A model generated the notes under the pieces. That model did no database searches. It was not told the origin of the DNA and saw only the letters and a program-made list of their open reading frames with translations. Of a stretch of 64,000 bases of DNA, positions 1 through 64,000 are shown piece after piece. The stretch's first letter is position 1. Each line of letters opens with the position of its first letter. Origin of the DNA: Verrucomicrobiales bacterium (GTDB lineage Bacteria > Verrucomicrobiota > Verrucomicrobiia > Verrucomicrobiales > DEV007); contig JARGOD010000005.1 in NCBI GenBank assembly GCA_029210205.1, positions 21,181 to 85,180 on the forward strand, read 5' to 3'. Both the position numbers and the translations under genes were made by a program.

Positions 1-747
1 ATCCGCAGCACCTTCGCTTGAGACCGGTTTTCCCTGAAGAGTGATCGTGAATGTGTCAGGACCGGTCTTTTCCTCCTTGAATTTATAACCGGATTCGAAG
101 TAGCCGAATTCTTTGGCGCCTTCGATGGTGTACTTCTTCACAATTTCGAGAGGCTTCTCCCCGGGTTCAATGCGGACACGTATGGTCGCTTTACCGATCT
201 GGCAGGAAAATTCAGGAACGCCTTCGACAATTCGATATCCCGTAAAGACCGGCTTTGGCGCTTCGGTGTAATGATCGAAAATTCCGACCGGATGGGAGCC
301 GCGAGCCAGGTAGATGAGCTCACCAACGAGGGAGGGAACATAGTCGAATCCTTTGCGGCGTCCGCTCTCCGGTTTCCCCCAATATTGCGTCATATCGAGA
401 AATCCGCCCTGCCACGCGTAAAGAAGCCGGCATTCGGTGGTGTCCCAGCAGATGGATAGTTCACTGCCGAAGTTCACTCCAATGGCGCCGGGAATTCCGC
501 GGATCGGATCGACGAAGCCATCGACATCCCCTTTGCCGGGCGAATACTTTCGCGCCCGAAATCCCAAATCGTGGTTTGCCATGACTTCACGGCCAAGTCC
601 CGGATCCGGGAAGTAGGTACGGAGAACGAGAGGTTCCTCCTTCGTTCCCATCGGCAGATTGCTCAAAGTAATGAATCGATCTGATCCCTCGAGTGAGAGA
701 ATCGCGAAAGCGAAAAGGGCTGTCAGCGACGCTGTGATTGGCTTCAT
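1..747 (-). CDS. Secreted hypothetical protein, partial (3' end lies outside window); resembles N-terminal domains of PVC heme-binding/cytochrome-type proteins
   Basis: Manual translation from CAT at 745-747 is open to base 1: MKPITASLTALFAFAILSLEGSDRF... signal peptide, ...ICWDTTECRLLYAWQGGFLD... Confidence 0.6.
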   Translation of the reverse strand, partial: MKPITASLTALFAFAILSLEGSDRFITLSNLPMGTKEEPLVLRTYFPDPGLGREVMANHDLGFRARKYSPGKGDVDGFVDPIRGIPGAIGVNFGSELSICWDTTECRLLYAWQGGFLDMTQYWGKPESGRRKGFDYVPSLVGELIYLARGSHPVGIFDHYTEAPKPVFTGYRIVEGVPEFSCQIGKATIRVRIEPGEKPLEIVKKYTIEGAKEFGYFESGYKFKEEKTGPDTFTITLQGKPVSSEGAAD

Positions 748-819
748 GGGATAAGGTCAGAGGATTCTTGAAAACGCACAATGGACATTTTGTGCAAAAA
801 GGTGCAGTTTTGCGCAAGT

Positions 820-1971
820 ATGAGTCGACGCCAACCTTTAGAGATTGCTCTCGCGATTAATGTCGGAATCACCCACCTCGAACGGGTCGTTCGTGGAATT
901 CGTGAGTATGCAGAACGTCACACGAGTTGGAGGTTCCTCATCAGCCCTGAGACGCACTACCTTTCGCCGACCGCTTTAGAGGGCTGGCAGGGGAATGGAG
1001 TGATCGCTTTAGCAAATACTCCTGAGGACATTGCCGTGCTCAAGTCGCTCAAGTGTCCTGTCGTGAATCTTTCCGGAGCGTTGGCTGAGACGCCATTTCC
1101 GCGTGTTCGTCCTGACTATGAGCAGCTGGGCAAGATGGGCGCATGGCATTTGCTGGACCGTGGCTATCGTCGATTCGGCTTCTATGGAATTGCCGACGTC
1201 TGGTATTCGGAGTGTTACGAAAGGGGCTATTCTGCGGAGCTTGAACGAAAAGGGTTCGATTGCTCGATCCTGCAGGTGCCGGGGACGCTAAGCGCGAAAA
1301 CCCGGTGGGACGTGGGGCAGGGGGAACTTGAACTTTGGCTGGGAACGTTAACGCCGCCTTTTGCAGTGATGGCGGCGCATGACCCGCGGGCTGCCATGGT
1401 GATTCGCGCTTGCGAACGAGTCGGGCTGCGGGTTCCGGAGGACGTCGCCGTCATCGGAGTGAACAATGACACGACGGCTTGCGAGTCGTGTCGTCCTCCC
1501 CTCACCAGTATTGAGCGGAACGACGCTGAGATTGGCCTTGAAGCGGCGAGAATGCTGGATCGATTGATTCAGGGAAAAGTGCTGACTAGCGATGAACACG
1601 TCGTCTTACCCGGGGAAATAAAGGATCGGGCGTCGACGGACAGCCTCGCGGTGGATCACCCTGATTTGCTTTCCGCAGTCGAGTTTGCCCGCTCTCATTT
1701 TCAAGACCCGATTGGGGTGAATAATCTCGTCGATGCAACGCCTCGTTCAAGGCGTTGGCTTGAGGATGCGTTTCTTGAGAGCCTTGGCTGCACGCCCCGT
1801 GCGTTCATCTTTCGACTCCGCATGAGAGAAGCGCAGCGACTTCTCGTCGAGGAGTCAGACCTTGCTCAGGGAGAAGTGGCGAAGCGTTGCGGCTACAGCG
1901 GAACTCGCCAGATGAATGCCCAGTTCAGAAGTGAACTGGGGATCACGGCGAAAGACTATGGTCGCGAGTAA
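820..1971 (+). CDS. XylR-like transcriptional regulator (LacI-type sugar-binding domain plus C-terminal AraC HTH)
   Basis: ORF 781..1971; Met at 820 (MSRRQPLEIALAINVG) is the preferred start; periplasmic-binding-like core and C-terminal AraC HTH (LLVEESDLAQGEVAKRCGYSGTRQMNAQFRSELGITAKDY). Confidence 0.85.
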   Translation: MSRRQPLEIALAINVGITHLERVVRGIREYAERHTSWRFLISPETHYLSPTALEGWQGNGVIALANTPEDIAVLKSLKCPVVNLSGALAETPFPRVRPDYEQLGKMGAWHLLDRGYRRFGFYGIADVWYSECYERGYSAELERKGFDCSILQVPGTLSAKTRWDVGQGELELWLGTLTPPFAVMAAHDPRAAMVIRACERVGLRVPEDVAVIGVNNDTTACESCRPPLTSIERNDAEIGLEAARMLDRLIQGKVLTSDEHVVLPGEIKDRASTDSLAVDHPDLLSAVEFARSHFQDPIGVNNLVDATPRSRRWLEDAFLESLGCTPRAFIFRLRMREAQRLLVEESDLAQGEVAKRCGYSGTRQMNAQFRSELGITAKDYGRE

Positions 1972-1973
1972 GA

Positions 1974-2732
1974 CTAGTCAGTGGTCTCCTGTTCTTTTTC
2001 AGGAAGCTCCGGCGGTGTCGGAAGGGGTGGGTTATCAAGTGTTTTGGTGAGCTCAGGATTCACTTCGATTTTCTCACCACCGCGTTCGACCATGAGGTCA
2101 TAGTGCTGATAGGTAAGATGCATCATCACAAACTGCAACCAGGCGGCGACGACGTAAGCACCGACAAGGAGAGCAAGATAACCGATCAGGACCAGAGGTA
2201 TCGCAATGAGGGTGAGAAGGAGCGTGTATCCGAGAAAGCTCAGGCCGACTTTCCCGAGAAAACTCTTCATGAAGCTCCATGAAAAACCGGATGAGAAATT
2301 CATCATTAATCCTGAGCGGAGAATGACCGCGTAAGAAAGTACTGAAAAGACGAAAATCAAAATCAGGTAGAGAAGGAATCCTATAATTCCAATGATCACT
2401 AAGAGTGCCTCGTTCCCATTTTCTGCGAGCGGAATGACGACGGCTGAGAAGACGGCGAAGACAAGGATTACGGGGATGATTAAAAGCCCGAAGACGAGCG
2501 AGGCGAGCACAGGCCATAGACCCATTTTCAAATAGTCGGCAAAGAAATTAAAATCGAAGTCTTCAGCGGGGTGTCCCTGTCGCTCGCGTGCAAAGCGACG
2601 GAACAAAAATCCGAATATCACCATGGGGCCGACTATGGGAATTAACATGCAGACCGAGAGTCCCAGGATCGTCATCCATTTGTTTTCGGTTTTGAATAGA
2701 TCTTTGCAGGCTTCGCTGAATTGAATGCTCAT
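1974..2732 (-). CDS. DUF4013-like membrane protein
   Basis: Several hydrophobic helices; FKTENKWMTILGLSVCMLIPIVGPMVIFGFLFRRFARERQG pattern; ATG at 2732. Confidence 0.7.
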   Translation of the reverse strand: MSIQFSEACKDLFKTENKWMTILGLSVCMLIPIVGPMVIFGFLFRRFARERQGHPAEDFDFNFFADYLKMGLWPVLASLVFGLLIIPVILVFAVFSAVVIPLAENGNEALLVIIGIIGFLLYLILIFVFSVLSYAVILRSGLMMNFSSGFSWSFMKSFLGKVGLSFLGYTLLLTLIAIPLVLIGYLALLVGAYVVAAWLQFVMMHLTYQHYDLMVERGGEKIEVNPELTKTLDNPPLPTPPELPEKEQETTD

Positions 2733-2919
2733 GGTGGGTAACAAGGTTCGAATCGAATGTAGTATCTATGCTGATTGTCCTTACGAAAAAAAGAGACGAT
2801 TACGGCACGGGTTCAGGGATGAAAAGTGTTTGAAGAGAAAGGCTGACTCTAATAGCATTCGCTCCCCGATTGCTGGTTTCTACTCTGTCGGGAATTTACA
2901 AAAGAATCGATTACAATCT

Positions 2920-3360
2920 ATGAGCAATATTGTCCCAACCATCAGTTCCGGAACTGCAGGCCCTATCGGCGTTCTTCACCTCCCCCGTCTTTGGATGAAG
3001 GCTTCTCTCGGCGCTGCCGGTAAGCTTCATGCTGACTACCCTGCAATTGGTGCAGGTTATGACCAAATGGTCCTCGACGGCATTGGTATCGACAAGGCTG
3101 ATTTCGAAGCCTTCATCGCTGACTCCAAGCCTTCCTACATCGAACTCGAGAACTGGATCCTCCAGCAGAAGGGTGGATCCCTCGATCAGGATGCGGTTGA
3201 TAAGCTCAATGCAGCTATCACCGGATACATTCACGACGACGGAACTCGCAAAGAGATCCTCGACGCAGCAGGTCGTGAAGACGACGGCACGATCAAAGAC
3301 GCCGTTAATCTGAACAACCTCGATGACTGGGCGATTTTCCACTCCGACGAGTTGAAATAA
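2920..3360 (+). CDS. DUF5069 domain-containing protein
   Basis: MSNIVPTISSGTAGPIGVLHLPRLWMKASLGAAGKLHADYPAIGAGYDQMVLDGIGI; in-frame ATG at 2920 inside ORF 2725..3360. Confidence 0.75.
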   Translation: MSNIVPTISSGTAGPIGVLHLPRLWMKASLGAAGKLHADYPAIGAGYDQMVLDGIGIDKADFEAFIADSKPSYIELENWILQQKGGSLDQDAVDKLNAAITGYIHDDGTRKEILDAAGREDDGTIKDAVNLNNLDDWAIFHSDELK

Positions 3361-3383
3361 TTCCCTCATCATCCGATTTTGCG

Positions 3384-3420
3384 AAAACCCGCAGTCGATT
3401 CGTTCGGCTGCGGGTTTTTC
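3384..3420 (+). terminator. Rho-independent terminator
   Basis: AAAACCCGCAG - loop - CTGCGGGTTTTT, perfect stem followed by a T tract, just after the DUF5069 stop. Confidence 0.85.
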
Positions 3421-3505
3421 TTTTCCAGTTTGGAAGAGGATAAAGCGGTTGTTTTCCGACTCTCCTCCTGCTAACGCTCTGGGAAATCACTGACCATTTA
3501 TCGAC

Positions 3506-4690
3506 ATGATTATTCAACCCAAAACGAGAGGATTCATCTGCACAACGGCCCATCCAGAAGGGTGCGCTGCCAACGTTCAGTCGCAAATCGACTACGTGAA
3601 GTCCTGCCCGCCAATGGCGAATCCTCCGAAAAAGGTGCTCGTGATCGGCGCGTCGACCGGATACGGGTTGGCTTCCCGAATCGTACCCGCGTTTGCCGGC
3701 GGAGCATCCACGATTGGCGTTTTCTTCGAAAAGCCGGGAACGGATCGCAAGAGCGGTAGTGCCGGATGGTATAACTCCGTTGCTTTCGAGGAAGCTGCGG
3801 CGGACGCCGGGCTTTATGCAAAGAGTTTCAATGGTGATGCGTTTTCAGAGGAAATGAAAACGACGGTGATTGAGGCAATCAAGGCGGATCTCGGACAGGT
3901 TGACTCAATTGTATACAGCCTCGCCTCGCCTCGCCGCACCGATCCAACTGACGGGGAAACGTACCGTTCTGTGCTTAAGCCGATTGGTCAGTCCTATACC
4001 CAGAAGAACCTCAACACAGACACCGGTGTTGTCGATAGCATCACGATCGAGCCGTGCACAGAGGAGGAAATCGCTCACACCGTCAAAGTCATGGGCGGAG
4101 AGGACTGGGAACTTTGGATTGCCGCATTGAAGGAAGCCGGCGTTCTCGCCGATGGGTTCACGACTGTGGCCTATTCCTACATCGGACCAGATCTCACCTA
4201 TCCGATTTACACCAATGGAACGATTGGGAAAGCAAAGGAGCATCTCGAAGAATCAACTGCGCGGCTGAATAGTGAGTTCGGCGAGGGCACCGCCTATGTT
4301 TCAGTCAATAAGGCGCTCGTGACACAGGCGAGCTCTGCTATTCCCGTGGTCCCACTCTACATTTCCCTGCTCTACAAGGTGATGAAAGAGGCCGGTCTAC
4401 ACGAAGGGACAATCGAGCAGATTCAGCGACTCTTTGCGGATCACCTCTCCAGTGAGGGCGGTCCTCAGCTCGATGATAAAGGGCGCATCCGGATCGACGA
4501 CTGGGAGATGCGCGACAACATTCAAAGTGCCGTTGACGGAGCCTGGGAAAATGTCACGACTGAGAACCTTTCGGAAGTTTCTGATTTTTCAGGATACAAA
4601 AATGAATTCCTGAGACTCTTTGGGTTTGGTCTGGAAGGTGTTGACTACGAGGCTGAAACGAATCCCGAGAGACCTCTTCCATCCGAATAA
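3506..4690 (+). CDS. fabV: trans-2-enoyl-CoA/ACP reductase FabV
   Basis: MIIQPKTRGFICTTAHPEGCAANVQSQIDYVK and NAD-binding GASTGYGLASRI motifs; full length. Confidence 0.93.
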   Translation: MIIQPKTRGFICTTAHPEGCAANVQSQIDYVKSCPPMANPPKKVLVIGASTGYGLASRIVPAFAGGASTIGVFFEKPGTDRKSGSAGWYNSVAFEEAAADAGLYAKSFNGDAFSEEMKTTVIEAIKADLGQVDSIVYSLASPRRTDPTDGETYRSVLKPIGQSYTQKNLNTDTGVVDSITIEPCTEEEIAHTVKVMGGEDWELWIAALKEAGVLADGFTTVAYSYIGPDLTYPIYTNGTIGKAKEHLEESTARLNSEFGEGTAYVSVNKALVTQASSAIPVVPLYISLLYKVMKEAGLHEGTIEQIQRLFADHLSSEGGPQLDDKGRIRIDDWEMRDNIQSAVDGAWENVTTENLSEVSDFSGYKNEFLRLFGFGLEGVDYEAETNPERPLPSE

Positions 4691-4802
4691 TAACGGAAAA
4701 CCAAAAATATAATTTCCATAACTGTTAGTATCTGTTATATTTCAGTGGGCGCGACTTAACACACCGCGTTCACCAATACACAAACAACAGACACAGACAG
4801 TT

Positions 4803-5366
4803 ATGATGAGAAGAGTCCTCTCGTGCGCTCTCTCGGCGTCCCTTATTTTTGGGGCCTCGATGTTTTCGGCGTGCACTTCAAGCCAGAATTCTGCCTCGGC
4901 AGATCGAAACGGCAGTTCATTTCAGAACGCCTTCAAGCCAAAGCCGACTATCGAGCGCCACAGGAGCGGAGCACGGGTCAATCCGATGGTGCTTTCGCAG
5001 AGCAACCGCAGCAACACCCGCGTTGTCATCGATATTGCAGACCAACGTGGCTATCTTCTCGTGAACGGAAAAATCGCGGTCGATACTCCAGTTTCGACTG
5101 CGCGACCCGGAAAGTGGACTCCCCGTGGAGGGTTCAACATGACTCAGCGAGTTCGCACCGGTAAGATTTCGACCATTTACGGTGTCGAAATGCCTTACTG
5201 GATGCGCCTGGGTGGGAGTGCCTACGGAGTCCATGCCGGGCATCTTCCCGGATATCCTGCTTCGGCCGGATGCATTCGTCTTCCCGCAGAGTCAGCGCGT
5301 GTCATCTTTGACAACACGACCTATGGAACCCGGGTAAACGTCCACAGCAGTTGGGGAGGAGCGTGA
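4803..5366 (+). CDS. L,D-transpeptidase (YkuD) lipoprotein
   Basis: Lipobox-like FSAC; catalytic HAGHLPGYPASAGCIRLP motif. Confidence 0.88.
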   Translation: MMRRVLSCALSASLIFGASMFSACTSSQNSASADRNGSSFQNAFKPKPTIERHRSGARVNPMVLSQSNRSNTRVVIDIADQRGYLLVNGKIAVDTPVSTARPGKWTPRGGFNMTQRVRTGKISTIYGVEMPYWMRLGGSAYGVHAGHLPGYPASAGCIRLPAESARVIFDNTTYGTRVNVHSSWGGA

Positions 5367-5410
5367 GGAGCTCTCACTCTCCACCGGGAAAAAACCAGAA
5401 TTTGTGTTGA

Positions 5411-5444
5411 AAGCCGTCCCGCGAAAGTGAGGACGGCTTTTTTT
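5411..5444. terminator. Likely bidirectional terminator between convergent genes
   Basis: AAGCCGTCC / GGACGGCTT stem followed by TTTTT. Confidence 0.7.
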
Positions 5445-5458
5445 GGGCTGCGAAAAAT

Positions 5459-6463
5459 CTACTTCTTGATAAAGGCTTCGTAAGCAGTCGCGATTCCGGC
5501 ATCTTCGGGGGAGCCTTTGTGGAAAAGCGTGCGGTAGCGGAAGGTCAGTTCTTCTCCATTTTTCAGAACGTGTTTTCCGGCTTCTTTCGGGGCTTCTTTT
5601 TCGAAATTTCCCTGCCCAAAAGGGTTGGCGGTGAAGAGGCCATAGTGGCGGGCGTGCCACCAAGTCGGATGGCGGAAATTCGAAGGATGATCGAAGATCG
5701 CAATGCCCACTTCGTTGCCGGCCCGATCAACTCCATAGTAGTCGACCCACTTCGCGCGCTTGCCCCAGGCCGCCTTACCTTCAATGCCTTCGTTGTTGAT
5801 GATATGCCCTTTGGCATGTTCACCCTCGAGACGAAGCGTTGGAATCGTGCGAATTGACCAGGCTCCTTCCTTGTCATCATTGATCGTCACATCTCCTGCG
5901 TCGGCAACGAGAGTCAATTTTAGATCGATGACAAGCGATCCGTTGCCATCGTAGAAGAGACGAAATTCACGGCGGTCTGACAATATCCGCTGTGTTTCGT
6001 CATCGAACGCGAGCCACTCCGACTTAGTATTGAAAGTGATGTCGTCTTTCGACATGGTGACTCCCTTCATCCCCATGTGCCGGATCGAGCCGAAATTTTT
6101 GTCCTGCTTTTTTTCATCAAGAGGAAAGTGCCAAAAGTCGAGTCCGTTCACGTTGCCCAGGCCATACCACATACCACGATGATGAATGTGGTCAGCGTCT
6201 TCATCTTCGAAGCCTTCTTTCATGGGCCAGTGGCGGGTCATATTCTCATCGGTGGGGCCAATGATCGGATAAAAGAAAGGTTTTCCCTCTTCAACTCCGG
6301 CCTCGTAGCTCGTGACATGCTTATCTCCGTAAAAGATCTGGATTGGGTCCGTGCCCTTGATGGACCATCCTGCGCCGCTGCCAATCGTCTGGGCGGTCGC
6401 ATTGGGAGATTGAATAGCAAAGAATGCGGAAAGAGTTAAAATAATGAGAACGGGCGATTTCAT
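5459..6463 (-). CDS. DUF6807 / PmoA-family secreted protein
   Basis: Signal peptide; DADHIHHRGMWYGLGNVNGLDFWHF motif typical of the family. Confidence 0.85.
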   Translation of the reverse strand: MKSPVLIILTLSAFFAIQSPNATAQTIGSGAGWSIKGTDPIQIFYGDKHVTSYEAGVEEGKPFFYPIIGPTDENMTRHWPMKEGFEDEDADHIHHRGMWYGLGNVNGLDFWHFPLDEKKQDKNFGSIRHMGMKGVTMSKDDITFNTKSEWLAFDDETQRILSDRREFRLFYDGNGSLVIDLKLTLVADAGDVTINDDKEGAWSIRTIPTLRLEGEHAKGHIINNEGIEGKAAWGKRAKWVDYYGVDRAGNEVGIAIFDHPSNFRHPTWWHARHYGLFTANPFGQGNFEKEAPKEAGKHVLKNGEELTFRYRTLFHKGSPEDAGIATAYEAFIKK

Positions 6464-6535
6464 GAGTTGAGTGACTACGTGACCACGAGTATCTCAATTC
6501 TTGCCGAGACCGGCAAGCGCCGATAGCATACGTCT

Positions 6536-7447
6536 ATGAGTCAATCCTCACTACCCGGTCGACGGGACCTTCTGAAGCTCGCGCCTGCTGCGATGGCGCT
6601 TTCACCACTCCTAAGCTCGAACCTTTTTGCGCAGGAGAAAAGCAGGTTCCAGTTCTGCACCTTTACGAAGCCGCTCCAGCACCTCAGTTATGCTGAGATG
6701 GCAAAAGCGATTTCGGCAATGGGTTTCGATGGGATCGAGGGACCAGTCAGGCCCGGCGGACATGTTGTGCCTGAGAGAGTCGAAGAGGATCTCCCCAAAA
6801 TGGTCGAGGCGCTTAAAGCAGAAGGGCTTGACCTCACGCTAATGACTTCGGCGATCAATGAAGTCAGCGATGAGCAATTCACTGAGAAGGTACTCCGGAC
6901 TGCGGCCGGTCTTGGTGTGAAACGTTTTCGAATGGGATACTACAAATATGATCTCGCCAAGCCGATTGCTCCCCAGATCAATGAGTTTCGGCCGCGCCTC
7001 AAAGATCTCATTGCCCTGACAAATGAATTGGGAATTAAGCCGGTGTATCAAAATCACTCCGGGAAAAATTACTTCGGCGGTCCGATCTGGGATATGGCAG
7101 AACTCTTTGACGAGTTCGACCCAAACGAAGTGGGAGTCGCCTTCGACATCGGTCACGCTACCGTCGAAGGCGCAAAAGCCTGGCCGCTGAATTTCGCTCG
7201 GATCAAGCCCTACGTGGACACGATTTATGTGAAAGAGCCTGCCTGGGACAATAACACCCTGTCCTGGGGGGAAGTCGGAGAAGGGGCCGTTGATAAGGCC
7301 TTCTTCAGCCAGCTGAAAAAAAGTGATTTCTCGGGCACTGTCAGCCTCCATGTGGAGTATCTCGGCCATAAAGATCCGGAAATTGTTCCCGCCGTGCTGA
7401 AAGCGATTGAAAAAGATTTCGCGACGTTGAAAGAGCTTCTCTCCTAA
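6536..7447 (+). CDS. Sugar phosphate isomerase/epimerase family (TIM barrel) with twin-arginine-like leader
   Basis: GRRDLLKLAPAAMALSP leader; MGFDGIEGPVRPGGHV, VAFDIGHATVEG motifs. Confidence 0.85.
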   Translation: MSQSSLPGRRDLLKLAPAAMALSPLLSSNLFAQEKSRFQFCTFTKPLQHLSYAEMAKAISAMGFDGIEGPVRPGGHVVPERVEEDLPKMVEALKAEGLDLTLMTSAINEVSDEQFTEKVLRTAAGLGVKRFRMGYYKYDLAKPIAPQINEFRPRLKDLIALTNELGIKPVYQNHSGKNYFGGPIWDMAELFDEFDPNEVGVAFDIGHATVEGAKAWPLNFARIKPYVDTIYVKEPAWDNNTLSWGEVGEGAVDKAFFSQLKKSDFSGTVSLHVEYLGHKDPEIVPAVLKAIEKDFATLKELLS

Positions 7448-8784
7448 TGTTTGATACCCGGGATAAACCGCAAATGGTGGAGCGCGCCTTTTTAATAGGT
7501 GCTTACTTTGACCGTTCCGACGAAGCGGAGGCCCAAAACCTTCTCAAGGAATTAGAGGAGCTTGTCTCGACTCTTGGAATCGGCATTGTCGCGACTCGAT
7601 GTGTTTTTGTCAGGGATAGAAACAAGCGTTACCTGACGGGTTCGGGAAAAGCGTTAGAACTCATCGATGAAGCCGGTGACTATGACGCGGACTGCATTAT
7701 TTTCGACAATGAGTTGCTGCCCTCTCAGCAGCGGACCTGGGAAGAAGCGGGAGATTTGACGGTGATCGATCGTGAGGAAGTCATTCTCGACATCTTCAAA
7801 ATGCGAGCGCAAACCAAAGAGGCCAGTCTCCAGGTTGAACTGGCTCGGATGCAGTATTCGCTGCCACGTCTTGCGAGGATGTGGACTCACCTCGACCGTC
7901 AGCGCGGATCAGGTGGCGGAGGAGGCGGTGGTGCCGCCCGCGGGGAGGGTGAGCAGCAGATTGAGGTTGATCGCCGGCTTGCCCGAAAGCGGATCGAAAG
8001 AATCAAAACGGAATTGAATGAAGTGCGCCGCAACCGCGAGACACAGCGAAAGCAGCGGGCTGATGAGGGGATCGGACAGGCCTCGATCGTTGGATACACC
8101 AATGCAGGAAAGAGCTCGCTCCTCAATATCCTCGCCGGCGCGGATGTCCTCGCCGAGGATAAATTGTTTGCGACACTTGATCCCACGACGCGACGCATCG
8201 AGTTGCCGGACGGCCAGCCGCTCTTGATGACTGATACCGTGGGTTTTGTCCGAAATTTGCCCCACCGGCTCGTTGAGGCATTCAAAGCGACTCTGGAAGA
8301 AGCCGTGATTTCAGATTTTCTGATTCACGTTCTCGATGCGAGTGCGCCCGAGATTTTTGAATTTCACGAAACAACTCTATCGGTGCTTCGCGAACTGGGA
8401 GCGGCTGACAAGCCGATGATCACGGTGCTGAACAAAGTCGATCTGATTACCGATGATCTTGACCGCCTTCACGAACTGAAGAGTCATTTTGACGAGAGAA
8501 CAGTTTTCATCTCAGCCGTGACCGGAGCGGGACTCGATACTCTAACGGGTCGGCTTTGCGAAATGATGGTGGACCGGGTCGCGCGCCTCACTTTGAAAAT
8601 TCCGCAGGCGAGGCAGGACCTCGTCGCTTTGTTGCATCGTGAAGCGAAGATTTTGACGACGGAGTATGAAGGCAATGATGTTGTCCTCAGCGCCATCGTC
8701 CCTCACGTCATCCGGCATCGGGTCGAGGAATTCAGTATCGCAGGGGAAAATCTCAATTCTTCCAGTTCGATGAGTCCCTCGTAA
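7447..8784 (+). CDS. hflX: GTPase HflX
   Basis: RGSGGGGGGGAARGEGEQQIEVDRR; G1 GYTNAGKSSLLN; DTVGFVRNLPHRLVEAF; NKVD. Confidence 0.95.
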   Translation: MFDTRDKPQMVERAFLIGAYFDRSDEAEAQNLLKELEELVSTLGIGIVATRCVFVRDRNKRYLTGSGKALELIDEAGDYDADCIIFDNELLPSQQRTWEEAGDLTVIDREEVILDIFKMRAQTKEASLQVELARMQYSLPRLARMWTHLDRQRGSGGGGGGGAARGEGEQQIEVDRRLARKRIERIKTELNEVRRNRETQRKQRADEGIGQASIVGYTNAGKSSLLNILAGADVLAEDKLFATLDPTTRRIELPDGQPLLMTDTVGFVRNLPHRLVEAFKATLEEAVISDFLIHVLDASAPEIFEFHETTLSVLRELGAADKPMITVLNKVDLITDDLDRLHELKSHFDERTVFISAVTGAGLDTLTGRLCEMMVDRVARLTLKIPQARQDLVALLHREAKILTTEYEGNDVVLSAIVPHVIRHRVEEFSIAGENLNSSSSMSPS

Positions 8785-8846
8785 CTATGACCTTCGTGTC
8801 GCGGGAAGGGCGCCGGGTGGATGAGACGAAACTTCAATTTCGAGGG

Positions 8847-10517
8847 TTAGGTCCGGGATTCAATACGCCGGGGTTTTTCATCCTGGATCTGCCGCGGTTT
8901 TTCAATCGCTACCGGTTTTCTCGGCATTTTGACCTCATTGGAAGGGGCAGACTCAGGGGCTGCCGCTTTTTCAGGAGTGAAGAGAAGTTGGCTGAGGGCG
9001 ACACCGGAGAGAATCCCGCCCGATGATTCAAGCGCTTGTTTCAATTGCTTGAGCGTTTTTCCTGAATGTCGCTTGTAAGAGGTCACCGCGATGGTGTGGT
9101 CGACCATGCCTGAAACCACTCCAGCCTCAGAGTAGGAGAGGGGCGAAGGGGAAGTGATCAGCAGGTAATCAAACCGCGACTTCATGTCGTAGATCAGGTC
9201 CTGCATTCGCTTGCCGGAGAACAGACCGGAAGGGTCTTCACGCGGTGGGCCGCTTGGCATGAACCAAAGATTGTTTTTCCGGGTTTTCACGACAGTTTCT
9301 TCCAGCCTCATCTCTCCAGTGAGATAATCTGAAAGACCGGGATGATTAGCGGCATCGAATTGTCGGTAAACTTGAGGATTTCTGAGATCACCATCGATGA
9401 GGAGAACGGTATGACCTGCTTCCGCTATGATGACGCTGAGATTGCTGATCACGCTGGGAAGCTCAGAGTCAGGATCGGCCGATAGAAAGCTGATCATCGA
9501 ACAATCACCGGCGGGAAGTTTTTGAATTGAGTTCCGAAGAAAACGGTAAGGTTCAACGATGGAGTCAGCAGCACGGCTCAATTTTGCAAGTGGTGCGGAG
9601 GGGACCGGCGCAAAGCCAACGAGGAGAAGATCGAGGCGATTTTTGAGGTTGGTGGCAACCTGCAGGGGAGCACTTCTAACCGCAAACAAGCCGACCATGA
9701 TGACGCCGAGAGCAATGCCAAGTAGTCCAAGAACGGCAGGCAGATACCAGCGACCCGTTACCAAACTGGCCTCGTCCGCGATTGCCGTGTTCAGAATTGA
9801 AACGATGGGGCGAGCTTCACGATTTTCGACAACAGCAAGTTGATGACGTGCTTCAAGAGAACGAATGAGGTGTGACTGACGAACAAGATCTTCACGAAGC
9901 TTTTCATTTAGCTCTGCGTTGCTATCGGAAGATTCTCTGAGCTGTTGTGAAATTTCGGCGACGGATTCACGCCGACTTTCCAGTTCGAGATTCAAACTTC
10001 GAATTCGATCCTCTGCCTCGAGCTGGGCCTCGAGTTCTTTCTGGTCAACGAATTCATCTGCAATCGCATTCGCGAGCATTGCGGCACCGCCTGGAGTGGC
10101 GTCGCGGGCAATGATCTCGACGGTTCCGTCTCCGGATCGATAGACGACGGTGACAAGGCGCTTCATCTTTTTCAGTGTGTCCGCGCGATTTTCGAGGTTC
10201 CATCGTTTTGAAACCTCGTATTTATCGATCACTTTAAGGAAGAGAACCCCACTCATGAGTTCTGCCCTGGCCTGAGTTCGGACACTCGGAGTCATCGGGC
10301 GAACATCGGTACTGCTGCGAAAGACCGGCATCTCGACCTGCGCTTCGGTAAAGGCGAGGCTGGATCTCACTTGGTAACTGACTGGTTTTTTGACAGTTAG
10401 ATATGAACCGCCAATGAGAAGAATCGAGCCTACGAGAACCACTGAAGTCCACCGTGCACGCAGGGCGAACTTAAAATCAGCAAGGCTATACCCAGCCGCA
10501 TTTTGGTTCATTACCAT
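8847..10517 (-). CDS. Wzz/BY-kinase-like polysaccharide biosynthesis protein with degenerate kinase domain
   Basis: Wzz-type N-terminus, coiled coil, second TM; C-terminal MinD-like domain keeps LLIDGDLRNPQVYRQF (Walker A') but has no GxxGKT loop. Confidence 0.8.
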   Translation of the reverse strand: MVMNQNAAGYSLADFKFALRARWTSVVLVGSILLIGGSYLTVKKPVSYQVRSSLAFTEAQVEMPVFRSSTDVRPMTPSVRTQARAELMSGVLFLKVIDKYEVSKRWNLENRADTLKKMKRLVTVVYRSGDGTVEIIARDATPGGAAMLANAIADEFVDQKELEAQLEAEDRIRSLNLELESRRESVAEISQQLRESSDSNAELNEKLREDLVRQSHLIRSLEARHQLAVVENREARPIVSILNTAIADEASLVTGRWYLPAVLGLLGIALGVIMVGLFAVRSAPLQVATNLKNRLDLLLVGFAPVPSAPLAKLSRAADSIVEPYRFLRNSIQKLPAGDCSMISFLSADPDSELPSVISNLSVIIAEAGHTVLLIDGDLRNPQVYRQFDAANHPGLSDYLTGEMRLEETVVKTRKNNLWFMPSGPPREDPSGLFSGKRMQDLIYDMKSRFDYLLITSPSPLSYSEAGVVSGMVDHTIAVTSYKRHSGKTLKQLKQALESSGGILSGVALSQLLFTPEKAAAPESAPSNEVKMPRKPVAIEKPRQIQDEKPRRIESRT

Positions 10518-10608
10518 AATAATCAGAATATTATGATTGTTAAGATATACAAAATAATTCTTCGATACTTTTAGAAGCGATTTTACCTGCGCGCGATCAC
10601 CCTGGAAC

Positions 10609-12570
10609 TCAGGCTTTCTCCAAATCTTTCAGCTCGGACTGAAAACCGCTGCTGAGAATTGGAAACCGACACCACGTTTTCGGGTCGAGATTCTTGTCAT
10701 CGAGGTGAAAACCGGGCGCATAGCGTTCGCGTTTCCATTGGTTCCGACTCCAGAGTCGAAAGAACTTGGCGACCCACTCTTTGAGAATTTCCGGACTGTA
10801 ATCAGTGTGGGATTCACACATGAATTCCCAGACTTCGACCGGGAGCTTTTTGTCGCGAATCGCCAGTTTTTCGATCGCATCGAGAACCGGGTAGGGCATT
10901 AGATCAGATTCGTCCGTTTGTTTGTCTTCAGAAGGTCTGAGTTCTGCAGTCGGGGCCTGAACATTGATCGCGCTCAACTCGGGGATCGGTTGAATGTCGG
11001 GTTGGCAGCCTTCCGATTCCATCCAGTTGAGCCACTGATTCAAAAAGGCTTTGTCGATTCCGGAAATGGGACTGAGCCCTCCGCTCGTGTCGCCGTCCAT
11101 TGTTGCGTAGCCGACGGCTGCCTCGGACCGATTGCTTGTCGAAAGGAGAAGCGCATTTCGAATGTTGGTGAGCATCCAGACTCCAGGAGCGCGGACGCGA
11201 GCCTGAATGTTTTGTAAGGACACATCGTCAGTTTCCCAAGTCAGTTCGCGACCGAGTCCTTTCTCGACGATGGCCCGATAGCCTTCGACGAGCGCATCGA
11301 CATCCCACTCTTGAAAGTCCGCCTCAATCGCGTCGGCAACCGTTTCGGCAGCACTCCGAGTCGTTTCTGAACTGTTGCGAGTGCTTTGATAGACACAGGA
11401 AAGCAATTGAGTCACGAGCGGGCGATCATCAAAACTGATGTGCCCGAGCTTCTTTCGGAAACCCTCTTCGCCGAGGTCGTCAATTGCGAGGTCGGCCATG
11501 AGTTTCACGAGGACTGCCGTCGCTGCCGAGTCGGCACCGCCGCTGAGGGAAACAACGAATCCACCGGAATAACTTTTTCGCAGGTAGTCAAACAGTCCCA
11601 GCGCCATGGTACGGGTGAACTCTTCTTCCTTCGAATCAGCGGCGAGATCAGCATGGCTGAATTCGGTTGTGTAGGGTCCCTTCCATGTTGGAGAAAAATC
11701 GACCTTCACAGTGAGGTCATCATTCTCGCCCAGAATGGGGCGGTGACTCACCTGACGGGCCTGATGAAGCCTCGTGAGATTCAGATCGATCGTCGCTGCT
11801 GTCAGGATGTGATCGTGAAAAGAAAACCGCCGTCCTTCCGCGACATATTCGCCCCCGCAGGCGATAACGGTTCCGCCATCGTAAATGACTCTCCCTGCTT
11901 CGTTGCCCAGCAAATTGGCGTAGACGTAGCCGCAGGCGAAGGCACGCGAGCCTTCGAGAACGAAACGCTCGCGAACCATTTGTTTTCCAAAAGCAAAGTG
12001 GCTCGCGCTGGGGTTGAAAATCAGGTCGACCCCGCGTCGGGCAAGGCGGGTGCCGGGACGATTCGCGACCCAGGCATCCTCGCAAATCTCGAAGCCGAGA
12101 CGTACGCTCCCGATCTCGAAAACAAGATCGCCGATCGGGATCTTCTTTCCATCCACCTCGAGCAACTCGACCTCACCCTCGGCCCACGGTTTGAACCATC
12201 TCGTTTCGTAGTGAAGCCCATCGCCCGCTAGATTTTGTTTGGCAACAAAACCAGTGATTTCGCCGTCTGCGATCAGTGCAACAGCGTTGAAAACACAACT
12301 TTCAAACCAGATCGGAAGTCCTGCCGCCACGACGATACCCTTGCATTTTGGTGCCAGTTCGATCAGTGATCGCATCGCCTGATCACCCACTTCGGGTGAG
12401 AGAAACATGTCTTCGCATCCATAGCCAGTGATGGCGAGCTCGGGGAGACAAAGGAAGCCAACCCCTTTTTCCCGCGCTTCATCAATGGCTTCGGAGGCAC
12501 GCCGAAGATTACCCTCCCAATCAAGAGGGGTCTGGTTCAAACAAGCGGCGCCGGTGACAATGCGGTTCAT
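10609..12570 (-). CDS. nadE: Glutamine-dependent NAD+ synthase
   Basis: N-terminal nitrilase glutaminase domain (LCLPELAITGYGCEDMF) plus synthetase PP-loop SLSGGADSAATAVLV; ATG at 12570 preferred. Confidence 0.93.
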   Translation of the reverse strand: MNRIVTGAACLNQTPLDWEGNLRRASEAIDEAREKGVGFLCLPELAITGYGCEDMFLSPEVGDQAMRSLIELAPKCKGIVVAAGLPIWFESCVFNAVALIADGEITGFVAKQNLAGDGLHYETRWFKPWAEGEVELLEVDGKKIPIGDLVFEIGSVRLGFEICEDAWVANRPGTRLARRGVDLIFNPSASHFAFGKQMVRERFVLEGSRAFACGYVYANLLGNEAGRVIYDGGTVIACGGEYVAEGRRFSFHDHILTAATIDLNLTRLHQARQVSHRPILGENDDLTVKVDFSPTWKGPYTTEFSHADLAADSKEEEFTRTMALGLFDYLRKSYSGGFVVSLSGGADSAATAVLVKLMADLAIDDLGEEGFRKKLGHISFDDRPLVTQLLSCVYQSTRNSSETTRSAAETVADAIEADFQEWDVDALVEGYRAIVEKGLGRELTWETDDVSLQNIQARVRAPGVWMLTNIRNALLLSTSNRSEAAVGYATMDGDTSGGLSPISGIDKAFLNQWLNWMESEGCQPDIQPIPELSAINVQAPTAELRPSEDKQTDESDLMPYPVLDAIEKLAIRDKKLPVEVWEFMCESHTDYSPEILKEWVAKFFRLWSRNQWKRERYAPGFHLDDKNLDPKTWCRFPILSSGFQSELKDLEKA

Positions 12571-12672
12571 AGGATTGCGAATCATACTGTCCGGTAAGTT
12601 ACGCTCCGGGGCAATACTGAGTTTTTCCTTCCCCGACTTGCTGCGAAGCGGGGCGCGGTTTATCAATTCCCT

Positions 12673-13719
12673 ATGCCCGATCTTTACCCGATTGCCCGCA
12701 AGATTCTCTTCTCACTCGACGCTGAAGCCGCCCACCAAGCGACGATTGCCATGATGAAAACAGCCGACGCCTTCGGAGTTCTCGGTCAGTTAACAGGGTT
12801 GAATGACCGACCTGACCCTGTTGAGTCACGGGAGATCGAGGTCATGGGTTTAACCTTCCCCAATCGTGTTGGACTCGCCGCGGGGATGGATAAGAAGGGT
12901 GAGGCGATCAGCGCCTTTGGTAATCTAGGATTTGGTCATGTTGAAGTCGGCACTGTGACGCCTCTCTGGCAGGCCGGAAATGAGAAGCCCCGTCTCTTTC
13001 GACTCAAGGAACATGACGCGATCATCAATCGAATGGGATTTAACAACCCCGGAGTTCCCGGAATGATGGAGAACATCGAGCAGTCAAAAAAGGGTTTCGA
13101 TGGAGTTCTGGGAATTAATATCGGAAAGAATAAGGACACGCCGAACGAAGATTTCATCGATGACTACCTCAAGTGTCTTGAAGGAGTCTACGAAGCGGCC
13201 GACTACATCACTGCTAACCTATCCTCGCCGAACACTAAAGGTCTCCGCGATTTGCAAAGTGAAAGCACCTGCCGCGAATTGATCCTCAAGCTCCAGGAGA
13301 AGCGTGAAGAGTTGAAGGCAACATACGGAGGGAAATATGTTCCCCTCGTCATCAAGATCGCTCCCGACCTCGCTGAGGATGCGGTGAAAGCGCTCGCAGG
13401 AGTCTTTTCAGAAACGAAGATCGATGGAGTCATCACGACGAACACGACTATCGAACGCGAGGCCGTCGCCGGGCACGAGCATGCCGACGAAGCGGGCGGC
13501 TTGAGCGGAGGCCCGCTCACTGAAAAAGCGACCGAAATTCTTGCCCTGCTCCGATCCGAAATGGACGAATCCATCCCCATCATCGGATCCGGTGGCGTCA
13601 TGTCCGTCGCCGATGCACAGGCGAAGATCGATGCAGGGGCGAGCCTCGTGCAGGTGTATACCGGGCTGGTCTACCGCGGGGCTGAACTGGTGCGCGAAAT
13701 TGCCGATGAGGTGGGGTGA
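12673..13719 (+). CDS. pyrD: Dihydroorotate dehydrogenase, quinone-type (class 2)
   Basis: GLTFPNRVGLAAGMDKKGEAI, NRMGFNNPG, NLSSPNTKGLRDLQ, IIGSGGVMSVADA motifs. Confidence 0.95.
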   Translation: MPDLYPIARKILFSLDAEAAHQATIAMMKTADAFGVLGQLTGLNDRPDPVESREIEVMGLTFPNRVGLAAGMDKKGEAISAFGNLGFGHVEVGTVTPLWQAGNEKPRLFRLKEHDAIINRMGFNNPGVPGMMENIEQSKKGFDGVLGINIGKNKDTPNEDFIDDYLKCLEGVYEAADYITANLSSPNTKGLRDLQSESTCRELILKLQEKREELKATYGGKYVPLVIKIAPDLAEDAVKALAGVFSETKIDGVITTNTTIEREAVAGHEHADEAGGLSGGPLTEKATEILALLRSEMDESIPIIGSGGVMSVADAQAKIDAGASLVQVYTGLVYRGAELVREIADEVG

Positions 13720-13749
13720 TTTCGCAAGGATTCGATCCCTGCCACGCCC

Positions 13750-14595
13750 CTACGCAGCTCCCTCGCTGGGCATCATGTAAGTGAGTAGCTGACCAAGGCG
13801 CTCACGCATTTGTGAACGCGGGGTAATCAAATCGATGAGGCCATGCTCGAGGAGGAACTCGGCGGTTTGGAAACCGGAGGGAAGATCCTGATGGGTCGTC
13901 TCTTTGATGACGCGGGGACCGGCAAAACCGATCATGCAGTTTGGCTCTGCCATATTGATGTCGCCAAGGGTCGCGAAACTCGCGGTGACCCCACCGGTGG
14001 TCGGGTGGGTGAGAACAGAAATATAAGGAAGGCCGGCGGCGTGGTGACGGGCGAGAGCACCGCTTGTTTTGGCCATTTGCATGAGGCTGAGAATGCCTTC
14101 ATGCATTCGGGCACCGCCAGAGGCACTGATGATGATCGCGCCGCGCTTTTCTTCGGTCGCAGTTTCGATGGCGCGGGTGAGCTTTTCCCCAACCGCAGAG
14201 CTGAGACTGCCGCCGAGAAAGCGAAAATCGATCACGCTGAGAGTGACAGGATTACCGAGGAGCGTTCCGCGCCCGGTAAGAACGCCTTCTTTCAATCCCG
14301 TCTTCTTCTGGTTGGCCTTAATTTTATCGCCGTAGCCTTTGAATCCAAGGGCATCGATGGGCTCGAGAGTGGCGTCGAGTTCATCGAAGGAATCAGGATC
14401 CAACAACATTTGGACCCGCTCCTGAGAGGTGAGGGTGAAATGATGATCGCACTTGGTGCAAACGCGGTGGCGCTGCTTAAGGGTGATTTCATCAATGATC
14501 GCACCACAAGAGGGACATTTATTCCACAAGCCTTCCGGCATGTCGGATTTCTTTTTCCCAAGTGTTTTGATCGAGCGCTTTTTAAAGATGCCCAT
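13750..14595 (-). CDS. accD: Acetyl-CoA carboxylase carboxyltransferase subunit beta
   Basis: CPSCGAIIDE...CTKCDHHF zinc ribbon; SASGGARMHEGILSLMQMAKTSGAL. Confidence 0.95.
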   Translation of the reverse strand: MGIFKKRSIKTLGKKKSDMPEGLWNKCPSCGAIIDEITLKQRHRVCTKCDHHFTLTSQERVQMLLDPDSFDELDATLEPIDALGFKGYGDKIKANQKKTGLKEGVLTGRGTLLGNPVTLSVIDFRFLGGSLSSAVGEKLTRAIETATEEKRGAIIISASGGARMHEGILSLMQMAKTSGALARHHAAGLPYISVLTHPTTGGVTASFATLGDINMAEPNCMIGFAGPRVIKETTHQDLPSGFQTAEFLLEHGLIDLITPRSQMRERLGQLLTYMMPSEGAA

Positions 14596-14717
14596 GGTTG
14601 GAAGCCGGGGTTCGGGGTGTGTTTGTGTATCTAAAACCGGAGGAATCCAGCGGTCTGCGTGTGCTCAAGCGTAGCGAATATTGGCTTATTAACAACCAAT
14701 TTTCCATGATCCTCAGC

Positions 14718-15494
14718 TCAGCCTCGAAGGACTGAGAGCCCGACGATGCGTGACCATTCGCTTGAAACGGCGTCTCCGGCGCTCCTGAGGATTTCAGCAC
14801 ATTCAGAGACGGTTGTTCCGGTGGTCATGACGTCGTCGATGATGAGAATCCCGTGCTCGTTGACGAGTTCTTTGCTCAGCTTCTTTCGGAGTTGGAATGC
14901 TCCCTTGAGATTTTTGAGGCGTTCCCGTCGATCCAGCTGCGCCTGCCGGACGGTATGGCGGGATCGCTTCAAAACCGGGGCCAGCTTAAGATCGATCTCA
15001 GGTGGGGCATGCCGGATAAATTCGCGGGCGATTTCCTGAGATTGATTGAATCCCCGGCCCCTCTGCCGCTTTGGGTGCAGTGGAACGGGCACGACGAGCC
15101 ACGAGTCGATTTCGTGAAGTCGGGTGTCGCCCCAGATACTCTGCATGAGCTTGCCCATGAGGCGCGAAAGGTGGAGCTGTTTGCCGTATTTGTAGGCATG
15201 CATCATCGCCCGCGCTTCGCCGCTACTGCGATAGGCGCTCACCGCAAAATCGAAGGCCAGTTCCCGGTCTCCGCAGTTGCCGCAGCGGAGGCTCATCCCT
15301 ACCGGAGCATCGTAGCTTTGGCCGCAGACAGGGCAGTAGCCTTGAGGGATTGGAACCAGTTTTTCTTCACAATCGTGGCAGAGGAAGGGCACTTCGATCT
15401 GACGCTGCGAGCTGAGCGGGACATCACATCCGGCACACTGAGGCGGATAGATCCAGCCCGTGGCAGCCTGACGCCACTGCTCGAGCCAACTCAT
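14718..15494 (-). CDS. ComF family protein (phosphoribosyltransferase-like)
   Basis: CAGCDVPL...CHDCEEKL...CPVCGQ zinc-finger; ILIIDDVMTTGTTVSECAEILRSAG PRPP motif. Confidence 0.92.
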   Translation of the reverse strand: MSWLEQWRQAATGWIYPPQCAGCDVPLSSQRQIEVPFLCHDCEEKLVPIPQGYCPVCGQSYDAPVGMSLRCGNCGDRELAFDFAVSAYRSSGEARAMMHAYKYGKQLHLSRLMGKLMQSIWGDTRLHEIDSWLVVPVPLHPKRQRGRGFNQSQEIAREFIRHAPPEIDLKLAPVLKRSRHTVRQAQLDRRERLKNLKGAFQLRKKLSKELVNEHGILIIDDVMTTGTTVSECAEILRSAGDAVSSEWSRIVGLSVLRG

Positions 15495-16483
15495 TTTTCG
15501 GTTTCGGCAAAGGGATCGCGGGGAGACTTGCGGAGGAAAAGCCAGACGCCGGCACCGGTGAGAAGAACGATGATTGTGGAAACCAGCCCAACCCGCAACG
15601 TGTCACCCAGCCAGGGCATCATTTCGGCGCGCTCAAAGGCTCGCGAGGTCATCGGACTCAGGGTTTTGACGCCGAAGACCCATCCGGCGTGTAGTCCGAT
15701 TCCGAGCCAGAGAGAACCGGTTTTCATACGGGTGTATCCGAGAACAAGCCCGATCGCGAAGAGCACTGCGAATTCGGAGAGCAGGAAATAGGGATCTGCA
15801 AATTGGGAGAAGAAGTATTGAAAAATCCGTCCGACCATCCAGAAGCCCGTTCCCCAGGTTACGGGACCGATTTCGAGAGTCGGCGGTGCGTTGAAAAAGT
15901 GGATCACGGCGAAGAAAATCGCGATCGTGAAAAAAAGCGGAACAGGTTTCAGGACCTTCGCAAGCACCGCCTGAAGAGCGCCGCGAAAGACAAATTCTTC
16001 GAGGAATCCTACGGCAAAGCCGGTTCCCAGTGCCTGGAGGAGAATCTTGGAAAGAGTCTTCCCGGCGTCGCGAGACTCATACCATCCCTGATTCAAATAG
16101 AAGGCACCCAAAAGGAGGAGTGTTCCTCCGGCGACAACGAAGCCAAGGAGACAGTGACGCCACCAGGCAGGATTCGGTTCCAGTTGGAGAAATGCTTTGA
16201 TGCCGACCTTTTCGTCCCGACCGGCATTCATCCATTTGAGAGTTGGCCAGAGAAGTAGGAGCGCACCGAGGAGGACGGCGCGGTTGAAGTAACGGGAAAA
16301 TTTCGCCCGGTCCAATGATCCATTTAATCCCTCAAGAAATCCGCCTTCGAGCCATTTCTCGGCGACAACATATTTGCCGGCGAAATACAGAGGTGGCGCC
16401 AGAAGAGCGGATAGAATCACGATTCCTGACAAAAAGACCAGGATTTTGAACGCGCCTGACCGCCAGAAGGTCTGTCTTTCCAT
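15491..16483 (-). CDS. CPBP family intramembrane metalloprotease
   Basis: EEFVFRGALQAVLAK, FFAVIHFFN, GIGLHAGWVFG motifs; overlaps comF by ATGA. Confidence 0.88.
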   Translation of the reverse strand: MERQTFWRSGAFKILVFLSGIVILSALLAPPLYFAGKYVVAEKWLEGGFLEGLNGSLDRAKFSRYFNRAVLLGALLLLWPTLKWMNAGRDEKVGIKAFLQLEPNPAWWRHCLLGFVVAGGTLLLLGAFYLNQGWYESRDAGKTLSKILLQALGTGFAVGFLEEFVFRGALQAVLAKVLKPVPLFFTIAIFFAVIHFFNAPPTLEIGPVTWGTGFWMVGRIFQYFFSQFADPYFLLSEFAVLFAIGLVLGYTRMKTGSLWLGIGLHAGWVFGVKTLSPMTSRAFERAEMMPWLGDTLRVGLVSTIIVLLTGAGVWLFLRKSPRDPFAETEK

Positions 16484-16654
16484 GTCAGCCCGATAAGCTA
16501 AAAGCGAGATTATTGCAACGTTCCAGACATCCTCAGAGGACCTCACTGCGTCTCACAAAAGGCTTTTCCACGTTATCTTAACAGTGTAGGGTTCCTCCCC
16601 GAATCCCTTTGCCGGGATTCCGAACACTGATAACACAGATTCAGACTCTTTCTT

Positions 16655-19000
16655 ATGTCGCTCAAACGCCTGCCTTTCTTTTTACTCCTGCTCATCTTTA
16701 CGTTGTCGGGTAACCTAACTCTTCGTGCTGAAACTCAGTATGGCGATCTTGCCTACAAGGTGGTGCAAATGCTTGAGGAAGAGCACTTTCTCCAAGAGCC
16801 ATTCAACGATAAAATGTCGGCGCGTGTCCTTGAGGGCTACCTCGAGATGCTGGACTTCAGCCGAATCTATTTCACGAAGGAAGACGTCGATGGTTTCCGC
16901 GCTCGCCACGAAAAGACGATTGATGATCAGGTTAGAAACGAGTCGATTCCTGCTGCCTTTGAAATTTACAAAGTCTATCAAGAGCGTATCGCGAGCCGGG
17001 TCACGATGGCGCAGGATCTCGCGAAGCCCGAAAATTTCACCTATGACTCTGACCGGACAGTCCAGATCTCCCGCAAAGATCTTGATTGGGCAGCAGCGGG
17101 AGAAGCCCATGACCAACTCTGGAGCAACCTGATTGAGGGTGATCTCATTCGTGAAAAGCTCATCGCTGATGCTCTCGCACGGGAAGAGGCTGAAGAGCGT
17201 GCTGAGAAACTGGAGAAAGGCGAGCCGGTCGAAGAGAAATCGTCAGAGGCGCAGGAAGAGGACAGCAAATCGATCTACGAGAAAGTTTCGGATCGCTATG
17301 ATCGAATTCAAAAGCGGGTCGACGAAAACCAGACCGAGGATGTCGCGACCCTTTTTATTAAGTCTATTGCGCGCGCATACGATCCACATTCCGAGTATTT
17401 TTCCCAGCAGCAATACGACAACTTCCAGATTGGCATGAACAAGTCTCTCACCGGAATCGGTGCGATGCTTCAGAAGGACGAAGATCAAGGCGGTGCCACG
17501 ATTGAGGGGCTTGTTGTGGGCGGACCTGCTTTTAAAGGCGGAAGCCTCGAAGTGAAAGACCGCGTCATCGGAGTGGCGCAGGGCGAAGGCGAGTTCGTCG
17601 ATGTCGTCGAGATGAAACTTTCGGACATCGTCGATCTCATCCGCGGTGAGGTCGGCAGCAAGGTTCGTCTCAAAGTGGTCCCTTCCGGAAAGACCAGCGA
17701 GATCAAGCTCGTTGATATCAAACGTGACAAGATTGACCTGAAGGACAGTCTTGCGACGGCGGATTTGATTGAGACTCAGGATCCGACTGGAAAACAGCAG
17801 AAGCTCGGGTGGATCACGCTCCCATCATTCTATGCCGACATGGCGGGAGGATCGACGAGCACGACGACGGATGTCATGAATTTGCTGACCCGACTCACGA
17901 TCGAGGGAATTGACGGGTTGGTCGTAGATCTTCGTGATAACGGTGGCGGATCTCTCGAAGAGGCGATCAATATGACGGGGCTTTTCATTCGTCGTGGTCC
18001 GGTTGTTCAGGCTGTCGATTCTCGCAGTCGGGTTGGACAAAAGGCCTCGAACAATATTGAGGCGGTTTATGGCGGACCCCTCATTGTCCTCGTCAATCAT
18101 GCGAGCGCGAGTGCCTCCGAGATTTTTGCGGCAGCGCTTCAGGACTACGGGCGCGCTGTTATCGTTGGTGACGGGTCGACTTTTGGTAAGGGCACGGTCC
18201 AGCAACTGCGCCCTGTGCTTTCGAATCGTCTCGTTCTTCCTTTCAATCGCGAGACCAATCAGCAGGGTGCATTGAAGCTGACGATTCAGACATTTTACCG
18301 CATCAATGGGTATTCAACTCAGCGTGATGGAGTGGTTCCGGATGTGCAGCTTCCTTCGATTCTTGATATTGCAGAAATCGGAGAGGCGACGCTCCCGTTT
18401 GCGCTTGAGGTAGAGCCGATCCCCCCGGCGGGATATAAGCCCTTCTTTGAGGGAGCCCTGCCTCTCGACCTTCTCAGTCAGGCGTCTGCCGGTCGGGTCA
18501 GTACCGGACAGGCTTTCGAATACATCCTCAAGGACATTGAAGAGGAGAAGAAGCGGATTGAGGAAAATAAGATCTCGCTGAATCTCGAGGAGCGGAAGCG
18601 CGAAGTGGAGGCTGACAAAAAGGAAGCGGAGGATCGGAAAGAGGAACGCATCGAGCGTTTTGCGAAAATTCGTGAAGAGGAAAAAGACGTATTCACGATC
18701 TACAAACTGACGCAGGATAACTTCCGCGACGAAGACCTCACTCTTCGTGACGATCTGTCGGCAGAGGATTTGAGTGGCATGTCCCGCGGCAAGAAGAATG
18801 AGGAGGACGAGATTAACAAGGCGCTTGAGTATCCTCACAAGTTTGACCCGTATGAGCGCGAAACCGTGCAGATTATGCAGGACCTTATCGCGATCTCCAA
18901 AACGGGTCAGCCGGTGAATATTTCCGAGGCAACTCCTATGCAGAGGGATAAGACGGTTCCAATTCCGGCACGCAATCAGGAGTCGCCGCAGGCCAACTGA
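16655..19000 (+). CDS. Carboxy-terminal processing (tail-specific) protease, S41 family
   Basis: PDZ region; catalytic VNHASASASEIFAAALQDYGRAVIVGDGSTFGKGTVQ; charged tail-specific C-terminal domain. Confidence 0.93.
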   Translation: MSLKRLPFFLLLLIFTLSGNLTLRAETQYGDLAYKVVQMLEEEHFLQEPFNDKMSARVLEGYLEMLDFSRIYFTKEDVDGFRARHEKTIDDQVRNESIPAAFEIYKVYQERIASRVTMAQDLAKPENFTYDSDRTVQISRKDLDWAAAGEAHDQLWSNLIEGDLIREKLIADALAREEAEERAEKLEKGEPVEEKSSEAQEEDSKSIYEKVSDRYDRIQKRVDENQTEDVATLFIKSIARAYDPHSEYFSQQQYDNFQIGMNKSLTGIGAMLQKDEDQGGATIEGLVVGGPAFKGGSLEVKDRVIGVAQGEGEFVDVVEMKLSDIVDLIRGEVGSKVRLKVVPSGKTSEIKLVDIKRDKIDLKDSLATADLIETQDPTGKQQKLGWITLPSFYADMAGGSTSTTTDVMNLLTRLTIEGIDGLVVDLRDNGGGSLEEAINMTGLFIRRGPVVQAVDSRSRVGQKASNNIEAVYGGPLIVLVNHASASASEIFAAALQDYGRAVIVGDGSTFGKGTVQQLRPVLSNRLVLPFNRETNQQGALKLTIQTFYRINGYSTQRDGVVPDVQLPSILDIAEIGEATLPFALEVEPIPPAGYKPFFEGALPLDLLSQASAGRVSTGQAFEYILKDIEEEKKRIEENKISLNLEERKREVEADKKEAEDRKEERIERFAKIREEEKDVFTIYKLTQDNFRDEDLTLRDDLSAEDLSGMSRGKKNEEDEINKALEYPHKFDPYERETVQIMQDLIAISKTGQPVNISEATPMQRDKTVPIPARNQESPQAN

Positions 19001-19072
19001 GCCTGCCGAGGTCGAGCGGGATTGTATGGTTGATCCAAACTCGTAAACCTTCAGCGGCGTAATAATTCCGTC

Positions 19073-21604
19073 ATGTTCGGCGGACTGGAAGAAGCATTGG
19101 AAGGGTTGCAGGTAAACTTGCGGCTCCCGGATCTATGGCAGCAGAAAGCGATTCGTGCCGTCCGGGACGGAAATGACGTCATTGTTTCCGCCCCGACTGG
19201 CGCCGGGAAAACCTTTATTTTTGAGCTGCTTGCCAACGAAGGAAAGCAGCATCCACAGGGTCGGCAGGCCGTTTTCACCGTTCCGACCCGGGCCCTCGCG
19301 AATGATAAGTGGCGTGAGTGGCGGCGCGCGGGATGGAATGTAGGAATTGCCACGGGTGATCTTGCCGAAAATTTGGACGCTCCGGTGATCGTTGCAACGC
19401 TTGAGACCCAGCGAGAGCGCTTTCTTTCCGGCAAGGGGCCATGGCTTCTCGTTATCGATGAATATCAAATGATCGGAGATCGTCGTCGTGGTCTTCATTA
19501 TGAGTTAGCGGTGGCGCTTGCTCCGGCGGACACTCGCCTCCTTCTCATGAGTGGCAGTGTCAGCAATGCGAAGCGGGTCGAGGAGTGGTTTACGCGATTA
19601 GGTCGGCCTGTTTCTCATGTTGAAACGAAAACCCGCCCTGTTCCGCTCGATGAAATTCCGGTGGAGGCATTTCATCGCACCGCGCCAGGGAAGTATCGGA
19701 ATTTCTGGCAGCGTCTTGCGATCAACACCCTGCTGTCTGACTGCGGACCACTCCTGATTTTTGCTCCTCATCGCAAAGCGGCTGAAAAAATCGCATGGAA
19801 AATTGCCGGGGTCTTGCCTGAGGATGACCCCTTGAAAGGTGCTCGGGAGTTTGATGCAATTTGTTCCTCCGATGTTCGGAGGCTTATTCAAAAGCGAGTC
19901 GCCTATCACCACTCCGGGCTGAGTTTCGCAGAACGCGCCGCTGTCGTCGAGCCGCTTGCGAAAGCGGGACAGTTGCATGTCATCGTGGCAACGATGGGGC
20001 TTGCTGCAGGCATTAATTTTTCAGTACGCTCAGTCTTTGTCGCGGAAACGAGCTATCATGATGGTCCCTATCAACGAGAGGTAAGCCCGGATGAGTTGCT
20101 TCAAATGTTTGGGCGTGCCGGGAGACGGGGCCTTGATAAAAAAGGGTATGTCATTGTTGGGGATCGCAGCCCACGAATTTTCGATGCTCATCCTCTCGAC
20201 CTCCATCGTCAGAATGAGCTGGATTGGCCGACACTGATTCGTCGGATGCATTTCGCTTCGGAATTGGGGGAATCGCCCGTTGAGGCCGCCCGGGAGTTGC
20301 GCGACCGGCTTTTTTCCCGCCAGAAAATTCATCTCGGGTTTCGCGATGGCGGAGCGGAGAGGGAAGCGGAGGGCGGAGCGCTCTTCGGCCTTACACCGAC
20401 GCGAAAGGAGATCCGCAATGCTTTGGGAGAATGGGAGCCGGTTCGTTCGAAACGGGAATCCACGTGCGCGCTATCTGAGGCTCTGAGTTGGAATCGAGGA
20501 AGATACCGTCCCGCGGAGGGACACAGCGAACTCATCGCGAATCTCCTCCCGGCGCGGGCGCGGCTTTCCCGTCTCGATCAAAAAGGAGGCGGATCCAGAA
20601 AGTATGGCATGGAGATGGCCGTGGCGACTGAATCGGATTCGGGAAATTTTTTACTCACGAAATCGACTCGCAAAGCGATTGGTGAGACAGGAAGCCAATC
20701 AGACTATGGGAAGGAAGAAATTGAGGCCCTGCTGCCCGAGATGATCGCTCCTTTGATTGCGCCTGCAAAACTGGAGCATTTCATTCAGAGGGGGAAAAGC
20801 CTCTATCTCGTCGGACATTTTCGCGACGCCGAGATTGAGGTGTATCTTGATTCCAGTGAAGTTCCCCTTTGCCAACCGGAGACGCGACTCTTTGAAATTG
20901 AGTCGACCACTCATTTCAATGATGAAAATTCCGGAGAAGTGATTGAAACGACTCCGGGGACCGCTGCTCATTCGTGGAGGAAGTTACGACTCATTGACGA
21001 GGCCGGAGTTCCAACGAGGCGGGGTGTTCTTTTCAGTTTGTTTCAGGGAGGTGAGGGACTGGCCATTGCAGCAGCGCTGGAGGATCCGCACTACCCGGTT
21101 GATGAAATTGTTCTTCATCTTGCTAACCTTCGCGCCGGCCATCGGTTTGAGCTGGATGCCGTGCCCAATGCTGAGCGGCTCGTCGATTCTGTAGGAAGCG
21201 AGCGGCTTGCTGCGGCCTCTCGTCAGGCACATGGTGCAGTTGATTTCGAAGGGTATCTGCGACTAGGCTTGCCAGTCCAATATGGTGAAGGTGCGGCCGA
21301 GGTGATGTCTCTCATGTTTGAGGGAAAACTGTTTCGCCTTCTCTCGCAGTCCTCCCAGCTCGAATTTGGAGCCGGAGATGTGGAAAGGGCTTTCGTCGAA
21401 TGGTTGAGCCTTCTGCGACATATCACCCACGCCCCCGATGTGGACGATGAGCGCTGGCGGGAGTTGAAGGTAGCAGCTGAACAGGAACTCGCGAAACGAG
21501 ATCGCAGGAGTCCTCTCGCATCGCTTCCGGAGCTGCCTGCGTCGGTGTTACAGAAGTCGCCCCGTCACGGCATTCCGTTTCGATCACTGCGAACCCCTTC
21601 TTGA
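19073..21604 (+). CDS. Ski2-like DExH/DEAD superfamily 2 helicase
   Basis: Walker A SAPTGAGKTFIFELL; motif II DEYQ; YHHSGLSFAERAAVVEP; motif VI QMFGRAGRRGLD. Confidence 0.87.
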   Translation: MFGGLEEALEGLQVNLRLPDLWQQKAIRAVRDGNDVIVSAPTGAGKTFIFELLANEGKQHPQGRQAVFTVPTRALANDKWREWRRAGWNVGIATGDLAENLDAPVIVATLETQRERFLSGKGPWLLVIDEYQMIGDRRRGLHYELAVALAPADTRLLLMSGSVSNAKRVEEWFTRLGRPVSHVETKTRPVPLDEIPVEAFHRTAPGKYRNFWQRLAINTLLSDCGPLLIFAPHRKAAEKIAWKIAGVLPEDDPLKGAREFDAICSSDVRRLIQKRVAYHHSGLSFAERAAVVEPLAKAGQLHVIVATMGLAAGINFSVRSVFVAETSYHDGPYQREVSPDELLQMFGRAGRRGLDKKGYVIVGDRSPRIFDAHPLDLHRQNELDWPTLIRRMHFASELGESPVEAARELRDRLFSRQKIHLGFRDGGAEREAEGGALFGLTPTRKEIRNALGEWEPVRSKRESTCALSEALSWNRGRYRPAEGHSELIANLLPARARLSRLDQKGGGSRKYGMEMAVATESDSGNFLLTKSTRKAIGETGSQSDYGKEEIEALLPEMIAPLIAPAKLEHFIQRGKSLYLVGHFRDAEIEVYLDSSEVPLCQPETRLFEIESTTHFNDENSGEVIETTPGTAAHSWRKLRLIDEAGVPTRRGVLFSLFQGGEGLAIAAALEDPHYPVDEIVLHLANLRAGHRFELDAVPNAERLVDSVGSERLAAASRQAHGAVDFEGYLRLGLPVQYGEGAAEVMSLMFEGKLFRLLSQSSQLEFGAGDVERAFVEWLSLLRHITHAPDVDDERWRELKVAAEQELAKRDRRSPLASLPELPASVLQKSPRHGIPFRSLRTPS

Positions 21605-21635
21605 GGGTTTTGAAAAAGTGTCGTATGTGTATCTC

Positions 21636-22046
21636 ATGGAAGTTCTCTCCCCTAACTCAGCAATTCTCGATAAAACTCGTGAGCTCTGCACGCTCATTCT
21701 CCAGTCCGGAGAGTACCAGGAGAATGTCGAAAAAATCGAAACATTCTTCAAGAACGACGACGCTCAGGCGACCTATAAGGAGTTCGCGGAGCTGGGCGAA
21801 ACGCTTCATCAAAAGCAGCAGGCAGGGCTTCTCTCTGACGAAGACGTCTCCGGATACGATGAGAAGCTGAAAGCACTCAAGGCCGATCCGATCACAGGCG
21901 AATTCATGGAAGCAGAGCAGACTCTCAATGGGATCGTTGCTCAAATTTCCAAGACTGTTGGAAAGACCCTCGAACTGGGTCGTCTTCCCGAGCCGGAAGA
22001 CATGGAAGAAGGCGGTTGCTGCGGTGGTGGCGGTTGCGGTTGCTGA
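21636..22046 (+). CDS. YlbF/YmcA-family protein with Cys/Gly-rich tail
   Basis: YlbF-like helical sequence (AILDKTRELCTLILQSGEYQENVEKIETFFKNDDAQATYKEFAELGETLHQKQ); ends GGCCGGGGCGC; GTG at 21618 also possible. Confidence 0.75.
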   Translation: MEVLSPNSAILDKTRELCTLILQSGEYQENVEKIETFFKNDDAQATYKEFAELGETLHQKQQAGLLSDEDVSGYDEKLKALKADPITGEFMEAEQTLNGIVAQISKTVGKTLELGRLPEPEDMEEGGCCGGGGCGC

Positions 22047-22070
22047 TTCTACAGCCGCGAACAAAGTTTT

Positions 22071-23381
22071 TCAGCCAAGCACGTCGTGCGTCGCTTTTTC
22101 TAGCGCGTCGATGGCTTGGCTGATTTCGTGTTCAGAAGTTGCCAGTGGAGGCATCAGTGTCAGGGTATCGCGGACGGGGCGGGTGAGCAATCCATGCTTG
22201 CGCGCGGCACGACAAATTCTGGCACCTGTTTCTGCTTTCCAGTCGAGGGCTGCTTCCGAACCAGCATCGACGAGATCGATGCCGGCGATGAGACCCACTT
22301 GTCGTAGTTCCCCGAAGTGGGGGCAGCGATCCACTGTCTCTCTGAGCCGACTTGAAAAGACGCTGATTTTCGAGGATAGGGACGCAATGACATTATCCTC
22401 TTCGAAGACTTGCAGGCTGCCCAGCGCAGCGGCGCAGCCGAGCGGATTGGCGCAGTAGCTGTGACCGTAGAAGAAGGTTTTCAGTTCTTCGTATTCGCCG
22501 AGAAAAGCATCGTAAATATGATCGGTTGTGAGGGTGGCGGCGAGCGGGAGGTAGCCGCCGGTGAGGCCTTTGGCGAGGCAGAGGAAATCTGGGATGACCT
22601 CTTCGTGTTCGCAGGCAAACATTTTGCCGGTTCGACCGAAGCCGGTCATGACTTCGTCGAGAATCAGGAACACACCGTGCTGGTCACACCACTTCCGAAG
22701 CGATTTCAACATGCCGGCAGGCCAGGTTTGCATGCCGGCTGCTCCCTGAATAAGCGGCTCGATAATGAGCGCATTGACTGAGGCGATTACTTCCGGAGGC
22801 AGAGCATCGAGATCGTCGAGGCTGGCAATGCGATGAACCTCGTGTCCCAGAGAAGAAAAGCGGTCTTGAAAGACGCCGATTCCTCCAAGCGAGGCGGCGC
22901 CCATGGTGTCACCATGGTAGGCCCCTTCAAAAGCAATAAAGCCGTCTCGATTTTTATGGTTTGTGAGCTGACGATGCTGAATCGACATCTTGCAGGCGCA
23001 TTCGATCGCAGTGGACCCATCGTCAGAAAAAAACACTTTTGTCAGGGTGTTTTCGGGAAATAGATTAACCAGCTTTTCAGCGAGGAGGATCGAGGGTTCG
23101 TTTGAGAATCCAAGTGCAGAGCAATGAGCGATCTTGCTAAGCTGATTCTGAATCGCCGCGTTGATCGTCGGGTGATTGTGCCCGTGGATGTTCGTCCAGA
23201 TTGAGCTGTTTCCATCGAGGTAGCGATTTCCTTCGGTGTCGGTCAGGGTTACCCCTTCCCCGGAGGCAATGATCACGGGATCGTCCCCGGACTCTCTCCA
23301 GGCCTGCATCTGCGTGAATGGATGCCAGAGGTGTTCCTTGTCGAGCTGACGCAATTTTTCAGTATTCCCGGGCATCATCAA
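22071..23381 (-). CDS. bioA: Adenosylmethionine-8-amino-7-oxononanoate aminotransferase
   Basis: [16 protein letters not shown]; class III aminotransferase motif [47 protein letters not shown]. Confidence 0.93.
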
Positions 23382-23409
23382 TTACGCTGGCGTGAGACCT
23401 CGAGGCCTT

Positions 23410-25845
23410 TCACCAGGCGGCTCCGAGCTGCGGCTGTGGATTGACGCGGTAGGGCATCCAGACAATGCCGACTGCCTTCGAAGAACAGTTTTTCTTCAGG
23501 GGGGAAAGGCTGAGGGTTTCCAACTTCTCATTCATTGGATCCATCTCCTCTTTGAGCTGCTCGACTTCCTCTTCGCATTCGCGCTCAAGATCTTCGAGGT
23601 CCTCCCGGTAGTCTTCCACTTTCTCCTTTGCTCTCGCAACGTCGCGTCCTTCTTTCCAGGCGCGTGAGGCACCTGACATCGCGCTCCGGCTCTTTGTGCT
23701 GACGCTTCGACCTAACACGGCACCTAGAATGGTGCTGCCGATCTTCATGGCGGTGTCCAGTTTTGCACTGCTGGCCTGCGCCTCCTGTTCCGCGACAGTG
23801 TCCATGGCCCGCCCAATCCGGTCTTCGATGGTTTTGATTTTCTTTTCGTAACTGTCCTGCAATTCATCGACTTTTTCGTCGCGGATCTCATGAGCCGCAT
23901 GAACGAGGCGTGCCCGGAATTCGCCTTCGGTTTCCCCAAGGTTTGAATACTGACCCGTCAACGGGCTCTTGAAAACGGTGATGGTGTGATTGCCATAGAG
24001 GTAGTCAACGAGCTCTTTGCCAAGGCTCGTCCAGAGTTTCGAATCGAGCATCGACTGAGGAAGTGGTGAGAACGCGGCCCCATTGATCGGTTCAGTCCCG
24101 AGCTGGCTGATCTTCAATTGGTTGGGTAGCTCGAGATCCTGTGACCAGTTCACTTCGTCGGAGGCAGGATCGATTTTGTTGATCATGGCAACGGACTCGG
24201 TGCCGGTGATGCCCTTTTTGCTGTCTTGATATCGAACTTCGCCGACGCGGATGACGGCAGGAACATAGTTGATTTCCTCAGGTGGAACGTCGGGTCCGGC
24301 TGGAATGAAAAAGTCACGGGCGCCGCGGGGAAGCCTTGGGCGCATTTTCTCAGACTTGGCTGGCTTCGGGCTTTCTGCTTCGGGGGTTGGAGAGGACGAC
24401 ACTGCCGCTTCGATTTCGGCACGTTTGCCATCCATCAATTTTTTGATCTGGCGGCGTGCCAGCGGGCCGGTTAGATAGCTCATGACCCAGCGCACGTGGA
24501 AAACAAGGGGAGCATCTTCATGAACGTTGTTCATCAGAAAGACACGACTGCCAAGACCCGCGAGAAGTTGTTCCATTTTACTTCGATCAAATCCGCTGTC
24601 GTTGCTTGAGGCGGCACCTTCGAGTCCATCGAGAACCCTCGCTTTGTCGCGCTCGGTCTGAAGTCTCCCGAGCCACCATGTCCCAATGTTAGAGAGGGCC
24701 TTGTAATCGAGGTCAACGGGGTTTTGTGTCGCTAACAAAACGCCAAGGCCGAAAGCGCGGGCCTGTTTCAGCATCGTCATCATCGGCTTCTTCGAGGGCG
24801 GCATCGCCGAGGGAGGAAGGTAGCCATAGATCTCATCCATGTAGAGGAGAGCCCGCAAACTGGTTGTGCCGGTCTGAGATCTCATCCATCCAAGCATCTG
24901 GTTAAGAAGAAGTGAGACGAAGAACATTCGCTCCGAATCGCTGAGGTGCGCAATAGAGAAGATCGAGATGCGTGGCTTACCTTCCGGTGTATGCATCATG
25001 CTCTTGATGTTGAGCGGTTCTCCCTGCAGCCAGGTCGAGAATCCAGGTGAGGCGAGAAGATTATTCATCTTCATCGCGAGTTCGCGGCGGTCTTTCTCTG
25101 GACAGACCGTATCGAGGTCCATGACGCCTATTTTTTCAAAGGGCGGAACCTGAATGTGGCGGATGAGACTTTCCAGGGTCACTCCCTGTTCTGCGCGCCA
25201 TGCGTGGCTGAAAATGTTTGAGAGCAAAATATGCTCCGGGTCCTGAATTGGGTCTGCATCGACTCCGACGAGAGAGAGCAGGCTGGAGACTGTCGACTCG
25301 ATTCGCTCAGCAAAGGCTTCTCCGTCATCGAGAACTTCAAATTCCGGAACATCGAGTGAACTGAGGATTGAAACGGGAAGTCCGGAATTAGAGCCGGGGG
25401 TATAGACAGTCAGATCGACTTTGTCGCGGAAGGATTGGATGCGCTCTGGCCCCTGTCCCCAACTGGCGAGACCGCTTTTCCACATTTCAGCAGTTTTCGC
25501 GGCATGTTCATCCGGGGTGATTCCTTTCTTTGTAGCGTCGTCCTCATTGATCCAGGGGCGAAAGTCTTCCGGCGCGAGGTTTGGAAAGGTGAGGAGGAGG
25601 TTGGCGATGTCTCCTTTCGGGTCAATCACGATCGCAGGAATGTTGTCCATCGCCGCCTCTTCGAGAAGTGCCATGCAGAGGCCGGTCTTGCCGGAACCAG
25701 TCATTCCGAGGACGACGCCATGGGTGACGAGGTCTTTGGAATCATAAAGGACGAGGTCGTCTTCCAGTTCTTTTTCAGTGAGATCGTACTCGCGACCGAG
25801 GTAGAATTTACCGAGCTTTTCGTAAGAGTCTGTCTTGATATCCAT
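23410..25845 (-). CDS. HerA/FtsK-like ATP-binding protein (DUF87-type) with C-terminal coiled coil
   Basis: Walker A GMTGSGKTGLC; IVIDPKGDIANLLL; Walker B ALLYMDEIYGYLPP; long acidic coiled-coil near C-terminus. Confidence 0.8.
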   Translation of the reverse strand: MDIKTDSYEKLGKFYLGREYDLTEKELEDDLVLYDSKDLVTHGVVLGMTGSGKTGLCMALLEEAAMDNIPAIVIDPKGDIANLLLTFPNLAPEDFRPWINEDDATKKGITPDEHAAKTAEMWKSGLASWGQGPERIQSFRDKVDLTVYTPGSNSGLPVSILSSLDVPEFEVLDDGEAFAERIESTVSSLLSLVGVDADPIQDPEHILLSNIFSHAWRAEQGVTLESLIRHIQVPPFEKIGVMDLDTVCPEKDRRELAMKMNNLLASPGFSTWLQGEPLNIKSMMHTPEGKPRISIFSIAHLSDSERMFFVSLLLNQMLGWMRSQTGTTSLRALLYMDEIYGYLPPSAMPPSKKPMMTMLKQARAFGLGVLLATQNPVDLDYKALSNIGTWWLGRLQTERDKARVLDGLEGAASSNDSGFDRSKMEQLLAGLGSRVFLMNNVHEDAPLVFHVRWVMSYLTGPLARRQIKKLMDGKRAEIEAAVSSSPTPEAESPKPAKSEKMRPRLPRGARDFFIPAGPDVPPEEINYVPAVIRVGEVRYQDSKKGITGTESVAMINKIDPASDEVNWSQDLELPNQLKISQLGTEPINGAAFSPLPQSMLDSKLWTSLGKELVDYLYGNHTITVFKSPLTGQYSNLGETEGEFRARLVHAAHEIRDEKVDELQDSYEKKIKTIEDRIGRAMDTVAEQEAQASSAKLDTAMKIGSTILGAVLGRSVSTKSRSAMSGASRAWKEGRDVARAKEKVEDYREDLEDLERECEEEVEQLKEEMDPMNEKLETLSLSPLKKNCSSKAVGIVWMPYRVNPQPQLGAAW

Positions 25846-25863
25846 GATCAGAAATAGGTGGGT

Positions 25864-26322
25864 TCAGGGAATAAGCGTGTAGCTGATCGATTCGCCGTGA
25901 ACGCTTTGCATCCCGTTGCGCCCCTGCCATCCCCATAGTTTAAATTTTAATTTCGATCCCGTTTTGCCCGCTTTAGCAAAGTCAGTCGCAGTCAGCGTAA
26001 AGCGACCACGACCCGCGGAGGAGGCCGGGAGGTGGATCGTCTTGATGATTTTCAAGCCTGAGCGAATCTCGATCTTCGAAACGAATCCCTGCCTCGTGCG
26101 ATACTCATAGGGAATTGAGGAGCCGGATTTGAAAATGCGGGAACCACTTGAATTTCTCGTGATGTGTACGTTCGGACGGTAAAGCTGACGTCTTTCCTGA
26201 CGGCGTAAGGTATCGTTGATTCGGTTTGGGCGGAATCCAAATTGCGCCTCGGCATTCATCGTAAAAAAGCTGCCTGCAACAAGGACCGGAACGAGAAGGA
26301 AGAAGAGTGGTCGAGAGGTCAT
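25864..26322 (-). CDS. Hypothetical secreted protein
   Basis: MTSRPLFFLLVPVLVAGSFFTMNAEAQ signal peptide; no recognised domain. Confidence 0.6.
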   Translation of the reverse strand: MTSRPLFFLLVPVLVAGSFFTMNAEAQFGFRPNRINDTLRRQERRQLYRPNVHITRNSSGSRIFKSGSSIPYEYRTRQGFVSKIEIRSGLKIIKTIHLPASSAGRGRFTLTATDFAKAGKTGSKLKFKLWGWQGRNGMQSVHGESISYTLIP

Positions 26323-26409
26323 GGGCAAAAGAGTTGGTCCGCATTTACGTTGTCGCAATGGACTGGGCAGTATGATAGGAACTTCACTCCCTAATTTCCA
26401 ATGTTTCTT

Positions 26410-27882
26410 ATGAGTAAATCAGCTGTCATTCTTTGCGGTCTTTTCACGATTTTGTTTATTTCGCTGACCAACGGAGAAGATTCACGACCTCCAAACGTTG
26501 TCATCGTTTTTACGGATGATCAGGGCTACGGCGATGTCGGAGTCTTTGGCGCAGAGGGATATGAGACTCCGCATCTTGATAAAATGGCTGCTGAAGGCCG
26601 CACCTTCACACGGTGGTATGCCGCTCAGGCAGTCTGCTCAGCCTCGCGGACGGGTCTCTTGACTGGTTGCTATCCGAATCGTCTTGGCATGCATGGAGCA
26701 CTCGGACCGGGCAGTGCTCACGGGCTAAACCCTGAAGAGACAACGCTTCCGGAAGTTTTTAAGTCGAAAGGATACGCCACCGGTATGTTTGGTAAGTGGC
26801 ACCTTGGGGACCATGAAAAGTTTTTGCCGCTGAACCACGGATTTGACGAGTATTTTGGCATCCCTTACTCCAACGACATGTGGCCAATGCACCCGACCGC
26901 AAAGCATTTTCCACCGCTTCCGTTAATCGATGGAAATGATTGGCTGCGTCATGCCGACGAGAAAGATCAGAAGATGATGACGACTTGGCTGACGACGAAA
27001 GCTGTCGATTTCATCAACCGGAACCGGGAGAATCCATTCTTTCTCTACGTGCCTCATCCGCAACCGCACGTTCCTCTGTATGTGAGTGATCGCTTTGCCG
27101 GAACGACGGAACATGGAATTTACGGAGACGTCATCGCAGAGATTGACTGGTCGGTAGGAGAAATCCTCAATGCGATCAGCACTAATGGTCTTGACGAAGA
27201 CACACTCGTCATTTTCACGAGCGACAACGGTCCCTGGCTTTCCTACGGCACTCACGCGGGTTCTTCGGGGCCGCTGCGCGAGGGTAAGGGGACTTCATGG
27301 GAGGGTGGATACCGTGAACCATGCATCATGCGTTGGCCCGGAACAATCCCCGCCGGGACGGTGACCGACACGCCGGCGATGAATATCGACCTTCTTCCAA
27401 CACTCGCCAATTTGATTGAGGCTGAGCTCCCTGAGCGAAAGATTGATGGGCTCGATGTTTGGCCCATCATTTCCGGGGAAGAGGGCGCGGAAAATCCTCA
27501 TGATGCATATTGGATATACTACAAAAAAAATGAATTGCAGGCGGTCATGAGCGGCGACTGGAAGCTCATACTTCCGCACACCTATCGGACTCTGGGTGGT
27601 CGTGAAGGCACCAGTGACGGGCTTCCGATCAAATATGAAAATCTTAAGTCAGGCCTCGAGTTGTATGATCTCAGTAAAGACATCGGGGAAAGCAATAACC
27701 TTGCTGGCTCCATGCCGGAAAAAGTTGCTGATTTAATGAAGCATGCCGAAGCAGCCCGCGCCGAACTGGGAGACAATCTAGTGAAGAGAGAAGGCAGCGG
27801 ATCGCGCGAGCCGGGCAGACTGACTGAGGAGGAGCGATTGGCGCTCGAGAAAAAACATTGGCCAGACGGAAAGAAAAAGTGA
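26410..27882 (+). CDS. Sulfatase (arylsulfatase A-like, Cys-type formylglycine)
   Basis: PPNVVIVFTDDQGYGDVGVFG; AVCSASRTGLLTGCYPNRLG FGly motif; TGMFGKWHLGD. Confidence 0.93.
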   Translation: MSKSAVILCGLFTILFISLTNGEDSRPPNVVIVFTDDQGYGDVGVFGAEGYETPHLDKMAAEGRTFTRWYAAQAVCSASRTGLLTGCYPNRLGMHGALGPGSAHGLNPEETTLPEVFKSKGYATGMFGKWHLGDHEKFLPLNHGFDEYFGIPYSNDMWPMHPTAKHFPPLPLIDGNDWLRHADEKDQKMMTTWLTTKAVDFINRNRENPFFLYVPHPQPHVPLYVSDRFAGTTEHGIYGDVIAEIDWSVGEILNAISTNGLDEDTLVIFTSDNGPWLSYGTHAGSSGPLREGKGTSWEGGYREPCIMRWPGTIPAGTVTDTPAMNIDLLPTLANLIEAELPERKIDGLDVWPIISGEEGAENPHDAYWIYYKKNELQAVMSGDWKLILPHTYRTLGGREGTSDGLPIKYENLKSGLELYDLSKDIGESNNLAGSMPEKVADLMKHAEAARAELGDNLVKREGSGSREPGRLTEEERLALEKKHWPDGKKK

Positions 27883-27907
27883 CGAGGTGCCGTATTCATC
27901 CGCCATC

Positions 27908-28195
27908 ATGGCAGAATACGAAGATCGATACCCCCTTAACACTCCCGGAGCCTTTTACGTCGATGACCAGTGCATCGATTGTGACATGTGTCGTTTGAAT
28001 GCTCCGGACTTTTTCACCCGTGATGACGAAGGCGCCCAATCCTTCGTTCATCATCAGCCCACTACTGAGGCGGAGAGGAACCTTTGTCTTGAAGCGCTTG
28101 ATGGATGCCCTGTTGAAGCGATCGGAGGCGACGGACCCGCCAGAGAAATCGATGGGAAAAATCACTCCCGTCTTTCCGATTTCGTGCGACAATAG
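27908..28195 (+). CDS. Single-cluster 4Fe-4S ferredoxin
   Basis: CIDCDMCRLNAPDFF ... CLEALDGCPVEAIGGDG cysteine pattern. Confidence 0.87.
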   Translation: MAEYEDRYPLNTPGAFYVDDQCIDCDMCRLNAPDFFTRDDEGAQSFVHHQPTTEAERNLCLEALDGCPVEAIGGDGPAREIDGKNHSRLSDFVRQ

Positions 28196-28202
28196 CCGCC
28201 AC

Positions 28203-29111
28203 ATGCACATTCAGGATATCTTGGCCCGGGGAAAGACGACTTTCTCCTTCGAATTTTTTCCGCCGAAAACGGAGAAGGCATCCGAGGCGCTTTATGAGAC
28301 TATCTCAGAGCTCGAGGCTTATGAGCCAGCTTTTGTCAGTGTGACCTATGGTGCCGGTGGCTCGACTCGTGAGCTCACGAACGATCTTGTCGTTCGGCTG
28401 AAGACGACGACGTCGCTCGATCCAATTCCCCATCTCACTTGTGTGTGTCATCAGGAAGGCGATATTGAATCCATTCTTTCGCGTTACGCTGAAGAGGGCG
28501 TTAGCAATATATTAGCTTTAGGTGGGGATCCACCTCGCGACCTGACCAATTATCGGAAAGCCGACGATGCTTTTCAACAGGCCGCTGATCTCGTCCGCTA
28601 CATTCGGAATTTCAAAGGGCATGCGGATTCCCGTGGTTTTGGGATCGGCGTTGCAGGATTTCCTGAAGGGCATCCAGGCACCCCGAATCGCCTCAAGGAA
28701 ATGGATTACCTCAAGGCGAAAGTCGATGAAGGCGCCGATTACATTGTGACTCAGCTTTTTTTCAGCAATGACGACTTTCACGATTTTCGTGATCGTTGTT
28801 CGCTTGCCGGAATCAATGTTCCGATCATTGCCGGAATCATGCCTGTCGCTTCAACGAAAGGCATGGAGCGAATGGCCGATCTTGCCGCCGGGGCACGCTT
28901 CCCCGCTAAGCTCTTACGTTCTCTCGGCCGTGCCGGTGATGATTCAAAAGCGGTCGAGAAGGTGGGGATCCATTACGCGACCGAACAGTGCTCAGATCTT
29001 CTTGAGCACGATGTAGCCGGGATCCACTTTTACACTCTCAACCAGTCTCATGCGACGCGTGAGATCTATGCGAACCTGGGGCTTAAGACCTCCGCGTCGC
29101 TCGTAGCTTGA
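28203..29111 (+). CDS. metF: Methylenetetrahydrofolate reductase
   Basis: TTFSFEFFPPKTEKASEALYETI; VSVTYGAGGSTRE; NILALGGDPPRD; ATG at 28203. Confidence 0.95.
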   Translation: MHIQDILARGKTTFSFEFFPPKTEKASEALYETISELEAYEPAFVSVTYGAGGSTRELTNDLVVRLKTTTSLDPIPHLTCVCHQEGDIESILSRYAEEGVSNILALGGDPPRDLTNYRKADDAFQQAADLVRYIRNFKGHADSRGFGIGVAGFPEGHPGTPNRLKEMDYLKAKVDEGADYIVTQLFFSNDDFHDFRDRCSLAGINVPIIAGIMPVASTKGMERMADLAAGARFPAKLLRSLGRAGDDSKAVEKVGIHYATEQCSDLLEHDVAGIHFYTLNQSHATREIYANLGLKTSASLVA

Positions 29112-29124
29112 TCCTGGCGAATTG

Positions 29125-30159
29125 ATGAAGCGTTTCCCCTGGCGCATCGTTCTCTACCTTGTTTTCCTGCTCTATATCTTTCTGGATTTAAAGGTTTGTC
29201 AGGGGCCGCTCAGTCAAGCATTCTCAGAGCGGCAAAGCACCCTCGAAGAGGCTGCAAAAGATCAAAATTGGGTTGCCTTGGTGAATCAGGAGCCAATTTC
29301 CTCTGATCAGCTTCGGCTCGCTGTTTTCCGGCATCTTTATCAGCGGGGGAAGGAAAGTGATGCCATCCCTGAAAGGAATCATGAAATGATTCGCAGAGCC
29401 GTCCTGCAGTCACTGATTGATGATTTGTTAGTGAAGCAGTACGCTGACGGGGAAGGGTTTTCTGCTTCTGATGAAGAGATTTCCGGTTTCATCGAAACAT
29501 GGGAAGCCCAGTTTGGTTCTCTCGAAGAACTTGAGGAGAGGGCTGAACTTCAGTCTCTTGAGTTAGAGGAACGACGGGCTGAACTCGGCCGAATTTGGTC
29601 GAGAAAGAAATGGCTTGAGAAACGAATCGCTCCCGGAATCGATGTCACTGATGAAGAAGTTCGTGAATGGTTCGAAGCGAACCGGGAGAGTGGAAAAGGC
29701 TTTTTGGAGCCGGAGAAAATCCGGGCCCGGATTATTTTTCTCAGTACCGTGATCAATGATGATGATTCGCGCGAAAAGCTGATTCGCAGGATTCATCGAC
29801 AGATTGGAGAGGGGGAGGGAACATTTGAAGAATTGGCAGAAGAATTTTCTGAGGATCTCCGGACGAAGAAGCGGGGAGGGGACATGAACTGGTTTGCCCG
29901 GGACAGGGTTCCGGATGATTTTGGGGAAGTCGTCTTTGCGCTGGAAGTAGGGGCGCTTAGTGAACCTTTTCGTACCTCGATTGGATGGAACCTGGTGAAA
30001 ATAGAAGACCGACAAGACGAGCGACCTGTTTCATTCGAAGAAATCGAAACTGAAATCAGGCATCACCTCGAAAATCAACGAACCGTTGAGACGATCAAGA
30101 GACTCATGAAGAAGCTTCGCACGGTCGCGAATATTCGATTGTTTCCGGAGAACCTTTGA
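29125..30159 (+). CDS. SurA/PpiC-type peptidylprolyl isomerase, membrane anchored
   Basis: N-terminal TM; SurA_N-like region; parvulin core FSEDLRTKKRGGDMNWFARDRVPDDFGEVVFALEVGALSEPFRTSIGWNLVKIEDRQ. Confidence 0.85.
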   Translation: MKRFPWRIVLYLVFLLYIFLDLKVCQGPLSQAFSERQSTLEEAAKDQNWVALVNQEPISSDQLRLAVFRHLYQRGKESDAIPERNHEMIRRAVLQSLIDDLLVKQYADGEGFSASDEEISGFIETWEAQFGSLEELEERAELQSLELEERRAELGRIWSRKKWLEKRIAPGIDVTDEEVREWFEANRESGKGFLEPEKIRARIIFLSTVINDDDSREKLIRRIHRQIGEGEGTFEELAEEFSEDLRTKKRGGDMNWFARDRVPDDFGEVVFALEVGALSEPFRTSIGWNLVKIEDRQDERPVSFEEIETEIRHHLENQRTVETIKRLMKKLRTVANIRLFPENL

Positions 30160-30178
30160 AGCGATTTGGTCCCGTCAG

Positions 30179-31639
30179 CTAACTTAGGTAAGCAGATAAG
30201 CCCTGAACTCCGCCCTCACGGCCAAAGCCGCTCTCTTTGTATCCTCCAAAGGGGCTGGTGGGATCGAATTTGTTGAAGGTATTCGCCCAAATAACGCCGG
30301 CCTTGAGCTGGTCCGCGATGCTGAAGATTTTGCTTCCTTTGTCCGTCCAGATTCCGGCGCTTAGACCATAGCATGTGTCGTTGGCGAGGCTGACTGCCTC
30401 CGCCGGAGTACGAAACGTCATGATGCTGAGAACCGGGCCGAATATTTCCTCACGAGCGACCCGGTGGCTCGAGGTCACTCCGGTGAAGAACGAAGGACGA
30501 TGCCAGAAGCCTTCCTCCGGAATCCGGCAAGACGAAGTATGCAACTCGGCTCCCTCCTCTTCCCCTGTTTTGACCAGTTCTGTGATTCGTTTCAATTGCG
30601 CCTTTGAGTTGATCGCGCCGATATCAGTATTTTTATCGAGCGGATCGCCGACGCGAAGAGTTTCGATGCGGCGTGAGAGCCGGGCAACAAAATCATCGTG
30701 AATCGATTCCTGAATGAGGAGGCGACTGCCTGCACAACAAACGTGTCCCTGATTGAAATAGATCCCGTTGATGACTCCTTCGACGGCTTGATCGATAGTG
30801 CAGTCGTCAAATACGATATTGGCTGCTTTTCCCCCCAGTTCGAGAGTCAGCTTCTTCGGGGTTCCAGCGACAGATTGCGCGATGCGTTTTCCGACCGCGG
30901 TGGAACCGGTGAAAGCTATCTTGTCGACGTCATCATGTTCGACGAGGGCCGCGCCTGTTTCCCCGGCACCACTTACGATATTGACAACGCCCGGGGGAAG
31001 GCCGGCATCCTGAAAGATCTCCGCGAGGTGCATTGCGGTGATGGATGTTGTTTCCGCCGGCTTGAGGACGACCGTATTGCCGCAAGCCAATGCCGGGGCA
31101 ATCTTCCAGGCGGCCATGAGGAGTGGAAAATTCCACGGGATGACCTGGCCGGCAACGCCGAGTGGTCGAGGGTCCTTGCCGGGAAACGCGTATTTCAGCT
31201 TGTCGGCCCAGCCGGCATAGTAGAAAAAGTGTGCTGCGACGAGGGGGAGATCTACGTCCCGACTTTCTTTAATAGGCTTGCCGCCGTCCATTGACTCGAG
31301 GATCGCCAACTCGCGCGCTTTTTCCTGAATGATCCGGGCAATGCGGAAGAGGTATTTCCCACGCTCAGCAGGAGGCATCGGACCCCAGACTTTTTCGTAG
31401 GCGCGCCTTGCGCTTTTCACGGCGAGATTGATGTCTGATTCTTCCGCCTTTGCAATGCGGGCGAGACGTTTCCCGGTTGCAGGATTAACCGAGTTGAAAT
31501 AGCTGCCGGATTGGGGTGCGACAAATTCTCCATTGATGAACAGTTCGTACTGCTTCTTCAGGGGAACCGGGGTTGTTTCCGGAGCGGGAGCGTAACTGAG
31601 GGAGCTTCCAAATTTGAGATGATGTTTCTTTTTGTCCAT
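30179..31639 (-). CDS. Aldehyde dehydrogenase (NAD(P)-dependent)
   Basis: PWNFPLLMAAWKIAPALACGNTVVLKPAE; FTGSTAVGKRI; LELGGKAANIVF; NQGHVCCAGSRLLIQ. Confidence 0.94.
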   Translation of the reverse strand: MDKKKHHLKFGSSLSYAPAPETTPVPLKKQYELFINGEFVAPQSGSYFNSVNPATGKRLARIAKAEESDINLAVKSARRAYEKVWGPMPPAERGKYLFRIARIIQEKARELAILESMDGGKPIKESRDVDLPLVAAHFFYYAGWADKLKYAFPGKDPRPLGVAGQVIPWNFPLLMAAWKIAPALACGNTVVLKPAETTSITAMHLAEIFQDAGLPPGVVNIVSGAGETGAALVEHDDVDKIAFTGSTAVGKRIAQSVAGTPKKLTLELGGKAANIVFDDCTIDQAVEGVINGIYFNQGHVCCAGSRLLIQESIHDDFVARLSRRIETLRVGDPLDKNTDIGAINSKAQLKRITELVKTGEEEGAELHTSSCRIPEEGFWHRPSFFTGVTSSHRVAREEIFGPVLSIMTFRTPAEAVSLANDTCYGLSAGIWTDKGSKIFSIADQLKAGVIWANTFNKFDPTSPFGGYKESGFGREGGVQGLSAYLS

Positions 31640-31651
31640 CCTAAGGTGCTG

Positions 31652-32551
31652 CTAGCTTTTGGAAAAATAGTCAGCGCTTTGATAATTACCGTCGATGAGT
31701 TTGGCGAGTTGAAGTTCCACGTCTCCGAGGAGTGAACTGGCTCCAAAGCGGAATAAATCGGGAGTGAGCCAGTCGTCACCTAGAGTTTCTTTTACCATGA
31801 CGAGAAACTGAAGAGCCTCTTTTGCCGTTCGGATTCCGCCGGCTGGTTTCACTCCGATTCTTTTCCCGGTTTTGAGGAAATGATCACGAACCGTTTCAAG
31901 CATGACGAGGGTGACGGGCAGAGTCGCAGCCGGGGAAACCTTGCCGGTTGAGGTCTTAATGAAATCACCGCCCGCTTCAATCGCGAGCTGACTCACGAGC
32001 CTGACGTTGTCATAAGTTTGGAGTTCACCCGTCTCGAAGATAACTTTGAGGTGAGCTTTTCCACAGGCTTCTTTGACTGCGGAAATTTCATCACTCACTT
32101 CAGCGAGCCTGCCTTCTAGAAAATTACCTCGACTAATGACCATGTCGATTTCTTGAGCCCCTGACTGAACTGCATCTTTCACATCGGCGAGCCTTAACTT
32201 TAAAGGATATTGCCCGCTGGGAAATCCGGTGGCAACAGAGGCGACAGGAATGCTGCTTCCATCGAGTTCCTCCACGGCGTGAGCCACTTGATTAGGGTAG
32301 ACACAGACCGCACCGCAGGGTGGACAGTCATATCGCTTTGCCATTGGCTGACGTGCTTTGCGGCAGAGGCGTGAGACTTTGCCCTTCGTGTCGGCTCCTT
32401 CAAGCGTCGTCAGGTCCATCATCGAAACTGCCATCTTGAGACCAACTGCCTTGGCCTCATTTTTGATGGAGCGTTTCTTGAAGCTTGCGGCACGCTCTTC
32501 GAGGCCGACCTGATCAATGCGGGGCACAGGGTAGTTTAAAACAAACGACAT
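31652..32551 (-). CDS. deoC: Deoxyribose-phosphate aldolase
   Basis: MMDLTTLEGADTKGKV; VASVATGFPSGQ; EIDMVISRG; DFIKTSTGK; GVKPAGGIRT. Confidence 0.92.
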   Translation of the reverse strand: MSFVLNYPVPRIDQVGLEERAASFKKRSIKNEAKAVGLKMAVSMMDLTTLEGADTKGKVSRLCRKARQPMAKRYDCPPCGAVCVYPNQVAHAVEELDGSSIPVASVATGFPSGQYPLKLRLADVKDAVQSGAQEIDMVISRGNFLEGRLAEVSDEISAVKEACGKAHLKVIFETGELQTYDNVRLVSQLAIEAGGDFIKTSTGKVSPAATLPVTLVMLETVRDHFLKTGKRIGVKPAGGIRTAKEALQFLVMVKETLGDDWLTPDLFRFGASSLLGDVELQLAKLIDGNYQSADYFSKS

Positions 32552-32579
32552 GACTTAACGGAGAGGCTTCGTGTCACAC

Positions 32580-33398
32580 TCAGCACATCTTCACCATATC
32601 TTTCACCAACTGAAAGTAGAGATAAAAAAGTCCGCGCCAGGAATATCGAAAAGTCCCCGCTTTTTCAGCTAATCGGATGAGTCCGGTCTCAAGATTGTAA
32701 GTGATTTGCCGGCCGGTCTCTCCTTGGATCAGTTCAGTCAAAGTTTCGGGGTCTTCTTCCACGAAATGAGTCGTTTCAAGAGACAGGCTATCCATCCAGT
32801 TTGAGTGAACTTCAAGAAGTTCGCTGAACGTTTCGGAGGCGGGAGACTGCCGGATTTGAACATCTGGAGCAGCCTTCATCGGATTGCTGAACGGAAGATT
32901 TGTCGTCCGATAAGTTGTTCCGTCTTCGCCACGCGAGGTGAGGGTCAGGCACCCCCAGGCGATCCCGTCCTGCTCGGTGAAACAAATGGCGGCCTGCCGC
33001 CGGTTCTCGGCGTGATAGAAGAGGCGATAAAATTGATTCATTCCGTCCCATTCCCAGCCGTTGTCAGAAACATACTCAAAGCCCTCTTCCTCAACCTCCT
33101 CAGTTAAATTTAAAAAATCGGGGAAGCGAGAGGTATTAGGTGGTGTCGCCTTTTCGAGCGTTTTGTCGACCGGGAGCCGGAGCTGACGGATGCGGGTGAG
33201 CAGCTCGACCCAAGGGAGGAGAAACCACATGAGCAGTCCTCCGAGACCGGCAATAATGTTTTCTGTCGGCAGGTAAAAAGCAAGAAAAGTGGCGGCGAGA
33301 ATGCCGATCGCTCCCAGCTTGCGCAAAATCTTGTGCTGAAAGCTTCGCAGGCCGAAGGAAAAGGCGAGAACGCCGAGAATGATAAAAAGTTCACTCAT
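32580..33398 (-). CDS. Hypothetical membrane protein
   Basis: N-terminal two-TM region, then soluble domain; no recognised motif. Confidence 0.6.
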   Translation of the reverse strand: MSELFIILGVLAFSFGLRSFQHKILRKLGAIGILAATFLAFYLPTENIIAGLGGLLMWFLLPWVELLTRIRQLRLPVDKTLEKATPPNTSRFPDFLNLTEEVEEEGFEYVSDNGWEWDGMNQFYRLFYHAENRRQAAICFTEQDGIAWGCLTLTSRGEDGTTYRTTNLPFSNPMKAAPDVQIRQSPASETFSELLEVHSNWMDSLSLETTHFVEEDPETLTELIQGETGRQITYNLETGLIRLAEKAGTFRYSWRGLFYLYFQLVKDMVKMC

Positions 33399-33491
33399 GT
33401 GTCGAGTTCACGATACGACGTGACGATGCGGTGAGAAAGGGGAAATCCAAGTGGATTTGGGTGAGGAAGAAAGCGCGTAACGAACCTTGTT

Positions 33492-34151
33492 CTACTTTTT
33501 CCGTTTAAAAATCGCGACGTGGCGGTCGACCGATTTTCCCTCGGTGATGAGTTCGCGTGTCTCCGGATTGAACTCACTCTTAATCAATTCACCGCCTAGT
33601 CGCTGGATCGCTTCGAGTGCGAGCTGGTGCTCCTTGTCGAAGTAGCTCGTGATAATGAGGCGACCATCTTCATCGAGTTTGTTAAGCGCCTGGTCATAGA
33701 TTTCCTCCCAGGTTTTCGCGCCGTTCCAATAGTTCTGATGACGCATGAAGACGAGGTCGAAGTCTTCCCCCAACTCTTCGTGTCCGTCGAGCTTGCTGGC
33801 GTCTCCGGTGAAAAAATCGCATTCGCGGGTGCCGGGTTTACCCTGGAGTTTTTTCTTTCCCCCAAAGCGAAGATTCGCATCGGCGATCTCGCGGGCCCGG
33901 ACATCGACACCGGTGAGCTTGACTAATCTCTCATCGCCGGGCTCTTTCAGGTCCGCGAGAAAATCGGTGAGGACTTCGGCTTCTCGGCAGTCTCCGCAGG
34001 CGAGATCGAGGATGCGGGCTTCGTCTTTTTTGGCAAGTCGGCGGCGGACCGCTTGCTCATCCCCTGAGGTAACTTTCCGCAGCATCTTTCGAAGCCGCTG
34101 GAGGTCTTCCTCGGTTTCCGCTTTGAAACGATCGGACATTTTGAATTTCAC
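33492..34151 (-). CDS. Class I SAM-dependent methyltransferase
   Basis: ARILDLACGDCREAEVL motif I; GTG at 34151 overlaps upstream stop, ATG at 34139 also possible. Confidence 0.8.
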   Translation of the reverse strand: MKFKMSDRFKAETEEDLQRLRKMLRKVTSGDEQAVRRRLAKKDEARILDLACGDCREAEVLTDFLADLKEPGDERLVKLTGVDVRAREIADANLRFGGKKKLQGKPGTRECDFFTGDASKLDGHEELGEDFDLVFMRHQNYWNGAKTWEEIYDQALNKLDEDGRLIITSYFDKEHQLALEAIQRLGGELIKSEFNPETRELITEGKSVDRHVAIFKRKK

Positions 34152-35179
34152 TCGGCAGCGTGATGCGCCTGATAGTGCTCTTTGAGAACATCACGTCCAA
34201 AGTCGCCAGAAAAATCGCGCCAGACAGCGTGAACGTGACTCGCGTTGTTTTGCGTGTTCGCGTATTCGAGGAGAAAGGTCGGACCCTGCACCCGGTAGTA
34301 GTGAGGCTCGCCTTTCTCGATTCCACCGGCCCAGGCAAAGACGATCTTATCCATCCCTGCCTCTTTGATTGCGGCGAGGTCGTCTTTGGCCACTTCAGGA
34401 CGGATCCGGTGCACGTAGGTGTGAATGAGATTTCGAAGCATCGGGCGCTGCTCTTTCGTGAGGTCACCCCAGGCGAGACCGGCGTCACCAAGCGAGCTGA
34501 CGGTTGAGTCTGCTGAAGTCAGAATGTCGCGAGGAGCTTTTTCTTCCACGATTGTTTTTGCTCGCTGCTCGTTGGAGAGCGCTTTAATTAGTGTCCTTGC
34601 GACGTCCTCTTCGGCGGCAAGAACGCGGAGGCCTTTACGTGGGCCTTCCAGGATCTCGCCGGGATTTGAGGCAAAGAAGCTTGGCGTGCTGGAAACAACA
34701 GCTCCGTCAGCAATCGTGAAGTTCATCGAGAGGTGATGCCCTTCGAAACGCCAGCCCCAGGCCTTTGATCCGGGCTCGCCGAAGATAGAGACGTAATACA
34801 TGAGGGTGTCGCGCTTCGCGTCATTTTCCAGTTCCCAGAGCACCTGCTCGAGGCTCATGATCTGAAGGGCAGTTAGATATCCCCGATGACTGAGTCCCGT
34901 GCTGAGAAGCCCGTAGGCAAGGTGGCGCTGGTCGCTGCTCATTGATTTCAGCGTTATCCCTCCCCGCATCTCTTCACCCTCGAAAGGTTTTGGAATGAAG
35001 TGCCAGTTTTCGCGCTCTTCGTTAGTCAGTTCAAAGGTTGCGAGATCCTTTTGCTCTTCGCTAAGCATGGAAAGCCAGAGTTTTGCGGCATCGGCCATTT
35101 CGGTGGCCGCTTCATGGGCCTTCAGCGGGGGTGCCAGAAGTAGCACAAGGAGGGCTGCACATAGAGGAAGTTTCATCAT
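34148..35179 (-). CDS. DUF3500 secreted protein
   Basis: Signal peptide; WHFIPKPFEGEEMRGGITLKSMSSDQRHLAYGLLSTGLSHRGY; GWRFEGHHLSMNFTIADG. Confidence 0.85.
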   Translation of the reverse strand: MMKLPLCAALLVLLLAPPLKAHEAATEMADAAKLWLSMLSEEQKDLATFELTNEERENWHFIPKPFEGEEMRGGITLKSMSSDQRHLAYGLLSTGLSHRGYLTALQIMSLEQVLWELENDAKRDTLMYYVSIFGEPGSKAWGWRFEGHHLSMNFTIADGAVVSSTPSFFASNPGEILEGPRKGLRVLAAEEDVARTLIKALSNEQRAKTIVEEKAPRDILTSADSTVSSLGDAGLAWGDLTKEQRPMLRNLIHTYVHRIRPEVAKDDLAAIKEAGMDKIVFAWAGGIEKGEPHYYRVQGPTFLLEYANTQNNASHVHAVWRDFSGDFGRDVLKEHYQAHHAAE

Positions 35180-35300
35180 GGCGCGTAGTAAGCCAAGGAA
35201 AGCGCGATAGGGCAAGGGCGTAATCAATGCCCTGATGTAACCGCTCGCAGGATTGCGTCGTCTTCTAAAGTGGCGCATTCTAAGATAGCCCGACCGGCCA

Positions 35301-35900
35301 ATGTTTTATTTCGAACCGACAGAGACCCGATACAAAGTGGAGACCGATCTACCAGAAACTGAATGGGTCGCTCGCGCAAAGTCCGGGGATGAAGACGCGT
35401 TCCTTCGCCTCGCGACTCACTACCGTGCCCGGGTATGGAAGACGGCATCGAGGTTTACCCGGTCCAGGAGTGAGTTGGAAGATCTCACGCAGGACCTGTT
35501 TTTGAAAATTTGGAAAGGTTTGTCGTCGTATCGTTCGGACGCCCCGTTTGAGCACTGGCTCATGAGAGTGACGGTACGGGGGTGCTACGATTTTTTGAGG
35601 AAAAATCGTCGTCGTCGTGAACTCGAGCTACTCGTTGACCCACAGGAGAGCCGCGACAGCAGTGATTCACGTTCCGAAGCCGCCCGGTCCCGGCAGGAGG
35701 CATGGGAAATTGTTTCCCTGCTTCTTGAGCAGCTTGATGCGAAAGATCGGACGGTGATTACTTTGCTCGACCTTGAAGAGCACTCCGTCAAAGAGACGGC
35801 CGCTTTGACGGGCTGGAGCGAATCGAATGTGAAAGTGAGAGCACATCGGGCACGGAAGAAGATGAGGGCCCATTTTGATGACCTTGGATTGGAAAGATGA
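35301..35900 (+). CDS. ECF-type RNA polymerase sigma factor
   Basis: Sigma2 region ELEDLTQDLFLKIWKGLSSYRSDAPFEHWLMRVTVRGCYDFLRK; sigma4 EHSVKETAALTGWSESNVKVRAHRARKKM. Confidence 0.9.
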   Translation: MFYFEPTETRYKVETDLPETEWVARAKSGDEDAFLRLATHYRARVWKTASRFTRSRSELEDLTQDLFLKIWKGLSSYRSDAPFEHWLMRVTVRGCYDFLRKNRRRRELELLVDPQESRDSSDSRSEAARSRQEAWEIVSLLLEQLDAKDRTVITLLDLEEHSVKETAALTGWSESNVKVRAHRARKKMRAHFDDLGLER

Positions 35901-36193
35901 TGAAGACGAATACGCCATTGGAAACTCTGTTTGATGAGGCCCGGGGCCATGAGGCATTCGGTGAGCCGAATCCCTTCGGGTTTGAAACGCGTTTGCAATC
36001 AGCCATCGCCGAATCCGGTCTTTCCGGAATAGAAGTGATGGGCCGTCTCTCGTGGCAGTTCACGATTGTCTGCCTGCCCCTTTTGCTCACAGCTTCTTTA
36101 TTGCTTGGATTCCAAAATTCCGGATTCCTTCCTGAAGGACTGGGAGGCGTGGTGTCGCAGTGGTCTCTTCTTATTCCCGTCGATATTTTTTAG
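35897..36193 (+). CDS. Small single-TM protein, possible anti-sigma factor
   Basis: ATGA overlap with sigma gene; short cytosolic N-terminus plus one or two hydrophobic segments. Confidence 0.6.
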   Translation: MMKTNTPLETLFDEARGHEAFGEPNPFGFETRLQSAIAESGLSGIEVMGRLSWQFTIVCLPLLLTASLLLGFQNSGFLPEGLGGVVSQWSLLIPVDIF

Positions 36194-36196
36194 GAC

Positions 36197-36619
36197 ATGG
36201 CCAAGCGTACAAAACTCAAGGCTGGTTGTGGCCTCGTTTCGGTCTTCTTCGTGGGCGCGCTTTGCGGGGCCCTTGTCCTATTCTTCATTCTCGTGAAAGT
36301 GATTCCGTTGAGCGAAGGATGGCGTGACGAAGAATCAAAGGAGTTCGTCCTGAACCACCTTGCCAATCGCCTGAAGCTGACCGAAGCGCAGATCGAGCAG
36401 ATTCGCCCGATTACTTTTTCAGCTCTCGATGAGCGTTATGAGCACCGGAAGCGCTATGTCGATTCAGACGTTGAGATTACAGGGCGCGCCTTTGAGGAAA
36501 TCTGCGAAGTCCTCGAGAACGAACAGGTAGAAAAAGCAGAGAAAATATTCGAGCGGTGGAAGCAGAGCAAAGAACGCTTTCTGATCGGGAATGAGGTGAA
36601 AGCGAGCCTCGAAAACTGA
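36197..36619 (+). CDS. Membrane-anchored periplasmic protein, Spy/CpxP-like (LTEAQ helix)
   Basis: N-terminal TM; LANRLKLTEAQIEQIRPITFSALDERYEHRKRY. Confidence 0.6.
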   Translation: MAKRTKLKAGCGLVSVFFVGALCGALVLFFILVKVIPLSEGWRDEESKEFVLNHLANRLKLTEAQIEQIRPITFSALDERYEHRKRYVDSDVEITGRAFEEICEVLENEQVEKAEKIFERWKQSKERFLIGNEVKASLEN

Positions 36620-36637
36620 CCCGTTTATCCGTTCCTG

Positions 36638-37084
36638 CTAGCTCCAACTGATCTCTGTTTTCACAGAACGGGCGAGAAAGCACTCATGATGGGCTTTTTG
36701 GTGGAGCGTTTCGATTTGCTCGGTTGTCGGCTGCTTTTCGCCTGAGAAAACGATCTCCGGATTCATCTCCAATTTCGCGAGCCATGGTTTGCCGTCATCG
36801 GCTTTCGCGAGATGGCCCACGGCGTTGTCTAGATAGGAATCAACGACAAACCCACTCATCGAAGCAATCGCAAGAAAGGTCAGCATGTGACAACTCGTGA
36901 GTGCTGCGGAAAAGGCTTCCTCGGGATCGGTGCAGTCCGCATCTCCCTCATAATCGGGTGCGGCGGAGGCGCGAAGTGACTGGCTGCTGCGGGGAAACGT
37001 CCATTGATGAGCTCTCGGGTATTCTTTATAGCCGAAACCATGATCGCCGCGTTTCCATTCAAGAGTAGTCTTATGTTCGCTCAT
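36638..37084 (-). CDS. OsmC family protein
   Basis: DPEEAFSAALTSCHMLTFLAIA and HHECFLARSVKTEI cysteine motifs. Confidence 0.88.
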   Translation of the reverse strand: MSEHKTTLEWKRGDHGFGYKEYPRAHQWTFPRSSQSLRASAAPDYEGDADCTDPEEAFSAALTSCHMLTFLAIASMSGFVVDSYLDNAVGHLAKADDGKPWLAKLEMNPEIVFSGEKQPTTEQIETLHQKAHHECFLARSVKTEISWS

Positions 37085-37197
37085 GAGTAGTGCTTCGGGG
37101 AAAAATGGACGGAGATCAACGTGATTTCCATATTTCACGTCGCAATGTTATTCGCTGATTTCGGTGGCGGGGAAAGACGGGAGTGCTAGGATTTTCC

Positions 37198-37929
37198 ATG
37201 CAGAAATTCCCTCCGATCTACCTGCTTAGCCTTTTCTGCCTGCTCTCATCGGTGCTTAATGCCGATCAGATTTCCGAGCGCTTTGAGAAAGAGGTCTCAG
37301 AGACGGTTGCTCTTGACTACCTGCTCTCGATTCCGGATGGCTACAATGCGACAGAATCAGGCGATTGGCCGCTCGTCATTTTTCTGCATGGGGCCGGGGA
37401 ACGGGGAAGCGATCTTTCCAAGGTAGCGGTTCACGGGCCGCCAAAACTCGTTGCTGAGGGTACTGAATTTCCTTTCATTCTGGCCTCTCCCCAGTGTCCG
37501 GAGAACGAGTGGTGGACCGAGCAGCCGGTTCTGAGATTAATTGATCATCTTGAAGCCACCTATCGAATAGATTCCTCTCGAATTTATCTTACCGGGTTGA
37601 GTATGGGCGGCTATGGAACCTGGCATTTTGCCTGTGAGGAGCCGGAGCGTTTTGCAGCGATTGCGCCCGTTTGCGGAGGAGGGGTGCCTTATAAAATGAG
37701 GTGGATTAAAAGCCTGCCGATATGGGCTTTTCACGGCGACGAAGACAGCGTGGTTCCGCTTGAGGAGTCTACCCGGCTCATCGATGCATTGAAGCGGAAA
37801 GGTAACGAAGAGGTAAAGCTCACGATTTATCCAGAAACGGGGCATGATTCCTGGACTCCTACGTATAACAACCCGGAACTCTTCTCTTGGATGCTTTCGC
37901 ATCAGCGGAAAGAGGCCTCTGCCAACTGA
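37198..37929 (+). CDS. Secreted alpha/beta hydrolase (dienelactone hydrolase/esterase-like)
   Basis: LVIFLHGAGERGSDL; IYLTGLSMGGYGTWHFA nucleophile elbow; WAFHGDEDSVVP; GHDSWTPTY. Confidence 0.85.
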   Translation: MQKFPPIYLLSLFCLLSSVLNADQISERFEKEVSETVALDYLLSIPDGYNATESGDWPLVIFLHGAGERGSDLSKVAVHGPPKLVAEGTEFPFILASPQCPENEWWTEQPVLRLIDHLEATYRIDSSRIYLTGLSMGGYGTWHFACEEPERFAAIAPVCGGGVPYKMRWIKSLPIWAFHGDEDSVVPLEESTRLIDALKRKGNEEVKLTIYPETGHDSWTPTYNNPELFSWMLSHQRKEASAN

Positions 37930-37938
37930 TTCGAAACC

Positions 37939-38745
37939 GTGTTGGAAGTCATCCATATCAGCGATACACACTTCGGCCCGGACCGGTCTCTGGACATCCG
38001 CGGTGCAAATACTTGTGCCCGCGCTGAGGCGCTGGTGAAGGCAATTAATGAGCTACCGTTCGAACCCGACTTTATTGTTCACACGGGAGATGTGGCAAAT
38101 GACCCCGATATCAGCGCCTACACTCTCGCTCAAGAGGTTTTGTCCGATCTCAAACCACCGATTTATTACGCAACGGGGAATCATGATAATGTTCCCATGA
38201 TGAGAGAGAAGCTGATTTTTGGTGAGCATGTTCCTCTGATCGGCGATTCAGCGAATCAACTTTGCTACCGCATAGGAGGAGTGGTCGCAGAAAAAGTTCA
38301 GTTCTATGTTTTAGACGGTTGGGTGCCCCCGGAAGAAGGGCCTCACGGGTTTTTGAGTGAGAATCAAATCGAGGCTGTCCTCGCCGACATTTCGGGAGAT
38401 AAACCAGTCGCTGTTTTTCTTCATTATCCTTTGGTGCCTGTGGGATCGAAATGGATCGACGAACGGTTGCTGACGCGGAACGGCGTTGATTTCCAAAATA
38501 AGCTTCTCGCGGCTGCAGGGAGCAAGCTTAGGGGCATATTCACCGGCCACCTTCATCGCGAGCTCAAGCTATTCCACGAAGGTGTTTTCCACTCGGGAGT
38601 TTCCAGTCCCGCCTGCGAATTCACAGCTGGTCCGATTGATGATTTTTGTGATTTTTTGCCCGGTGGACCAATCCCATTCAATCATGTCACTTTTACCGAA
38701 GAGGCCACTCTCGTGAAGGGTTACTCGATCCCTTTCGAAGCGTGA
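37939..38745 (+). CDS. Calcineurin-like metallophosphoesterase (CpdA-like)
   Basis: IHISDTHFGPDRS; HTGDVANDPD; YYATGNHDN; FTGHLHRE; GTG start. Confidence 0.85.
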   Translation: MLEVIHISDTHFGPDRSLDIRGANTCARAEALVKAINELPFEPDFIVHTGDVANDPDISAYTLAQEVLSDLKPPIYYATGNHDNVPMMREKLIFGEHVPLIGDSANQLCYRIGGVVAEKVQFYVLDGWVPPEEGPHGFLSENQIEAVLADISGDKPVAVFLHYPLVPVGSKWIDERLLTRNGVDFQNKLLAAAGSKLRGIFTGHLHRELKLFHEGVFHSGVSSPACEFTAGPIDDFCDFLPGGPIPFNHVTFTEEATLVKGYSIPFEA

Positions 38746-38746
38746 G

Positions 38747-39901
38747 ATGAAACGGGCTGTTCTCGTCTTCCTCAAGCTACCGGAAGTGGGGCGCGTCAAA
38801 ACACGGCTTGCTCGCGGTATCGGCGACGAGGAAACTTTGATTGCCTATCGACAGATGGTGGCGCGAGTTTTTGAGCAATGTAGAAACAGTCGCTGCGAAT
38901 TACTCGCGATAGCTTTCGATCCTGCTGACAAAGAGACCGAAGTTCGTTCCTGGCTCGCCCCATACCTGAAAGGGTTCACAGGTAAGGCCCTCTGGATACC
39001 CCAGATCGAGAGTGATTTAGGCGGGAGGCTTGAAGCTGCCGCCGGAATGGTATTCGAAGAGGAGCCAGACCTTACTTTGAGCATCATTGGAACCGATTGC
39101 GTTGGTTTGGATCAGGGGATTTTTGAAGAAGTGAGCCGCAGTTTGGACTCCGGAGTCGATGTCGTCTTCGGACCGAGCGAAGATGGCGGCTACTATTTGG
39201 TCGCAATGAAGTCACTGCAGCCATGTCTCTTTCGCGACATTCCCTGGAGCGTTTCGACAACTCTTGAAGCGAGCCTTGCCGCAGCGGATCTGGCCAAGCT
39301 GAAGACTCATCTCTTGCCCTCAAGGGTCGACGTCGATACCTCTGCAGAATGGCATCAAGTGAGTGCCCTCGTGAGCCAGAGAACGTGTGTCTTTTTTGAT
39401 CGTGATGGAGTGGTGAATAGCTCTCCGGGGGAAGGATATGTGCTGAATGCAGAGGAATTCCATCTCAATCCGGGCATTCCTGAGGCTCTGGCATGGCTGA
39501 AAATGAACGGTTGGCTTGCGATTCTTGTGACGAGTCAAAAAGGAGTTGGGAAAAAGCTCATGACGGCAAGCCAACTGAACGAGATTCACGAAAAAATGCA
39601 GCGGGAACTAGCGAAGAGTGGCGCTAACTTTGATGGGATTTATGCCTACACAGGCACGGATGAATGTCCTTTCCCACCAAAACCGGATCCAGGGATGGTG
39701 TTGTCTGCTGCTGAAAGCTTTTTCATCGACCTTCGTCAATCATGGATGATCGGTGATGCCGACCGTGATATCGAAATGGGAAAGGCTGCAGGTCTTGCTG
39801 GAACCATTCGGATCAAGGGCGAAAAGGCGATCGGTATCAAAGCAGATCACACCTTGAGTGAGACTGGTGAAATTATTAATTTATTTGAAAAACTTTTATA
39901 A
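38747..39901 (+). CDS. Fusion: DUF2064/TIGR04282-like glycosyltransferase domain plus C-terminal HAD (GmhB/HisB-N-like) phosphatase domain
   Basis: N-term LPEVGRVKTRLARGIG...IIGTDCVGLD...FGPSEDGGYYLVAM; C-term CVFFDRDGVVNSS...PPKPDPGMV...MIGDADRDIEMGKAAG. Confidence 0.85.
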   Translation: MKRAVLVFLKLPEVGRVKTRLARGIGDEETLIAYRQMVARVFEQCRNSRCELLAIAFDPADKETEVRSWLAPYLKGFTGKALWIPQIESDLGGRLEAAAGMVFEEEPDLTLSIIGTDCVGLDQGIFEEVSRSLDSGVDVVFGPSEDGGYYLVAMKSLQPCLFRDIPWSVSTTLEASLAAADLAKLKTHLLPSRVDVDTSAEWHQVSALVSQRTCVFFDRDGVVNSSPGEGYVLNAEEFHLNPGIPEALAWLKMNGWLAILVTSQKGVGKKLMTASQLNEIHEKMQRELAKSGANFDGIYAYTGTDECPFPPKPDPGMVLSAAESFFIDLRQSWMIGDADRDIEMGKAAGLAGTIRIKGEKAIGIKADHTLSETGEIINLFEKLL

Positions 39902-40013
39902 TTCTGAAAATTTAAATTCTGACTGGCTTTTACATGCCGAATGAATAGAGTAAGTTTTCGAATCCCTGTAGCGGTTCTCAATGATACGGCGACCGCACAA
40001 CCTCTAGTATTCC

Positions 40014-41315
40014 ATGGCAAGAGCGTCCAACCTCACGATGTGTTCCTTCTGCGGCAAGAGCCATGCAGAAGTCAAAAAGCTGATTGCCGGTCCCGGGGTC
40101 TATATCTGCGATGGTTGCATCAACGTCTGTCAGGGAATTCTTGAGAAAGAGCTTCATGAGGATGAAGAAGAGGTTTCGACTGAACTCAGCGTGCCGAAGC
40201 CGAAAGATCTCCTCGGGCAACTCGATCAGTATGTGATCGGACAGGAGCATGCGAAAAAAGTCCTCTCGGTTGCGGTTCATAACCACTACAAAAGACTCCA
40301 ACAGTTTTCTGCGCCGGCGAAAATCCGTGCGCACGGGAAGTTTTCTGAGTTCGAGGATGTCGAAATCGAGAAGAGTAACATCCTCCTGATCGGCCCGACC
40401 GGTTCGGGAAAGACCCTTCTCGCAAAAACGCTCGCCAAGGTCCTGAATGTCCCATTCTGTATTGCGGATGCGACGACATTGACCGAAGCGGGTTATGTCG
40501 GAGAAGACGTCGAAAACATCATTCTCCGCCTCCTCCAATCGGCCGACTATGACGTGAAGCGTGCCGAGATGGGCATCATCTACATCGATGAGATCGATAA
40601 AATTGGCCGGAAGACGGAGAATGTCAGTATCACCCGCGATGTCTCTGGAGAAGGAGTTCAGCAGGCTTTGCTGAAGATGCTCGAAGGAACCGTCTGCAAT
40701 GTTCCCCCACAGGGTGGCCGCAAGCACCCGCAGCAGGAATATATCCAGGTGAATACCGAGAAGATCCTCTTCGTGTGCGGTGGCGCTTTCGTCGGTCTCG
40801 AAGAGATCGTGGGGCGTCGTCTCGGGAAAAAGGTGCTCGGCTTTGGCGAGGAAACCACCACGGTGGCAAGCGAGAGCGACATCGAGAAGCAGCTCCGCAA
40901 CGTTTCACCTGAAGACCTTCACGGGTTCGGATTGATCCCGGAATTTGTCGGACGCCTTCCGGTTGTTTCGACCCTTCGCCCTCTCAAGATTGCTGAGCTC
41001 ATTCACGTGCTCACCGAGCCCAAGAACGCGATGGTGAAGCAATACAGTAAGCTCCTCGCGATGGATGGTGTCGATCTCGACATCACCGAGGACGGTCTCG
41101 AAGCGATGGCCGAAGAAGCGATTGATCGGGGCACTGGCGCCCGCGCCCTGCGCTCGATTTTCGAAAAGCTCATGCTCGAAGTCATGTATGACGCCCCGAG
41201 CCTCGATGGATTTACTCAGGTCACGGTCGACCGCGAAGTCGTCGAAGGAAGGAAAGAGCCTAAAGTCGTGAAGCAGAAGAAGAAAGCTTCTGACGACGAA
41301 GCTGCCGCGGCATAG
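40014..41315 (+). CDS. clpX: ATP-dependent Clp protease ATP-binding subunit ClpX
   Basis: [27 protein letters not shown] zinc-binding domain; [31 protein letters not shown]. Confidence 0.96.
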
Positions 41316-41320
41316 GGCGG

Positions 41321-42313
41321 TCAGCTGTTCTGAATGCCCTCCTCCAGAATCCACTGCGCGCCCAGTCCGTGACTGGCTTCACAGAGTGGGTGCATTTTGA
41401 AGGCAGGGTCATTGATCGCGGCGAGAAAGTGGGTCGCAGAATTTTCGAGGTGGTCTGGTTGCGCAGGGATATCGAGTGAAGCTCCTTCGGGATGTTCCGA
41501 TGTCGCCAGAAGGATTCGCCCATTGTGGTCAGGCTCGATGAGGAGTGTTCCTTTGCTCCCATAAAGGGTTGTGCTGTACGAGGTGAGTGCTCCAATCTGA
41601 GTCCAGCTTGCCTCGGTCGTGGCAAGAGCCTCGGGGTAGCTGAGGACGAGGATGGCGTTATCCTCGAGGGTAAGATCAGGCTTTAATCCGGTGCTGATTT
41701 TTGTGCTGTTCACGGTGGAAGGTTTCCCGAGAAGCACATCAGCGAGAACGGCTCCGTAGCAGCAGTAGTCCATGAGAGCGCCGGCTCCGTTAAGTTCTTT
41801 GTCGTAAAGCCATTCGCAAAACTGGGGTGAGCATCCCAGCTCGACTGGTCCTTGATGAGCGGCACGGTATTTAACCTGCCAAAGTTGACCGAGCTCTCCA
41901 GCCTGAGCCATTGCGATGCCATGGCGGAGCTGCGGCCACCAGGTGAAGGGCCAATTGATCATAAGGCGGACGTCTGCCGCATCGGTAGCGGCGATCATGC
42001 GCTGAGCTCCGGCGAGGCTTGAGGCCATCGGTTTTTCGACGAGGCAGTGAAGTCCTCGCTCTGCGGCCATCACGGTGAGGTCTTCGCTGAGGCGGTTGCT
42101 CGCGAAAACGTAGACCGCGTCTAGTTCCTCGTTATCGAGGAGGTCTTCGTAGGAGGAATAGGCTTTTCCGGGGAATTCGGATCGGTATTTTCCAAGAAGT
42201 TCTTCGTCGGTATCAGCTGCGGCGACAAGTTTGGCCTGACCCGTTTCCTGAAGCTGCTGGAGATTACTCCAAACGTGATCGTGATGAAGTCCGAGAGTGG
42301 CAATGCGTTTCAT
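41321..42313 (-). CDS. Gfo/Idh/MocA family oxidoreductase
   Basis: N-terminal Rossmann domain, CLVEKPMASSLAGAQRMI (EKP motif). Confidence 0.88.
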   Translation of the reverse strand: MKRIATLGLHHDHVWSNLQQLQETGQAKLVAAADTDEELLGKYRSEFPGKAYSSYEDLLDNEELDAVYVFASNRLSEDLTVMAAERGLHCLVEKPMASSLAGAQRMIAATDAADVRLMINWPFTWWPQLRHGIAMAQAGELGQLWQVKYRAAHQGPVELGCSPQFCEWLYDKELNGAGALMDYCCYGAVLADVLLGKPSTVNSTKISTGLKPDLTLEDNAILVLSYPEALATTEASWTQIGALTSYSTTLYGSKGTLLIEPDHNGRILLATSEHPEGASLDIPAQPDHLENSATHFLAAINDPAFKMHPLCEASHGLGAQWILEEGIQNS

Positions 42314-42434
42314 TGGGATTCGCCTTCGGCGAGTGAAAGGTTAAAAGTGGGAAGGTGGAGTGCGTCAGCTTGACGCCGCTTTCATGGGGAAGACAGAAGC
42401 GGCAGAGATGCAGTGGGAATGATTACTTTGACGA

Positions 42435-43682
42435 CTAGTTGATGCCAAATTTTTTATCGATGGGTTTCTGATAGTCTCTCAGAGTCCCGCTCAGAATTTC
42501 GTCGACACTGACTTTCCGGCCCGCCTTCGCGGATTCGACAACGGCGTAGGCGCAGGCGAGATCGCGGAGACCTTCTTCGCCGGAACATTCCGGTTGATCT
42601 CCGTTCTGAACGGCCCGGAGCCAGTCGAGTTGGGAGAGCGCAAAGTCATTGGTGAGGTTGAGCGGAAAGTGGGCCTCCTTCATCGCAACGGATGCGTTGG
42701 CTTCATAAAGCTCAGCGAGTGATTGTTCTTCACTGCCGTCGAGCTGGATGCGATCTCCGGTGACGCGGCCTTTCGTTCCGTAGAAAACGGGGCCGTCTCC
42801 GATCGAGGTTGCGGTGCCATGTCCGCCCCAACTTCCAAACATCGTCCCGGCCGCACCAGTCGCGAGTTCGAAGTGAGCGTAGAAGGTGTCGTCGGCATCG
42901 CAGCTGATTGGCTCGACTCGCTTGCCTTCGCGAAGGAGGTAGCGGGTCGGCTCAACGACTTGTGTCTGAGCGGTGACGGTCTCGACTTCGCTGCCTCCGA
43001 TGTAACGAATCATGTCGAAAAAGTGCGGGCCGAGATCGAGCGCCATACCACCGCCCTGAACGAGGTCGTGTCGCCACGGCGTCTCCGCGACGATGAGATC
43101 CGGAGCCCACCATGTCCCAATGTTTCCCATCACGGCCATCTGCAGTTCACCGACAGGTCCTTCGTCACTGAATGCCCAGTGCTGATGGCGGACGCCGACA
43201 TCGAAGCGGAGATTTTCGAAAACTCCGAAGGTCACGCCGGATGCTTTTGCCTGTTCACACATTTGGCGCGCACCAGCCATCGTGACGGCGAGTGGCTTTT
43301 GAGAGAGGACGGGCTTCCGCGCCTTGAAGGCCAGCTCTGCGATCTGGTGATGGAGGCTGTGGATCGTGAAATCATTGATCGCATCAACACGGTCTGAAGC
43401 GATGAGGTCACGATAATCGGTGAAAACCTCAACTTCGGTATCAGGCTGAAAATCAAACAAATATTGATCGCCTACCGCGAGCGGGTCGCCGGGAATGTCC
43501 GAGACTGCCTTGCGCTGCTCCGGACCTTCGCCCCGCTTCACATAGCTTTGAGCATCCTTCGCTTTTCGCGAACAAAGCGCTGTGATTTCAAAATCGAGGA
43601 CTCCCGCTTCGCGCAGCAACTTGTAGCCTTCGAGGTGGGCGGCAAGAATTCTCCCACATCCGATAATTCCGATACGAATCAT
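42435..43682 (-). CDS. Gfo/Idh/MocA family oxidoreductase
   Basis: IGIIGCGRILAAHLEGY; VLSQKPLAVTMAGARQM. Confidence 0.9.
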   Translation of the reverse strand: MIRIGIIGCGRILAAHLEGYKLLREAGVLDFEITALCSRKAKDAQSYVKRGEGPEQRKAVSDIPGDPLAVGDQYLFDFQPDTEVEVFTDYRDLIASDRVDAINDFTIHSLHHQIAELAFKARKPVLSQKPLAVTMAGARQMCEQAKASGVTFGVFENLRFDVGVRHQHWAFSDEGPVGELQMAVMGNIGTWWAPDLIVAETPWRHDLVQGGGMALDLGPHFFDMIRYIGGSEVETVTAQTQVVEPTRYLLREGKRVEPISCDADDTFYAHFELATGAAGTMFGSWGGHGTATSIGDGPVFYGTKGRVTGDRIQLDGSEEQSLAELYEANASVAMKEAHFPLNLTNDFALSQLDWLRAVQNGDQPECSGEEGLRDLACAYAVVESAKAGRKVSVDEILSGTLRDYQKPIDKKFGIN

Positions 43683-43756
43683 GAAAGAAACCTAGAAGTC
43701 CCCCGTAGAATGGCAAAGCGAAATGCATGGACCGTCGAATCCGGTCGACCTAAGAT

Positions 43757-44425
43757 ATGAAAACGATGGAGAAAACGGATGTGAAACGACAATTCGAGAA
43801 GACTCGCATGAGTTTGATCGAGCGTCTTGGCGATTGGGAAGATCAACGCTCCTGGGATGATTTTTATCAGACATATTGGCGGCTCATTTACAGTGTTTCG
43901 GTGAAGTCGGGTTTGAGTCAGGACGAAGCCTTCGACGTCGTGCAGGAGACGGTCTTGTCGGTCGCGAAGCAGTGGAAGAAAGGACAGCAGTATGATCCCG
44001 CGAAAGGATCATTCAAAACGTGGCTCATGAACATCACTCGTTGGAGGATCTCCGACCAGTTCCGGAAAAAGCAGCGCAACCCGGCGGCAATGAATCAAGC
44101 AGGGGGAACTCCGGGTGGGGATGGAGATCTGCGCAATACCGCGACGATCGAGCGGATGCAAGGTGAAGACGGTGAAGAGGTTCTCGAACGGCTTTGGGAA
44201 AATGAGTGGAGATACAATATCTCCGAAGTCGCGATTGAGCGGGTTAAAAAGCTCGTCTCACCAAAGCAGTTTCAGATTTTTCACGCCTACGTCATCAAAG
44301 AATGGGATGTTTCAAAGGTGAAAAAAGAACTCGGCGTGAGCCAGTCCCAAGTCTATCTCGCGAAACATCGGGTCGGTGGTTTGTTGAAGAAAGAAGCTGA
44401 GGCGCTGAAAAAGGAATTTCAGTGA
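43757..44425 (+). CDS. Sigma-70/ECF family RNA polymerase sigma factor
   Basis: DWEDQRSWDDFYQTYWRLIYSVSVKSGLSQDEAFDVVQETVLSVAKQWK; LMNITRWRISDQFRKKQR; sigma4 KKELGVSQSQVYLAKHRV. Confidence 0.88.
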   Translation: MKTMEKTDVKRQFEKTRMSLIERLGDWEDQRSWDDFYQTYWRLIYSVSVKSGLSQDEAFDVVQETVLSVAKQWKKGQQYDPAKGSFKTWLMNITRWRISDQFRKKQRNPAAMNQAGGTPGGDGDLRNTATIERMQGEDGEEVLERLWENEWRYNISEVAIERVKKLVSPKQFQIFHAYVIKEWDVSKVKKELGVSQSQVYLAKHRVGGLLKKEAEALKKEFQ

Positions 44426-44460
44426 TCTTCCTTCCGAAGGGTAGCGGCGATACGCGAGGA

Positions 44461-44739
44461 TCACTGCTGACTGCGCAGCTTTTCTTTCTCGGCTTCGCAC
44501 TGTTCTTTCAGCGAGCCGATTTCGCGAGTTTTTTGCGTCTCAAGCTCCTGGAGCTCGGCGTAGTTGCCTGAGGCGGCCGCCTTAGCGATGAGGTCTGTTA
44601 AAAACAGTTCACGCTCCGCGATTTTCGCTTTGAATTTGTCATCGACGGCAGCGAGCTCAGCTCGCTGTTCATCTGTCAACTTCACTTCGGGCCCGGATTC
44701 AGCGAGCCGCTCCATCGCGAGTTCGTAAGCGCTTTTCAT
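44461..44739 (-). CDS. Hypothetical coiled-coil protein
   Basis: 92 aa, Lys/Glu-rich helical sequence; 3 nt from upstream gene. Confidence 0.65.
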   Translation of the reverse strand: MKSAYELAMERLAESGPEVKLTDEQRAELAAVDDKFKAKIAERELFLTDLIAKAAASGNYAELQELETQKTREIGSLKEQCEAEKEKLRSQQ

Positions 44740-44742
44740 AAC

Positions 44743-45348
44743 TTATTCCGCTTCGTCGGTTGAATCCTCTTTAGCTGAGGATTCTTCAACGGCAGCAGGG
44801 GCTTCTTCTTCAGTCTTTGCCGGTTCCTCTTTTTCTGGCTCCGCTTTGGGTTCGCCAAATTGGAGTTCAGGAGTTGATTCGATCAGCGAAGTGATTTCCG
44901 GCCATCCTTCAGGACGCTGCATTTGAAAGACGTGAAGGTAAACGCGAACGACGCCGGCACTGTGATCCTGCAGCAACTTCGTCACCGTCGTCTTGAGCTT
45001 CTTGGCATCAATTCCCTCAGGAATATCTTCGGCAGCACCTTCGCCGTCATGTTCGATTCCCATTCCGTCGAGGAATTGAATGAGAAGATCCTGATGCGCC
45101 TTCATGAGCCATAGCTGAATGACGTGTTCAGCGATTTCGTCGGAAGCCTTGAGCTTCACATTTTTAACGAGCCACTCGATCTGGGCAGGAGCCGGTTTCC
45201 TCTGGATAAAAACAGGTCTTAGCTTGCGGTTGGAGGCGAGTGTGGAGAGCGACATGGTGTACACTTCTCGCTGTTCGTCGCGGAGGTACTGAAAAACAGA
45301 AGCAGCGGTGGCTGGATCGACTTCCTGGAAAATCTCGTAGGCTTTCAT
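44743..45348 (-). CDS. Hypothetical protein with acidic low-complexity tail
   Basis: 201 aa, helical N-terminal domain; tail EPEKEEPAKTEEEAPAAVEESSAKEDSTDEAE. Confidence 0.65.
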   Translation of the reverse strand: MKAYEIFQEVDPATAASVFQYLRDEQREVYTMSLSTLASNRKLRPVFIQRKPAPAQIEWLVKNVKLKASDEIAEHVIQLWLMKAHQDLLIQFLDGMGIEHDGEGAAEDIPEGIDAKKLKTTVTKLLQDHSAGVVRVYLHVFQMQRPEGWPEITSLIESTPELQFGEPKAEPEKEEPAKTEEEAPAAVEESSAKEDSTDEAE

Positions 45349-45481
45349 GATGGAGGATTCTTTAAGATCACTGAACTAACATCAGCGAAGCAAGAGTGTG
45401 CCAGTAAAGTTTCATCCTGCAACGCATATTCTATAATCGCCATGAGTAGCGAATCGCGTGGATGAGAGTATCGTGCACGCT

Positions 45482-46237
45482 ATGTCCCGGGGCTTCGCGC
45501 TTTTTGATCTCGACCACACACTCCTTCCTCACGACACGCAGGCGCTGTTTTGTAACTTTGTGCTCCGCCGTGAGGGCTGGCGTCGCATTTATCTGATCTG
45601 GTTTCTTTTGAGTGTGCCTTTTGCGGCGATCCGTCTCATCAGTCTGCGAACCATGAAGCGGGTTTTTTCGAGCTACCTCGTCGGGATGAAAAGAGAAACT
45701 CTCGAGGCTCACGTGAAAGCTTTTCTTGAAGAGGACTTTGAACGTGCGCTTTATACCCCGGTCGTAGCAGAATTGGAGCGAAATCGGGAGGCGGGGCGCA
45801 TTCTCATACTGAACAGCGCCAGCCCGGAATTCTATCTCAAAGGAATCTCCGAAAAGCTTGGCTTTGATCAGTTTATCGGAACCGATATGGAAGTTGGGGA
45901 GAAAATGGCATTTTTACCGAAGATCTCAGGACCGAATAATAAGCACGAAGCCAAGGTCGTCGCGATGCAGGAGCGCGGGCTGATTCCGCCGCAAGTGATC
46001 GATGAATCGATTCTTTTACCTGACTCATGGGCTTACTCTGACAGTTCGGCAGATATTCCTTTGCTCTCGATCGTCGAACACGGCGTCATGATTCATCCCG
46101 GAGAGAAGCTTGAGAGCGTCGGCCTTGAAAAAGGCTGGCGTACTATGACTCCGCCGCGACCCTACAAGGGGAAATGGGGAAACAGAATTGCTGCATTGAA
46201 ACAGGCCTGTGGCCTCTATCTCGTTGGAGAGGACTGA
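45482..46237 (+). CDS. HAD-IB family phosphatase (SerB-like)
   Basis: FALFDLDHTLLPHDTQALFCNFVL; LNSASPEFYLKGISEKLGFDQFIGTDME; SDSSADIPLL. Confidence 0.88.
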   Translation: MSRGFALFDLDHTLLPHDTQALFCNFVLRREGWRRIYLIWFLLSVPFAAIRLISLRTMKRVFSSYLVGMKRETLEAHVKAFLEEDFERALYTPVVAELERNREAGRILILNSASPEFYLKGISEKLGFDQFIGTDMEVGEKMAFLPKISGPNNKHEAKVVAMQERGLIPPQVIDESILLPDSWAYSDSSADIPLLSIVEHGVMIHPGEKLESVGLEKGWRTMTPPRPYKGKWGNRIAALKQACGLYLVGED

Positions 46238-46287
46238 AACGTCGAGATTCCGTTCGCGATTTTTATTGAACCCCATTAAAACATTCC

Positions 46288-47595
46288 ATGGCTGATCCTG
46301 AACCAAACGAAACAATATCAGGCCGCTCCTGGGTTTCACTCTGGGCGGTTTTGATCGTTCAGGCGCAAAACGCGTTTAACGACAATTTTGTGAAACTTGC
46401 GCTTATCGGTCTCGCCGTGACGGTTGCAGCGGGAACTGCAATCGGGGACAACATAGAGTTCGTCCTCGCGGCGATGATCCCTCTGCCCTTCGTGCTTCTC
46501 GCTCCTGTCGCGGGATGGTTTTCGGATCGTTTCTCGAAGAGTCGCGTCATCTTTCTCTGCCTGATCTCCCAGTTCGTGATCTTCTCATTGATCGTTGGCA
46601 GTCTCTATATCCGGTCTGTTCAGCTCGCGATTTTCGGCTATTTCCTTCTCGCGGTGCAGTCCACATTGTTCTCCCCAGCGAAGCAGGGTATCCTGAAAGA
46701 AGTGATCGGTTCCCAAAAGCTGGGCTTAGCAAACGGACTGATGCAGATGCTGACAATGGCAGGCATCCTTGGAGGCATGGCTTTGGGAGGAGAATGGTTC
46801 GATGCAGGGCTGAAGTCCATCAATGCAGAAGAGGGAGTGGATCCGCAGAACGCCTGGCGCGCCGCGACGATCCCGGTCATCGCAATTGGGCTTGCGTCCC
46901 TGCTTCCGCTCATCATCGGGCTCTTCATTAAGCGGACACCGGATCATCCCGGGACGGAATTTCAGAGAAAGATCTTCTGGAGTCACTTTCTTGATCTGCG
47001 TTATCTCTTCAGCCATCCGGTGCTCAGGCGTACGGGCCTGCTTATCGCTTTTTACTGGCTCGTCGCCAACTTTATGGGGCTCGCCTTTTTCGGATTTGCA
47101 AAAGAACTGAATCCCGATGTTGCCAAGGGCGGCGTGAGCAGCTCGTCAGGAAGAATGTTTATCGTTGTCGGGATCGGACTGATCGTCGGCAGTTTAACTG
47201 TCTCCTATCTCACTCGAGGCGGAAATAAACGGACTCTCTCGATTTTGGGAGGGTTTGGTATGGCACTCGGATTGCTCGGGATGGGGCTACTTCCGCCAGA
47301 ATCGACAGCCTGGTTCGCCTGTGTTGGAGCGATGGGTTATGCGAGCGGATTTTTCATCGTCCCGCTGAATGCGCATCTTCAGGATCAGATAGAGGAAAAT
47401 CATCGAGGTCGGGTCCTTTCAGCACAGAATCTTCTTGGCTCGCTCTCGGGGATCATGGCGATCGCTGCCAGCTCACTCATGAAGCTGGCGGGCCTTTCCG
47501 TCTCCACGCAGGTCCTGATTTTTGTGCCGTTAGTCATTGCGGTCAGTATATTGCTGAACAAAATCCTTAACGTTTCCGCTGTATCTGCCGAATGA
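46288..47595 (+). CDS. MFS transporter, LplT-like
   Basis: AQNAFNDNFVKLALIGLAV N-terminus; 12-TM pattern; ATGA coupling to PlsC-like gene. Confidence 0.82.
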   Translation: MADPEPNETISGRSWVSLWAVLIVQAQNAFNDNFVKLALIGLAVTVAAGTAIGDNIEFVLAAMIPLPFVLLAPVAGWFSDRFSKSRVIFLCLISQFVIFSLIVGSLYIRSVQLAIFGYFLLAVQSTLFSPAKQGILKEVIGSQKLGLANGLMQMLTMAGILGGMALGGEWFDAGLKSINAEEGVDPQNAWRAATIPVIAIGLASLLPLIIGLFIKRTPDHPGTEFQRKIFWSHFLDLRYLFSHPVLRRTGLLIAFYWLVANFMGLAFFGFAKELNPDVAKGGVSSSSGRMFIVVGIGLIVGSLTVSYLTRGGNKRTLSILGGFGMALGLLGMGLLPPESTAWFACVGAMGYASGFFIVPLNAHLQDQIEENHRGRVLSAQNLLGSLSGIMAIAASSLMKLAGLSVSTQVLIFVPLVIAVSILLNKILNVSAVSAE

Positions 47596-49427
47596 AATTT
47601 CTGGCCCGTCTCTTTTTCCAAATCACGATGCTGCCGGTGGTGCAGTTGCTCTATCGCGTGAGGCGGACCGGCGTGGGTTTTGTTCCAAAGAAGGGTGGGG
47701 TTCTCCTTCTTTCGAACCACGTCAGCTACATTGATGCTTTTGTAATCTATCTAACATCGCCCAGGCCGGTGCGGTTCGTGATCCTCGAGGCCTACACGCA
47801 AGTAAAGCCGATTGCCTGGTTTCTGAAGCTGTTCGGAGCAATTCCGATACGAAAGACTCATGCAAAAGAAGCGATCAGCCGCACCGTAGCCGCGCTTCAG
47901 GAGGGCGATGTTGTTTGTCTATTCCCCGAAGGAGGACTGACTCGACTTGGCGTTATCTACGAATTCAAAAAAGGATTTGAGCTCATTGTGAGAAAGTCCG
48001 GCTGCCCCGTCGTCCCGGTCTACATGGATGGGCTGTGGAATTCGATCTTTTCTTTCGAGCGCGATCGCTACTTTAAAAAGAAACCGCTTGGTCTTTCCTG
48101 CCCCCTGCAGGTGGCGTTTGGTCGACCTATTCCTGCCGGGGAAGCCACTGTTGAGCGCGTTCGCGAAGCGGTTTGGGAACAGAGCGTTGAAGCCCTAAAC
48201 AAACGCCGTGATTTTGACCAGTCGCTTGAGAAAGCACTGATCAAAGGGCTGAAAAGAAATCGGCGAAAGTCTTTTCTTGTCGAGTATGCGAAAAACGGTC
48301 CCCGAGATTGGTCGAGGGCCTACACGCTCGGTCTTGCCACAGCGATGGCGCGCCGTTGGATCAGTAATCCTCCCGAGGAGGGGCAGCGCGTCGGTATCCT
48401 TCTGCCACCCGGACCGATGTCTGCGATGATCAATTACGGGCTTTTTCTCGCGGGGAAAACTCCTGTGAATCTTCCATTTACGATCGATCAACGTGAGACC
48501 GAAGCGGTCGCCAAATCGATTGCCCCACTCGGAATACGAACAGTGATTACCTCACGTGCATTCATGCCTCACCTCATGGATTTTTGGCAGGGGGATGAGG
48601 GCGTTTTTATCGACATGAAGTCGGTCATGACTTCACCGGGCGCGGGCGTCACCCTGTTCGAAAGAATTCGGGCCATGATTGAGCCTGCCTGGCTCACTAC
48701 CTGGCGACTGGACTTAAACGATCGCTCTTTGGATCGCGAAGCAGTGGGGATGGTGCGGCGACCCGGCGAGGATCCGGTGATGCTCACGGCACGGGAGCTG
48801 ATGACCAATGCGATTCAGGTTACGGCGGCGAGTTTCATCACCCCGACTGAAAACATTTTTTCAGAGCAGTCACTCAGCACGCCGGCCGGGCTCGTGATCG
48901 GTTGCTGGGCACCGGCTCTTTCCAAAGGAAAAGTGGTCACCCGCGCTTTTTCGCTTCGCGATAGCTTTGATGAGCTCGAGCGGGCAATACTTGAGCAGGA
49001 TGTGGCGGTGATCGTCGGATCACGGGAATTCTACGAACAAGTCAGTCAGCCTCTCAGCATTCGTTCGCTAAAATACGGAGTCCTCATTGGAAGGGCCAAC
49101 CACTGGGAAATTGAGGATTGGGAGGAGGCCATCGAGGTGCCTCTTGCCCGGGCATGGGAAGCACATGGTCGTGTTGTAACGATGAGTCGAACCGCACCCG
49201 ATGAAGCGAATCTGGCTCACCATTCGCACCAGTTTGGTCGTCACGCTAAGTCTGCTGGTTTGTTTTTGCCTGGAATCGCGCCGCGTATTAGAGACGGTCA
49301 AGTGTGGGTTCGGTTTGAACCCATTGGAGAGGAAATGACCGAAGGGAAATGGCTTCCGGGGCCAAGGGAAGCAGAGATCGATGAGAACGGATTTCTGTTC
49401 TTCAGAGGCCGGGATTTTGGGGAGTGA
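47592..49427 (+). CDS. PlsC-type 1-acylglycerol-3-phosphate acyltransferase fused to a degenerate AMP-binding-like domain
   Basis: LLLSNHVSYIDAF (HX4D variant: HVSYID); LFPEGGLTRLG; C-terminal Aas-like region without TSGSTGxPKG motif. Confidence 0.82.
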   Translation: MKFLARLFFQITMLPVVQLLYRVRRTGVGFVPKKGGVLLLSNHVSYIDAFVIYLTSPRPVRFVILEAYTQVKPIAWFLKLFGAIPIRKTHAKEAISRTVAALQEGDVVCLFPEGGLTRLGVIYEFKKGFELIVRKSGCPVVPVYMDGLWNSIFSFERDRYFKKKPLGLSCPLQVAFGRPIPAGEATVERVREAVWEQSVEALNKRRDFDQSLEKALIKGLKRNRRKSFLVEYAKNGPRDWSRAYTLGLATAMARRWISNPPEEGQRVGILLPPGPMSAMINYGLFLAGKTPVNLPFTIDQRETEAVAKSIAPLGIRTVITSRAFMPHLMDFWQGDEGVFIDMKSVMTSPGAGVTLFERIRAMIEPAWLTTWRLDLNDRSLDREAVGMVRRPGEDPVMLTARELMTNAIQVTAASFITPTENIFSEQSLSTPAGLVIGCWAPALSKGKVVTRAFSLRDSFDELERAILEQDVAVIVGSREFYEQVSQPLSIRSLKYGVLIGRANHWEIEDWEEAIEVPLARAWEAHGRVVTMSRTAPDEANLAHHSHQFGRHAKSAGLFLPGIAPRIRDGQVWVRFEPIGEEMTEGKWLPGPREAEIDENGFLFFRGRDFGE

Positions 49428-49525
49428 AATGGACGATTCCGCCGCTCCCATTCATTTTAAAAAAACCGCTTGCTGATCGGTAGTACCGATGGAACATTCC
49501 CCGCCCTCAACAAGGGCAGAGAAAG

Positions 49526-49834
49526 ATGGCATACGCAATAATCAAAACCGGCGGAAAACAATACCGCGTCGAAGCAGGCGACAAGATCGATGTCGAGAAG
49601 CTTAGCGCTGAAGTCGGAGATACCGTGACCTTCGAAGAAGTCCTCGCTTCAGGCAGTGGAGAAGGCCTTACCGTGGGTGCTCCCTTCATCGACGGGGCAA
49701 AGGTGACCGCCAAGGTCGTCGACCAGTTCCGTGCGAAAAAAGTCATCGCGTTTAAGTTCAAGCGACGCAAAGGTCATCGCAAGACTAAGGGGCATCGCCG
49801 TCATCTCACTCGTCTCGAGATCGTTTCCGTTTAA
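49526..49834 (+). CDS. rplU: 50S ribosomal protein L21
   Basis: [47 protein letters not shown]. Confidence 0.97.
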
Positions 49835-49866
49835 TCTATTTTCTAAAATTTCTACTCCAGTTTGTC

Positions 49867-50118
49867 ATGGCACATAAGAAGGGACAGGGAAGCGTCAAGA
49901 ACGGTCGCGATAGTAACAGCAAGCGTCGTGGCGTGAAAAAATTTGGCGGAGAGCAGGTAATCGCCGGCAACATCATTATTCGTCAGTGTGGCACCAAGTG
50001 GCATCCTGGTAAGAATGTTGGGCTCGGCCGTGACTACACGATCTTTTCTCTCGTTGATGGCAACGTCCGGTTTGACCGTGATGGTCGCCGCGTCAATGTC
50101 GACGCAGTCGAAGCCTGA
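49867..50118 (+). CDS. rpmA: 50S ribosomal protein L27
   Basis: [48 protein letters not shown]. Confidence 0.97.
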
Positions 50119-50154
50119 TTTCCAGGTTGGCGAATTTAAAGAAGGGCACGTTCG

Positions 50155-50610
50155 ATGTTGAACGTTGTTCTTTTTGAGCCGGAGATTCCTCCGAACACAG
50201 GGACTATCGGGCGGCTCTGCCACTCGACCGATACATGTCTGCATTTGATCGAGCCACTTGGATTTTCGATTGATGACCGCTCTCTCAGGCGTGCCGGCCT
50301 CGACTATTGGGCAGAATTAAAACCCTCGGTTTGGTCTTCGCTGGAGTCGTGCCTCGATGCAGCTCCTGAAGATGCTTCGGTTTACTATCTGACTACGAAA
50401 ACGAAGAATGTTTACTGGGACGCAAAGTTTAAAAAAAGTGACTACCTAGTGTTTGGACCGGAAACGAGAGGCTTACCGGAAACGCTTCTGGAGCAGCACT
50501 CGGATTCCTGTCTCACTATCCCTCAAACAAAAGGGAGAAGCCTGAATTTGGCAGTCTCTACGGGGATTGTTCTGTATGAAGCGATTCGTCAGGTTTCGGA
50601 AAAACCCTAG
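50155..50610 (+). CDS. trmL: tRNA (cytidine(34)-2'-O)-methyltransferase (TrmL-like SPOUT)
   Basis: LNVVLFEPEIPPNTGTIGRLCHSTDTCLHLIEPLGFSIDDRSLRRAGLDYW; FGPETRGLPE. Confidence 0.9.
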   Translation: MLNVVLFEPEIPPNTGTIGRLCHSTDTCLHLIEPLGFSIDDRSLRRAGLDYWAELKPSVWSSLESCLDAAPEDASVYYLTTKTKNVYWDAKFKKSDYLVFGPETRGLPETLLEQHSDSCLTIPQTKGRSLNLAVSTGIVLYEAIRQVSEKP

Positions 50611-50770
50611 CCGAGCACCAGAATTTGGGTGGAAATAGGGTTTATTTGCAACAAATCCGACCGTTTCCGCTGGAAAACCCGCATTTTGCCTTGTGAGGTT
50701 TTTAAAAAAACGCTACTTAAATTCTCATTGTCTAACCTGCTTGTCTAACTTTGTAACCCTTGTTTTCCCT

Positions 50771-51208
50771 ATGGTGGCTTCTCGACCTAACTACGGCATC
50801 ACCCGCATTGATCAGCCGGAGAAAAAAAATCACGGCTATTATGTCCGCATCACACACCGTGGTAAGAGTCATCAAAAGTATTTCCCGGATAAAGCTTCCG
50901 GTGGAAAGACCAAGGCGCTGAAAGCAGCGAAGGAGCACCGTGATGGTCTCCTCTCGAAAATGCCTAAGTATAAGCAGGAGGCGGCGGCAAAGAAAAAGCG
51001 CCGCATCAAGCAATCGGGTGTTGTCGGTGTGACTCACGTTGTTTCCAAATCTCCGAAGGATAAAACCTACGAGTACTGGCAGGCAGCCTGGGTTGATGGA
51101 GATGGAAAGCGGAAGACCGCGAAATTCTCGATCAAACGTTATGGCAGTGATAAGGCTCTCGACATGGCTAAAAAAGCTCGTCGTGCCGGCCTGAGAGGAA
51201 AGCGGTAA
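50771..51208 (+). CDS. Small protein with two tandem AP2-like domains
   Basis: YGITRIDQPEKKNHGYYVRITHRGKSHQKYFPDK...ALKAAKEHRDGLL and VVGVTHVVSKSPKDKTYEYWQAAWVDGDGKRKTAKFSIKRYGSDKALDMAKKARRAGL; ATG at 50771. Confidence 0.75.
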   Translation: MVASRPNYGITRIDQPEKKNHGYYVRITHRGKSHQKYFPDKASGGKTKALKAAKEHRDGLLSKMPKYKQEAAAKKKRRIKQSGVVGVTHVVSKSPKDKTYEYWQAAWVDGDGKRKTAKFSIKRYGSDKALDMAKKARRAGLRGKR

Positions 51209-51283
51209 GAATCCGTTTTCTCTTCAAAATTCATTCGTCGTCAGCCTGTTCAGGGGCCATGTTTCCGCGTGGTTGCCTCTGAA

Positions 51284-51979
51284 ATGAACTCTGTTGTTGT
51301 GGAATCGGCTGTCGAAGCCAGGAATGTCGTCCGCACATTTGAAATCGGTGAGAACCGAATCGAAGTGCTAAAGGGCGTTTCACTGGACGCGAAGCGCGGC
51401 GAGAAACTTTTTCTCGTTGGACCCTCGGGTGCCGGTAAGACCTCGTTGCTCTATACCCTTGCAGGTCTTGAGAAGCCCAATGAAGGGGATGTCCTCATCG
51501 ATGGTCGTTCTCTCTATCGTCTCAGTCGGAGAGAGCAGGCACGGGTCAGGAATGAAACCATGGGGTATGTATTTCAGAGTTTCTTTCTCATGCCGGAACT
51601 GAGCGCTCTTGAGAATGTCATGGTGCCTTCGCTAATTCGCGGGCGAAAAGCGAAGGAGAGAGCCGCTTCTCTTCTTGAGAGGGTGGGGTTGGGAGCTCGA
51701 ACAGCTCACCTCCCGGCTGAGCTTTCCGGTGGCGAACAGCAGCGTGTCGCGATTGCACGTTCCTTGATGAACGATCCTAAGATCCTTTTTGCTGATGAGC
51801 CTACCGGCAACCTTGATTCGAAAACGGGGGTAGCGGTCATGGACCTTCTCATGGAACTTGCGGACGAAGAGGAGAGAACCTTGATGGTTGTCACCCACGA
51901 CAGTTCGCTCGCAAGGATCGGAGATCGAACTATCACGCTCGTTGATGGAGTGATTGTTTCCGACAACATCGGCGAGTAA
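51284..51979 (+). CDS. ABC transporter ATP-binding protein, LolD/MacB type
   Basis: GPSGAGKTSLLYTLAGLEKPNEGDV; LSGGEQQRVAIARSLMNDPKILFADEPTGNLDS. Confidence 0.92.
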   Translation: MNSVVVESAVEARNVVRTFEIGENRIEVLKGVSLDAKRGEKLFLVGPSGAGKTSLLYTLAGLEKPNEGDVLIDGRSLYRLSRREQARVRNETMGYVFQSFFLMPELSALENVMVPSLIRGRKAKERAASLLERVGLGARTAHLPAELSGGEQQRVAIARSLMNDPKILFADEPTGNLDSKTGVAVMDLLMELADEEERTLMVVTHDSSLARIGDRTITLVDGVIVSDNIGE

Positions 51980-52254
51980 ATCTTGCCGCGCGGGTCAAGG
52001 CTTCCGTAGAAATGAAGGTTTTTCGCAGATGGCAATACGCTAAAAGAGACCTTCGAATTCGCAACCCGGAGGGGCGAGTTCCACCTCGACGGCACTTGCA
52101 TAGTGAAGGAGTCCTGCCAACTGGTGCAGGCGGATTCCGCGAGACGAGTTGGGCAACCCGTCTGGCTTTCGGACGAATCGTAGCGATGACATTTCTATCG
52201 TCGTCTCTAGGCCCCTTGTGCGCGGGAAGGTTCTCTCGGACGACCCAACAGGGT

Positions 52255-53940
52255 ATGGTCAGTGACCTAACCCTGTTAGGTCTCGCCATTTTCATGGCCC
52301 TCGCACTGCTCCCGCGGGGCGCCTCAGGGCATCCCGCGCACGCTAAGCCGGTGAATTACCCCTACGTGGTCGGGTTTGAGCGTTTTCACTCCAGCCTCGA
52401 CGATGACGAATATCTTGCGCAGGGCGGAATGATTTTGCTGAACGAGCTGAACTGCGTTGCCTGCCACGAGCCACCTTCAAGGCTGAAGACTCAGCTTCAG
52501 GGAGTGGAAGCCACAAATCTCTTCGGAGTGGCGACACGACTCGATGACATTGATCTGGAGATCATGATTCGGAATCCCCGGTTTGTGAAGAAAGACACCG
52601 TCATGCCGAGCCTTTTTGCGGGGCCCGATCGCGATCTTGAGGAGGTGAAGGCCTTAAAGCACTATCTGGCATCTTTCCCGGGGGAAATACCCAGTTATCC
52701 AGTTGGAGATATCGATCTCGGGCGCTCATTTTATCACCGCGTCGGATGCGCTGCTTGCCATGCGCCGGAAGTTGGGTATCGGCCGCCCGGGATTCCTGAA
52801 AATGCAGAGATCGAAATGGCTGGTCTCCCAAGTGTTCCGATGAATCTGGCTGATCTTTACGATTTGGATGCCTTGACGCATTTTCTACTGACCCCCAATC
52901 AACATCGACCATCCGGTCGCATGCCGGAATTCCACCTCAGCGAGAAAGAAGCAGCAGATCTCGCCGCATACCTCAAGGCTGGCCCGGACCTTGAGTTGCC
53001 TGAAAACTTGACCGATGCCCTGACTGGTTCAGTGCCGTTCCGTCTCGATCCCGAACTTACGAAGAAAGGAGAGAGCCTTTTCGTGAGCAAGAGTTGCAGT
53101 GTCTGTCACACCCCTCCGGGAGGTAAATCAAAACGTGATCTTCACGGTTCGATGCCGCTCGCCGAGTTGGATGCGAGCGAGTGGGGAGCGTGTCTTTCCG
53201 AGCGCCCAATGGGGGAGGGAGTGCCGTTCTATGGGCTCGATGAGGTGCAGAAGCGAGCCATCACGGCAGCACTGGCACGCCTTGTCGACCATCAACCATT
53301 GAGCGGGGAAGAGGAGATCGACTGGCGCATGAAGAGCCTAAATTGCTATGCCTGCCATGAACGGGACGGAGTGGGGGGAGCAGAAACGGCTCGCGAGGTA
53401 TACTTCGGGTTTGAGACCGTGAAAGCTATTGAGCTGGGAAGGCGGGGACATCTTCCTCCGGATCTCACCAACGTGGGGGCACGACTCAATCATGAATGGT
53501 TCGACCAAATGCTTCCCGGGGAAGGTGAGATGAGAAAAGCGAGAACCTACCTCACGACAAGGATGCCGCGTTATTCGGCCGAACGGGTCAAGCCTATTGC
53601 AAAGGGGTTCCGCCGGGAAGATGAGTCGGAGGTGTTTCCTGAAGGATTGCTTCGTTACCCTTCAAAAAATGCTTTTGAAGCCGGTGCTTTTCTCGAGGCT
53701 GATTGCCGAAGCTGCCACGGAGTGGGGGAAAATAATCCAACCTCACTTCCCGGAATCAATCTGAGTTTGTCAGCGGAACGGCTCCAGTTCTCTTATTTTA
53801 AAGCGATGACTCTTGACCCTGAAAAGACGAAACCCGGAGTGCCGATGGTTCCTGCTTTCGAAAATGATCCCGAGGCAGAGAAGAAAGTGGCGGCGCTTTG
53901 GCGATATCTGAAGAAGCTTCAGGAAAGTGATAGGAAGTAG
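52255..53940 (+). CDS. Multiheme c-type cytochrome (five CxxCH)
   Basis: CVACH, CAACH, CSVCH, CYACH, CRSCH; MVSDLTLLGLAIFMALALLPRGASG signal; ORF opens at 52012 but ATG 52255 gives a proper signal peptide. Confidence 0.82.
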   Translation: MVSDLTLLGLAIFMALALLPRGASGHPAHAKPVNYPYVVGFERFHSSLDDDEYLAQGGMILLNELNCVACHEPPSRLKTQLQGVEATNLFGVATRLDDIDLEIMIRNPRFVKKDTVMPSLFAGPDRDLEEVKALKHYLASFPGEIPSYPVGDIDLGRSFYHRVGCAACHAPEVGYRPPGIPENAEIEMAGLPSVPMNLADLYDLDALTHFLLTPNQHRPSGRMPEFHLSEKEAADLAAYLKAGPDLELPENLTDALTGSVPFRLDPELTKKGESLFVSKSCSVCHTPPGGKSKRDLHGSMPLAELDASEWGACLSERPMGEGVPFYGLDEVQKRAITAALARLVDHQPLSGEEEIDWRMKSLNCYACHERDGVGGAETAREVYFGFETVKAIELGRRGHLPPDLTNVGARLNHEWFDQMLPGEGEMRKARTYLTTRMPRYSAERVKPIAKGFRREDESEVFPEGLLRYPSKNAFEAGAFLEADCRSCHGVGENNPTSLPGINLSLSAERLQFSYFKAMTLDPEKTKPGVPMVPAFENDPEAEKKVAALWRYLKKLQESDRK

Positions 53941-53960
53941 CTGCAGTATTTCGCCCCGGA

Positions 53961-54422
53961 TTAGTGATTCGGGAATTGCTCCAGAAAGCAGTTACCTACG
54001 CCGCGGATTTCCATGGGTTCTGCATTGCTGTTGGGAGACCAGACTGGAACGCGCGCCCGGAAAATGCCGCAAACCAAAACAAGGAGTAGTCCGACGACAA
54101 TTTCTCCGATCGAAAGCATGTAGAGGCCAATTCCGAGTAAAATAAGTCCAACCGCCAAGAGTGAAAAAGTAAGCGCCAGTGCTATCTGGTAATTTTCGGT
54201 GTGTTTTTTGCAGAATCCAAGTTCTTCTCGTGGTTGCCCGCCGAACCATGTCATCGGGTTAAAAGGATTTCTGAGCGCCTTATTAACTATTTTGAATGTA
54301 GGAGCTCCGCAACAAACACAGACGTTTGTCGGAAGTGAAGTTCCAGTCGTGACAAAGAGCTTTCCTTCTTGTTGAAAGACCGGATCTGTGGGGGCAGGGG
54401 GAACTGGTTCAAGCGTGTTCAT
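53961..54422 (-). CDS. Hypothetical membrane protein with N-terminal Cys cluster
   Basis: CVCCGAP...FCKKH followed by two TM helices. Confidence 0.6.
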   Translation of the reverse strand: MNTLEPVPPAPTDPVFQQEGKLFVTTGTSLPTNVCVCCGAPTFKIVNKALRNPFNPMTWFGGQPREELGFCKKHTENYQIALALTFSLLAVGLILLGIGLYMLSIGEIVVGLLLVLVCGIFRARVPVWSPNSNAEPMEIRGVGNCFLEQFPNH

Positions 54423-54630
54423 TTGGTATAGAATAGGGTTTGGGCTGAGAAAGCCCTTATTAATTCCATACGCTACTTAATGGGGTTTTATTAGATGTTT
54501 TTTCGCTACGCATCCTTGAACAAGTCACAAAGCGATGAGATGCCCTCACGATCAGGGCATGATTGAGGCTAATTGAGGATCAGGTGATTACGAAGCATAC
54601 AGTAGAGTATGGCACTCTCGGTATGGGGGG

Positions 54631-55101
54631 TTAGCCTGCAAATCCTTCGTCAGGGATCAGGCCGCCACGTTCTCCATCGGCAGCTTCCGTGGCAAGCAAG
54701 TCACAGCGTTCGTTCATCTCGTGCCCGGCGTGACCTTTGACCCATTGCCAATCAATCTGATGCCCTTCCGCGGCAATCTCGAGCCGTTTCCAGAGATCGA
54801 TGTTCTTGACCTCCTTTTTGTCTTTCTTGATCCAGCCCCGCTTCTTCCAGCCCGCGACCCAGCCTTTGGTCTGAGCGTCGACGAGGTAGCGGGAGTCGGA
54901 AAAAACGGTGACGTGGCAGGGTTCCTTGAGAATCTCCAATCCGGCAACGGCAGCGAGGATCTCCATACGGTTGTTTGTCGTCGTGATAAAGCCCTGGGCG
55001 AGTTCACGAATGTGAGGACCGAATTTTACGACGGTCCCGTAGCCACCGGGGCCGGGGTTTCCGCGTGAGGATCCGTCGGTGTAAATTTCGACCTCCTTCA
55101 T
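54631..55101 (-). CDS. rnhA: Ribonuclease HI
   Basis: [55 protein letters not shown]. Confidence 0.95.
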
Positions 55102-56129
55102 GCCTCGAGGCGGGGTTGAAGAAAGTCGGCCATTGCGGAGATGTCTTCTTTGCTCAGAATTCTTTTCTCGGATTCCATCTTCTTTTTCGCGGCGCGAAAC
55201 TCGGGAAACTCTCCTGCCTGAATACTATTTATTTCACGGATTTGCCCGTCTCTCCATATCCAGGCCTTCGGTCGCCACGGGCCGACCATCAGTGGATCGG
55301 ACCAGGTGTGGATCGAAAGGACACGGTCGCTGATTCCGGCGGCGAGGTGCATCGGGCCGCTATCGACGCTGAGGGTCCATGCGGCGGCGCGGATCAGGGT
55401 GATGAGTTGTCGGAGGTTAGTGCAGTTCAGGTAGTTGGTGACGTTTTCGGGCCACTCTTTCGAGGAAAGCTCTTCGTTAGCAACGCCGACAAGCCAGACC
55501 GGCGCGGGACTGACAGCTTCGGAAAGTTCGACGACTTCATCAGCGGAGAGCGATTTCCCGACTCCCCGTGAGAAAGGATGAAAGACAAGAGCGGGACGAT
55601 CAGAGTCCGGTGCCGGCTCGACCGGTTCTCCCTCCGGGAATGGAAACTCGACCGGGGTGGTTTCGATCCCGAAGGCGCCGGGGATTTCCCGGTTCCGGTC
55701 AACCGCGTGCATTTTTTGCCAGTTCTGAACACAGATTTTTTGGCCGTAGAAGCGATGTGCTCCTTCACGGGCCTGCCGAAAGCCTACGATCTTTCCGGCG
55801 CCGGAAAGGCGCGCGAGAAGGCCGGTTCGCAGGAGGCCCTGGAAATCGAGGGCAAGATCGTAGTTTTCTTCTCTGAAGGTCCCTTGCGCCCATTTTTTGG
55901 CCCGCCACAGTCCAGAGAGTCCTTTCAGCTCGCGTCTCGGGAACGGAATGACGCGGTTCAATACCGGACAACCTTCCAGAATCGGCGTCCATTCAGTGTT
56001 TGCAAGCCAGTCGATTTGGACCTCAGGATAGGCACGCTTGACTGCGGCGACAGCAGGAAGAGTGTGAACAATATCTCCAAGCGAGCTTGGTTTCAGTACG
56101 AGGATGCGTTCGTTGCCGGATAGTTGCAC
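55098..56129 (-). CDS. Glycosyltransferase family 9 (heptosyltransferase-like)
   Basis: [66 protein letters not shown] at 56129 preferred. Confidence 0.87.
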
Positions 56130-56130
56130 C

Positions 56131-56853
56131 TTATTTCCCAAGTGAAAGGCGGTGAGCCAGCATTTCTGGAAGACCTGCGGCGATGATTTTGTCCTGAGCA
56201 GACTGCACATCGTATTCCAGCCGGCGAATGGAAACTTCCTGGTTTTCCACATCGTAAACGGCGTAGGATGCGCGCCAGTCCCCATCGCGCGGCTGCCCTG
56301 TGCTGCCGACGTTAATGAAATACTTTCGCCCCATTTCCAACTTCACCGATAGTTCCTCGGACGGCTCGACACTGTCGCCCTTGGTGTAGATGCGTGGTGT
56401 GTGCGTGTGGCCGTAAAAGCAGAGTTGCGTAAACTGATAGCTGAAGCTAGCCATGGCATCGAACTTGTTCGTTACGTAAGTCCATCCACCCGGGGTATCG
56501 AGGGTAGCGTGAACGATCGTAAAGTCGCGGACTTGCCGGACAAGTTTCAGGTTCCGAAGAAAATCCTGTTCTTCCGGGTCGAGTTGCGCGCGCGTCCATT
56601 CCATCGCCTGTTTCGCCAGGGGATTGAGCCCTTCGAGCGAGGTGTCGAGGATTGCCTCTTCATCATGATTGCCTTTCACGACCGGACACCCCATCTCCCG
56701 AATAATTTGGAGGCATTCTTTCGGATTGGCCGCGTATCCCACGATATCGCCGACGCAAACATAATCGGAGCATCCGATTTCCTGAGCATCCGCCAGCACC
56801 GTTTGGAATGCCTCTAGGTTGGCATGGATGTCTCCGAAAATGGCGTATTTCAT
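56131..56853 (-). CDS. Metallophosphoesterase (YfcE/ApaH-like)
   Basis: MKYAIFGDIHANLEAFQTVL; YVCVGDIVGYAANP; VKGNHDEEAI; FYGHTHTPRI. Confidence 0.9.
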   Translation of the reverse strand: MKYAIFGDIHANLEAFQTVLADAQEIGCSDYVCVGDIVGYAANPKECLQIIREMGCPVVKGNHDEEAILDTSLEGLNPLAKQAMEWTRAQLDPEEQDFLRNLKLVRQVRDFTIVHATLDTPGGWTYVTNKFDAMASFSYQFTQLCFYGHTHTPRIYTKGDSVEPSEELSVKLEMGRKYFINVGSTGQPRDGDWRASYAVYDVENQEVSIRRLEYDVQSAQDKIIAAGLPEMLAHRLSLGK

Positions 56854-56955
56854 TACAAGGGTTTAGGGGCCCGAGCCCTTTGGGCATCGGGTAGCCGTGG
56901 AACTAACCATAGATAACCGTTTTCGCAACGGGACGGAAAGACAAAACCCTTTGAA

Positions 56956-56968
56956 AACCCTGACAGGG
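56956..56968 (-). terminator. Possible short terminator hairpin downstream of the TPR-like gene
   Basis: On minus strand ACCCTGTCAGGGTTTTC: 5-bp stem, 3-nt loop, short T run; weak. Confidence 0.35.
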
Positions 56969-56991
56969 TGGTCTTTTTAAATCTTTCAGGT

Positions 56992-57792
56992 TTACCGTTG
57001 AGCTCCTCCGGGGAGATCCGGATATGGGTCGGGAATGCGCAGGGCAGGTAGGATATCAAACTTTTTCTCTAAGTCTTTTATATCGCTGATGAGTGAAGCT
57101 TTGTGGTTGTACTCCCCCTCGTAGTAGAGCTTGCGCAGATGATCGTAGGCTTCGCGTTCGCGACCGGGACATTTAGCGAGAAAGTAGCCAACGAAACGAT
57201 CAGAATACTGAGGCGATCCAGGTAAGTCGACCAGCTCTTCATAAACGCGCGCTGCGGCGCAGAAATCTCTCAATTTTTCGCGATATACCTCGGCTAACTG
57301 TTTGCGAATAATCGTGGATTCCGGATTCTGTTCGATGCCTTGCTCCGCCAGTTCCACTGCGAGGAGGGCGTATTCGTTGAATCGCCTTTTGCGCTCAAAC
57401 TCAGGAATTGATTCATCAATTTGCATGTTCGCAGTCGCGTTGATCCCGAGGTGCCAAACGACGTCACGCCAGTGATTTTCGTCTCGTGGTTCGAGGCTTG
57501 TAATCACGGCATAGGAGCGGCGCAGGTCTTCCCATTCCTTGTTTGAAAAATGTCCGAAAGCTTCGAGGACGAGATAGGAACTCACGAGCGTGCGGAGACC
57601 ACCGAGCGTGCCCATGAGCGCCGATTGGCTCATTTGCTGAACGGCGTCTTGAGCCGGTGGTGGAAGGAGGAGATTGGACTCGACCAACTGGACTCGCATC
57701 CGGTCCTCAAAGGGTGACCGCAGCAATCCGAAGGCCGCCAGGCCGAGGACGACGAGAACCCATCGGGGAGATTTCTGGAAGAGCGCCTTCAC
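56992..57792 (-). CDS. Hypothetical protein, single TM plus helical repeat region, encoded with ABC transporter
   Basis: VKALFQKSPRWVLVVLGLAAFGLL N-terminal TM; GTG at 57792 lies just after the permease stop. Confidence 0.65.
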   Translation of the reverse strand: MKALFQKSPRWVLVVLGLAAFGLLRSPFEDRMRVQLVESNLLLPPPAQDAVQQMSQSALMGTLGGLRTLVSSYLVLEAFGHFSNKEWEDLRRSYAVITSLEPRDENHWRDVVWHLGINATANMQIDESIPEFERKRRFNEYALLAVELAEQGIEQNPESTIIRKQLAEVYREKLRDFCAAARVYEELVDLPGSPQYSDRFVGYFLAKCPGREREAYDHLRKLYYEGEYNHKASLISDIKDLEKKFDILPALRIPDPYPDLPGGAQR

Positions 57793-57796
57793 GGAA

Positions 57797-58714
57797 TTAA
57801 AACTCTTTGTCGACGAAAGTGAGAAGGGAAAGGAGCATGAAAACGACGAGATAGGCACCGGTCAATCCACCCATTTGCCAGATCGCCGAGGGCGCAACAG
57901 CGGCGCCCTGAACGATGCCCTCGCTAAAGGAAAAGATCTGAAAATTCGGAATGATGATCTTGAAGAGCTTCAGGAGTGTCTGGGTAACGATACTGTTGTC
58001 CGTTTCCGCGAGCCAGAAATTCGTGGCCATGGTATGCGCATGGCCGACGAGAAAAACGAGCACACTGACGATGATGGTGAAAAGTGAACTCGAAGCAAAG
58101 GTCGAGAGAAGGATTGTGACCGAGGCGACGACGGCTGCTTTCATGAAGGAGGCGAGCGCCGCGATCGCTAACTCGGGGTGGAAACCGTTCTTCTGGATTA
58201 GAAGAATCGCCTGCCTCGTGTCTTCGGTTAACTGCTCCGGCGTCGTATCCCCGATTTCATCTGCGATATACCCTAACTCCTTCCACTGAATCATACCGGC
58301 GCAGACGACGAACATGACTGAGAGGGAGATTCCAATGACGATGAGGACGCCGCAGAGTTTTCCGAGGAGATACTCGATGCGGCGGACTGGCTTCGACAGA
58401 ATCGTGTAAAGGGTACGGTCCTCGATATCGCGTGGAATGAGGAGTGCCGTCGCGACGATCGCGAAAAGCCAGGCAAAAAGGTCCATTGCCCCGAAGGATA
58501 CTTTTTTCACTGTTGAGAGGGCCTGGGCGGGTGAGGACGCAAAGTTGAAGTTTCCCACAGCGAGGAGGAGGACCGCGAAGGCGAAGAGGAAGTAAAAGGT
58601 TTTCATCCGCACCAACTGCGTCAGGGTACTGATCGCAAGAGTCCAGACGCGGCTGATCGAGAATACCGGGACCTCGCGAGCGGGGGATTGCAGCGTGGTG
58701 GTTGGTTCGTTCAT
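57797..58714 (-). CDS. ABC-2 type transporter permease
   Basis: Multiple TM; LLIPRDIEDRTLYTILSKPVRRIEYLLGKLCGVLIVIG. Confidence 0.87.
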   Translation of the reverse strand: MNEPTTTLQSPAREVPVFSISRVWTLAISTLTQLVRMKTFYFLFAFAVLLLAVGNFNFASSPAQALSTVKKVSFGAMDLFAWLFAIVATALLIPRDIEDRTLYTILSKPVRRIEYLLGKLCGVLIVIGISLSVMFVVCAGMIQWKELGYIADEIGDTTPEQLTEDTRQAILLIQKNGFHPELAIAALASFMKAAVVASVTILLSTFASSSLFTIIVSVLVFLVGHAHTMATNFWLAETDNSIVTQTLLKLFKIIIPNFQIFSFSEGIVQGAAVAPSAIWQMGGLTGAYLVVFMLLSLLTFVDKEF

Positions 58715-59577
58715 GCAGATTCCTCCTTTTTGTTTTGATCGGCGATCTGAATGAAGAGCCGCTCCAGAGTGGTGCGGGGATGGCCCTCTTCGATCATTTT
58801 TGCGGCTGCGTCCGATGAAATGAGATCGTGGATTTTACCCATCAGTTCGGGTGAGGCATTTTCGAGAGTCATCGCTGTTTGGGATTCGATCTGGATCAAC
58901 TCATCGAGGGTGCCCTCGCGTCTCATGCGGCCTTTGAAAATGATCCCGACCCGGTCGCAGACTTCCTGCACCTGTTCAAGGAGATGTGAGCAGAGGAAAA
59001 CAGTGAAGCCGTCCTCTTTCAGCTTCAGGATAAGATCCCGGATCTGCCTCGAACCGACGGGATCGACCCCGGCGGTGGGCTCATCGAGAATGACGAGTCT
59101 CGGATTCTGAATCAGAGTTTGCGCGAGGCCGATGCGTTGGAGCATCCCTTTTGAGTAGCCCCCGAGGCGGCGTTTTGCCGCCCCTTCAAGATCGACTAGT
59201 TTCAAGAGCTCAGCGATGCGGTCTTTGAGTTCGCTGCCTTTGAGACCGCAGAGTTTGCCATAGAATTTGAGCGTTTCTTCACCAGAGAGGTGCTTGTAGA
59301 AATAGGGGTTTTCGGGCAGGAATCCGGTCTCGTTGCGAGCGCGGATGTCCCCGCTGTCATAGCCGAAAACTTTGGCCGATCCCTTGCTCGCAGCCATAAG
59401 CCCGAGGACTACTTTCATCGTCGTCGATTTGCCAGACCCATTCGGTCCGATCAGTCCGTAAACCTCTCCAGCGGCGACTTCGAAAGACAGATTGTCTACC
59501 GCGACGATATGATTTTTCGAAAGATCCGGGCTGAAGATCTTGGTCAGATTTTTTACTTCTACAGCTGGTTCGCTCAT
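58711..59577 (-). CDS. ABC transporter ATP-binding protein
   Basis: GLIGPNGSGKSTTMKVVLGL; YSKGMLQRIGLAQTLIQNPRLVILDEPTAGVDPVGSRQ. Confidence 0.94.
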   Translation of the reverse strand: MSEPAVEVKNLTKIFSPDLSKNHIVAVDNLSFEVAAGEVYGLIGPNGSGKSTTMKVVLGLMAASKGSAKVFGYDSGDIRARNETGFLPENPYFYKHLSGEETLKFYGKLCGLKGSELKDRIAELLKLVDLEGAAKRRLGGYSKGMLQRIGLAQTLIQNPRLVILDEPTAGVDPVGSRQIRDLILKLKEDGFTVFLCSHLLEQVQEVCDRVGIIFKGRMRREGTLDELIQIESQTAMTLENASPELMGKIHDLISSDAAAKMIEEGHPRTTLERLFIQIADQNKKEESA

Positions 59578-59579
59578 GC

Positions 59580-59852
59580 TTATTCCTGAATCGAAAACCC
59601 GATCACGTCATCTAAGAGCGGCACGGTGCGCTCCTCCTGTTCCTGAATGTGGTGTCCGAGCGGGCTGTCGTTCAATTCCTCGATGAACTCGTCCAATTCC
59701 TCTTCCTCACCCATGATTTGCAACTCAACCCGACCGTCAGGCAGATTCTTGACCCAACCGAGGATGTCAAAGCCTTTGGCGAGTCGTTTCGTCGAATAGC
59801 GGAATCCGACGCCCTGGACTCGACCTGCGAAAATATATTGCCGCGCTGTCAT
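59580..59852 (-). CDS. Acylphosphatase
   Basis: YIFAGRVQGVGFRYSTKRLAKGFDILGWVKNLPDGRVELQIMGEEEEL. Confidence 0.93.
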   Translation of the reverse strand: MTARQYIFAGRVQGVGFRYSTKRLAKGFDILGWVKNLPDGRVELQIMGEEEELDEFIEELNDSPLGHHIQEQEERTVPLLDDVIGFSIQE

Positions 59853-59997
59853 GATTCACCGTAGCAAAAAGGAGGGGTCGCAGCGACGGAATTTCTAAAA
59901 AAGTGTGACGAATTTCCCGTGAAAAATCACCTCCGCTTCAGGATTTGGTTGCAGACGGGTCCGCTTGAATGAGGATAGATCTTCCCTTCTGCTTCCG

Positions 59998-60585
59998 ATG
60001 TCGGCTCCTTTCCAGTCTCTCTGCGTCTTCTGTGGCGCCAACTCAGGCACTAATCCTGCCTTCGACCGGGTTGCGAGAGAGCTGGGGCACTACCTCGCTG
60101 AGAATGAAATTCGGCTGGTCACTGGCGGCGGGAGTCTTGGGCTCATGGGAGCCGTTGCTGATGGCTGCATCGAAGCTGGTGGAGAAATGGTCGGCGTCAT
60201 CACTCACTACCTCGAAGAGCGTGAGCTCGCTCATCCTCTCGCGCATCGCATGGAGGTGGTTGATACCATGCTCGCTCGGAAAAAGCGCATGGCCGATCTT
60301 TCCGACGGTTTCATTTCTCTTCCCGGCGGCATTGGCACCCTTGATGAAATGTTTGAAATGCTCACCTGGTCACGACTGCAGGAGCACGATAAACCGAGCG
60401 GCCTTCTCAATGTCGATGGGTTTTACGACGAGCTGATTTCCTTCTGCACGAAAACACAGGTTGAAGCTGGATTCATCACCGCGGTCGATGCTGCTAATCT
60501 TGTCTGTTCGAATGATATTCCGGATCTCATCGAAAAACTTGCCTCCGCTGCCGCGAGCGGTCCATCCTCTCTCTACCGAACATGA
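59998..60585 (+). CDS. LOG family protein (TIGR00730, nucleoside 5'-monophosphate phosphoribohydrolase-like)
   Basis: [55 protein letters not shown]. Confidence 0.92.
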
Positions 60586-61394
60586 AGGCCTACCACGACC
60601 TCCTCCAACACGTCTTAAACAATGGGACCGCCCGTGACGACCGCACCGGTGTCGGCACCATCGGCGTCTTCGGTGCGCAGGCGCGCTTTGATCTTCGTGA
60701 AACCTTTCCCTGCCTCACGACGAAGAAACTGCACCTGCGCTCGATCATTCACGAACTGCTCTGGTTTCTCAACGGCGACACGAACATCAAGTATCTCAAG
60801 GACAACGGCGTCTCGATCTGGGACGAGTGGGCGGATGAAAATGGTGATCTTGGCCCTGTCTACGGAAAGCAGTGGCGCTCCTGGGCCGTGAACAAAGATG
60901 GCGGTGGCGGCGAGACGATTGATCAGCTCGCGAAAGTCGTTGCGGCGATCAAAACGAATCCGACGAGCCGGCGTCATATCGTGAGTGCGTGGAACCCTGC
61001 CGACGTCGATGAGATGGCGCTCCCGCCCTGCCACACGATGTTTCAATTTTACGTCGATACGACGCGCGGTGAGTTGAGCTGTCAGCTCTATCAGCGCAGC
61101 GCTGACCTCTTTCTTGGCGTCCCGTTTAACATCGCTTCCTACGCGCTCCTCACGATGATGATGGCTCAGGTCTGCGGTCTCAAACCGGGGGATTTTGTCC
61201 ACACCTTCGGGGACCTTCACCTCTATCAAAATCACCTTGAGCAGACGAAGTTGCAGCTCACCCGCGAGCCGCGCCCGTTACCAGTCATGAAGATGAATCC
61301 TGAGATCAAAGAGATCGACGGTTTTTGCTATGATGACTTCGAGTTGGTTGGCTACGATCCGCATCCGGGAATCAAAGCTCCTATCGCCGTATGA
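60582..61394 (+). CDS. thyA: Thymidylate synthase
   Basis: [63 protein letters not shown]. Confidence 0.97.
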
Positions 61395-61864
61395 GTCGCC
61401 CTCATTTAAAAGCTGTCGTCGCGATGGCTTCAAACCGGATCATCGGGAAAGACGGAGACCTTCCCTGGCGTTTATCTGAAGATCTGAAGTGGTTCAAAAA
61501 AATGACCGTCGGGCATCCTGTCGTGATGGGACGCAAGACGATGGAGTCACTCCGGGGCCCCCTTCCAAAGCGGCGGAATATCGTGATCTCACGCAACGCA
61601 TCGGAGCTGCCGGAAGGATTTGAGCTCGTTGGAAGCTGTGAAGAAGCGCTCGAACAGCTCGAAGGTGAGGAGCAAATCAGCATCATTGGCGGGGCACAGA
61701 TTTACAAAGAGATGCTCCCTCAGTGTGACGAAGTATTGCTCAGCTATGTCTTTCATCCCTACGAGGGCGATACGGAGCTGCCTCCGTTCGAAGACGAATT
61801 TTCGATGAAAGAGGTCATCTACAGCGATGATGACTTTGAACTGCGGCGGTATGTGAGGAAGTAG
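61391..61864 (+). CDS. folA: Dihydrofolate reductase
   Basis: [48 protein letters not shown]. Confidence 0.96.
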
Positions 61865-61866
61865 CA

Positions 61867-62511
61867 ATGGCGTCTCCTAAGTTCTTCAATCCTTTCGCTG
61901 AGATTTTGAAGCACGGAGAGAAACTGCCCCATTGGCAGCAGCCGGGAGCGACGTATTTCGTCACTTTTCGGCTGGCCGATTCGATTCCTCAAGAGCGCTT
62001 GAGTGAGTGGCGGGAAGAGCGCGAGCTTTGGTTGAAGAGACATCCCGAACCATTGAACTCAACCGACGAGATTGAATATCACCGGCGTTTCTCCGGTCGG
62101 ATCGATAAATGGCTGGATGAAGGGGCCGGGGAGTGCGTCTTACGATCGCAGGCGGTAGCCGATTGTTTGGGGTGTAGTCTGAGTCACTTCGACGGGGAGA
62201 AGTATTTGATCCATACTTTCGTAATCATGCCGAATCATGTGCACGTTCTTGTCTCATTACGAGAAGGGGAGTCGCTGGAGTCTCACGTTAGAAGTTGGAA
62301 AGGCGTTTCGGCTCGCCACATCAATCAGCTGTTGGGACGCTCCGGTGCGCTCTGGCAAAAGGATTATTTCGATCGCCTGATTCGGGGCACGGACCATTTT
62401 TATCGGGTCGCCCGGTATATTCGGACGAATCCTGAAAAGGCTCGTTTGCCGGAAGGGAGCTTTGTTTTGAAAGAGTCGGACACCGTCCAGAGAATGCTCG
62501 GCGAATCGTGA
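61867..62511 (+). mobile_element. Y1/HUH transposase, RAYT-like (REP-associated tyrosine transposase)
   Basis: HTFVIMPNHVHVLVSL (HUH) and KDYFDRLIRGTDHFYRVARYIRTNPEKA catalytic Tyr helix; flanked downstream by REP-like palindromes. Confidence 0.88.
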
Positions 62512-62687
62512 GCGACAGGAGTGTCGCTCCTCCTTGTCGCAAGCGTGGATTCGGGAGCCCAAGGAGGGACGGCACTCTTGCCGTCTGGCAAGCCCTGCTG
62601 CATTGGCTCGGCGAATCGTGAGCGACAAGAATCAGAGGGTAATGTAGATAGCCGAAGGCAATGTCGCTCCTCCTTGCCGCAAGCGTG
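62496..62687. repeat. REP/BIME-like cluster: two copies of a palindromic element (about 50 nt of shared sequence each) flanking a third, opposite-oriented hairpin
   Basis: GCTCGGCGAATCGTGAGCGACA at 62496-62517 and 62606-62627; TGTCGCTCCTCCTTGYCGCAAGCGTG at 62522-62547 and 62662-62687; middle hairpin ACGGCA-CTCT-TGCCGT at 62569-62584. Confidence 0.85.
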
Positions 62688-62699
62688 AACCCACGCCAA

Positions 62700-64000
62700 T
62701 CACCCACCCAAACTCTGCACCAACTGCTGTAGTTGCTGATTTTCGGGCTGCACGGTCAATGCTTCGAGCGCATACTTTTTCGCGAGATCCAGTTTCCCGG
62801 CGTCGCGGCAAATCGTAGCGAGGCCGACGAGATACTCGACGTTGTAGGGGTCGAGTTGCTGCGCGTGTTGCAGATAGGGAAGTGATTCTTCGAATTTTCC
62901 GAGTGAGTTGAGGGCGACGCCGTAAAAATAGTGCGTCTGGGCATGATTCGGAATCAGCTCGGTCGCGAGGCGCAGCTCTTCGATTCCTTCATCGTAGCGC
63001 TTCAGCCTGATCAGGAATCTGGCAAGGGCATCACGGGCGACGCCTTTATTTTCCGGAAGGAGCGCTTCGTCGATCGCTTTTCTAAATTCCTCTTCGGCCT
63101 CTTTCGGGCGGTTTTGACTGTAGAGTAACTCCGCGAGATTGATTCGTGCCGGAACAAACTCAGGTTCGACTCGCGAGGCACTGCGGTAAGAGGCCTCCGC
63201 CTTATCAAGTTGACCGAGATCGGTAAAGAAAAGCGCCATGTTGAGGTGTCCTGCTGCCCGATCGAAAATCGCTTCCTGCTTTCTGAAAAAGTCCTGTGTC
63301 GCCCGATCAAACGAAGCTTGTTGCGCCTCATCGAAGCGGGGACTCAACGGCGCGACGGTTCGGGCCGCCTGTGCTCGAACCGCGCGATTTTCATCATCAA
63401 GCAGAGCGATCGCCGGAGCACGTTGTTCGTCAGGATAATTGATGAGCGCGCTGAGACCTTGAATACGAACTTCCGGTTTCTCGTCGTCGAGACTTCCGAT
63501 GATCGCCTGGATCGTTTCGCGACTGGGTGCTTGCTGACCGATCGTTTCGACGGCAGCAGCGCGAACGGTGCCGGGGCGGTCGTCGTCATTTGCGAGAGCG
63601 AGAAGGCGATCCATTGACCCTGGCTGCCCCTGGCGGGCTGAGGCGAGGATTTCGCCATAGTGGACATTGCGAGGGCCCGCGCCCCACCATTCTTTGAAAT
63701 GCTCCGTCGCCCAGTCCTGATCCTGGTCTTCGTGGCACTGCGTGCAGGCGTCGGGTGAGCCGAGTTGTTTCGCAAGATCAGGCCTTGGAATGCGGATACT
63801 GTGGTCGCGTCGGTCATCGACGCCCATGTAGGTCGTGTGCGGCATGTGACATTCGACACAGCTCGAACCCGTGCTTCCGATCTCATGAAAGTGGTGAGCG
63901 GGGGTGTTGTAGTCGGCCTGGTGGCACTGGAGGCAGAGCGCATTCCCGGGCAGCTTCAATTTCATCGAATGAGGATTGTGGCAGTCGGTGCAACGAACGT
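62700..64000 (-). CDS. Multiheme cytochrome c / HEAT / TPR protein, partial (5' end lies outside window)
   Basis: CTDCH, CLQCH, CVECH, CTQCH hemes; HEAT-like middle; C-terminal TPRs; frame remains open to base 64000. Confidence 0.88.
   Translation of the reverse strand, partial: VRCTDCHNPHSMKLKLPGNALCLQCHQADYNTPAHHFHEIGSTGSSCVECHMPHTTYMGVDDRRDHSIRIPRPDLAKQLGSPDACTQCHEDQDQDWATEHFKEWWGAGPRNVHYGEILASARQGQPGSMDRLLALANDDDRPGTVRAAAVETIGQQAPSRETIQAIIGSLDDEKPEVRIQGLSALINYPDEQRAPAIALLDDENRAVRAQAARTVAPLSPRFDEAQQASFDRATQDFFRKQEAIFDRAAGHLNMALFFTDLGQLDKAEASYRSASRVEPEFVPARINLAELLYSQNRPKEAEEEFRKAIDEALLPENKGVARDALARFLIRLKRYDEGIEELRLATELIPNHAQTHYFYGVALNSLGKFEESLPYLQHAQQLDPYNVEYLVGLATICRDAGKLDLAKKYALEALTVQPENQQLQQLVQSLGG

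Follow-up and report, generated by a model that had tools for sequence, protein, structure and literature searches.

Here, we identify a small gene of the Verrucomicrobiales whose product carries two AP2-type domains and no nuclease, and we propose, at a probability of about one half, that it encodes an abundant nucleoid-associated protein with an architectural and maybe also a globally regulatory function. The gene lies in a 64,000-nucleotide stretch (the window) that belongs to a Verrucomicrobiota assembly comprising 195 contigs and 4.9 Mb in total. AP2 domains are best known from plant and apicomplexan transcription factors and from bacterial and phage homing endonucleases. We infer that the ligand of this protein is DNA rather than RNA, that it is highly abundant and that it takes part in DNA packaging. 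Among the arguments for a nucleoid role, the histone H1-like tails of its relatives weigh most; they shift the reading of the protein from a 'regulator' to a 'chromatin-like protein'.

Translation of the window agrees with the 145-aa open reading frame given in the initial annotation (Table 1). A longer in-frame alternative of 171 aa would start at a GTG at 50693; we consider 50771 to be the correct start, since the N-termini of the orthologues align there and the promoter-like block upstream overlaps the longer frame. The product is very basic (pI 10.5; 40 K/R versus 12 D/E) and does possess the Lys/Arg linker that had been described between its two halves. Searches with family models gave zero matches to nuclease families, HNH included, in line with the original description of a stand-alone protein without a nuclease. 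The Lys/Ala/Pro-rich low-complexity tail resembling histone H1 that marks some relatives is absent from the window's own protein. The assignment as a stand-alone, nuclease-free protein of the tandem AP2 type is supported.

Table 1. Position of the tandem-AP2 gene, its parts and its neighbours in the window.
Feature	Position	Strand	Basis
rplU (L21)	49526-49834	+	TIGR00061 over cut-off
rpmA (L27)	49867-50118	+	TIGR00062 over cut-off
trmL (TrmL-like)	50155-50610	+	TIGR00185, 168 bits, under the cut-off of 190.6
Promoter-like block TTTTGCC-TTGTGA-17 nt-TACTTA, pointing at the AP2 gene	50684-50719	+	Upstream alignment
CDS, tandem-AP2 protein, 145 aa	50771-51208	+	Translation; start conserved among aligned orthologues
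Domain 1, AP2-like (3 strands + helix), residues 8-62	50792-50956	+	Predicted fold, Foldseek, repeat homology
Basic linker, residues 65-82, 8 K/R in 18	50963-51016	+	Composition
Domain 2, AP2, residues 84-142	51020-51196	+	PF00847 match and predicted fold
LolD-like ABC ATPase, downstream	51269-51979	+	TIGR02211, 2.6e-73, below cut-off

Do both halves of the protein belong to the AP2 family? The Pfam model PF00847 matched the second half alone with E=6.1e-6 and 26.9 bits, which is under the gathering score of 33.3; it matched 34 of 35 orthologues (best E 1.1e-8), and the homologues L087, L159 and L160 scored above the cut-off. The first half, which follows the pattern YGITRIDQPEKKNHGYYVR...KYFPDK...GKTKALKAAKEHRD, gave no Pfam match in the window protein, and PF00847 matched domain 1 weakly in 6 of 43 family members, at best with 2e-4. 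The two alignable repeats that had been noted by eye were recovered when profiles of the halves, built from 95 family members, were compared with each other (score 25.9, probability 71%, E 3.7e-5); the highest score among 100 column-shuffled control profiles was 15.75. The deeper alignment was needed because in an earlier comparison, based on close orthologues only, the helix alone had aligned (19.5 versus a shuffle maximum of 15.4). Arm-DNA-bind_3 matched domain 1 weakly in 2 of 43 members, at best with 0.07, and neither the integrase arm-domain models nor tyrosine recombinase matched the window protein. Weak matches to DUF1093, Ion_trans_N, HK97_gp10 and similar families were sporadic and were dropped. 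The alphaRep designed repeats, which ranked top in a profile search of PDB sequences, were rejected as repeat artefacts, because single stretches were non-significant and the overlap was confined to the domain 2 end and helix.

AlphaFold2 predicted for the whole protein the order strand-strand-strand-helix twice, with a mean pLDDT of 79 and values mostly >85 in the second half. The predicted strands span residues 11-14, 22-29 and 32-39 in domain 1 and 86-93, 99-108 and 114-120 in domain 2, each set being followed by a helix (46-62 and 126-142, respectively); modelled separately, domain 1 showed the same elements as in the whole-protein model. The best solved Foldseek match of the whole model was the tandem AP2 unit of the Plasmodium protein SIP2 (PfSIP2) with DNA (6sy0; E 4.5e-5, probability 1.00), and chains of the T. 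gondii mitoribosome ranked second and third. Domain 1 alone matched a T. gondii mitoribosome chain (9g6k_LG; probability 1.00), integrase arm domains (0.96 and 0.91) and PfSIP2 (0.87), yet all with E-values >0.05. Indeed, the integrase arm-type domains (3rmp, 3jtz, 3ju0) have the three strands and helix of domain 1 as their fold, but the window protein has neither a recombinase domain nor a sequence match to an arm model. Based on the combination of the Pfam match, the repeat homology, the models and the Foldseek results, domain 2 is by its sequence an AP2 domain, and domain 1 is, by its modelled fold, an AP2-fold domain, most likely of AP2 ancestry. The initial annotation had called both halves AP2: for the second half this holds at the level of sequence, also when each half is searched against PF00847, while the first half stays below the Pfam thresholds and is assigned by fold and repeat homology. 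Both halves fit the expected three-strand sheet plus helix by prediction, and neither appeared as disordered or as another fold.

A scan of the genome collection returned 59 loci, every one in Verrucomicrobiota. The alignment of 35 orthologues, with identities down to 60%, contains 48 invariant columns. The invariant positions, among them R12, Y24, R26, K36, Y102-W107, R114 and K118, cluster in the strands, in the beta1-beta2 loop of domain 1 (6 of 7 residues of QPEKKNH) and at 7 of 10 positions of strand 2 in domain 2, whereas the two long helices hold only 4 of 17 and 2 of 17. As the sheet is the DNA-contacting face in AP2-DNA complexes, the invariant residues are placed where an AP2 domain touches nucleic acid. 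When 54 syntenic loci were compared with the window, the AP2 protein had a median identity of 80%, against 87% for L27, 83% for L21, 77% for the LolD-like protein and 66% for TrmL. Nearly every genome sampled from the host's family carries an orthologue, and some member of the protein family occurs in 190 of 289 genomes across the order and in 35 of 388 genomes of a spread sample of the phylum. In the tree, the window's clade unites with the H1-tailed group in a clade of its own (support 100/99); the deep part is unreliable because of long branches. The gene is a vertically inherited, conserved core gene of many Verrucomicrobiales, and viral contigs and phage records gave no match that would indicate a viral origin. 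An older tandem-AP2 paralogue of 40% identity and of the THGWQVR type is encoded on a different contig of this genome (L002; G000:C173:3121-3549, minus strand) and occurs in many genomes of the family. It joins the homologues of family f2 with a support of 99/90. Its codon usage is average, and it is possibly a specialised partner or regulator.

The tails are found in two settings. In family f82 of the same order, the positional orthologue, which adjoins lolD, consists of one AP2 domain and a Lys/Ala-rich tail of the (AKKAA)n type, for example KKAAAAPVAAAPVKAAKVAKKAVKKAAKKAK. In one genus of family f3, 17 of 19 genomes encode, under a fixed criterion, a tandem AP2 with long (PAKKAA)n tails, and the remaining genera of this family show no tail. 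Since the two tailed architectures occupy different parts of the tree, whose deep branches are weak, the sequences suggest that an H1-like tail was probably gained at least twice. Tails of this kind are characteristic of proteins that package DNA, and they are also found on non-packaging proteins. Among bacterial nucleoid proteins, mycobacterial HupB is an example with a histone H1-like tail, and the f82 and f3 relatives likewise join a folded DNA-binding domain to a (PAKKAA)n-type tail. However, the folded part is HU in HupB-like proteins and AP2 in this family, and the window protein has a second AP2 domain instead of the tail. We tentatively suggest, at somewhat less than even odds, that AP2 is the folded core of a verrucomicrobial chromatin family with an endonuclease-linked origin and with the interchangeable modules AP2-AP2, AP2-H1 tail and AP2-AP2-H1 tail.

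How could such a protein organise DNA? We speculate that each AP2 sheet would be seated on DNA, and that the two domains with their basic linker would bind adjacent sites or bridge and bend the DNA. In other lineages, a disordered H1-like Lys/Ala/Pro tail would replace the second AP2 domain or extend the pair, and thereby add non-specific DNA binding and compaction. HU and H-NS act as global regulators, and the tandem-AP2 protein may also regulate globally in this manner. Two HU-family genes are encoded in the assembly as well, so the tandem-AP2 protein would not be the sole nucleoid-associated protein of its host. Every verrucomicrobium examined by cryosubstitution has condensed nucleoids (PMC2647929), and the protein described here would be a concrete candidate for a factor behind them. 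If AP2 is indeed the core of a chromatin family, it would be a further folded DNA-packing unit besides the HU/IHF-type and H-NS/Lsr2-type proteins. In the open-access literature searched, we found nothing on this protein, on bacterial AP2 nucleoid proteins or on an Akkermansia 'ERF' annotation.

A sequence-specific transcription factor, in which two AP2 domains of the PfSIP2 or plant AP2 class read two half-sites and control a defined regulon, perhaps together with their own gene, is an alternative to which we give a minor chance. Indeed, the tandem AP2 with a short linker recalls PfSIP2 on its two half-sites, and the strand residues are near-invariant; a sheet conserved this strictly would be just as compatible with sequence-specific binding. 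PfSIP2, an ApiAP2 protein, likewise has two tandem AP2 domains without a catalytic domain in a DNA-binding unit of similar length and was the only phmmer match to the window protein (E 0.022; about 16% identity). It differs in being eukaryotic and sequence-specific, and its inter-domain orientation is unlike that of the window model (TM 0.33 over the whole tandem). The strictly conserved block, which lies within the 160 bp that follow trmL, could, in addition, be an operator. Its TTT, CTTGT, T and AA columns are invariant or nearly so across 17 aligned upstream regions, and within the genus the pattern TTTTGCCTTGT-N4-TTTTNAAAAAA-CG-TA is conserved. However, a single exact copy, with zero mismatches, and one match with 3 mismatches occur in the 4.9-Mb assembly, and on the grounds of this uniqueness a regulon motif was ruled out. 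From its sequence, the block resembles a promoter belonging to the AP2 gene itself, not a binding site common to the members of a regulon; its -35/-10-like hexamers differ from the E. coli consensus, and the block was missed by a promoter scan. Two further points speak against a specific factor: a positional orthologue with a single AP2 domain and an H1-like tail is odd for the recognition of two half-sites, and the protein has no sensor domain or effector-binding part. An architectural role fits better than a specific factor because of the ribosomal-like conservation, the basicity, the codon usage and the H1-like tails of the relatives. Where the initial annotation proposed a candidate AP2-type regulator, the tails and the near-ribosomal conservation thus favour an architectural protein over a specific transcription factor.

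The position of the gene raises another alternative, namely a ribosome- or RNA-associated protein that would bind rRNA and whose gene adjoins those of L21 and L27. NCBIfam matches agree with the neighbours rplU, rpmA and trmL that had been named before, with the TrmL-like protein below its cut-off, and the gene order rplU-rpmA-trmL-AP2-lolD is preserved down to about 61% identity. AP2 domains can bind rRNA: the mtAP2 proteins of T. gondii, which likewise have no nuclease, bind fragmented rRNA in mitoribosomes (PMC11652630), and chains of these mitoribosomes match the whole protein structurally and rank best for domain 1. Conservation and codon usage also resemble those of ribosomal proteins. 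Measured against the genome's own S10-operon genes, EF-G, L21 and L27, the codon adaptation index of the AP2 gene reached the 94th percentile among 250 ORFs, sampled from stretches of the genome and from the window, similar to S10-operon genes; trmL stood at the 16th, lolD at the 41st and the paralogue at the 33rd percentile. As codon bias is weak in this genome, with EF-G itself at the 60th percentile, this sign of high expression is only suggestive. Against a ribosomal function, lolD is the sole one of these neighbours kept beside the H1-tailed positional orthologues, and in other families the homologues are located elsewhere, away from rplU-rpmA, so the link to these genes is not intrinsic. 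With this linkage lost, a purely ribosomal role had to be downgraded. Moreover, the AP2 gene has its own promoter-like block, its distribution over the phylum is patchy, unlike that of a ribosomal protein, and a tandem-AP2-HNH relative points to a DNA-acting ancestry. We therefore regard a ribosomal role as improbable and retain the nucleoid-associated protein as the best explanation.

AP2 domains occur in homing endonucleases, from which the plant AP2/ERF factors may descend (PMC3794426). The bacterial and phage AP2-HNH endonucleases share the domain with the window protein, but the HNH part is missing from it and from nearly all relatives seen. One relative, L087, is a tandem-AP2-HNH protein: PF00847 (36.9 bits) and PF01844 (25.9 bits) both scored above cut-off, and the family profile matched it across positions 21-140, that is, over both halves. 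It is 308 aa long and encoded at L148:4482-5408 on the minus strand (G272:C1); a truncated ORF nearby (L148:3446-4006) resembles by eye a fragment of a group II intron reverse transcriptase. This locus is a possible picture of the family's mobile ancestor. Stand-alone tandem-AP2 proteins are also encoded by a plasmid of Desulfocapsa and by rhizobial plasmids, in the latter case with divergent ends, so the architecture is not confined to the phylum. The one of Desulfocapsa sulfexigens (WP_015405771.1), a nuclease-free homologue of 147 aa that NCBI names 'AP2 domain-containing protein' and that aligns with 89% of the query at 29.5% identity, comes from an isolated plasmid gene, whereas the gene described here is a syntenic core gene. 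The HNH-bearing relative within the phylum and these plasmid proteins would also suit a remnant of a homing or mobile endonuclease of the tandem-AP2-HNH type, carried along without a particular function for the host. A functionless remnant is, however, incompatible with the strong purifying conservation seen in the invariant columns, the fixed locus and the vertical inheritance, and we consider it highly improbable; an endonuclease ancestry of the family is plausible. What emerges is a vertically inherited, strongly conserved, nuclease-free AP2 family of bacteria that has H1-like tails in related lineages and, within its phylum, a tandem-AP2-HNH relative; if our reading is true, the transition from an endonuclease to a DNA-binding protein would be visible inside bacteria.

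Several observations were made beside these. A further tandem AP2 protein (L091:754-1989, minus strand) carries a C-terminal region resembling DUF2971 by eye, for which no Pfam match was found at E 0.1. On the Agrobacterium vitis plasmid NZ_AP023275.1, an AP2-domain protein (L160:2551-4013) directly follows a type VI secretion cluster running from VgrG to PAAR, and a WGR-domain protein comes next. In the window, the LolD-like gene is followed by a gene (52012-53940) whose 642-aa product contains five CxxCH haem-binding motifs; the gene is kept downstream of lolD in closer relatives, and its product matched no cytochrome model above cut-off. Upstream of rplU, the ORF at 47592-49427 is similar to the second half of the large acyl-ACP phospholipid acyltransferases (NF006386). 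The transporter-like half is encoded upstream by an ORF of its own (46288-47595), so the region 46288-49427 seems to specify in two pieces what is a single fused protein elsewhere.
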